38,664 nucleotides of DNA from Pseudothauera lacus. GTDB taxonomy: Bacteria > Pseudomonadota > Gammaproteobacteria > Burkholderiales > Rhodocyclaceae. The notes under the pieces are model-generated. The model made no database searches. It saw only the letters and a list, made by a program, of their open reading frames with translations, and had not been told where the DNA came from. The translations under genes and the position numbers were made by a program. Below, piece after piece: positions 1 through 38,664 of the stretch. The DNA is taken from contig NZ_PZKC01000018.1 of NCBI RefSeq assembly GCF_003034845.1, positions 1 to 38,664 on the forward strand, read 5' to 3'. Every line of letters begins with the position of its first letter. The first letter of the stretch is position 1.

Positions 1-133
1 ACCGGGACGCGAACCCTTCACCCTCGGTGCGGGCTATCTGCGCTTTCGGCGCGTCTATGCCGGTGCCAGCAACCTGCGCCTGACCAGATCCACCCCCGCC
101 GGCGAGGTCCCCGACGACACGGCGGTGGTGTAA
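1..133 (+). CDS. 3' end of an unidentified protein (partial)
   Basis: The open frame enters from the left edge and ends at a TAA at 131-133, giving about 43 residues that finish in ...VPDDTAVV. The piece is rich in Arg, Gly and Tyr (it contains GYLRFRRVYAG) and I recognise no family. Codon use (G/C third positions) fits the neighbouring genes, so a real gene tail is more likely than chance, but the start lies outside the window and no function can be given. Confidence 0.45.
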   Translation, partial: PGREPFTLGAGYLRFRRVYAGASNLRLTRSTPAGEVPDDTAVV

Positions 134-474
134 GCGGCTGCATTCATCACGACCGCTCATGCCACCACCGCCCCCATCGACGGCCATAATCCCATCCCAC
201 GACGGCCTCGCCGCGTGCAGCGAATGGGCTGTGAAAGCCCTATCCGAAGCACCTTCCGACCGTGACCTGGGATGAACCAAACTGAAACGGGCGCTGAGCC
301 CACATCCGTTCGGGCCTGTCGAAGCCCGTTCGAAGGCACTGCCATCAAGTGCCCTTCGACAGGCTCAGGGCGAACGGAGTACCCGTTTCCTGCGTCTGCT
401 TTGCCGCGCCCACGGCGGGGCATGCTCAGGGCGAACGGATTCAACCAGTGCCTGCCTGGCAGACGCCAGCGCGC
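134..474. other. Gene-free stretch between a gene tail and the dynamin-like gene
   Basis: No convincing gene lies here. Short open frames on both strands run through the repeat patch at 306-440 and show no recognisable domain. No clear T-tailed terminator was seen for either the leftmost gene or the minus-strand GTPase gene that ends at 475. Confidence 0.6.
306..440. repeat. REP-like inverted repeat patch
   Basis: A copy related to CTTCGACAGGCTCAGGG at 354-370 is followed by GCGAACGG. An inverted partner, CCGTTCGGGCCTGTCGAAG, sits at 306-324. A third partial copy (GCTCAGGGCGAACGGA) is at 424-439. An inner pair, AAGGCACT (332-339) and AGTGCCCTT (from 347), can form a hairpin. Repeats with this core are widespread in intergenic DNA of beta- and gammaproteobacteria; that is general knowledge, while the copies and their orientation are read directly here. 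Confidence 0.7.
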
Positions 475-2448
475 TCAGGCCGCGTGTTCGGCAGGCGGTG
501 CGGCCGCAGCTGCACTCGCCAGCCCCTCGGCGCCGAGGGCGCGACGGATGTCGCCAGCGAGATTCTCCAGCTCGTCGATCTGGCCAAGCAACTGCTCCTC
601 GGCCTGCTTGAGCTCCTCGACGCGCTCTTCCAGCGTATCGGTGGCCTGATGGATGCGCTTCACGCTCTCCAGACGGCGCTTGAGCTGGAGCTGGTACTCG
701 CGCACCTGGGTTTCCAGCGGCGACATCACCGCCCGCAGCCACTGCTCGACGTCGCGATTGGCAAGTTCGAAGGTACGCCGTGCCTGCACCGCCACGGTTT
801 CGAAGAACTTCTGGGTAAGCGAGTGCTTCTCCGTCGTCACCAGCACCAGGGTGCTGTTGAACTGGCGGTTGAAGGCACGCTCGAGGCGGTCGAGTTCCTT
901 CTCGTAGCGCAGCGTGGAGAAGGGCTCCGGCGGCGTCAGCTTGAGACCATGCTCAACCGTGAAACGCTTGTACATGGCGTTGAGCATGGTGGTGATCTCG
1001 GCGATCTCGTCCGAGGACAGGCGCATGTTGGCACGCAGACGCTCGAAGTAGCTCTCCATCGCGCCCTTCAGGCCGCGCGAGAAGGTCGATTCGAGCATCG
1101 CCGTGCGCGTGCGGCGGGTCTCGTCGCGCAGGGCGTCGAGGCCGAGGTGGCCGAGCAGGTTGTTGGTCAGGTTGGTGAACACCGAGCGCACCGCGTAGTA
1201 CTTCTGCAAGCCCTGCTCGAACTCCTGCTTCTCGGCGCGGATCTTGCGCATCATGTATTCGATGACGTTCTGGTTCTTGCCACGCAGGTCGGTGAGTTCC
1301 TTGAGCTGCTCGCGCAGGCCGCGCAGGCGGGCTTCGAGCAGGGCACCGGCCTGGACGACGAGATCCTCGGTCTCGCCCAGCGTGCCGTCGCGGACGATCT
1401 CCTGCTTGGTGGGCAGGAGATCTTCGGTGAGCGCGCGTTCGAGTACCGGCAGGCGGCTGCGTTCAAGCAGCGCGGCATCGCCGGAAATGCGCGCCACCAG
1501 CCCCTTCTGCGCCGACACCGGAAACACCTTGGCGGTGTCGATATCCAGGGTGTCGGCCACCGAAACCACCTGGCGGTCGATCTCGGCATCGATCTGCGCC
1601 GCATCGCGCAGGCCGTCCCACAGCCCGTCGATCTTGTTGAGGACCACCATCCGCCCCTTCTGGCGGCTCTGCCCGGCATCGACGTACTCACGCCACACCG
1701 CGCGATCGCTCTGCGTCACTCCGGTATCGGCGGCAAGGATGAACAGCACCGCATGGGCATTGGGCAGCAGCGACAGGGTGAGCTCGGGCTCCGCACCGAT
1801 GGCGTTGAGCCCCGGGGTGTCGAGCACCACCAGCCCCTGTTCGAGCAGCGGATGGGGAAACTGGATCACCGCGTGGCGCCAGCTGGGAATCTCCACCCGT
1901 CCGTCGGCGCCCGGCTTGAGGCCGGTGTCGCCGTTAGGATCAAGGCGGAAGCCGAGCTTGCGGGCCTCGTCCTGCGACACCCGGTGGGTCTCGCCGACGC
2001 GCGCCAGCGCCTTCTGCAACGCCGCCGGCGAAGCGATGTCGAGCTCGGTCACCTGCCACTCTTCGGGATAGCGCTTGAGCTCGCTGACCGTCCCCTGGCC
2101 GGCGCGCGTGGAAATCGGCAGCAGACGGATCTGCGGGGTGTCGCCCTGCGACCACTGCAGCTCGGTCGGGCACATCGTCGTGCGCCCGGCGCTCGACGGC
2201 AGGATGCGGTCACCGAAGTCGGAGAAGAAGATGCCGTTGATGAGCTCCGACTTGCCGCGCGAGAACTCGGCGACAAAGGCCACCGTGAGCTTGTCGTCGC
2301 GCAGGCGGTCGAGGATGTACTGCAGGCGCATGTCGCCCTGCGCATCACCGACCTCATTGCGGGTCAGCCAGGCTCTGAGCCGCCCCACCGCCTCGGCGGC
2401 ATTGCTACGCCAGCGCCCGTAGGCGGAAAACTGATCGACCAGGTTCAT
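475..2448 (-). CDS. Dynamin-like large GTPase
   Basis: A protein of 657 residues in the bacterial dynamin-like family, GTPases that bind and remodel membranes. The start at 2448 gives MNLVDQF with a GAGGG ribosome site just upstream; the longer frame from 2490 lacks one. The N-terminal G domain shows a P-loop AEFSRGKS (about 60-67), a switch region with RTTMCPTEL (about 89-97), DTPG (210-213) and NKID (271-274). The C-terminal half is highly charged and helical, with likely coiled coils and a final Glu/Lys/Leu-rich helix before an Ala-rich tail. The first P-loop glycine is replaced by Ala60 (relatives often have GEFNRGKS). No transmembrane segment is obvious. It lies downstream of mutM on the same strand with a 105-base gap. 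The substrate membrane and partners cannot be read from the sequence. Confidence 0.85.
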   Translation of the reverse strand: MNLVDQFSAYGRWRSNAAEAVGRLRAWLTRNEVGDAQGDMRLQYILDRLRDDKLTVAFVAEFSRGKSELINGIFFSDFGDRILPSSAGRTTMCPTELQWSQGDTPQIRLLPISTRAGQGTVSELKRYPEEWQVTELDIASPAALQKALARVGETHRVSQDEARKLGFRLDPNGDTGLKPGADGRVEIPSWRHAVIQFPHPLLEQGLVVLDTPGLNAIGAEPELTLSLLPNAHAVLFILAADTGVTQSDRAVWREYVDAGQSRQKGRMVVLNKIDGLWDGLRDAAQIDAEIDRQVVSVADTLDIDTAKVFPVSAQKGLVARISGDAALLERSRLPVLERALTEDLLPTKQEIVRDGTLGETEDLVVQAGALLEARLRGLREQLKELTDLRGKNQNVIEYMMRKIRAEKQEFEQGLQKYYAVRSVFTNLTNNLLGHLGLDALRDETRRTRTAMLESTFSRGLKGAMESYFERLRANMRLSSDEIAEITTMLNAMYKRFTVEHGLKLTPPEPFSTLRYEKELDRLERAFNRQFNSTLVLVTTEKHSLTQKFFETVAVQARRTFELANRDVEQWLRAVMSPLETQVREYQLQLKRRLESVKRIHQATDTLEERVEELKQAEEQLLGQIDELENLAGDIRRALGAEGLASAAAAAPPAEHAA

Positions 2449-2553
2449 TGACACACCCTCAGCAGTTCGCATGCGCGCCGCAGCAGACATTCACAGCCCG
2501 ATAGCATACCCCTGAACGACGCCGCATGCACGCCCTGCGACTGGCCGAAAGAA

Positions 2554-3405
2554 CTACCTGCCGCCCTCCCCGTGTGCGCCCTGCCCAGCGCGCACACGCT
2601 GGCAACGCGGGCAGAACCAGCACGAGCGCTGCGCACTGACAAAGCGCCGCACGGCGCTGCCGCACACCCGGCAGGGCAACCCTTCGCGCCCATAGACGAA
2701 ATACTGCTGCTGAAAATAGCCCGCGCGCCCGTCGCCACCGACAAAGTCGCGCAAGGTGCTGCCGCCGGCGGCAATCGCCTCGGCAAGGGTCTCGCGCACC
2801 GTCGCGGCAAGCCGCCGGCAGCGCTGCAGGCCGAGCCGGCCGGCGGGTTCGAGCGGGTGGATGCGGGCGCGAAAGAGGCTCTCCGCGGCATAGATGTTGC
2901 CGACCCCGACGACCCGGCGCGCGTCCATCAGCGCATGCTTGATCGGCTGGCGCAGGCCGCGCGTGGTGCGGAACAGCACCTCGCCGTCGAATGCATCGCC
3001 CAGCGGCTCGGGCCCCAGCCCTGAGAGCAGCGGATGATCCTCACCGTCGCCGTCGTGCCACAGCACCAGTCCGAAACGGCGCGGGTCGCGCAGGCGCAGG
3101 GCGAGTTCACCAAAACACAGGTCCACGTGGTCATGGGGTTGCGCCGCCTGCGCGGCCGGTACCACGCGCAGACTGCCCGACATGCCCAGATGCACGATGA
3201 TGCAGCCGTGACCGAAATCGAGCAGCAGATACTTGGCACGCCGGCGCACCGCCAGCAGACGGTGTCCCGCCGCACGGGCGGCCAGATCCGTGGGTACGGG
3301 CTGACGCAGGCGGCCGTTGCGCACGACGACAGCGCTCAGGCAGCGCTCTTCGACGTGCGGACGGATCCCCCGGCAGGTGGTCTCGACCTCGGGCAGTTCA
3401 GGCAT
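2554..3405 (-). CDS. mutM: Formamidopyrimidine-DNA glycosylase (MutM/Fpg)
   Basis: Base-excision repair enzyme that removes 8-oxoguanine and formamidopyrimidines and nicks the abasic site. The start at 3405 gives MPELPEVETT, the family's invariant N-terminus in which Pro2 becomes the catalytic nucleophile and Glu3 the acid. Upstream in-frame residues from 3471 do not fit the family. Lys58 (RRAKYLLLDF) matches the conserved beta-hairpin lysine, and NIYAAESLFRA belongs to the helix-two-turn-helix. The C-terminus carries the zinc finger as CRVC followed by CWFCPRC. The length (283 residues) is slightly above the usual 270 because of a short Gly/Arg-rich tail. It is divergent from the TPR-lolB-ispE genes, and a candidate promoter lies at 3497-3524. 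Confidence 0.97.
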   Translation of the reverse strand: MPELPEVETTCRGIRPHVEERCLSAVVVRNGRLRQPVPTDLAARAAGHRLLAVRRRAKYLLLDFGHGCIIVHLGMSGSLRVVPAAQAAQPHDHVDLCFGELALRLRDPRRFGLVLWHDGDGEDHPLLSGLGPEPLGDAFDGEVLFRTTRGLRQPIKHALMDARRVVGVGNIYAAESLFRARIHPLEPAGRLGLQRCRRLAATVRETLAEAIAAGGSTLRDFVGGDGRAGYFQQQYFVYGREGLPCRVCGSAVRRFVSAQRSCWFCPRCQRVRAGQGAHGEGGR

Positions 3406-3496
3406 CCTCGGGCTCTCCTCGATGGACGGCAGCCGGGCGGTCGCGGCGCCGCCGCTCGACTCGACCGGCATGACTGGTTAACATGCGGCGAACCGA

Positions 3497-3524
3497 ATTC
3501 TAGTTCAGGCATCAAAGCGATCAA
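3497..3524 (-). promoter_or_regulatory. Candidate sigma-70 promoter for mutM
   Basis: On the minus strand TTGATC (3524-3519) is followed after 16 bases by TAGAAT (3502-3497). Transcription would start near 3490, leaving a leader of about 85 bases before mutM. Both hexamers are close to consensus in an otherwise GC-rich gap between divergent genes. Confidence 0.5.
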
Positions 3525-3589
3525 CGCGCACGCCAGCCGTCGCCCACGCCGCCGCACTGCCAGCCCCCGAAGTCCTCCGGACCGTACTC

Positions 3590-5305
3590 ATGAAGCCCTC
3601 GTCGTCCCGCAAGCTCGCCCGCCTGGCATCCCGCCTGCTCATTTCGGCCGCCCTCGCCGGCAGCGCCGCACACGCGCATGAAGGCGGCGCCCCGCAGCCT
3701 GCGCCCGGACCGGCGCAGGAGCTCACCGCAGAAACCCTCTATCAGTTCCTGCTCGCCGAAATCGCCGGGGCGCGGGGCGAGCTGGGGCTGTCGGTGCAGG
3801 CCTACCTGGAAGTCGCCAAGCGCACCCGCGACCCGCGCATCGCCCGCCGCGCTGCCGAGATCGCCCTCTATGCGCGCAACATCGAAGGCGCCACCCAGGC
3901 CGCCCGCATCTGGCTCGAGGCCGAACCCGAATCCGAAGAGGCCCGCCGCCTGCTGGCCGGCATGCTGGCCAGCAACGACAATCGCCTCGGCGACATCCAG
4001 AGCCACCTCGCGCGGGTCCTCGCCGACAACCCGGAGCGCATCGGCGAACACCTGATGGAGCTCAACCGCGCCCTGCAGCGCATCTCCGACAAGGACGCCA
4101 TCGTCCGCATCGTCAACCGCCTCACCGAGCCCTACCTGCAACACCCCGAAGCGCATTTCGCGCGCGCCCAGGCCGCCGCCGTGGCGGAGGATCCGCTCGA
4201 AGGGCTGGCCGCCATCGACGGCGCCCTTGCCCTCCACCCGGACTGGGAGCCGGCCGTGCTGCTGAAGACCCAGCTGCTGCAGCAGGCCAATTCCGGGCGC
4301 GAGGCGCTGCGCCTCATCGACGCCTTCCTCGGCCAGCACCCCGACAGCCGCAACGCCCGCCTCACCCGTGCGCGCCTGCTGGTGGCGCAGCAGCAGTTCG
4401 AGGAGGCGCGCGGCGAATTCCGCACCCTGCTCGACGGCGCCCCCGATGACCGCGACCTGAACTACGCGGTAGCCCTGCTCTCCGCCCAGCTCAACGACCT
4501 CGACGACGCCGAAAGACTGTTCACCGCCGCACTCGAAGCCGGGCACCCGGACGCCAGCGCAATCCGCCTCAACCTCGCGCAGATCGCCGAGCGCCGCAAC
4601 GACATCGACGCCGCGCTCGCCCACTACGCCGCCATTGGCGGCAGCGAACACGCCCTGCAGGCGCGCGTGCGTGCCGCCCAGTTGCTCGCCCGCAACGGCC
4701 GCCTCGACGAAGCCCGCGCCCAGCTGCGCGAGCCCGACGCCGACACCGAAACGCGCAAGCGCCTGATCCTGGCCGAAACCCAGTTGCTGCGCGACAACGG
4801 TGCCCCCGAGGCAGCCTTTGCTCTACTCGACGAAGCGCTCCTGGAGCACGTCGACGACCACGACCTGCTCTACGAATCGGCCATGGTCGCCGAGCGCCTG
4901 GACCGCATCGATGTCATGGAGGGACGCCTGCGCAAGCTCATCGCCCTCGACCCCGAACACGCCCATGCCTACAACGCCCTCGGCTACACCCTCGCCGACC
5001 GCGGGCTGCGCCTGGAGGAAGCCGAGGCGCTGATCCTGCGCGCGCTGCAGCTGATGCCCGACGACCCTTTCATCCTCGACAGCCTGGGCTGGGTGCTGTT
5101 CCGCCGCGGCGACAACGAAGAGGCACTGGAGCACCTCGAACGCGCCTACGCCATTCGCGCCGACCCGGAGATCGCCGCCCACCTCGGCGAAGTGCTGTGG
5201 GCACTGGAGCGCCATCACGAGGCCAACGCGATCTGGGACGACGCGCTCGCCGAGCACCCCGATCACCGCCCCCTGCAGGACACCATCCGCCGCCTGCGCC
5301 GCTGA
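3590..5305 (+). CDS. Secreted tetratricopeptide-repeat protein
   Basis: A 571-residue protein with an N-terminal signal peptide (basic MKPSSSRKLARLASR, a hydrophobic stretch, then Ala-rich cleavage around AHAHEGG). The rest is helical with repeated TPR-like units: for example a helix pair around residues 50-80, others near 200-260, and a clear C-terminal pair containing AYNALGYTLADRGLRLEEAE and DSLGWVLFRRGDNEEALEHL. TPR proteins act as scaffolds for protein contacts, so a periplasmic or envelope assembly role is likely. Its stop overlaps the lolB start by one base, pointing to co-translation with the lipoprotein-insertion factor. This gene pair recurs in betaproteobacteria as I recall. The exact partner is unknown. 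Confidence 0.88.
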   Translation: MKPSSSRKLARLASRLLISAALAGSAAHAHEGGAPQPAPGPAQELTAETLYQFLLAEIAGARGELGLSVQAYLEVAKRTRDPRIARRAAEIALYARNIEGATQAARIWLEAEPESEEARRLLAGMLASNDNRLGDIQSHLARVLADNPERIGEHLMELNRALQRISDKDAIVRIVNRLTEPYLQHPEAHFARAQAAAVAEDPLEGLAAIDGALALHPDWEPAVLLKTQLLQQANSGREALRLIDAFLGQHPDSRNARLTRARLLVAQQQFEEARGEFRTLLDGAPDDRDLNYAVALLSAQLNDLDDAERLFTAALEAGHPDASAIRLNLAQIAERRNDIDAALAHYAAIGGSEHALQARVRAAQLLARNGRLDEARAQLREPDADTETRKRLILAETQLLRDNGAPEAAFALLDEALLEHVDDHDLLYESAMVAERLDRIDVMEGRLRKLIALDPEHAHAYNALGYTLADRGLRLEEAEALILRALQLMPDDPFILDSLGWVLFRRGDNEEALEHLERAYAIRADPEIAAHLGEVLWALERHHEANAIWDDALAEHPDHRPLQDTIRRLRR

Positions 5306-5901
5306 TGCACCCCGCCCTCCTCCACAAGCTGGCGCAGCGCTGTGCGCTCGCCGCCCTGTGTGCTGCAACGCTGGCCGCCTGCGCCGGCATGAGCACGCGT
5401 GACGAGGTCGCGGCGGCCGAGCGCCTGCAGGTACCCCACTTCGAGCTCGACGGCCGCCTTTCGGCAAGCGCTGGCGAACGCGCCGCAAGCGGCCAGCTGA
5501 GCTGGGAACAGCGCAGCGACGGCGCGCGGTGGACGGTATACACCCCGCTCGGCCAGATCGCCGCCCGTGTCGACCAGGACGCCCGCGGCGCCGTGCTCAC
5601 CCAGGCCGACGGGCGCCAGTACCACGCCGCCAGCGCCGCCGAGCTGCTCCCCGCCGTCCTCGGCATCGAAGTCCCGGTCGACCGCCTCGCCGGCTGGGTG
5701 CAGGCCACCCCCCATGCCGCCGCCGAGGTCCGCCAGCGCGACGCCAGCGGACGTCCGCTGGTGGTCATCGACTCCGGCTGGCGGATCGACTACCCGGCCT
5801 ACGCCAGCCCCGCGCCAGACGCCCCGCCGCGCCGCATACTGGTCCAGCGCGGCGACGCGCAACTGCGCCTGGTCATCGACGAGTGGCGCCCCGCACCGTG
5901 A
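5305..5901 (+). CDS. lolB: Outer-membrane lipoprotein LolB
   Basis: LolB is the outer-membrane receptor that takes lipoproteins from the carrier LolA and inserts them in the inner leaflet of the outer membrane. The 198-residue product has a signal peptide ending in the lipobox LAAC with Cys26 as the lipidated residue. The mature part shows the LolB-type beta-barrel sequence, including [19 protein letters not shown] and [14 protein letters not shown]. The chosen ATG at 5305 overlaps the stop of the TPR gene (TGATG); an upstream in-frame extension from 5197 would bury the signal peptide and is rejected. ispE follows after two bases, so the three genes probably form one operon. Confidence 0.93.
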
Positions 5902-5903
5902 AC

Positions 5904-6755
5904 ATGGCCCGCCCCCGCACCCTCGGCAACTGCCTGGCGCCCGCCAAGCTGAACCTCTTCCTGCACGTCGTCGGCCGTCGCGCCGACGGCTACCATCTGC
6001 TGCAGAGCGCCTTCCGCCTGCTCGACTGGGGCGACCGCCTGAGCTTCAGCGTACGTGACGACGGCCTCGTCCGCCGTCTCGGCGAGGTGAGCGGCGTCGC
6101 CGAGGCCGACGATCTCGTCGTGCGCGCCGCCCGCCTGCTGCAGGCCAGCACCGGCTGTACACTGGGCGCCGACATCACGCTCACCAAGCACCTGCCGATG
6201 GGTGGCGGCCTCGGCGGCGGCAGCTCCGACGCCGCCACCACCCTGCTCGCCCTCAACCACCTGTGGGGCACCGGACTGGGGCGCGAACAGCTGCAGACCC
6301 TCGGCCTGCGCCTGGGGGCGGACGTACCCTTCTTCATCTTCGGCCGCGACGCCTTCGTCGAAGGCATCGGCGAGCGCCTGCAGCCCCTCGCCCTGCCACC
6401 AAGGTGGTACGTGGTGCTGTCACCACAGGTCAGCGTCCCCACCGCGGAAATTTTCTCTTCACAGGACTTGACGAGAAATACCGAACCACTCAAAATTGCG
6501 GACTTCGCAACGGGCACTACCCGTAACGATTTGCAGGCAGTAGCCTGCAGACGCTACCCGGAAGTGGCCGCAGCAATCGACTGGCTGGCGCAGCATGCGC
6601 CGGCGAGAATGACCGGATCCGGCGCCTGTGTGTTCGCACAGGTCGGCAGCGCGGACGAAGCCCAGCGCATCGTCGCCAGCTGTCCGCCACAGTGGCAGGC
6701 ATGGCCTGCACGCTCGCTGGCGCAGCATCCGCTCGCTCACCTGGTCGAAGGCTGA
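5904..6755 (+). CDS. ispE: 4-diphosphocytidyl-2-C-methyl-D-erythritol kinase
   Basis: IspE phosphorylates CDP-methylerythritol in the non-mevalonate isoprenoid pathway. The 283-residue protein belongs to the GHMP kinase family. [11 protein letters not shown] near the N-terminus is the substrate-binding start, [16 protein letters not shown] (from residue 98) is the ATP-binding glycine loop, and [10 protein letters not shown] near the C-terminus is the third GHMP motif. ATG at 5904 is preferred; a GTG two codons earlier (5898) would overlap lolB. The stretch at about 6440-6540 is much more AT-rich than the rest, with low-usage codons in the segment between the ATP loop and the C-terminal motif. 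Confidence 0.96.
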
Positions 6756-6770
6756 CGCGGAAAGGTTTCT

Positions 6771-6847
6771 TGGGGAGTCGCCAAGTCGGTTAAGGCACCG
6801 GATTTTGATTCCGGCATTCGAGGGTTCGAATCCTTCCTCCCCAGCCA
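6771..6847 (+). tRNA. tRNA-Gln (anticodon TTG), CCA encoded
   Basis: The acceptor stem TGGGGAG pairs with CTCCCCA. The anticodon arm CCGGA-TTTTGAT-TCCGG has a seven-base loop with TTG at positions 34-36, which reads CAA/CAG glutamine codons. The T arm contains GGTTCGAATCC, and the gene encodes its own CCA end. It sits between ispE and prs, a usual place in betaproteobacteria, and is followed by a strong hairpin with a T-run. No sign of an integrated element at its 3' end. Confidence 0.97.
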
Positions 6848-6853
6848 CACAAA

Positions 6854-6888
6854 CCGGGCAGGCCACGCGCCTGCCCGAGTTGTTTTTG
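6854..6888 (+). terminator. Rho-independent terminator after tRNA-Gln
   Basis: CGGGCAGG (6855-6862) pairs perfectly with CCTGCCCG (6870-6877) around a seven-base loop, and AGTTGTTTTT follows. It should separate the ispE/tRNA transcript from prs, which starts 35 bases later. Confidence 0.85.
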
Positions 6889-6922
6889 CTGCAACCATCC
6901 TATCGGCATCGGAGATTCGGTC

Positions 6923-7873
6923 ATGCCCTACGGCAGCCTCATGGTCTTCACCGGCAACGCCAATCCCAAACTGGCCACCGACGTGGTGCGCCGCCTGGGG
7001 ATTTCCCTCGGTTCGGCCACGGTGGGCCGCTTCTCCGACGGCGAGGTGAACGTCGAACTGCTCGAAAACGTCCGCGGCAAGGACGTCTTCATCCTGCAGC
7101 CGACCTGTGCGCCGACCAACGAGAACCTGATGGAGATGCTGGTTCTGGTCGACGCCCTCAAGCGCGCCTCTGCCGGCCGCATCACCGCCGCCATCCCCTA
7201 CTTCGGCTACGCCCGCCAGGATCGCCGCCCGCGTTCGGCGCGCGTGCCGATCACCGCCAAGGTGGTGGCCAACATGCTGCAGGCCGTGGGGGTGCAGCGC
7301 CTGCTCACCATGGACCTGCACGCCGACCAGATCCAGGGCTTCTTCGACATCCCGGTGGACAACGTCTACGCCGCCCCGGTACTGCTCGCCGACCTCGACA
7401 AGCAGAAGTACGACGATCTGCTGGTGGTCTCGCCCGACGTCGGTGGCGTGGTGCGCGCACGCGCCTTCGCCAAGCGCATGGAATGCGACCTGGCGATCAT
7501 CGACAAGCGCCGCCCGAAGGCCAACGTCTCCGAGGTGATGAACATCATCGGTGAGGTCGAAGGCCGCACCTGCGTGATCATGGACGACATCGTCGACACC
7601 GCCGGCACGCTGTGCAAGGCCGCCAGCGCACTGAAGGACAACGGCGCCAAGCGCGTGCTGGCCTACTGCACGCACGCGGTACTCTCCGGCGCTGCAGTCT
7701 CCCGCATCAACGATTCCCAGCTCGACGAGCTGGTGGTCACCGACACCATTCCGCTGCGCGACGACGCCAAGGCCTGCGGCCGCATCCGCCAGGTCTCCGT
7801 TGCCTCGCTGCTCGCCGACACCATGCTGCGCATCAGCAACGAGGAGTCGGTCTCCTCGCTGTTCATGGAGTAA
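6923..7873 (+). CDS. prs: Ribose-phosphate pyrophosphokinase (PRPP synthetase)
   Basis: Makes 5-phosphoribosyl-1-pyrophosphate from ribose-5-phosphate and ATP, feeding purine, pyrimidine, histidine, tryptophan and NAD synthesis. The 316-residue length is typical. Early motifs are [12 protein letters not shown] and [24 protein letters not shown] belongs to the ATP-binding/flexible region, and [13 protein letters not shown] carries the catalytic-site histidine. The PRPP/ribose-phosphate loop is [12 protein letters not shown] (residues 218-229). The start has GGAGA about eight bases upstream, and the N-terminus [12 protein letters not shown] aligns with what I know of betaproteobacterial Prs. 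A tandem hairpin at 7888-7948 follows. Confidence 0.98.
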
Positions 7874-7887
7874 GCGCAACCGCATTC

Positions 7888-7912
7888 GTCCGCCGGGGTA
7901 CCCCCGGCGGAC
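7888..7912 (+). other. Perfect 11-bp hairpin after prs
   Basis: GTCCGCCGGGG (7888-7898) pairs with its reverse complement ending at 7912, around a loop of about three bases. There is no T-run directly after it, so it may stabilise the prs mRNA end or help the T-tailed terminator that starts eight bases later. Confidence 0.6.
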
Positions 7913-7919
7913 ACCATCA

Positions 7920-7948
7920 GCCCCGCCTGGTCGCGGGCGGGGCGTTTT
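7920..7948 (+). terminator. Rho-independent terminator between prs and rplY
   Basis: GCCCCGCC (7920-7927) pairs with GGCGGGGC (7936-7943) around an eight-base loop, followed by GTTTT. The rplY ribosome site (AGGAG) starts seven bases further on, so this could also act as an attenuator in front of rplY. Confidence 0.75.
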
Positions 7949-7966
7949 CAACCCAGGAGCTTCACC

Positions 7967-8566
7967 ATGCAAATCGAATTCAAGGCTACCCAGCGCGAAG
8001 GACAGGGATCGAGTGCGAGCCGCCGCCTGCGTCGCGCCGGCCAGGTGCCCGGCATCATCTACGGTGGCGACGTCGCCGCAACGCCGATCACCATGGACCA
8101 CAACGAGATGTACCACCTGCTCAACAAGGAAGCCTTCCACGCTTCCGTGCTGACCGTCGAACTCGACGGCAAGAAGCAGACCGTGGTCCTGCGTGACACC
8201 CAGTGGCACGCGTACAAGCCGCAAGTGCTGCACATCGACTTCCAGCGCGTCGATGCCACCCACAAGATCCACCTCAAGGTGCCGCTGCACTTCGTGAACG
8301 GCGAGAACAGCCCGGCCGTCAAGCTCGGCGGCGGCATGATCTCCCACGTCATCAACGAACTCGACGTGCAGTGCCTGCCGGGCGACCTGCCGGAGTTCAT
8401 CGAGGTCGACCTGGGCAACCTGGAAGCCGACCAGTCCATCCACGCCTCGCAGGTCAAGCTGCCCAAGGGCGTCGAGTTGGTCACCCACGGCGATGCCGAC
8501 CCGGTCATCGTCACCGTGCTGAAGACCAAGGGCGAAGCGGCGGCCGAAGAAGGCGCCGAGGGCTGA
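7967..8566 (+). CDS. rplY: 50S ribosomal protein L25 (Ctc/TL5 type)
   Basis: L25 binds 5S rRNA in the large ribosomal subunit. The 199-residue product is the long form. An N-terminal L25 domain (about 1-95, starting [34 protein letters not shown]) is followed by a C-terminal TL5-type beta domain, and it ends in an acidic Ala/Glu tail. The ATG is preceded by AGGAG at good spacing. It is followed by pth after 37 bases, the usual order, and the two are probably co-transcribed. The nearby prs terminator hints that rplY has its own promoter or depends on read-through. Confidence 0.96.
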
Positions 8567-8603
8567 TCGCCCGCCCCGCCCGGACCGCCGAGACCCTCCA
8601 GCG

Positions 8604-9209
8604 ATGACCGCAGCAGCGCCGCGCCTCATCGTCGGTCTCGGCAACCCGGGCAGCCAGTACCGCGAAACCCGGCACAATGCCGGGTTTTGGTTTTGTGAGC
8701 GTCTCGCCGACAAGCTCGGCGCCCGCTTCAGCCACGAGTCGCGCTTCCACGGCCTGGTGGCCAACGCCCGCGAAGCCGGCGTGTGGCTGCTGATGCCGCA
8801 GACCTTCATGAATCGCTCCGGCCAGGCGGTCGGCGCGCTGGCGCGCTTCTACCGCATCGCCCCGGCCGAGATCCTCGTCGTCCATGACGAACTCGACATC
8901 CCCCCCGGCCAGTTGCGCCTGAAGTTCGGCGGCGGCCTCGGCGGCCACAACGGCCTCAAGGACAGCTCCGCCCATCTCGGCACCAACGACTACTGGCGCC
9001 TGCGCATCGGCATCGGCCACCCGGGCGATCGCAACGAGGTGGTGAACTACGTCCTCAAGCCCGCGCGGCGCGAAGAGCAGGAGCTGATCGACGAAGCCAT
9101 CGAACGCGCCCTCGCGGCCTGGCCGAAGATCGCCGGCGGCGACTGGAACGCCGCCACCCAGCGCCTCAACGCCCGCCCGCCCAAGCCCGCCGCCCCGACC
9201 ACGCCCTGA
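8604..9209 (+). CDS. pth: Peptidyl-tRNA hydrolase
   Basis: Releases the tRNA from peptidyl-tRNAs that drop off ribosomes. The 201-residue protein has LIVGLGNPG (residues 8-16) and TRHNAGFWF with the catalytic His24. The middle signature [19 protein letters not shown] precedes [10 protein letters not shown]. The C-terminal tail is Pro/Ala-rich. It lies just after rplY and ends 21 bases before the end of the converging Ap4A-phosphorylase gene. Confidence 0.97.
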
Positions 9210-9230
9210 AGCCCTGGCGGCAAGCGCCGT

Positions 9231-10100
9231 TCAGCACCCCACCGCGGCCAGCATCGCCAGCGGTCCGGCGCGACGCACCACATCCATCTGTTCGCGCTGG
9301 CGCACGTAAACCACACCGCCGAAATTGATCGCGGCAATCGAGATGCCCTCGAAGCACTCCGCCGAACGCGGCACCACCAGCATCCAGTCCGCATCGACCA
9401 GCAGGTTGAAAGGTGGCAGCAGGCCGTCCTCGCCGGGCTCCAGCCCTAGCGCACCGCAGGCGCGCAGGAAGGCGCCGTGCATGCGCTGCGCGGCCTCATC
9501 CACCGAACATCCCGCGTGCACGCCGATGCGCACGAAGCAGTGGCGCATGCGCAAGGCCGCGTGGCTGCTCAGATAGCCCGGCGCACTGCCCGCCGGCAGC
9601 CCGGGCGCGTACAGACGCAGGCTGGCATTGCCTGGCGCATCCGGAATCCACTGCACATGCTTGTGGCGCTGGCTCGCCCCGGCGGCCGTGCCGCCATTGT
9701 AGAAACCCAGGCCGCCGGCCTCGCCCATGACCACAGCGAGCGCGTTGAAATCACACAGCGCCATCGGCAGCAACTGCTCCTCGAACTCGCAGCGGGCGAG
9801 CACCAGATGGCGCTCGCACACCGGAAATTTGTTGAGGATGGCCAGATGCGTCTCAGCGACCGGCCCCACGGTAAGCAAGGGGTCGGGATTGGCGAAGGGA
9901 TTGAAGCTGGGGTCGCGCGGCCCGCCGGGCATCGTCACCTTGGCCGCATCCTTCACCGCCAGCGTAGATACCCAGCGCAGCGCGAAGGGCAGCCCGGCAT
10001 CGAGCACGCGGCCCTCCTCCGCGCGGATCGGTTGCAGCGCCCCGGCCTGCAGTGCAGCGGCAATCTGCCGGTCCACTTGCTCAATGAATGGTGTCTCCAT
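9231..10100 (-). CDS. Ap4A phosphorylase-like ATP adenylyltransferase
   Basis: A 289-residue HIT-superfamily protein resembling diadenosine tetraphosphate phosphorylase (ATP adenylyltransferase), which splits Ap4A with phosphate into ADP and ATP. The catalytic stretch is NGGTAAGASQRHKHVQ, with the HxHxQ motif at His146-His148-Gln150; in this family the second His forms the adenylyl intermediate. Upstream residues FNPF and LNKFPVCERHLVL fit the substrate-binding part. The start at 10100 (METPFIEQ) has GGGAG about nine bases upstream; the longer frame to 10232 runs into Arg/Gly-rich non-coding sequence. A TACAAT -10-like hexamer is at 10166-10161 on the minus strand. It sits between pth and ychF on the opposite strand and interrupts the common pth-ychF pairing. 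Confidence 0.9.
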   Translation of the reverse strand: METPFIEQVDRQIAAALQAGALQPIRAEEGRVLDAGLPFALRWVSTLAVKDAAKVTMPGGPRDPSFNPFANPDPLLTVGPVAETHLAILNKFPVCERHLVLARCEFEEQLLPMALCDFNALAVVMGEAGGLGFYNGGTAAGASQRHKHVQWIPDAPGNASLRLYAPGLPAGSAPGYLSSHAALRMRHCFVRIGVHAGCSVDEAAQRMHGAFLRACGALGLEPGEDGLLPPFNLLVDADWMLVVPRSAECFEGISIAAINFGGVVYVRQREQMDVVRRAGPLAMLAAVGC

Positions 10101-10213
10101 CGTATTTTTCTCCCTTGCATGGTGTTCCGTGCGTCGGCGGCCGCTGCCGCCGTCCGGCCGATTGTAGGCCGCCGACGCGCCCGGCGGGCGCACGCCGCGA
10201 TCGCCGCTTCGGC

Positions 10214-10242
10214 TTGGGCCACGGCCACGCACGCGGTAGAAT
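10214..10242 (+). promoter_or_regulatory. Candidate sigma-70 promoter for ychF
   Basis: TTGGGC (10214-10219), exactly 17 bases, then TAGAAT (10237-10242). The start would be near 10250, about 46 bases before the ychF ATG. The spacing is optimal and the -10 is near consensus in a very GC-rich background. Confidence 0.6.
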
Positions 10243-10295
10243 TACCGGTTTAGCGCGCGCACCGCCCGGCGCGCGCGCCTCCACGGAGCCCCTGC

Positions 10296-11387
10296 ATGAG
10301 CCTGAAATGCGGAATCGTCGGCCTGCCCAACGTCGGCAAGTCGACCCTGTTCAACGCCCTCACCAAGGCCGGCATCGAAGCGGCCAACTACCCCTTCTGC
10401 ACCATCGAGCCCAACGTCGGCATCGTCGAAGTGCCGGACCCGCGCCTTGCCGCACTGGCCGAGATCGTCAAGCCGCAGAAGATCCAGCCCGCCATCGTCG
10501 AGTTCGTCGACATCGCCGGCCTGGTCGCCGGGGCCTCCAAGGGCGAAGGCCTGGGCAACCAGTTCCTCGCCAACATCCGCGAGACCGACGCCATCGTGCA
10601 CGTGGTGCGCTGCTTCGCCGACGACAACGTCGTGCACGTCTCCGGCAGCGTGGACCCGATCCGCGACATCGAGGTCATCGACACCGAACTCGCGCTCGCC
10701 GACATGGCCACCGTCGACAAGGCCCTGAACCGCTACAAACGCCCCGCCGCGGCCGGCGACAAGGAAGCCAAGGCACTCGTCGCGGTACTCGAGAAGTGCA
10801 TCGCCCAGCTCGACCAGGCCAAGCCCGTGCGCGCCCTCGACCTGGCCAAGGAAGAACTCGCGCTGATCAAGCAGTTCTGCCTGATCACCCAGAAGCCGGT
10901 GCTGTACGCCGCCAACGTTGCCGAAGACGGTTTCCAGAACAACCACCACCTTGACGCTGTGCGCGCCCATGCCGCCGCCGAAGGCGCCCAGGTCGTCGCC
11001 CTGTGCGCCGCCATCGAGGCCGAGATCGCCGATCTGGAAGACGCCGACAAGAAGGACTTCCTAGAGTCCATGGGCCTCGAAGAACCCGGACTGGATCGTC
11101 TCATCCGCGCCGGCTACAAGCTGCTCGGCCTGCAGACCTACTTCACCGCCGGGGTCAAGGAAGTACGCGCCTGGACCATCCACGTCGGCGACACCGCCCC
11201 GCAGGCCGCCGGCGTCATCCACACCGATTTCGAACGCGGCTTCATCCGCGCCCAGACCATCGCCTTCGACGACTTCATCCAGTTCAAGGGCGAAGCCGGC
11301 GCCAAGGAAGCCGGCAAGATGCGCGCCGAAGGCAAGGAATACGTGGTCAAGGATGGCGACGTGCTGAACTTCCTGTTCAACGTCTGA
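10296..11387 (+). CDS. ychF: Redox-regulated ATPase YchF (Obg-related)
   Basis: A 363-residue P-loop ATPase of the Obg/HflX class that associates with ribosomes. The sequence shows GLPNVGKST (residues 9-17), the G3 region DIAGLV, and the NxxE signature (NVAE, in [10 protein letters not shown]) in place of NKxD, the feature that gives YchF its ATP preference. The C-terminal TGS domain contains [19 protein letters not shown] and ends in the usual [14 protein letters not shown] at 10296 is followed by the canonical [14 protein letters not shown]. No terminator follows: an IS remnant begins within tens of bases of the stop and may have removed it. Confidence 0.97.
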
Positions 11388-11396
11388 GCACAGACT

Positions 11397-11640
11397 ACAG
11401 TTCACGGAAATCTGAACCATTCGCCGACGCCGTTCTGTTCCGGGCAGTGCGGCGTGATGAGCTCCTGAAGGAGGCCGTAGCTCTTCACCAGCGCCGTGCA
11501 GCTCACGGCTGTAGTGATCAATCACCAGCGCGCTCTTGCGCTTGGCGGTCCAAGGCTTGACCTCCTCTTCCATCAACGTGCTCATGCGTGGCGCTCCTTT
11601 TCACTTCACCACCTGAGCAGGTTTCGCTGGGTCAATACTT
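11397..11640 (-). mobile_element. Rearranged IS3-family transposase remnant
   Basis: Reading the minus strand from 11585, a start with AAGGAG upstream gives MSTLMEEEVKPWTAKRKSAL, the N-terminus of an IS3-family OrfA. The sequence then passes into VIDHYSRELHG, which resembles the DDE-domain start of OrfB, and after a frame change into ALVKSYGLLQELITPHCPEQ followed by NGV, the late OrfB region before the catalytic Glu. Most of both genes is missing. The element edges are estimates. It cannot encode a working transposase. Confidence 0.75.
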
Positions 11641-11646
11641 AACTTC

Positions 11647-12033
11647 ATGACCACCCCTTGCGTAGGCATCTTCTGGGGCATTCGTGACCCATCCCACGGC
11701 ATGGCTCTGTTGGCAGACAAGACGCCGATCGATCGCGGTGAGTTGTACGGCGATTGCATCACTCATCCGACCGGCCACTATGAGTTCTGGGAAGGGCTAT
11801 CGGGACTAGGTGCTGCCGTGCTGGCGGGCAGGGGGTTGCCGACCGCCCCCGCCTGGCATGAGTACGAGGAGTTCCCTCGTGGGCGGATCGTCTATTGGCC
11901 CGAGGAGCGGCGCTTCGTCATTTACGCAGACCGACGCCTGCAGACGACGGCCTTCATTGAGCACCTTGTCGCGGAGTTTGGCATCCCGAAGGGCAGCTAT
12001 GCCGTCCGTTCAGACCCCCACTACCGCGCCTAG
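11647..12033 (+). CDS. Conserved-looking 128-residue protein of unknown function
   Basis: The frame starts with ATG at 11647 and ends at a TAG after DPHYRA. There is no signal peptide or membrane segment. Notable segments are GIFWGIRDPSHGMALLADKT, then ITHPTGHYEFWEGL and EFPRGRIVYWPEERRFVIYA, and a C-terminal helix TAFIEHLVAEFGIP. The alternating hydrophobic pattern around RIVYWPEERRFVIYADRRL suggests a beta hairpin, so this reads as a compact soluble protein. I recognise no named family, though the sequence looks coding rather than chance. It starts just beyond the IS3 remnant and converges on the MBL-fold gene (9-base gap between stops). Whether it belongs with the nuclease pair is unknown. 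Confidence 0.6.
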   Translation: MTTPCVGIFWGIRDPSHGMALLADKTPIDRGELYGDCITHPTGHYEFWEGLSGLGAAVLAGRGLPTAPAWHEYEEFPRGRIVYWPEERRFVIYADRRLQTTAFIEHLVAEFGIPKGSYAVRSDPHYRA

Positions 12034-12042
12034 AGCGCCGAA

Positions 12043-13293
12043 CTACAGCGTTGCCGGCTCCCCATCAGCCAGCCTGCGAACAGCCGGAAAGCCCTCGGCC
12101 TCTGCATCCCAAGCGACGCCATGGACTGGAATCAGCGCTTGAGGATTGATGGCGGCAGCGAACTGGCGAAGGTCATCCGGGGAGGCGTGGCCGCTCGTGT
12201 GGATGTGGTTCGCTAGGCACTGGCCTTGATCGAACCAGGCCTGAACCCGGCTGCCGTCCCCACCACGCAAGTAGCCGTGCCACATCGACCATGACCACGC
12301 ATCCTGCCGGTTCGGCGCGACCCCCTTCTTCTCGAAGTCCCTTATCAGCGACGGGCGGGTCATCACCACCCACTTCGATGGCGTCTCAGCCAGCTTGTCC
12401 GCCGAGATTCCATGCATGGCCATCCGATCCACAAAGTCGCCCCGGCCGGTGTCCCGGTACATCCGGGCAAACGCCTTCGTAATGACCACCTTGATGTTCG
12501 ACCAACTCGGATGAGGCAATCGCCCGAAATCGGCCACCAGTTCCATCACCTCGGCAGTGTAGAGATCGACGACCAGTGTCCTGCCGGCAGCCTTGCACGC
12601 CCGGTAGAGTGTTACCGTCCTGTCGATGTTCTGGGCTGACCAAGCGACGAACACACGCCCTGACGTTGCTTGAAATAACGCCAGGAACCGTTTCTCCAGA
12701 TCCGTTTCGCTCGAACACGGCTTGCTACTTCCTAGGTTCGTACCCTCCATCACCAGCGCATTGACCGATGCCGGCGGTGAACCCATCAGGCGCCTGACCA
12801 GTGCCGACTTCCGGCCATGCAGCCGGAAGTCCCCTGAATACAGCAGCCGCTTACCTGCCACCTCGATCAGCAGCATGTATGCATCGAACGCCGAGTGATC
12901 AGTGAGAAGCGGCGTTACGGTAAATGGGCCCAGAGTGAAGGGTCTGCCACTTTCCCAGTTGTGGAACGACTGCCGCGGGGCCCTCCCGAAGATTCCGGAA
13001 GTCAGCCTGATCAGCTTTTCCGATGCCCTGCCGCAGAAAACCGGCCAGGATGCAGGAAGCTCATCCAGCAAGCCGTAGTGATCTTGATGGGGGTGAGATA
13101 GCAGCACGCCAGCGACCGGCCTGCCAACATCGAGGGTACTGGGAAGCAGTCCTTCGCAAGCTCCTTCCGGGGCGTCCAGCGGACGCCCTGCATCGAGCAG
13201 AACCCGCGAGCCGTCAGCAGTGGCGACCTCTATGCAGTTGCCGCCGATTTCGTGAGCAGCCCGATGAATCGTCAGCGTAACCCTGCCGCTCAT
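12043..13293 (-). CDS. Beta-CASP / RNase J-like metallo-beta-lactamase-fold protein
   Basis: A 416-residue MBL-fold hydrolase most like RNase J-type nucleases that cut RNA or single-stranded nucleic acid with two metal ions. Metal-binding residues are visible: SHPHQDH (His67, His69, Asp71, His72), TDHSAFD (His133) and YSGDFR (Asp155). MEGTNLG (Glu183) matches beta-CASP motif A, HTSGHAS (His368) the late motif, and PVHG (His391) the closing one. It is shorter than true RNase J (about 550 residues) and lacks the C-terminal domain, so a housekeeping role is unlikely. Its ATG overlaps the stop of the upstream PD-(D/E)XK-like gene by four bases, which suggests coupled translation and a shared job. 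Its GC content is visibly below that of the core genes. Confidence 0.85.
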   Translation of the reverse strand: MSGRVTLTIHRAAHEIGGNCIEVATADGSRVLLDAGRPLDAPEGACEGLLPSTLDVGRPVAGVLLSHPHQDHYGLLDELPASWPVFCGRASEKLIRLTSGIFGRAPRQSFHNWESGRPFTLGPFTVTPLLTDHSAFDAYMLLIEVAGKRLLYSGDFRLHGRKSALVRRLMGSPPASVNALVMEGTNLGSSKPCSSETDLEKRFLALFQATSGRVFVAWSAQNIDRTVTLYRACKAAGRTLVVDLYTAEVMELVADFGRLPHPSWSNIKVVITKAFARMYRDTGRGDFVDRMAMHGISADKLAETPSKWVVMTRPSLIRDFEKKGVAPNRQDAWSWSMWHGYLRGGDGSRVQAWFDQGQCLANHIHTSGHASPDDLRQFAAAINPQALIPVHGVAWDAEAEGFPAVRRLADGEPATL

Positions 13294-14099
13294 TTCCCTC
13301 GTGCTCGCTCAAAACGGCCCGAGTCACCGGCATATGTTGCAACCAGGAATTTGCCCGCTGTCGCCTGCGCGACGATGTCCATTTCCCTGCCACTCGGCGA
13401 CTCGGGCCAGATGATCAGCAACTGCGCGTCATCGAAGGAAATGCACGACCTCGGCTTGCCCGTTGCATTTTCGAGCAACTGCAGAAAGCTGTCGCCGGCA
13501 AGCTTCATCGCATTTCTGGCAGCCTCAAGCTGCTTGATGAGGCGCCCGAGAGCCCGGACCGCCTTAAGCTCAATGAACACCGGGAAGTACCTTCCCTGCA
13601 TTCCCCCGAGCGCGATGATGTCTGCCCGGATGTGGCCTGCCGCCAGTTCGTCCGTCACGAAAACAAGTTCGTCAATAACATCTGAGAAACCGTCGGCAAG
13701 GTCATGCAGGGACAAGTCATTCATGAGTGCATGCCGGATCAGGGCTGCTTGCATCTGATGTTCGGGCTTGGCGTTCCGCGGGCAATAGAACTCGGCGACC
13801 TCGGCCTCCTCGGCACTGCTCAGTGCTGCGGACATACTCACCGCGCTGCCGATGACCGCCCCGCTCCCTTTCCGGCAGAGACGCCCGCAGGGGTTGAAAG
13901 GGGAAAGCGAGACGGGGCGATAACCCGCTCCCCCTACGCGAACGTAGAAGTCGCGCGCAGCGAGCCTCCTCAGGGCCGCCAGATCTGCCCGCCAGGCATT
14001 GAATAGCTGAGCCCTCTTCTCGATGCCTCCAATCCAAGCGGCTGTTCCAAGCGAATCGCTCACGGCCTGTCCCCACATGTTTGCGGTTAGCGCCCGCAT
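13290..14099 (-). CDS. PD-(D/E)XK nuclease-like protein of unknown function
   Basis: A 269-residue protein from the start at 14099, which has GGGGTGAGA directly upstream; the longer frame to 14189 has no ribosome site and an Arg-rich, non-protein-like start. The C-terminal half carries a PD-(D/E)XK-type core: Glu113 in a helix (KPEHQMQAALIRHAL), RADIIAL with Asp160, FIELKA with Glu177 and Lys179, and a following helix with Gln190 (RLIKQLEAAR). That arrangement is typical of restriction-endonuclease-like folds. The N-terminal half (1-100) has no motif I know and could be a recognition part. It overlaps the RNase J-like gene by four bases. The domain call is from pattern reading; a role in defence or nucleic-acid repair is inference. 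Confidence 0.65.
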   Translation of the reverse strand: MRALTANMWGQAVSDSLGTAAWIGGIEKRAQLFNAWRADLAALRRLAARDFYVRVGGAGYRPVSLSPFNPCGRLCRKGSGAVIGSAVSMSAALSSAEEAEVAEFYCPRNAKPEHQMQAALIRHALMNDLSLHDLADGFSDVIDELVFVTDELAAGHIRADIIALGGMQGRYFPVFIELKAVRALGRLIKQLEAARNAMKLAGDSFLQLLENATGKPRSCISFDDAQLLIIWPESPSGREMDIVAQATAGKFLVATYAGDSGRFERARGK

Positions 14100-14474
14100 T
14101 CTCACCCCGGCACGTTGCGAGAGGGTCACCACGCTGCCGTGGTGCGCCGTGCGGGCCGAGCGACGCTGAAGGCGTAGCTCACACGACATCGAGGCGGCGT
14201 GACGGCGTACGGTGTGCGACGGCGAGTACTTCGACTCCCGCAGCGGGGACGGAGTGAGGAATGCGTGCTGGAGGCTGGATCATTGCCGACGGCGGCACCG
14301 AAATCAACCGTGCCACTTGATCTCTCAGCCGGCATGCCCCCCGCCCTTGGGGCGATGCCGCGTCGTGCGCGGCGTTCTTTCTTCCGCCTGGGCCCTGCCG
14401 AACAGACAATTGCAGACACTCTGCCACACCGCTGTGCCACAATTTCTCATCCTTCGATACACAGCGGACAACGC
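14100..14474. other. Intergenic region between the nuclease pair and the MocR gene
   Basis: This stretch separates two divergent genes. Several short open frames cross it but none has a ribosome site together with a recognisable domain. On the plus strand the last 70 bases before the MocR start are AT-richer, with TTGCAG at 14411-14416 and an AT-rich CACAATTTC stretch from 14438. The spacing between them is too long for a good promoter, so a MocR promoter is likely there but not placed. Confidence 0.5.
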
Positions 14475-15875
14475 ATGCTGCAACTGAGCCTTGAACACGG
14501 GCAGGCCACACCCCTGGTGGAACAGATCGTCGGCGGCATTCGCAACCAGATCGAGGATCGCATCCTGCGCCCGGGAATGCGCGTGCCGCCCATTCGCCGG
14601 CTGGCGGAAACCCAGGGGGTGAGCCGTTTCACCGTCGTCGAGGCATACGACCGCCTGGTCGCGCTGGGTTACCTGCGCTCGCGGCGGGGCTCGGGTTTCT
14701 ACGTCGCACCACGCCAGGAGCGCAGCGAAATCCGCCTGCCGGCGCCAGTGGACCGCGCGGTCGACGTGGCCTGGCTGATGCGCCAGGCTCTCGACGACCG
14801 TCCCGGCCAGGTCAAGGCGGGCGCCGGCTGGCTGCCCTGCGAGTGGCTGGACGGTGACGGCCTGCGCCGCCACCTGCGCGCGCTGTCGCGGCGCACCGAT
14901 GCCCGCCTCACCGGCTACGGCACCGCCCAGGGCTATCTGCCGCTGCGCCAGCAGTTGCAGGTCAAGCTGGCCGAATTCGGCATCGGCGCGCGCCCCGAGC
15001 AGATCGTCCTCACCGAGGGGGCGACACGGGCGCTCGACATCGTCGCCCGCCATCTCATCAAGCCCGGCGATACGGTGCTGGTGGACGATCCCGGCTACTT
15101 CAACTTCTTCGGCAATCTGCGCCTGCAGGGCGCCAAGCTCGTCGGCGTTCCCCGCCATGCCGACGGCCCTGACGTTGCAGAGATGGAAGCCCTGCTCGCC
15201 CACCATCGCCCCAAGGTGTTCTTCACCCAGTCGGTGCTGCACAACCCCACCGGCAGCAATCTCGCCCCGGCAAAGGCTTTCCGTATCCTGCAACTGGCCG
15301 AAAAGCACGATTTCCACATCATCGAGGACGACGTCTACGCCGACTTCCAGCCCCAGGCCACGACCCGCCTCGCCAACCTCGACCAGCTCAACCGGGTGAT
15401 CTTCATCGGCAGCTTCGCCAAGACCCTGTCGGCCAGCCTGCGCGTGGGTTACCTTGCCGCACGCGCCGACCTCGCCGCCGAGCTGACCGACGTGAAGATC
15501 CTCACCAGCGTCAGCTCCTCCGAGTTCAACGAACAGCTCACCTACCAGATGCTCACCGACGGCCACTACCGCAAATACGTCGAGCGCCTGCAGGGGCGGC
15601 TGGCGCAGGCCACCGAGAGCTGCCTGCGGATGTTCGAACGCGTCGGCCTGGAAGTCTTCCTCGAACCCAAGGGCGGGGTGTTCCTGTGGGCCCGCCCGCC
15701 GGGCGTGGAGGACGTCGCCGCGCTGGCGACACGCGCCGCCAGCGCCGGCATCATGCTCGCCCCGGGCAAGGTGTTCCGCCCGCAGATGCAGGCCAGCCCG
15801 TGGCTGCGCCTGAACGTTGCGTTCGCCAATCACCCGGCGCTGGAGCGTTTCCTCGGCGAGGCGCTGGGCGGCTGA
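14475..15875 (+). CDS. MocR/PdxR-type regulator (GntR helix-turn-helix plus aminotransferase fold)
   Basis: A 466-residue PLP-dependent transcription factor. Residues about 10-77 form the GntR winged helix, with VPPIRRLAETQGVSRFTVVE and AYDRLVALGYLRSRRGSGFY. From about 120 on it has a fold-type I aminotransferase domain with HNPTGSN, IIEDDVYADF and SFAKTLSASLRVGYL, in which Lys316 should bind PLP. Such proteins sense PLP or an amino-compound and usually control a neighbouring gene. Here the upstream neighbour is the divergent nuclease pair and the downstream one converges, so the target is not obvious. The ATG at 14475 matches the usual short lead before the HTH; the longer frame to 14199 is rejected. 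Confidence 0.9.
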   Translation: MLQLSLEHGQATPLVEQIVGGIRNQIEDRILRPGMRVPPIRRLAETQGVSRFTVVEAYDRLVALGYLRSRRGSGFYVAPRQERSEIRLPAPVDRAVDVAWLMRQALDDRPGQVKAGAGWLPCEWLDGDGLRRHLRALSRRTDARLTGYGTAQGYLPLRQQLQVKLAEFGIGARPEQIVLTEGATRALDIVARHLIKPGDTVLVDDPGYFNFFGNLRLQGAKLVGVPRHADGPDVAEMEALLAHHRPKVFFTQSVLHNPTGSNLAPAKAFRILQLAEKHDFHIIEDDVYADFQPQATTRLANLDQLNRVIFIGSFAKTLSASLRVGYLAARADLAAELTDVKILTSVSSSEFNEQLTYQMLTDGHYRKYVERLQGRLAQATESCLRMFERVGLEVFLEPKGGVFLWARPPGVEDVAALATRAASAGIMLAPGKVFRPQMQASPWLRLNVAFANHPALERFLGEALGG

Positions 15876-15887
15876 GGCGGCCGCCCT

Positions 15888-17609
15888 TCAGCGCGACTCC
15901 AGCACCACGCGCTCGTTGGCCGGTTGCACCGGGCGGGCATTGTCCGGATAGAGGCGTGCAAAGATGTCCAGTTGCGCGGCGGAGATCTGCAGCGGCTGGC
16001 GCATGACGACCCACAGCACGTCCTCGGTGCACGGCGGCTGGCTGAGCGAGCCCATGAACAGGTAGTGCCCCGGCTCGGACGGCAGCAAGGCGGCCAGGTC
16101 GATGGCTTCGGCCGGCGTATACGCGCCGCCGCGCTCCAGCGGGAGATTGTTGAGCACGCTCTGGATGACCGGGTTGGCACTCTCGGCACGCTCCAGCGCC
16201 AGGACCAGGATGGCGACCTGGCCCTGGGCGCCGCGGTGTACGAAATGCACCGCCATGTCCGCTGCACGGCCGCCCACACGGACCTCGGCGGGGCGGTGGA
16301 AGAGCAGGGCTTCGACCTCGTAGCGCTGCCCGCGCACCTCCATGCCCATGCCCTCACCGACCCGCACACGCAGCTGCCTGCCGGTGTCGATGACGCTGAA
16401 GCGGGTGTTGCGGTAGTCGAAACGGATCGGTTCGAGATCGACCACGATGCTGTCGGCGAGATCGATCGGCGACTGCCGGCGCCCTTCGCTGCACACCGCC
16501 CATTCCGGACTCAGGCGTCCCCACAACTCCGGCCCGGTGCTGCCCGCGTAGCTCCATTCGGGCGCCGGGCGCGGTGCTTCGGGGGGTGGCGCAGATGCCG
16601 GCGCAGGGGGCGGCGCACGCCGCGGTGCTGCCGCAGCCTGGGCGACGACCGCGCTGCGTGGCAGCTCGGCGGCCGGCGGCGTTGCCGCCACCGCCGGCGG
16701 GGGCACAACCGGCAGCGGCTGGGCGCCGGATACGTCCAGCGGCGGCAGGTCGAGGGCGGGGGCAAGCTCCGGCGCAGCCGCTGCGGGGGCAGGATCAGGC
16801 GCGCTGATGACACGTTCGAGCACCGGTGCGACGCCCTCACCGCCCTCGCTGACGACGCGCTGCGGCGCAGGCGGGGGAACCGCCAGCAGCGGGCGGACCT
16901 CGGCGGTACTCGCGACGGGCTCGACTGCAGCCCCCTCAGGGACGACGGCGAGAACGACGCCAGGCGTCCCGGCTGCCGCTGGCGCAGCGGGTTCCGCCGC
17001 CGGCGGCGGCGGTGCCACCGCGACCACGGCCGGAGGCGGGCGCAACTGCGGCGGCGGCACCGCCGCGGCAGGCGCCGACGCCCTGGCCGGGGGGCTGGCC
17101 GGAACTGGCGGCGCAGCGCGCGGAGCGGGGGCCTGACGGGGAGCGGCCGTTGCCGCGGCGGCGGCACGTCCGGCCTGCTCGGCCACCCCGGCGAGATCGG
17201 CGGCAGAGGGCGGACGGCACACCTCTCGCCACATGCGCTCATCGACACTGTTTCGGGCCACCATCACCACGCTCTGGTCGACCACCGTTTCTTCGCGCAG
17301 GATGAGGTTGTCGGCGTCAAGGTAGACCCGTTTGATGGTGATGAAGCCCCGGTTCTGGCAATCGTAGCGGTTGAGCGCCTTGACGGTGCTGTAGCCGACA
17401 CGGGCGGCCTCGGCGGCGGACATCACCACCCGCCCCCAGGCCACCTTGGTACCGCCGTCGGACTGGATGATGGTGGCGCGGTCGATCTCCACGCGGCGGT
17501 CACGGTCGCGCATCACCACCGCCCACTCGTCGGCATCTGCCGGCAGCGGCAGCAGTGCGGCACACAAGGCCGCAATGGATGGCAGGAGGCGAAGCGCTGG
17601 CTGTGTCAT
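15888..17609 (-). CDS. Secreted fusion: adhesin-E-like domain plus alpha-carbonic-anhydrase-like domain
   Basis: A 573-residue protein with a signal peptide (1 to about 26, MTQPALRLLPSIAALCAALL..ADA). Residues 28-133 (DEWAVVMRD...MWREVCRPP) resemble the surface-adhesin E type module. A linker of about 215 residues, almost entirely Pro/Ala/Val, runs to 350. Residues 351-555 match alpha-carbonic anhydrases: RRQSPIDLAD, then ALLFHRPAEV, MAVHFVHR and GSLSQPPCTEDVLW with Thr528. In active enzymes the zinc is held by His in FHFH and in the later xHxVH. Here His438 and His455 remain but the first His is Leu436, so zinc binding and catalysis are probably lost. The start at 17609 is chosen for the signal peptide; upstream sequence is the regulatory region of the thi operon. 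Confidence 0.85.
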   Translation of the reverse strand: MTQPALRLLPSIAALCAALLPLPADADEWAVVMRDRDRRVEIDRATIIQSDGGTKVAWGRVVMSAAEAARVGYSTVKALNRYDCQNRGFITIKRVYLDADNLILREETVVDQSVVMVARNSVDERMWREVCRPPSAADLAGVAEQAGRAAAAATAAPRQAPAPRAAPPVPASPPARASAPAAAVPPPQLRPPPAVVAVAPPPPAAEPAAPAAAGTPGVVLAVVPEGAAVEPVASTAEVRPLLAVPPPAPQRVVSEGGEGVAPVLERVISAPDPAPAAAAPELAPALDLPPLDVSGAQPLPVVPPPAVAATPPAAELPRSAVVAQAAAAPRRAPPPAPASAPPPEAPRPAPEWSYAGSTGPELWGRLSPEWAVCSEGRRQSPIDLADSIVVDLEPIRFDYRNTRFSVIDTGRQLRVRVGEGMGMEVRGQRYEVEALLFHRPAEVRVGGRAADMAVHFVHRGAQGQVAILVLALERAESANPVIQSVLNNLPLERGGAYTPAEAIDLAALLPSEPGHYLFMGSLSQPPCTEDVLWVVMRQPLQISAAQLDIFARLYPDNARPVQPANERVVLESR

Positions 17610-17727
17610 CGGAGTGCCCGCTGGCTGAGTACGGATAAACAACATCTTCGGCCATCCGGCGGCAAGCTTGAGGGCCGGGCGCCACAACTTGCCTTCACCG
17701 GGACCATGCAGTATCGTCCCCGGCTTA

Positions 17728-17812
17728 CCGTTGGGGGTGCCCGCCGGCTGGCGGCGGGCTGAGAGAGTCCCTTGGAACCTGATCCGGATCGCACCGGCGT
17801 AGGGAAACGCGT
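17728..17812 (+). promoter_or_regulatory. TPP riboswitch (thi box)
   Basis: The conserved parts appear in order: GGGGGTGCCCGC (about 17733-17744), a GC-rich variable hairpin, CTGAGAGAG (17759-17767), ACCTGATCCGG (17777-17787) and GCGTAGGGAAACGC (17798-17811). This is the thiamine pyrophosphate aptamer, upstream of thiD-thiC as expected for feedback control of thiamine synthesis. No hairpin with a T-run follows before thiD, so control at the level of translation is more likely than termination. The AGGGA of the last conserved block lies ten bases upstream of an ATG at 17816. Confidence 0.95.
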
Positions 17813-17815
17813 CAG

Positions 17816-17907
17816 ATGACTTCATTCCGTCCGCAGTTCCGTCGTACCGCCATTGTGCCGGCTCTCGCCGCCGCACGCATATCGCACTGCCCGCGATGGG
17901 GCGCACG

Positions 17908-17911
<4 letters not shown>
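17816..17911 (+). CDS. Possible 31-codon leader ORF between riboswitch and thiD
   Basis: An ATG four bases after the aptamer opens a frame of 31 codons (starts MTSFRPQFRRTAIVPALAAA) whose TGA overlaps the thiD ATG as ATGA. A candidate ribosome site, AGGGA at 17801-17805, lies inside the riboswitch's conserved 3' block, so TPP binding could block its translation and, by coupling, that of thiD. The sequence itself shows no family. The ORF is short and may be chance; confidence rests on the precise overlap and the ribosome-site position. Confidence 0.3.
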
Positions 17912-20725
<2,814 letters not shown>

Positions 20726-21319
20726 GCTTTGCTCATTAGCACCGCCACGCGTTTCTCCGGCCGCGCCTTCGCCTTCGCCGTCCAAGCGTTGGCGGAGGAC
20801 GCGCACCCGAAAAATGAGCTCTCTGCGGCGCCAGTAAGGGTGGCAACGCAACGGTCGAAGCCGATTTCGCCCTGCTCGTGATCAAGGACGAGGCGGCCGA
20901 TCGGGCGAACGAAGTCATGAACCTGCGCCGTCTGCTGAGCATATCTGCCGATGCTCTCGTCTTTACCACCGGCGAAGGCACCCGGTCTGGGCCGGTTTTT
21001 CTCGCCTGCCCCCTCCCATATAAGCGGAGAGATTCAGTCGCACTCCTCCACGATGGCGCCAGTTGACAGTGACGATGGCATGCAGGGCAATCGCCGCAGA
21101 AGCGGAAGTGCCCGTGCAAGGGCATCTTTGGGGACGTTTACAGTCACATCGGGGTGAAGTCAGGCCCCGAGCAGCTTGATCAAGCTACCGCACCATATCG
21201 AAAATCTGGCTACTGCAAGACATAGGCAGCGGGACTGAAATGGCAGAAGATTGTCACCAATTCGATGCGTTCTGCCTGCCCCCCGAGCCCCGGGCAAGCA
21301 CGTTCGGGAGGCTTCCACC
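20726..21319. other. Gene-poor stretch after thiC
   Basis: About 590 bases hold no gene I can support. Open frames on both strands are short, change composition along their length and lack ribosome sites with recognisable domains. The base composition drifts lower in GC toward 21000-21300 than in thiC. A TATAAG hexamer near 21018 could be a -10 box but has no good -35. The patchwork look suggests decayed genes or old insertions. No clear terminator was found behind thiC. Confidence 0.5.
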
Positions 21320-21787
21320 ATGCAAGACTTCGATCGCCGTTTCGACAAAGCTTTCTCCATGGTTGCCTTTGCAGCCAACCGGCACCTGATCGAGCACATG
21401 CGCCGCGTCAGCCAGGGCCTGGAGCTGGACCTGGAAACCGTCATGATATGGGGCATCCTGGCCCATCTGAATGTGGCGCGCTCGATTACCCCGGGCGCCG
21501 CCCCGGCAGACATCCTTGACGAAAACGGCTATCTGCTTGGCCCAAAGCACCCAGTCCGGACCATTGATATCGTGCAGGTAGCTGGCTTGCCCAAGGAAAC
21601 CGTTCGTCGCAAGTTGGAGCGACTGCGTGACGCAGGCAAGGCCCAACGGGATGCTGACGGACGTTGGCAGGTGTGCGCTTCCGGCGTGGACGACTCGGTA
21701 ATCGAGTTCACTCGTGAGACGGTGAAACGACTGCTCAGCACCGCGCGGACGATCGAGGACATGCTGCGCCGCGTGGAACTGGACTGA
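21320..21787 (+). CDS. Winged-helix DNA-binding protein, likely regulator
   Basis: A 155-residue protein starting at 21320 with GGGAGG (21308-21313) upstream; the frame extends to 21251 but without a ribosome site. An N-terminal helical part (about 1-50, with RHLIEHMRRVSQGLELDLET) precedes a winged-helix segment (about 77-120: VRTIDIVQVAGLPKETVRRK then LERLRDAGKAQRDADGRWQV). In that segment the recognition helix and the wing are easy to see. A C-terminal helix TRETVKRLLSTARTIEDMLR may serve dimerisation. It is not a member of a named family that I recognise. It lies just upstream of the RRM-like gene and the efflux operon and may control them; this is inference from position. Confidence 0.7.
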   Translation: MQDFDRRFDKAFSMVAFAANRHLIEHMRRVSQGLELDLETVMIWGILAHLNVARSITPGAAPADILDENGYLLGPKHPVRTIDIVQVAGLPKETVRRKLERLRDAGKAQRDADGRWQVCASGVDDSVIEFTRETVKRLLSTARTIEDMLRRVELD

Positions 21788-21955
21788 GCTGGTGCGCCAG
21801 TCGGGCGTGCACGCCTTGGCCCAAAATGGGTCTTGATCGACACGGCGAGCGATGGATGTCGGTATCCTTCGGCTACGCTTTCGCGCCGCGCGTCGCTGAA
21901 CGGTCCGTTACGCCCCCCGCACTGCCGACTCGCACACTCCACCCGGGAGCCATTC

Positions 21956-22195
21956 ATGAAAATCCTGTTAACCGGCCTGCATGGGGACTTCGACCGCGAC
22001 CTCCTCAGCGAACGCATGAGCCACTTCGGCCCGGTAATCAACATCCAGGTAGTGACCGAGGGCGACCCTGACAAACCCTGGGTACTGGTGGAAATGGCGA
22101 TCGACCCGGCACAGGCCACCGAAGTTGCACGCAGAGTAGATGGCATATACTTTCGTGACCGTTTCCTCCATGCGCGTGTGATGCTCCATGAATGA
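21956..22195 (+). CDS. Small RRM-like RNA-binding protein
   Basis: A 79-residue protein with GGGAG just before the ATG at 21956. The order of elements matches an RNA-recognition motif: strand KILLTGL (RNP2-like position), helix DRDLLSERMSHFG, strand PVINIQVVTEG, strand WVLVEMAI (RNP1-like position), helix PAQATEVARRVDG, then a last strand FLHARVMLHE. Aromatics of classical RNP motifs are mostly replaced by aliphatics, so RNA binding is not assured. Its last eight bases overlap the start of the efflux adaptor gene, which lacks its own ribosome site, so the two are probably translationally coupled. The fold assignment is pattern-based. Confidence 0.6.
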   Translation: MKILLTGLHGDFDRDLLSERMSHFGPVINIQVVTEGDPDKPWVLVEMAIDPAQATEVARRVDGIYFRDRFLHARVMLHE

Positions 22196-23273
22196 TCCCC
22201 TCATCAGCGGACGTCAACACCGGATCACCCCCCTGATCTGCCTCACCGTGCTGTTCGTGCTGACCGGTTGCCAACCGGCGGCCGAACCGACGGTGGAAGA
22301 CAGCGCCCCTCCACCGGTTCCGGTTGTCACCGTCGAATCTCACGCCATCGACACCAAACTGCGCTTTCCTGGCCGTATCCGCTCTGCACAGCGTGCCGAG
22401 CTCGCATTCAATGTTCCCGGTTTCGTGGCCGAATTTGCAGTCCCCGAGGGCAAGCGAGTTCGCGCCGGGATGGTCGTGGCGCGACTCGACGACCGGGTAT
22501 ACAAGGCCCGCGTGGCTTCTGCACGGGCGGAGTTCGAGCGCGCCGGGATCGACCTTGAGCGCTACCGTCGACTCTGGGAAACCGAACTGGCGGTTGCCCG
22601 CGCCGAGGTGGATGAACGCATCAGCCGGTTGGAGGTTGCGCGCACCCAGTTGGCCGCCGCCGAGCAGGAGTTGGCCGACACGGTGATCCGCGCGCCTTTC
22701 GACGGCATGATCACCCGCCGCCGGGTGGAAACCTTCGCCAGCGTACAGAGCCGACAGGCGGTAGCGGACTTTCAGGACCTGGATCATCTGGAACTAGTGA
22801 TCAACGTGCCTGAGCGGATTCTCCGCACTCAGCGCCCGCGGGATGGCGCAATCGCGGTGTTCGAGGGACAGGCCGACCGCAGCGTACCGCTGCGGCTCAA
22901 GTCCTTCAGCGCCGAGGCCAACCCCCAGACGCAGACCTTCGAGATCGTTCTCAGCATCCTGCCGGAATACGAGGGACTCACCCTTCTGCCCGGCATGTCG
23001 GCAACGGCGATTCCGTTTGGTGATGCCACCTCGCCGGCCGAGGCGCAACTGCGCGTGCCTCTGCGCGCCGTCACCGCCGCTCCGGATGGATTGCCGCGGG
23101 TCTGGCGCCTCGACGCCAACAACCAGGCCAGCGCGGTCACCGTAACCCTGGGCGAGATCCAGGGGGACACGGTCCAGATCGCTTCCGGGCTTCAACGCGG
23201 CGACCGCATCGCAGTGGCCGCACTGCAATCCCTGCGCGAGGGCATGACCATTCGCCCCACCGAGGCGCGATGA
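22188..23273 (+). CDS. RND efflux periplasmic adaptor lipoprotein (membrane fusion protein)
   Basis: A 361-residue adaptor that links an inner-membrane RND pump to an outer-membrane channel. It has a signal peptide with lipobox LTGC, Cys28 being the lipidated residue. The barrel-sandwich parts are VPVVTVESHAIDTKLRFPGR and VPGFVAEFAVPEGKRVRAGM, with an alpha-hairpin between (about 100-165, KARVASARAEFERAGIDLER). DTVIRAPFDGMITRRRVE is the returning lipoyl half. It is followed after ten bases by the pump gene. The ATG at 22188 lies within the end of the RRM-like gene. Relatives with the same layout include HlyD/AcrA-type adaptors; the substrate cannot be told. Confidence 0.93.
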   Translation: MNDPLISGRQHRITPLICLTVLFVLTGCQPAAEPTVEDSAPPPVPVVTVESHAIDTKLRFPGRIRSAQRAELAFNVPGFVAEFAVPEGKRVRAGMVVARLDDRVYKARVASARAEFERAGIDLERYRRLWETELAVARAEVDERISRLEVARTQLAAAEQELADTVIRAPFDGMITRRRVETFASVQSRQAVADFQDLDHLELVINVPERILRTQRPRDGAIAVFEGQADRSVPLRLKSFSAEANPQTQTFEIVLSILPEYEGLTLLPGMSATAIPFGDATSPAEAQLRVPLRAVTAAPDGLPRVWRLDANNQASAVTVTLGEIQGDTVQIASGLQRGDRIAVAALQSLREGMTIRPTEAR

Positions 23274-23283
23274 GCGCTGCCCG

Positions 23284-26200
23284 ATGAATATCGCTGCCTA
23301 TACCCTGCAAAGACCGGTTGTCGCCTGGCTGATCACCGTTATGGTGCTGGCAGGCGGTTACCTCGCCTACGAAAAACTGGGGCGCTTCGAGGACCCGGAG
23401 TTCATCATCCGCCAGGCGGTGGTGGTGACCCAGTATCCCGGCGCATCTCCCACTCAGGTCGCGGACGAGATCACCGACCTGATCGAAGGTGCGGTGCAGC
23501 AACTTCAGGAAGTCGAGGAAGTTCGCTCGATTTCGCGCGCAGGTGAATCGCTGGTCAAGGTCGAGGCCAAGCTCGCTTTCTCGCACACCCAGGCCGAACT
23601 CGACCTGGTGTGGAACAAACTACGCTCCAAGATCGAGGACGTGTCCCGCAGTCTGCCGCCCGGTGCGGCGCAGCCGGCAGTGCGCAGCGACGTCGGCGAT
23701 GTCTATGCGCTGTTCTTTGCCCTCACCGGCGAAGGGCATACCGCACGCGAACTGTTCGACTACGCCGACCTGCTGCGGCGCGAACTGGTGCTGGTGCCGG
23801 GCGTCTCCAAGGTCACCCTGCTCGGCGAACAGCGGGAGGCCATCTACATCGAGATCTCTCGCGCTCGCGCCGCGCGCATAGGCATTCCTCTGTCGCAGAT
23901 TTACGCCTCATTGCGGGCGCAGAACCTCATCACTCCCGCTGGAGTGGTCGAAGCCGACCCTTTCCGGCTGCAGATTCACCCGGAGGGCGACCTGCCCTCC
24001 GCCGCGGCGCTGGCCGAATTGGTGGTTGGTGGCGATGCGACAACCGGACTGATCCGCCTGGGTGATCTGGCCGAGGTCCGCCGCGACTACCTCAGCCCAC
24101 CCACGGCACTGATGCGGCATGATGGCCGTCCGGCGATCGGCATCGGTGTCTCCAACGTACTGGGCGGCAATGTGGTGGCGATGGGCGATGCGGTCAAGCA
24201 ACGCCTCGCGCAACTCGACTCGCAGCACCCACTCGGCATGACGCTCAACGTGGTGTCATTCCAGTCCGATGCGGTACGCACCGCGGTCAATGACTTCGTG
24301 CTCAACCTGATTGCCGCGGTGGTTATCGTGGTGGCGGTACTGCTGGTATTCATGGGTCTGCGCAGCGGTCTGATCATCGGCTTCGTGCTGGTACTGACGG
24401 TGGCCGGCACCCTGATTGCGATGTACTTCGATGGCATCGCGATGCAGCGCATCTCGCTCGGGGCCTTGATCATCGCACTCGGCATGCTGGTGGATAACGC
24501 CATCGTCGTTACCGACGGCATTCTGGTGCGGATGAGGCGTGGCGAAGCCGTCAGTCGCGCTGCGGCCGCGGTAGTGCAGGCCACTATCTGGCCACTGCTG
24601 GGCGGCACGCTGGTCGGCATTCTGGCCTTCAGTGCCATCGGCCTGTCGCCCAGCGACATGGGCGAATACGCGGGTTCATTGTTCTGGGTGATCCTGTATT
24701 CGATGCTGCTGTCGTGGGTGTTCGCCATCACCCTGACCCCGCTGCTGTGCGCGCACTTTCTCAAGACCCGCATCATCGAATCCGATGCGGCGCGCGAGAG
24801 CCGCATGCTGCGCACCTATCGGGCAATGCTCGGGGCCACACTTCGCCACCGCCTGCTGAGCGGCGGAGTGCTGGTCGGCCTGTTCGCTGGCGGCGTGATC
24901 GCCTTCGCTTATGTGCCGCCCGGCTTCATGCCGGACTCGGCACGCCCCCAGTTCGTGGTCGACCTCTATCTTCCGCAAGGCACCGACATTCACAGCACTG
25001 CCAAACTGATCGAGGATGCGGAACAACGGGTGCGCACCCAGCCCGGGGTAACCCATGTGACCAGTTTCGTCGGACAGGGCGGACTGCGCTTCATGCTCAC
25101 CTACGTGCCGGAAGATCCCAACCCCGCCTACGGTCAGTTGCTGGTGGACGTGGAACGCTTCGAGGACATCGTCGGCCTGATCGACCGACTGCAGCCCGAG
25201 TTGGAACAGGCCTACCCGCATGCGGACGTCAAGGTATGGAAGTTCATGCTTGGCCGCGGCGGCGGCAAGAAGATCGAAGCGGCTTTCCGTGGGCCGGATC
25301 CGGCGGTGCTACGCCTGCTGGCGGATCAGGCCAAGGAAATCATGGCCAGCGACCCGGCCGCAGTCGCCATTCAGGACGACTGGCGTCAGCCGGTCGCGGT
25401 GGTGGTGCCGCACATCTCGGTCGAGGCGGCGCAACGCGCCGGGCTAACACCCACCGACATCTCGGCGGCGCTGGCGCGCAACTTCAGCGGTGAGCAGATC
25501 GGCGTCTTTCGCGAACGCGAGCGGCTCATCCCCATCATCGCCCAGCCGCCCGCCGACGAGCGCGGCGGCGTCGAGGACCTGCGCAACGTCCAGGTGTTCA
25601 GCCCGGCCGCAGGGCTGTATGTACCGGTCGAACAGTTTTTGATCTCGCTCGACACCCGCATGGAGAACGCCATCATCCGGCGCGAGAACCGCTTCGCGAT
25701 GATCAAGGCCCAGTGCGACCCGCCAGCCGGCGAGTTGTCCAATCCACTGTTCGAGCGCCTTAGACCACAGATCGAAGCGATACCGTTACCACCTGGCTAT
25801 GTGCTGGAGTGGCATGGCGAGCACAAGGCGTCTGCCGAGGCCAATGCCGGTCTCACCGCGACCGCACCCTATGGTTTTCTGGCGATGGTGGTCGCCGTTA
25901 TCGTGATGTTCAATGGACTGCGCCAGGCCGCGGTGATCTGGCTGACCGTGCCACTAGGGGTGGTCGGAGTCGCTATCGGCCTGCTCATATTCCAGGCACC
26001 GTTCGAGTTCATGGCCATTCTGGGCTTCCTCAGCCTCACCGGGATGATGATCAAAAACGCCATCGTACTGGTCGATCAGATCGATGCAGAAATCCGCGAA
26101 GGCAAGGCCCGCCTGCGGGCAGTGATGGATGCAGCGGTGAGCCGGGCAAGCCCGGTTTTCCTGGGGGCGGCCACCACCGTGCTCGGGGTCGCGCCGCTGA

Positions 26201-26424
26201 TGGTCGACCCGTTCTTCCACAGCATGGCCATCACCATCATGTTTGGCCTGATCTTCGCCACCGGCCTGACCTTGATCGTGGTGCCACTGCTGTATGTGGT
26301 TATCTTCCGCATCCGCAATGATGAAACGAGCGCAGGCGGCCAGGCTGACCCAGCAGCACCGCCAAGCGCCCAGCCGGAAACCCGGACGATCGATGGCATC
26401 GCAGCCAACGGGAGTCCGGCATGA
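23284..26424 (+). CDS. RND efflux transporter permease (HAE1-like)
   Basis: A 1046-residue inner-membrane proton-driven pump of the AcrB class. The N-terminus MNIAAYTLQRPVVAWLITVMVL forms TM1. Two large periplasmic loops follow TM1 and TM7. Hydrophobic TM2-6 lie around 335-500, and the second set around 860-1015 includes GFLSLTGMMIKNAIVLVDQI. The TM4 proton relay reads GMLVDNAIVV with Asp404 and Asn405, where AcrB-type pumps have two adjacent Asp; this single-Asp form occurs in a separate HAE1 branch. The C-terminus (DETSAGGQADPAAPPS...) is a polar tail. Its TGA overlaps the next ATG (ATGA). Confidence 0.94.
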   Translation: MNIAAYTLQRPVVAWLITVMVLAGGYLAYEKLGRFEDPEFIIRQAVVVTQYPGASPTQVADEITDLIEGAVQQLQEVEEVRSISRAGESLVKVEAKLAFSHTQAELDLVWNKLRSKIEDVSRSLPPGAAQPAVRSDVGDVYALFFALTGEGHTARELFDYADLLRRELVLVPGVSKVTLLGEQREAIYIEISRARAARIGIPLSQIYASLRAQNLITPAGVVEADPFRLQIHPEGDLPSAAALAELVVGGDATTGLIRLGDLAEVRRDYLSPPTALMRHDGRPAIGIGVSNVLGGNVVAMGDAVKQRLAQLDSQHPLGMTLNVVSFQSDAVRTAVNDFVLNLIAAVVIVVAVLLVFMGLRSGLIIGFVLVLTVAGTLIAMYFDGIAMQRISLGALIIALGMLVDNAIVVTDGILVRMRRGEAVSRAAAAVVQATIWPLLGGTLVGILAFSAIGLSPSDMGEYAGSLFWVILYSMLLSWVFAITLTPLLCAHFLKTRIIESDAARESRMLRTYRAMLGATLRHRLLSGGVLVGLFAGGVIAFAYVPPGFMPDSARPQFVVDLYLPQGTDIHSTAKLIEDAEQRVRTQPGVTHVTSFVGQGGLRFMLTYVPEDPNPAYGQLLVDVERFEDIVGLIDRLQPELEQAYPHADVKVWKFMLGRGGGKKIEAAFRGPDPAVLRLLADQAKEIMASDPAAVAIQDDWRQPVAVVVPHISVEAAQRAGLTPTDISAALARNFSGEQIGVFRERERLIPIIAQPPADERGGVEDLRNVQVFSPAAGLYVPVEQFLISLDTRMENAIIRRENRFAMIKAQCDPPAGELSNPLFERLRPQIEAIPLPPGYVLEWHGEHKASAEANAGLTATAPYGFLAMVVAVIVMFNGLRQAAVIWLTVPLGVVGVAIGLLIFQAPFEFMAILGFLSLTGMMIKNAIVLVDQIDAEIREGKARLRAVMDAAVSRASPVFLGAATTVLGVAPLMVDPFFHSMAITIMFGLIFATGLTLIVVPLLYVVIFRIRNDETSAGGQADPAAPPSAQPETRTIDGIAANGSPA

Positions 26425-27962
26425 GCGCCCTGCTGACACGCTGGCAAGCCTGCGGTCGACCCGAGGGCATCGCACCTCACACAGCGCCAGCGGTCTCACG
26501 ACGCTTCGCCCGCCCATCGCCACTGGCCCTCGCACAACGGCTGGGAGGGATTCTCAGCAGCCTGCTGCTGACCGGCTGTCTTGGCATGCCCGCCTTTTCG
26601 CCACCGACTGTAGAAACGCCTGCGCAGTGGCGCAGCACCCCAGTCGACGCCCGCAGTGAGGCTGCGCTCACGAAACAGACCTTGTCCTCAATCTATCCTG
26701 TGCCCGAACTCGATGCCCTGATCAGCGAGGCTTTGTCGGCCGGCTCGGACGCCCGTATCGCCGCAGAGCGGGTGACGCTGGCCCGGCTGCAGGTCGGCCT
26801 GGAGGCCGCCTCCGCGCTGCCGCAACTGAATGCAGCCGGCAGCGCGATACGCCAGCGCGCCCCCGGCTTCCTGCCGGACGCCAACAGCCTGTCCGAACGC
26901 GGCACCCTGGCGCTGACCAGCAGTTGGGAGCTCGACCTGTGGGGCCGTCTCGCCGATCGCACCACCGCCGCGCGCAGCACCGCCGAGTCCGCCGAGGCGA
27001 CCGCTGCGGCAGTAAGGATCAGCGTCGCAGCCCAGGTGGCCAGCCTGTACTTCGACCTGCTCGATCTCGACACCCGCCAGGCCATCACCGCAGAAACCCT
27101 GTCCGGGCGCGCTCAATCGCTGCGGCTCATCCAGGCGCGCTTCGATGAGGGCATCGCCTCCATGCTCGATGTCCGCCAGGCGGAATCCCTGCTCGCCTCG
27201 GCCGCGCAGTCGCTCGCCGATCAGCAGCGCCGCGGCCGTCAGATCGAGCATGCACTCTCCGTTCTGCTCGGGCGCACCCCCGGGTCGGTCGAGCGTGCGC
27301 TGACCCTGGGCGAAGTATCGGTGCCGCAGCACCTGCCGGCCGGCCTGCCGTCCGATCTGCTGTTGCGTCGCCCCGACATCGTTGCCGCAGAGGCTGCACT
27401 GCGTGCGGCCCAGGCCGACATTTCGGCCGCGCGCAAGGCCTACCTGCCGCGCCTGACACTGACCACACTGGCCGGCTTCATCAGTCCTGACCTTGGCCGT
27501 CTGGTGCTGGGCGACCGTTTTGCGTGGTCGATCGAGCCGGCTGTCGGCGTATCGATCTTCGACGGCGGGCGCCTGCGCGCTGGCGTGAACATCGCCGAAA
27601 GCCAGCAGCGCCTGTTGGTCGAACAATACAAGGCCGCCGTCCGCCAGGCCTTCCGGGAAGTCGAGGACGCCCTCGCCGCCCTCACCTTCCTGTCGCAGCA
27701 GCGCATCGCCAGCGAGCGTGTGGCGCTGGCCAATCGTGACCGGCTGCGCATCGTGGAGGCCCGCTTCCTGGCCGGCATCTCCAGCTATTTCGAAGTCCTC
27801 GACGCCGAACGACAGCTCTTCGACAGCGAACTGGCCCTCTCACAACTCACCCGCGACGTTCACCAATCGGTGATCCAGCTCTACCGCGCACTGGGCGGCG
27901 GCTGGTCAGTCAGCGAGTTGGGCACTCGGGAAGAGGGGCCTTTTACAGGCTTCGACGACTGA
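26421..27962 (+). CDS. Outer-membrane efflux channel lipoprotein (NodT/OprM type)
   Basis: A 513-residue TolC-family protein completing the tripartite pump. The N-terminus is unusually long before the lipobox LLTGC (Cys53), so the true start could be downstream, though no better ATG is present. The mature part shows the two-fold OEP repeat: LTSSWELDLWGRLADRTTAA in the first half, FDEGIASMLDVRQAESLLAS, LLLRRPDIVAAEAALRAAQA, and IEPAVGVSIFDGGRLRAGVN in the second half. RFLAGISSYFEVLDAERQLF ends the second repeat. It overlaps the pump gene by four bases. About 40 bases separate it from the next gene. Confidence 0.93.
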   Translation: MSALLTRWQACGRPEGIAPHTAPAVSRRFARPSPLALAQRLGGILSSLLLTGCLGMPAFSPPTVETPAQWRSTPVDARSEAALTKQTLSSIYPVPELDALISEALSAGSDARIAAERVTLARLQVGLEAASALPQLNAAGSAIRQRAPGFLPDANSLSERGTLALTSSWELDLWGRLADRTTAARSTAESAEATAAAVRISVAAQVASLYFDLLDLDTRQAITAETLSGRAQSLRLIQARFDEGIASMLDVRQAESLLASAAQSLADQQRRGRQIEHALSVLLGRTPGSVERALTLGEVSVPQHLPAGLPSDLLLRRPDIVAAEAALRAAQADISAARKAYLPRLTLTTLAGFISPDLGRLVLGDRFAWSIEPAVGVSIFDGGRLRAGVNIAESQQRLLVEQYKAAVRQAFREVEDALAALTFLSQQRIASERVALANRDRLRIVEARFLAGISSYFEVLDAERQLFDSELALSQLTRDVHQSVIQLYRALGGGWSVSELGTREEGPFTGFDD

Positions 27963-28001
27963 CAGCACCCTGACCCTGTCGTCGGGTGTAAGCTACAGCG
28001 C

Positions 28002-28922
28002 ATGAGCAGTGCCCAGCGTGTTTCCGAACAGGCCAGCGCCACCGCCGTAGAGGTGCTGGAAAACAGCGCGTGCCCACAGAAGATCGCGCCGTCCGGCTCA
28101 TATGCGCGCGGTGATGCAGAAGCCGATCCTGGTCCTGGTCTGCTGGTGATCGAGGAAGAGCTTGATAGCCGGGTGCAGGCGGAGGGGCGTCTGCAGCGTC
28201 TCCTGCGCCCCCACCTCAACGACCCGTCTGGCGGGCTGGGCTACCACCTGCGGGCGCTGCGCTTCCGGCACAGCCTGTGGGCACCCTACATCGCCACGGT
28301 GCAGCGCTGGCTGCATGACTGGCGGCCGCCGACGGACACCCTGGTGGTGGTCGGCCCGTCCGCCGGCTATGCCCTCGACGCGGCCTTCCTCGCCCGCTTT
28401 CGCAGCGTTCGCGCCCTCGAACCCGACCCGCTCGCCCGCACCCTGCTCAGGCGACGCTTTGCGCAGATCGCCTGGCACTTCGACCGCCTCGACTGCCTGC
28501 ACGACGGCGGCGGCCCGGGCGCGCTGGCCGCGGCCTATCCGCAGGCGGCGATCCTGTTCGCCAACGTCCTCGGCCAGGCGCTCGATCCGGCGCTGCTGCC
28601 GGCGTGGCGCGGCGCACTGGCAGACGCCCTGCGCCTCCACCACTGGGCGAGCTGGCACGACGTGCTGTCGGCCGGCACGGCACCGCTACCGGCCGACGAT
28701 CTCGATCCCGCCGCCTTCCGTGATGCCACTGCACTGGCCCGCGCGCTGTGGCGCACGGCGGTGGAGGTGAGCGATCACGACACCTTCGCGCTGGCGCCGC
28801 AAGGGCGCGCCCTCGCCAGCTGGCGGATCGCCCCCGCGCAGTGGCAGGTGGTCGAATGGGGCATGCACCGGCCGGCGGATGCACACAGCGCTGCGCCGCC
28901 CGCCGCGCAAGTGCGACAATAG
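28002..28922 (+). CDS. Methyltransferase-like protein of unknown function
   Basis: A 306-residue protein. The middle has a Rossmann-type motif TLVVVGPSAGYALDAAFLAR followed by an acidic strand end VRALEPDPLAR. That resembles motif I and the ribose-binding acid of SAM-dependent methyltransferases. ILFANVLGQALD would then be the strand-4 motif. Catalytic residues are not recognisable. The first 45 residues are low in predicted structure, and a GTG at 28146 could be the true start. A hexamer TAAGCT at 27989-27994 lies only seven bases before the ATG. It precedes DUF2478 and other small enzyme genes on the same strand. Confidence 0.6.
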   Translation: MSSAQRVSEQASATAVEVLENSACPQKIAPSGSYARGDAEADPGPGLLVIEEELDSRVQAEGRLQRLLRPHLNDPSGGLGYHLRALRFRHSLWAPYIATVQRWLHDWRPPTDTLVVVGPSAGYALDAAFLARFRSVRALEPDPLARTLLRRRFAQIAWHFDRLDCLHDGGGPGALAAAYPQAAILFANVLGQALDPALLPAWRGALADALRLHHWASWHDVLSAGTAPLPADDLDPAAFRDATALARALWRTAVEVSDHDTFALAPQGRALASWRIAPAQWQVVEWGMHRPADAHSAAPPAAQVRQ

Positions 28923-28949
28923 CGCCTTCACGCCACCCGGCCCGCCGTC

Positions 28950-29474
28950 ATGACTGCCGCCAAGCTCCCCATCGCCGCCGTTGTCTACCCACCCACGCTG
29001 GACATCGGCGCCTTCATGCGCGCCGCCGCCGCCGCGCTGGCCGCCAGCGGCGTGCGCCTGGGCGGCGTACTGCAGCATGACGCGCGCACCACTCCCGGCG
29101 ACCCCTGCAGCATGGAACTGGAGGACCTCGCCAGCGGCGCGCGCTTCATCCTCAGCCAGGATCTGGGCAGCGGCTCGACCGCCTGCCGGCTCGACCCCGG
29201 CGCGCTGGCCGAGGCCGCCGTGGCGGTACGACGTGCCATCGACAGCGGCGCCGAGCTGGTGCTGTTCAACAAGTTCGGCGCCCAGGAGGTGGGCGGCGGC
29301 GGTCTGCGCGAAGAGATGGGGCTGGCGGCGAGCACCGGCACCCCCATGCTCACCGCCGTCGGCGAACGCTTCGTCGCCGACTGGCTGGCCTTTACCGGAG
29401 ACGGCGCCACCCTGCTCGCAGCCGACGTGGGCGCCGTGCTGGAGTGGTGGCAGCAACTGCCCCACCGCGGCTGA
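28950..29474 (+). CDS. DUF2478 family protein
   Basis: A 174-residue soluble protein matching what I know of DUF2478. Features are [20 protein letters not shown] at the start, [33 protein letters not shown] and [20 protein letters not shown]. The cysteine in TACRLD and the NKFG-x-E-x-G-G motif are the conserved core. Members are often found near molybdenum-related genes and have been likened to NTPase-type folds; no such neighbour is present here. The function is unknown. The next gene starts 14 bases after the stop, so the two are probably co-transcribed. Confidence 0.8.
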
Positions 29475-29488
29475 GCAGGACCACCGCC

Positions 29489-29740
29489 TTGGAATGCCGC
29501 CCCGCCTGCGCCGCCTGCTGCATCGCGCCGTCGATCTCCTCGCCGATTCCGGGCATGGAAGACGGCAAGGCAGCCGGCGTGCCCTGCGTACAGCTCGACG
29601 CCGAACTGCGCTGCCGTCTCTTCGGCGACCCCCGCCGCCCTGCGGTATGCGGCAGCCTGCAGCCCGCTGCGGAGATGTGCGGCAAGGATCGCGACGCCGC
29701 CCTGCACTGGCTGGCACAGCTCGAACGACTCACTGCCTGA
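29489..29740 (+). CDS. YkgJ-type cysteine-cluster protein
   Basis: An 83-residue protein with the cysteine pattern of the YkgJ/CxxxxCC family thought to bind zinc or iron-sulfur: CRPACAACC near the start, [27 protein letters not shown] and MCGKDRDAA. The best start is the TTG at 29489, eight bases after CAGGA; this puts the cysteine cluster at residue 3 as in relatives. A GTG at 29444 would add 15 residues inside the DUF2478 gene and has no ribosome site. No membrane segment. It follows DUF2478 closely and precedes a YqiA-like esterase by 10 bases. The metal and the role are not known. Confidence 0.75.
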
Positions 29741-29750
29741 TTCGCCAACG

Positions 29751-30332
29751 ATGATCATCTACCTGCACGGATTCCGCTCCGCCCCGGCCTCTCACAAGGT
29801 CCGCGCGCTGGCCGCCCGCATGGCCGAGCGCGGCCTCGCCGAGCAGCTCTGGTGCGAGCAGCTGCCGCCCTCGCCGGCTGCGGCAATGACCCTGGTCGAG
29901 GCCCGCATCGCCCTCCAGCGCACCCGCGCGCCACAGCAACCGCCCACCCTGGTGGGCAGTTCGCTGGGCGGTTACTACGCCACCTGGCTGGCCGAACGCC
30001 ACGGCCTGCAGGCCGTGCTGGTGAACCCGGCGGTAGTGGCTGCGCTGTCGCTGGAGCCCTGGCTGGGCTGGCAGAGCAATCTGTACACCGGCGAGCGTTT
30101 CGAACTCACCCGCGACCATCTTGCCGAGCTGCGCGCGCTCGAAGTCCCCACCCTGAGCGATCCGCAGCGCTACTGGCTGCTCGTCGAACGCGGTGACGAA
30201 GTGCTCGATTACCGCGCCGCAGTGGCGCGCTACGCCGGCGCACGCCAGACCGTGCTCGACGGCGGCGACCACAGCTTCACGCGCTGGAGCGACTACCTCG
30301 ACGACATCATCCACTTCGCAGGCCTGCAATGA
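29751..30332 (+). CDS. YqiA-like alpha/beta-hydrolase (esterase)
   Basis: A 193-residue protein of the YqiA/YcfP group of small esterases. MIIYLHGFRSAPASHK is the typical start, with the HGF oxyanion region. VGSSLGGYYATWL holds the nucleophile elbow GSSLG with Ser71. The acid is probably the Asp in LLVERGDEVLDY, and the base is the His in DGGDHSFTRW. All three positions are present, so an active hydrolase is expected. The substrate is unknown; E. coli YqiA cleaves short acyl esters. Its stop overlaps the next gene by four bases (ATGA). Confidence 0.88.
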   Translation: MIIYLHGFRSAPASHKVRALAARMAERGLAEQLWCEQLPPSPAAAMTLVEARIALQRTRAPQQPPTLVGSSLGGYYATWLAERHGLQAVLVNPAVVAALSLEPWLGWQSNLYTGERFELTRDHLAELRALEVPTLSDPQRYWLLVERGDEVLDYRAAVARYAGARQTVLDGGDHSFTRWSDYLDDIIHFAGLQ

Positions 30333-31171
30333 GTACCCCCGCGCAGTTCGACACCCGCCGCTTCAAGGCTCAGGAACGCAGCGGCTTCAACCGCATCGCT
30401 GCAGCCTATGCCGACACCGCACACCTGCGCGCCGAGCTGGCCAGCGCGCTGCTCGCCCACGCCGGACTCAGCCCCGGCCAGCAGGTCCTCGACCTCGCCA
30501 GCGGCCCCGGCCTGCTGGCCCGCGATGCCGCCGCGCATGTCGCCCCCGGCGGCTGGGTGCTGGCCACCGACATTGCCGAAGGCATGCTCGCCGAAGGTCT
30601 CGCGCGCGCTGCCGCGGAGGGATGCCACGGCCTCGCCGGGGTAGCCGCCGACGCCGAGCACCTGTGCCTGCCCGATGCACGCTTCGACCGTGTCCTCGCC
30701 GGCCTCGCGCTGTTCATGTTCCCCCACCCCGGCCTGGCGCTCGGCGAAGCCCGCCGCGTCCTGCGCCGCGGCGGCAGGCTGGTGCTCTCGGTATGGGGTC
30801 CGCGCGACCAGGTGGCGCTGATCGCACGCGCCCAGGATGCCATTGCCGCCACCCTGCCGCCGCCCAAGGTACAGCGACCTTCGGTGTTCCGTTTCGGCGA
30901 CGAGGCCGTGCTCACCGCCGCCCTGCACGAGGCCGGCTTCTCCGACGTACGTATCGAGCCCTGCCGCTTCGCCTGCCACTTCGACACGCCGGAGGATTAC
31001 TGGCAGGCCTTCCTCAGCCTCGCCGGCGGCGTCAGCGAGGCGCTTGCCGGCCTGCCCGGAGAACGCCAACAGGCCCTCGTCGCCGCGGTCGCCGAGGCAC
31101 TGGAGAGCCATCGCGAGGGCACGGGCTATCGCGTCGATGCGCTCTGCCTGATCGCCAGCGCGCAAGCATGA
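30329..31171 (+). CDS. Class I SAM-dependent methyltransferase
   Basis: A 280-residue enzyme with methyltransferase motif I QVLDLASGPGLLARDAAA, a following strand WVLATDIAEGMLAEGL with the ribose-binding Asp, the AGVAADAEHLCLPDARFDRV region, and motif IV-like LAGLALFMFPHPGLALGEA. The layout resembles UbiE/MenG-type or small-molecule methyltransferases, and the substrate is not evident. It overlaps the YqiA-like gene before it and rarD after it by four bases each, which suggests a single transcript, but no shared pathway is apparent. Confidence 0.85.
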   Translation: MSTPAQFDTRRFKAQERSGFNRIAAAYADTAHLRAELASALLAHAGLSPGQQVLDLASGPGLLARDAAAHVAPGGWVLATDIAEGMLAEGLARAAAEGCHGLAGVAADAEHLCLPDARFDRVLAGLALFMFPHPGLALGEARRVLRRGGRLVLSVWGPRDQVALIARAQDAIAATLPPPKVQRPSVFRFGDEAVLTAALHEAGFSDVRIEPCRFACHFDTPEDYWQAFLSLAGGVSEALAGLPGERQQALVAAVAEALESHREGTGYRVDALCLIASAQA

Positions 31172-32052
31172 ACGCGGGCGGCGCCCGCCACGCCGTGCCC
31201 GCGGCGTTCACGGCGTTCGCCATCTGGGGGCTGGCGCCGCTCTACTTCAAGGCCGTCGGCAGCGTCCCGCCCGTCGAGATCGTCGCCCACCGCGTGTTGT
31301 GGTCGGCGCTCCTGCTCGCCGCCCTGCTCGCGCTGTGGCGCGGCTTCGGCCACCTGCGCCGCCTGCGTACCGAGCCCCGACTGCTCGCCGTGCTGACACT
31401 CACGGCCGTGCTCACCGGCAGCAACTGGCTGGTCTTCGTGTGGGCGATCTCCGCCGACCGCGTGCTGGAAGCCAGCCTGGGCTACTTCATCAATCCGCTG
31501 GTCAGCGTACTGCTCGGCCGCCTCTTCCTTGGCGAACGGCTGCGCCCGTTGCAGCAGGTCGCGGTAGCACTGGCCTGTGCCGGCGTGCTGTGGCGCATGC
31601 TGCAGGTCGGCGCCCTGCCCTGGGTGGCCCTCTTCCTCGCCCTGACCTTCGGCTTCTACGGCCTGCTGCGCAAGCGCGCGCCGATCGACGCGGTCAGTGG
31701 CCTGTTCGTCGAAACCTTGCTCACCCTGCCGCTCGCCCTCGCCTGGCTGGGCTGGCTGGCCGTACATGGCGAGCTCAACTTCGGCCATGGCGCGGCCACC
31801 GACTGGCTGCTGCCACTGGCCGGGGTGCTTACCGCCGTTCCACTGATGCTCTTTGCCTTCGGCGCACAACGCCTGCCCCTGTCCACCATCGGCTTCCTGC
31901 AATACATTGCCCCCACGCTGAACTTCGTGCTCGCCGTCTTCGTCTTCCGCGAACCCTTCGACAACCTGCAGCTGATCGGCTTCGGGCTGATCTGGGCGGC
32001 GCTGGCGGTCTATTCGCTGGACATGGCGAGCGCCGCCCGGCGGCACCGATGA
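31168..32052 (+). CDS. rarD: RarD-type EamA family transporter
   Basis: A 294-residue inner-membrane protein with about ten transmembrane helices (DMT superfamily). FTAFAIWGLAPLYFKAVGSV, then PPVEIVAHRVLWS, GSNWLVFVWAISADRVLEAS, LGYFINPLVSVLLGRLFLGE and QYIAPTLNFVLAVFVFREPF are characteristic of RarD proteins, originally named from chloramphenicol sensitivity. The substrate is unknown. The start is ATG at 31168, overlapping the stop of the methyltransferase gene (ATGA); the longer open frame from 30193 reads through that gene in another frame and is spurious. Confidence 0.9.
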   Translation: MNAGGARHAVPAAFTAFAIWGLAPLYFKAVGSVPPVEIVAHRVLWSALLLAALLALWRGFGHLRRLRTEPRLLAVLTLTAVLTGSNWLVFVWAISADRVLEASLGYFINPLVSVLLGRLFLGERLRPLQQVAVALACAGVLWRMLQVGALPWVALFLALTFGFYGLLRKRAPIDAVSGLFVETLLTLPLALAWLGWLAVHGELNFGHGAATDWLLPLAGVLTAVPLMLFAFGAQRLPLSTIGFLQYIAPTLNFVLAVFVFREPFDNLQLIGFGLIWAALAVYSLDMASAARRHR

Positions 32053-32115
32053 GCCGGAACGGCGCCGGCCGAATCCGCTAAACTAACGGGCTTGCTCACT
32101 TTCTGGCGGTTGCCG

Positions 32116-34023
32116 ATGTTCGTGCTGTTCGAGGAGGACGGGGCCTTCAAGGCCGCCACCGTGCTCGCTGATAACGATGCCACCCTGCAGGTGGAGACCA
32201 CTCACGGCAAACGCGTGAAGCTCAAGCGCGCCAACGTGCTGCTCAACTTTCGCGAACCCGGGCCCGCCGAACTGCTCAGCCGCGCCGAGGCCGAGGCCGA
32301 GCAGCTCGACATCGACTTCCTCTGGGAAGTCTGCGGCGACGACGAATTCGCCTTCGGCGACTTCGCGGCCGAGTACCACGGCCACAGCCCCAGCGCCGTG
32401 GAAGCGGCAACCGTGCTGCTGCGCCTGCATTCCGCCCCGATCCATTTCCACCGCAAGGGCAAGGGGCGCTTCCGCAAGGCGCCGCAGGACATCCTGCAGG
32501 CCGCCCTCGCCGGCCTCGAAAAGAAGCGCCAGCAGGCCGCCGCCATCGATGCCATGCGTGCCGAGCTGCTCGGCGGCCAGCTCCCCGATGCCTTCCGCGG
32601 CATGATCCCGCAGCTGCTCTACCGTCCCGACCGCAATCGCCCCGAGGTCAAGGCCCTCGAAGCGGCCTGCGTGGACGCCGGGCTGTCGGCCGCGCGCCTG
32701 CTTCTCAAGTGCGGCGCGCTCGCATCCAGCCATGAGTTCCATCACAACCGCTTCCTCTTCGAGCACTTCCCCGAAGGGCTCGACTTTCCGCCCTTCGCCG
32801 CACCCTGCGCGCCCAGCGGGCTGCCGCGCGCCGAGGTCGCCGCCTTTTCCATCGACGACGCCACCACCACCGAGATCGACGACGCCTTCTCGGTCACCCC
32901 ACGCGCCGGGGGCGGCTGGCGCATCGGCATCCACATCGCCGCCCCGGCACTCGGCTTCGAACGCGGCTCCACCCTCGACGCCATCGCCCGCCGCCGCCTG
33001 TCGACGGCCTACATGCCCGGCCACAAGATCACCATGCTGCCCGACGAGGTAGTGGAATGCTTCACCCTCGCCGCGGGGCGCGACTGCCCGGCGATATCGC
33101 TCTATCTCGACGTCAATGCCGATCTCTCGGTCGCCGCACAGGAGAGCCGGGTTGAAAGCGTACCCATCGTCGCCAACCTGCGCCACCACGACATCGAACC
33201 GGTGTTCAACGAACACACCCTGCACGAGGGCGGCCCCGACTTCCAGTGGAAGCGCGAACTGACCGTACTGTGGGATCTCGCCACGGTACTGGAAGCAGGG
33301 CGCGGCAAGGCCTCCGACAACCACAACCAGATCGACCACAGCTTCTATGTCGACTGGCAGACCGAAACCGCCGACGGCCCCGGTTACGTCACCATCGGCC
33401 AGCGCCGGCGCGGTTCCCCGATGGACAAGCTGGTCGCCGAGCTGATGATCCTCGCCAACAGCACCTGGGGCAAACTGCTCGACGAAGTCGGCGTACCCGG
33501 CCTGTATCGCGTGCAGAGCGGTGGCAAGGTGCGCATGACCACCGCTGCCGGCCCTCACGAAGGTCTCGGCGTGGACTGCTACGCGTGGTCGAGCTCGCCG
33601 CTGCGCCGCTATGTCGATCTGGTCAACCAGTGGCAGCTCATCGCCGTGCTCAACGGGACCGAAGCGCCCTTCGCACCCAAGTCCACCGACCTGATGGCCG
33701 CGCTGCGCGATTTCGAGCTCACCTACGCCGCCTACGCCGAGTTCCAGCGCCACATGGAGCGCTACTGGTGCATCCGCTGGCTGCGCCAGCTCGACGCCCG
33801 CGAGATCGAGGCCACCGTGGTGCGCGACAACCTGGTGCGCCTCGACAAGGCGCCGCTCGCCTTCAAGGTGCCCTCGCTGCCCCTGCAGTACCCGGGCAGC
33901 CGCATCAAGCTCGCCATCGAGGGCAGCGACCTGCTCGACGTCGAGGTCTCGGCGCGTTACATCGCCACCCTTGCGGAACCCGAGCGCGGAGATTCTGCCG
34001 AACCGCTGTTCGAAGAATCGTAG
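32116..34023 (+). CDS. RNB-domain ribonuclease (RNase II/R family, VacB-like)
   Basis: A 635-residue 3'-5' exoribonuclease-like protein. The N-terminal part (1-90) starts with a small beta domain (FVLFEEDGAFKAATVLADND). The RNB catalytic domain begins about 240: FSIDDATTTEIDDAFSV carries Asp247, Asp248, Asp255 and Asp256, the metal-binding acids of the family. Later parts include RRRLSTAYMPGHKITMLPDE, IDHSFYVDWQ and YAWSSSPLRRYVDLVNQWQL, which is the conserved SxPLRRYxDL signature. The C-terminal S1-like part is short. It is smaller than E. coli RNase R. Start ATG at 32116; a TTG at 32092 is less likely. A TAAACT hexamer at 32079-32084 may be its -10. Confidence 0.9.
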   Translation: MFVLFEEDGAFKAATVLADNDATLQVETTHGKRVKLKRANVLLNFREPGPAELLSRAEAEAEQLDIDFLWEVCGDDEFAFGDFAAEYHGHSPSAVEAATVLLRLHSAPIHFHRKGKGRFRKAPQDILQAALAGLEKKRQQAAAIDAMRAELLGGQLPDAFRGMIPQLLYRPDRNRPEVKALEAACVDAGLSAARLLLKCGALASSHEFHHNRFLFEHFPEGLDFPPFAAPCAPSGLPRAEVAAFSIDDATTTEIDDAFSVTPRAGGGWRIGIHIAAPALGFERGSTLDAIARRRLSTAYMPGHKITMLPDEVVECFTLAAGRDCPAISLYLDVNADLSVAAQESRVESVPIVANLRHHDIEPVFNEHTLHEGGPDFQWKRELTVLWDLATVLEAGRGKASDNHNQIDHSFYVDWQTETADGPGYVTIGQRRRGSPMDKLVAELMILANSTWGKLLDEVGVPGLYRVQSGGKVRMTTAAGPHEGLGVDCYAWSSSPLRRYVDLVNQWQLIAVLNGTEAPFAPKSTDLMAALRDFELTYAAYAEFQRHMERYWCIRWLRQLDAREIEATVVRDNLVRLDKAPLAFKVPSLPLQYPGSRIKLAIEGSDLLDVEVSARYIATLAEPERGDSAEPLFEES

Positions 34024-34032
34024 AATCACGGC

Positions 34033-34935
34033 ATGCAGACCCCGGTCGAACAACCTGTAGCGAAGTCCTCCCCGGCCCGCAGACGGCCCGCCGGCAACCG
34101 CCTGCTGGGGGTAGCGATGACCGTCTCGCTGGCGGCCCACGCGCTGTTGTTCACCATCAGCTTCACCCTCCCCGACCCCGGCAAGCGCCCCGATCGCGAT
34201 CGCGGTCTCGAAGTGGTGCTGGTCAACGCCCGTCACCTCCAGGCCCCCGAGCAGGCCGACGTCCTCGCCCAGGCCAACCTCGACGGCGGCGGCACCTCCG
34301 AACAGCAGGTGCGCCCGAGTTCACCGCTGCCGCCGCAGGAAGCGCAGCGCGACGGCGACGCCCTGGTCACCGCCCAGCGCCGCAGCGAAGCCCAGCAGAC
34401 GGCACGCCAGCGCGCCCTCACCGCCCCCAGTGCCGCCGTCGCCTTGCCCAGCGAGCCGCCGCAGGACAGCGCACCACCGGTGGAGACGGCCACCAGCGGG
34501 CTCGACCTCTTTGACAGCGCCGCCGCCATGGCGCGCCTCGAAGCGCAGATCGAACGCGACATGCAGGAGTACTCCAAGCGCCCGCGGCGCACCTCGGTGG
34601 GCGCGCGCGCGCGCGAATACCGCTTCGCCCAGTACGTCGAGGACTGGCGCCTGAAAGTCGAACGCGTAGGGACGCTCAACTACCCCGAGGCGGCACGCGG
34701 CAAGCTCTACGGCAGCCTGATGCTCACCGTCACCCTGCGCGCCGACGGCGAGGTCGAGTCGGTGGACATCGTGCGCTCCTCCGGCCACCCCGTCCTTGAC
34801 GACGCCGCGCGCCGCATCATTCAGATGGCCTCGCCCTTCGCCCCCTTCCCGCCCGATATCCGCCGCGATACCGACATCCTCGAGATCACCCGCACCTGGA
34901 CCTTCACCAACGCCGACCAGGTGCGCGCGCACTGA
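34033..34935 (+). CDS. TonB-like energy transducer protein
   Basis: A 300-residue protein with one transmembrane helix near the N-terminus (about 24-44, [20 protein letters not shown]). The central periplasmic part (about 50-185) is rich in Ala, Gln, Arg and Pro. The C-terminal TonB domain (about 205-295) contains [20 protein letters not shown] and [20 protein letters not shown], with the YP start typical of TonB. It would couple the proton force (with ExbB/ExbD) to outer-membrane receptors, but no exbBD or receptor genes are nearby. A TAGAAT at 34021-34026, starting in the stop codon of the upstream gene, is six bases before the ATG. Confidence 0.85.
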
Positions 34936-34979
34936 ATCCGCCCCCCCCTCCCCCCGTAACCGACCACCGCAACAGGCCC

Positions 34980-35819
34980 ATGGATCGCTACGCCGTCTTC
35001 GGCAACCCCGTTGCCCACAGCAAGTCCCCCTTGATCCACGCCGCCTTTGCCGCGCAGACCGGCCAGGCGCTGCGTTACGAAGCCATCCTCGCCCCCGTCG
35101 ACGGCTTTGCCGGCGCACTCGACGCCTTCCGCCAGGCCGGCGGACGCGGCGCCAACGTCACCGTCCCGTTCAAGCTCGAAGCCCACGCCCTCGCCGACCA
35201 CCTGACCCCGCGGGCGCGCGCGGCGGGCGCGGTCAACACCCTGCGCTTCGACGCCGACGGCACCCTCGGTGACAATACCGACGGCGCCGGCCTCGTCCGC
35301 GATCTCCAGGCCAATCTGGGCTTCGCACTGCATGGCGCACGGGTGCTGCTGCTCGGTGCCGGCGGCGCAGCGCGCGGTGCCGTGCTCCCCCTGCTGGAGT
35401 GCGCGCCGGCCAGTCTGGTGATCGCCAACCGCAGCCCCGCCAAGGCCGAAGCCCTGGTCGCCCACTTTGCCACAGCCGCGGCGCAGTGCGAGTTGCGCGC
35501 CTGCGCCTTCGCAGCCCTCGACGGGCAGGGCTTCGACCTCGTCATCAACGCCACTGCCGCCAGCCTCGAAGGCAGCGCCCCCGAGGTGCCGGCGAGCGCC
35601 TACCGCGAACTATCGCTGGCCTACGACATGATGTACGGCCGCGGCGATACTGCCTTCCTGGCCCAGTTGCGTGCCCTTGGCGTCCCCCGCCTCGCCGACG
35701 GCCTCGGCATGCTCGTCGAGCAGGCTGCCGAGAGCTTCATGCTCTGGCGCGGCGTACGCCCGTCCACCGCCCCGGTACTCGCCACCCTGCGCGCGCACAT
35801 CGACGGCCACAGCGGATGA
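34980..35819 (+). CDS. aroE: Shikimate dehydrogenase (NADP+)
   Basis: Reduces 3-dehydroshikimate to shikimate in aromatic amino-acid synthesis. The 279-residue product has [11 protein letters not shown] (residues 7-17) for shikimate binding, NVTVPFK with catalytic Lys65, and GDNTDGAG with Asp100. [19 protein letters not shown] is the NADP-binding glycine loop, and [11 protein letters not shown] follows it. The C-terminal [20 protein letters not shown] is also typical. A CAGG lies seven bases before the ATG. Its stop overlaps the mtgA start by four bases. Confidence 0.97.
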
Positions 35820-36508
35820 ATGGCACACTGCGGTGGGCGGCTCGGCTCATCCTTGCCCTCCTCGCGCTCTTCATCCTCATCCAGGGCTGGTTCTTCGCCC
35901 ACATCCTGTGGTGGAAGCACAACGACCCTGCCGACACCCGTTTCATGCGCCTGCGCCTCGCCGAACTGCGCAAGGAAGACCCCCGGGCCACACTGCGTCA
36001 TCAATGGGTCGATTACCAACGCATTTCCCCCCACCTCAAACGTGCCGTGGTCGCCGCCGAGGACGATCACTTCATGAACCACCGCGGCTTCGACTGGGGC
36101 GGCATCCAGCGCGCCATGGAACGCAACCAGCAACGCGGCACAGCCGCCGCCGGCGGTTCGACGATCACCCAGCAGCTCGCCAAGAACCTCTTCCTCTCAC
36201 CCTCGCGCAGCTACCTGCGCAAAGGCCAGGAAGCCATCCTTACGGTGATGCTTGAAGCGAGCTGGGACAAGCGCCGCATACTTGAGGTCTATCTCAACGT
36301 CGCCGAGTGGGGCAACGGTGTCTACGGCGCCGAGGCCGCCGCCCGTCACCACTTCGGCCTCTCCGCTGCCCGCCTCGGCCCCGCCGAGGCCGCCCGCCTG
36401 GCCGTCATGCTACCCAGCCCGCGGCGCTACGAGCGCCAGTTCGGCCCCCGCCTCGCCGCCCACGCCGAGCGCGTGCGCCTGCGCATGCACCACACCCGCA
36501 TTCCCTGA
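35816..36508 (+). CDS. mtgA: Monofunctional peptidoglycan glycosyltransferase
   Basis: A 230-residue GT51 enzyme that polymerises lipid II glycan strands at the inner membrane. A single N-terminal anchor (about 9-30, [20 protein letters not shown]) is followed by the five family motifs: [20 protein letters not shown] with catalytic Glu82, [49 protein letters not shown] and the late helix [18 protein letters not shown]. No transpeptidase domain is present. ATG at 35816 overlaps the aroE stop (ATGA); the aroE-mtgA pair is common in betaproteobacteria as I recall. Confidence 0.96.
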
Positions 36509-36625
36509 GCACAGCGCGGATTCTTTTTTCGCCAGCAAGGCCGCACGGGGTCGCGCCCGCCCGCCTTAGCCCGTAAAATTCGTCTTCTGCGAGCCCGCCT
36601 TGCCCATTACCAACGGCAGCCCCTC

Positions 36626-38068
36626 ATGACCGCGCACGAAGAACGCCACCCCGACGACGTCCAGCAACACCTGCGCGAAGTGCAGGATCTGCTCGCACGT
36701 CACAAGGTGGTCGAGGAACTCGTGCACCGGCAGGACATGCCACGCCACGACCTGGTCGAAAACCTCGTCCATAAGCAGCATGTCGCCGAACTCCAGCATC
36801 GCCTGGACGAACTGCATCCGGCCGACATTGCCTACATCCTCGAAGCGCTGCCGCGCGACGACCGCCTCTTCGTCTGGGATCTGGTCAAGGCCGAGCGCGA
36901 CGGCGAGATCCTCCTCGAAGTCTCCGACGCCGTGCGCGAGTCGCTCATCGAGACGATGGATCCGCACGAGCTCAAGGCCGCTGCCGAGACGCTCGATGCC
37001 GACGAACTCGCCGACCTCGCCCCCGACCTCCCTCCGGAAGTCATCCAGGACGTCTTCCAGTCCCTCGACAGCGAAGGGCGCGAGCAGCTGCGCGCAGCGA
37101 TGTCCTACCCGGAGGATTCGGTCGGCGCGCTGATGGACTTCGACATGGTCACCGTGCGCGAAGACGTCAGCCTCGAAGTGGTCCTCCGTTACCTGCGCCG
37201 CTTCGAAGAACTTCCCGACCACACCGACAAGCTCTTCGTCGTCGACCGCGAGGATCACCTGAAGGGCATCCTCAGCCTCGAATCACTGCTCATCAGCGAC
37301 CCCGAGCGTGAAGTCGCGGAGGTCATGCGCCGCGACACCGTGATCAGCTTCCAGCCCGACGACGACGCCGACGAGGCCGCCCAGGCCTTCGAGCGCTACG
37401 ACCTCATCTCCGCGCCGGTGATCGACGGAGAGAAACGCGTCATCGGCCGCCTCACCGTCGCCGACGTGGTCGATTACATCCGCGAGGAGAGCGAGCACGA
37501 GATGCTCGCCCACGCCGGTCTGCGCGAAGAGGAAGACATCTTCGCCTCGGTATGGGATTCGGTGAAGAACCGCTGGGCCTGGCTGGCAATCAACCTCGTC
37601 ACTGCCTTCATCGCCTCGCGTGTCATCGGCGCCTTCGAAGGCTCGATCGAGAAGCTCGTTGCCCTCGCCGCACTGATGCCCATCGTCGCCGGCATCGGCG
37701 GCAACTCCGGCAACCAGACCATCACCATGATCGTGCGCGCCATCGCCATGGGGCAGGTCGAGCAGGACGCGCGCAACCGCCTGCTGAAGAAGGAGCTCGG
37801 CGTCGCACTGTTCAACGGCCTGGTCTGGGGCAGTCTGCTCGGCGTCCTCGCCTGGTGGCTGTACGGCAGCGCCTCGCTCGGTATCGTGATGACTGCTGCG
37901 ATGACCCTCAACCTGCTGCTCGCGGCCACCGCCGGGGTGCTGATCCCGATGATCCGCATCCGCCTCGGCGCCGACCCCGCCATCGGCAGCTCGGTGATGA
38001 TCACCGCGCTGACCGACTCCGGTGGCTTCTTCATCTTCCTCGGCCTCGCCACGCTCTTCCTGCTGTAA
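36626..38068 (+). CDS. mgtE: Magnesium transporter MgtE
   Basis: A 480-residue Mg2+ channel/transporter. The N domain (about 40-160) holds helical repeats such as ELHPADIAYILEALPRDDRL and ADELADLAPDLPPEVIQDVF. Two CBS domains follow (about 160-290, with VGALMDFDMVTVREDVSLEV and VAEVMRRDTVISFQPDDDAD). Five transmembrane helices begin near residue 313, including ALMPIVAGIGGNSGNQTITM with the pore-lining segment and ITALTDSGGFFIFLGLATLF at the end. These cytosolic domains gate the pore by Mg2+ binding in the family. A TAAAAT at 36574-36579 may be the -10 of its promoter, but the -35 is poor. No riboswitch-like leader was seen. Confidence 0.95.
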   Translation: MTAHEERHPDDVQQHLREVQDLLARHKVVEELVHRQDMPRHDLVENLVHKQHVAELQHRLDELHPADIAYILEALPRDDRLFVWDLVKAERDGEILLEVSDAVRESLIETMDPHELKAAAETLDADELADLAPDLPPEVIQDVFQSLDSEGREQLRAAMSYPEDSVGALMDFDMVTVREDVSLEVVLRYLRRFEELPDHTDKLFVVDREDHLKGILSLESLLISDPEREVAEVMRRDTVISFQPDDDADEAAQAFERYDLISAPVIDGEKRVIGRLTVADVVDYIREESEHEMLAHAGLREEEDIFASVWDSVKNRWAWLAINLVTAFIASRVIGAFEGSIEKLVALAALMPIVAGIGGNSGNQTITMIVRAIAMGQVEQDARNRLLKKELGVALFNGLVWGSLLGVLAWWLYGSASLGIVMTAAMTLNLLLAATAGVLIPMIRIRLGADPAIGSSVMITALTDSGGFFIFLGLATLFLL

Positions 38069-38194
38069 TCCTGGCGCCTCGGCGCTGATCAGGCACGGGG
38101 CCAAGCCCAGGCGCGCCCCTCCGCCTGCCCACGGCAACGGCGGAAGTCTCCAGCACACCCGCACCGCCGCCAAGGAAGCGAGAACGCACAAGCG
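38069..38194. other. Short spacer between mgtE and the IS66 remnant
   Basis: Only 126 bases, GC-rich, with no gene. GGCGCCTCGGCGCT near 38073 could form a small hairpin but has no T-run, so a terminator for mgtE is not supported. Part may be decayed IS66 sequence, because the transposase-accessory gene should continue here. Confidence 0.4.
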
Positions 38195-38394
38195 TCACCT
38201 CCCGGCCTTCGGCGGCTCGACACTGCGCTCGCGCATCCAGCGGCCACCTGGTTGGCGTTCAGTCCGTTGGCCAGCGCAACGCCGGCCACCGACACGCCGG
38301 GCTCGCTGCAGGCCGAGATGACCGACTGTTTGAAGGCTTCGCTGTGCGTGCGCCGGGTGCGGCGCGGGATGACGACGTCCATAGTGTCCACCAT
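38195..38394 (-). pseudogene. Broken IS66 tnpA (frameshifted and truncated)
   Basis: The frame from 38394 gives MVDTMDVVIPRRTRRTHSEA, FKQSVISACSEPGVSVAGVA and LANGLNANQV, a helix-turn-helix part typical of the IS66 TnpA accessory protein. After NQV one base is missing: the other frame continues with RWMRERSVEPPKAGR and a stop at 38195. In intact copies NQV is followed by RRWMRE, so a single-base deletion explains the break. MVDT may come from upstream; MDVV at 38382 is the usual start. Confidence 0.8.
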
Positions 38395-38462
38395 AAAAAT
38401 TAGTGGGCACGATCTTCAGCGCACTAACGAGCCACGGACAGATGGGTTTGTCGGGCGCTTAC
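38195..38462 (-). mobile_element. IS66-family left-end remnant
   Basis: The minus strand begins at 38462 with GTAAGCGCCCGACAAACCC, which fits the terminal inverted repeat of IS66-family elements. About 70 bases inside follows a tnpA start. Only this left end and the first 60-odd codons of the accessory gene are present; the rest of tnpA, tnpB, tnpC and the right end are missing. No 8-base target duplication can be checked because the other end is lost. Confidence 0.75.
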
Positions 38463-38518
38463 CATTCGCTCCCACGAGCGTGCGGTGTGCGGCGCGTGCC
38501 GTGGAGGCACGTAGACGC

Positions 38519-38557
38519 AACAAAGCCGCGAGATCGCTTTGATCTTGCGGCTTTGTT
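38519..38557 (-). terminator. rRNA operon terminator
   Basis: A near-perfect 17-bp hairpin (AACAAAGCCGC with extension to 38535, loop GCTTT, partner to 38557) with one G-T pair. On the minus strand the stem ends in GGCTTTGTT, a T-containing end. It lies ten bases beyond the 3' end of the 5S rRNA gene and fits termination of an rRNA operon transcribed leftward. Confidence 0.9.
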
Positions 38558-38567
38558 AATGTGGGTT

Positions 38568-38664
38568 AGTCTGACGATGACCTACTTTCGCGAGGGGAAC
38601 CTCACTATCATCGGCGCGGTCTCGTTTCACGGTCCTGTTCGGGATGGGAAGGGGTGGTACCGAG
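38568..38664 (-). rRNA. rrf: 5S rRNA, 3' part (partial, runs off the right edge)
   Basis: On the minus strand the sequence contains the 5S blocks CATCCCGAACAGGACCGTGA, CGCCGATGATAGTG and GCGAAAGTAGGTCATCGTCAG, ending about 38568. About 97 of an expected 114 bases are in the window; the 5' end lies beyond the right edge, so the 16S and 23S genes should follow outside. Transcribed leftward into the hairpin at 38519-38557. Confidence 0.93.

Follow-up and report, generated by a model that had tools for sequence, protein, structure and literature searches.

A beta-CASP protein and interchangeable PD-(D/E)XK-type partners in a putative mobile gene pair behind ychF

In the 38,664-nt window analysed here (bases 1-38664 of contig C10; the genome is 3.66 Mb long, in 41 contigs), we describe two overlapping genes that appear to be a single copy of a small mobile gene pair occurring across many bacterial phyla. 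Sequence and fold-model comparisons show a beta-CASP protein with all of its metal-binding residues, genetically coupled to a predicted PD-(D/E)XK-type protein. Our preferred reading, on which we judge the evidence to be evenly balanced, is of a horizontally moving two-enzyme module in which a constant beta-CASP enzyme and an exchanged PD-(D/E)XK partner act together, most likely in a conflict role.

Both ORFs are present as the sequence-only reading had described them, as minus-strand genes sharing four bases, and the overlap, which reads ATGA, backs the translational coupling it proposed (Table 1). The second-gene start is closely preceded by a Shine-Dalgarno-like GAGG, and the first-gene ORF stays open to 14189 (299 aa), its extension beyond 14099 falling inside a MITE-like repeat. 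The lower GC content reported by the same reading came from two hand counts (35/60 and 46/60), which are exact, but the contrast is milder over longer stretches (61.1% at 12043-14099 vs 67.9% for the window outside 11388-14269). The MocR gene that it placed to the right is MocR-like, with 246 bits for the NCBIfam PdxR model, under that model's cut-off of 320; the IS remnant that it placed to the left gained no confirmation when the ORF at 11061-11585 was searched against Pfam. That reading did not contain the gene at 11647-12033 (+), the att-like site at the ychF stop or the MITE-like repeat.

Table 1. Features of the gene pair and its surroundings, in window coordinates.
Feature	Position	Strand	Basis or remark
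ychF 3' end carrying the att-like 18-mer TTCCTGTTCAACGTCTGA	11370..11387	+	repeat in related elements
128-aa protein, convergent with the pair	11647..12033	+	homologues in 13/96 beta-CASP loci
Second gene: predicted beta-CASP nuclease with RNase J-like core	12043..13293	-	ORF, 416 aa
beta-CASP residues: motif 2 H67, H69, D71, H72; motif 3 H133; motif 4 D155	within 12043..13293	-	alignments
beta-CASP residues: motif A E183; motif B H369; motif C H391	within 12043..13293	-	alignments
ATGA overlap: first-gene stop and second-gene start	13290..13293	-	sequence
First gene: predicted PD-(D/E)XK (NucS/EndoMS-like) nuclease	13290..14099	-	269 aa from ATG at 14099
Predicted catalytic residues E113, D160, E177, K179, Q190	within 13290..14099	-	homologues, fold model
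MITE-like interspersed repeat, ~180 bp, terminal inverted repeats CTAGCCCGCATTTCTCAC	14089..14270	.	covers first-gene start

The second gene had been described as a short MBL-fold protein with RNase J-like motifs and no RNase J C-terminal domain. This description held: the protein matched Lactamase_B_2 (5e-13), Lactamase_B and RMMBL in Pfam, and it stops after motif C, without that domain. Together with a score of 71.6 bits for the RNase J model NCBIfam TIGR00649 (cut-off 400), the missing domain rules it out as RNase J proper. Among solved structures, the closest is EF2904 (2az4, E 6.6e-29), followed by those of RNase J, and the protein's HPHQDH, DHSAFDA, SGDFR, acidic motif A and HTSGHA...PVHG align onto EF2904 or RNase J. 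MBL motifs 1-4 and motifs A, B and C, named here on the basis of the alignments, are all present in the window protein, which places it in the beta-CASP family. It shares with RNase J and EF2904 the MBL and beta-CASP core, these motifs and the HTSGHA...PVHG end. Unlike RNase J, the family to which it belongs is about 410 aa long, ends after motif C, lacks the C-terminal domain, and is patchy, mobile and paired with a PD-(D/E)XK gene.

Across 94 homologues, the motif residues are kept in 91-94 of the 94 rows, the other rows having gaps, with the single exception of a Glu at D34, and the beta-CASP residues listed in Table 1 are invariant across non-gap rows. All 91 non-gap rows have a His at motif C (H391 in the window protein). 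According to PMC3095777, RNA enzymes of the beta-CASP family can be told by a His at this motif and DNA enzymes by a Val. The window protein is of the RNA type, and because its motif C is a histidine, the enzyme probably acts on RNA.

It is very improbable, in our view, that the beta-CASP protein is instead a small-nucleotide phosphodiesterase or an anti-defence protein, with its neighbour a separate defence or counter-defence gene. A protein of the phage anti-CBASS/anti-Pycsar type is reportedly an MBL enzyme that cleaves cyclic nucleotides, and the term MBL fold occurs in a paper on these nucleases (PMC9117128); against this, the window protein has a beta-CASP region with motifs A-C, aligns with RNase J and EF2904, and scored 14.6 bits for the cyclic nucleotide phosphodiesterase model (cut-off 400). 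Cas14 of type VII CRISPR is also a beta-CASP nuclease in a presumed defence setting, but its model gave a weak match of 19.9 bits, far under the cut-off of 800, a score that sets the window protein apart from it.

The first gene belongs to the PD-(D/E)XK superfamily on the basis of its predicted alpha-beta-beta-beta-alpha-beta core and D...ExK motif. The nearest predicted fold is that of NucS/EndoMS (2vld, 5gke), with four of the five fold models being poor and the structural matching covering the fold families listed by VIA-align. Asp160, Glu177, Lys179 and Gln190 are invariant in the three known homologues. A PD-(D/E)XK-type core at these residues had been read from the sequence, and the residues lie where they were placed, in a fold model of the same type; the claim of two distinct nuclease folds, predicted PD-(D/E)XK for the first gene and beta-CASP for the second, likewise stands. 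No sequence match was found for the first protein in Pfam (E up to 1), NCBIfam, PHROGs or PDB, and the Pfam search did not place it in the NucS family (NucS_C).

We then examined the relatives of the beta-CASP gene at 96 loci, comprising the best 80 of 481 homologues confirmed by tblastn in one-per-species genomes (a set that leans to close relatives), 7 viral-contig loci, eight plasmid loci and L010. The relatives are patchy and occur in 16 named phyla (individual assignments may be in error, since many of the rows are MAGs) as well as on plasmids. Full-length plasmid relatives were found by tblastn in Cupriavidus (60%), Cereibacter, Sphingomonas, Rhizobium and Ochrobactrum, and more distant ones in Prevotella and Butyrivibrio. 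At 64 of the 96 loci, an ORF adjoining the beta-CASP gene on the same strand carries a D...ExK motif (counted by ORF, 65 of 132 adjacent ones), compared with 12 of the 274 ORFs lying more than 2 kb from that gene; the regular expression was composed after examples had been seen and misses some partners, and one of the 64 loci (L034) is false, its ORF being a phosphoesterase. The expression found no motif-bearing neighbour at the other 32 loci. The beta-CASP gene of a Rhizobium leguminosarum plasmid (L137) has no such neighbour either.

In the nearest relatives, the upstream position is filled by a family that we denote g1, with 32 members in a first clustering and present at 53 of the 96 loci in a wider one; four-base overlaps with the beta-CASP gene were seen for 19 of 40 upstream g1 ORFs. 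In other close relatives, the g1 position is occupied by a second family, g2 (9/96 loci), and a third, c9, occurs at six of the 96 loci, while at other loci singletons with D...ExK cores, recognized by eye, adjoin the beta-CASP gene. Two same-family loci add to this variety: at L192, a Pfam PDDEXK_4 protein (E 4.7e-11) lies beside a shortened beta-CASP frame, and at L191 a motif-bearing 273-aa ORF lies 0.9 kb behind the beta-CASP gene. The strand is that of the beta-CASP gene for 54/54 g1, 8/9 g2 and 6/6 c9 ORFs, and the opposite for 2/2 window-type ORFs. By its core and D...ExK motif, g1 is also a member of the PD-(D/E)XK superfamily; it has no match in Pfam, NCBIfam or PHROGs, and only chance-level ones in PDB (E 0.12 or worse). 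Profile comparison established no sequence relation between the window partner and g1, giving a probability of 6.5% with the D...ExK region aligned, and that of g2 with g1 was weak as well (20%).

In the reverse direction, all 7 plasmid records with g1 also carry a beta-CASP gene, at a widest gap of 0.7 kb; these include the query's own record and two Rhizobium phaseoli records with identical coordinates. Among 398 genomes drawn from the phylum, g1 was present in 9, in 8 of which a beta-CASP gene is nearby, six having it adjacent as a separate frame. L202 has g1 with a beta-CASP fragment only, and L203 an interrupted g1 and no beta-CASP gene. At L210 (40-1953, minus strand, at a contig edge), the beta-CASP gene and the first part of g1 share one frame that stops inside g1, which is either a gene fusion or an assembly error. 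No g1 was present in the 150 genomes closest to that of the window, which is itself one of the 150, and g2 was not found on the plasmids searched. These results bear out one part of the expectation that the pair would be conserved in unrelated genomes: a beta-CASP gene with some PD-(D/E)XK gene recurs at different loci, but the exact window pair does not. As a conserved unit in its own right, that exact pair was rejected, the window partner being rare and its adjacency to the beta-CASP gene seen only in this window.

A phylogenetic tree of the beta-CASP proteins was constructed by a quick method, with no bootstrap, from 94 of 97 rows, three ORFs under 330 aa being omitted; each row was labelled with any partner in the examined locus, so that some partners are non-adjacent, those of L083 and L097 included. 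Five partner labels required 25 changes on this tree, against a mean of 39.2 when shuffled. For g1, g2, c9 and the window type alone, 13 changes were counted where the least possible is 3. Because the labels change so many times, it is well supported, from sequence comparison, that the beta-CASP enzyme has been kept while its predicted PD-(D/E)XK partner was replaced repeatedly, with at least 13 changes. The window beta-CASP protein falls in a clade of 42 rows (support 100), 33 of which are g1 carriers and 5 g2 carriers; the L083 and L097 proteins lie elsewhere in the tree.

L083 and L097 hold the other two of the three known copies of the window partner family, in both cases antisense to the beta-CASP gene and at a distance from it (2.8 kb in L083, 1.0 kb in L097). 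Draws of 369 and 398 genomes yielded the partner from its own genome alone, and a draw of 399 added one weak partial match broken by stops, the three draws possibly having genomes in common; none was found on plasmids or in the viral contigs searched. Since both other copies also lie behind ychF, these observations favour an accidental adjacency in the window, the PD-(D/E)XK gene being independent cargo of the ychF hotspot placed beside the beta-CASP gene by recombination between islands. We regard this as a serious but unlikely alternative, given that the ATGA overlap, order and length in the window resemble those of g1 and g2 partners, the predicted fold is of the same type as that of g1, and the two beta-CASP lineages with a window-type gene nearby are split by strongly supported branches. 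The adjacency is unique to the window in these data, and it is from overlap, order, size and predicted fold that we infer a partnership.

We also analysed the insertion site. Homology to the window ends at the ychF stop codon in all five genus relatives, one of whose contigs ends 1.4 kb beyond, and in two of the five, an ORF judged by eye to be integrase-like begins about 200 bp past ychF. L081, L083 and L097 likewise lie behind pth-ychF. The L083 integrase is a Phage_integrase (Pfam), and the 18-mer at the ychF stop of this locus (3226-3243) is directly repeated 11.3 kb downstream (14498-14515); in L081, a copy lies at 13443-13460, 10.2 kb downstream of a diverged ychF end. Tyrosine-integrase elements integrate at the 3' end of ychF, and the repeats lie at the far ends of 10-11 kb elements. 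On the basis of the homology stop, the integrases and the att-like repeats behind ychF in relatives, the pair lies at an integration hotspot, beside a MITE-like repeat, in line with the mobile-looking spot described earlier. That repeat has 28 matches in its own genome, partial ones counted, and some matches in three of five other genus genomes. The beta-CASP gene is present in 4 of 199 same-family genomes, its own included, which together with the homology stop in the genus relatives rules out an ordinary chromosomal gene; its relatives are patchy and at different loci, not at one fixed locus of the genus. An Ap4A phosphorylase gene lies between pth and ychF in the window (9231-10232, minus strand), and the pth-ychF distance is under 100 bp in four genus relatives.

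The window holds the ychF copy of the 18-mer and no second one, and no integrase is found among its ORFs adjoining ychF. No promoter-like site was found at 13950-14500, a type of scan that proves little. Expression of the pair in the window is uncertain, owing to the lack of an integrase by ychF and the MITE-like repeat at its 5' end. The same observations are those expected if the window copy were a decayed, functionless remnant of a family active elsewhere, which we think rather unlikely: both ORFs are intact, their catalytic residues are complete and GAGG precedes the second start.

Taking up our preferred reading, in which the two proteins act together, we suggest that the PD-(D/E)XK protein would be the exchangeable subunit, responsible for recognition and cutting, with DNA as its probable substrate by analogy with NucS/EndoMS, and that the beta-CASP protein would be a constant effector, probably on RNA, that degrades transcripts or processes nucleic acid exposed by its partner. 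Immunity or inter-element conflict would be the likeliest function, because a partner that has been swapped again and again is in keeping with an arms race against phages or competing mobile elements. Joint action, targeting of both DNA and RNA, and defence are each what we infer; as to the function of the module, defence against foreign DNA or RNA would be a reasonable guess. Only tentatively do we extend this to an undescribed, widespread immune or inter-element conflict system in which an RNA-type beta-CASP enzyme and a target-setting PD-(D/E)XK protein hit both the DNA and the RNA of invaders.

Neither window protein matched any PADLOC family at E up to 10; among the partner families, the g1 and c9 representatives gave no match, and that of g2 gave one at chance level (E 0.049). 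Among 97 neighbour ORFs, hand-picked from 110 listed of 168 candidates with 13 likely shadow ORFs omitted, 28 PADLOC families were found, compared with 15 in a control of 96 ORFs, which came from 20 arbitrarily chosen stretches of related genomes with a different taxon mix. A literature search by title and abstract start, mostly open-access, found no description of a pairing of beta-CASP and PD-(D/E)XK proteins. In passages of PMC11090510, MBL occurs once, in an abbreviation list; 'metallo' occurs only in the reference list of PMC12839542, and the terms looked for in PMC10853773 are absent.

A role in DNA or RNA repair, or in upkeep of the carrier mobile element, was weighed against immunity and appears improbable. 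NucS/EndoMS, the nearest predicted fold of the first protein, is a mismatch repair nuclease that acts on DNA. On Cereibacter and Prevotella plasmids, a calcineurin-type phosphoesterase gene overlaps the beta-CASP gene by four bases (L029 7221-7865, L034 6455-7024), recalling the ligase-associated repair operon, which comprises an MBL exonuclease and a phosphoesterase. Against repair stand the very patchy distribution, the repeated partner exchange and the RNA-type motif C; moreover, there is no ligase or Lhr-type helicase among the genes listed for seven annotated plasmid loci, whose tables are incomplete.

Comparison with known PD-(D/E)XK nucleases covered NucS/EndoMS and XisH, Card1/Can2, Shedu, HamA and FokI, which are of this fold class. 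The core fold and D...ExK are predicted to be common to these, the window protein and g1; unlike NucS/EndoMS and its kin, the window protein and g1 have no sequence match, have other N-terminal parts and are coupled to a beta-CASP gene. HamA, of Hachiman (HamAB), is among the structural matches of the predicted g1 and window folds. Hachiman likewise combines a small nuclease with a single conserved neighbouring gene, although this partner is a helicase, whereas that of the window is a beta-CASP nuclease and the window pair has no PADLOC match.

Beta-CASP RNA enzymes are known mainly from RNA processing. If the proteins cooperate, they would form a nuclease pair with one half fixed and the other exchangeable, spread over 16 named phyla (many of the rows being MAGs) and unmatched in the defence library that was searched, and would link beta-CASP RNA enzymes to mobile conflict systems. 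The repeated replacement of PD-(D/E)XK families by one another beside the same enzyme would surprise specialists. Partner exchange also makes specificity testable through swaps of natural partners.

Finally, we considered the other neighbours of the pair. As an obligate third part, the convergent 128-aa protein was rejected: its homologues are at 13 of the 96 loci and are sometimes kilobases off. A profile search added homologues at two more beta-CASP loci, L032 and L137. The 128-aa family also exists without a beta-CASP gene; tblastn found it in 34 plasmid records, 25 of them from Acinetobacter, and two of the 34 are among the 40 beta-CASP records listed out of 46. In L010, L076, L083, L097 and L100, the gene after that for the beta-CASP protein is PcfJ-like, the L083 neighbour matching in Pfam (9e-9) and having a homologue in L097. 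WYL regulator genes lie near the beta-CASP gene in L010, L083 and L097. Elsewhere in the window, an ordinary TPP riboswitch lies at 17723-17822 (+), just 5' of a plus-strand ORF at 17896.
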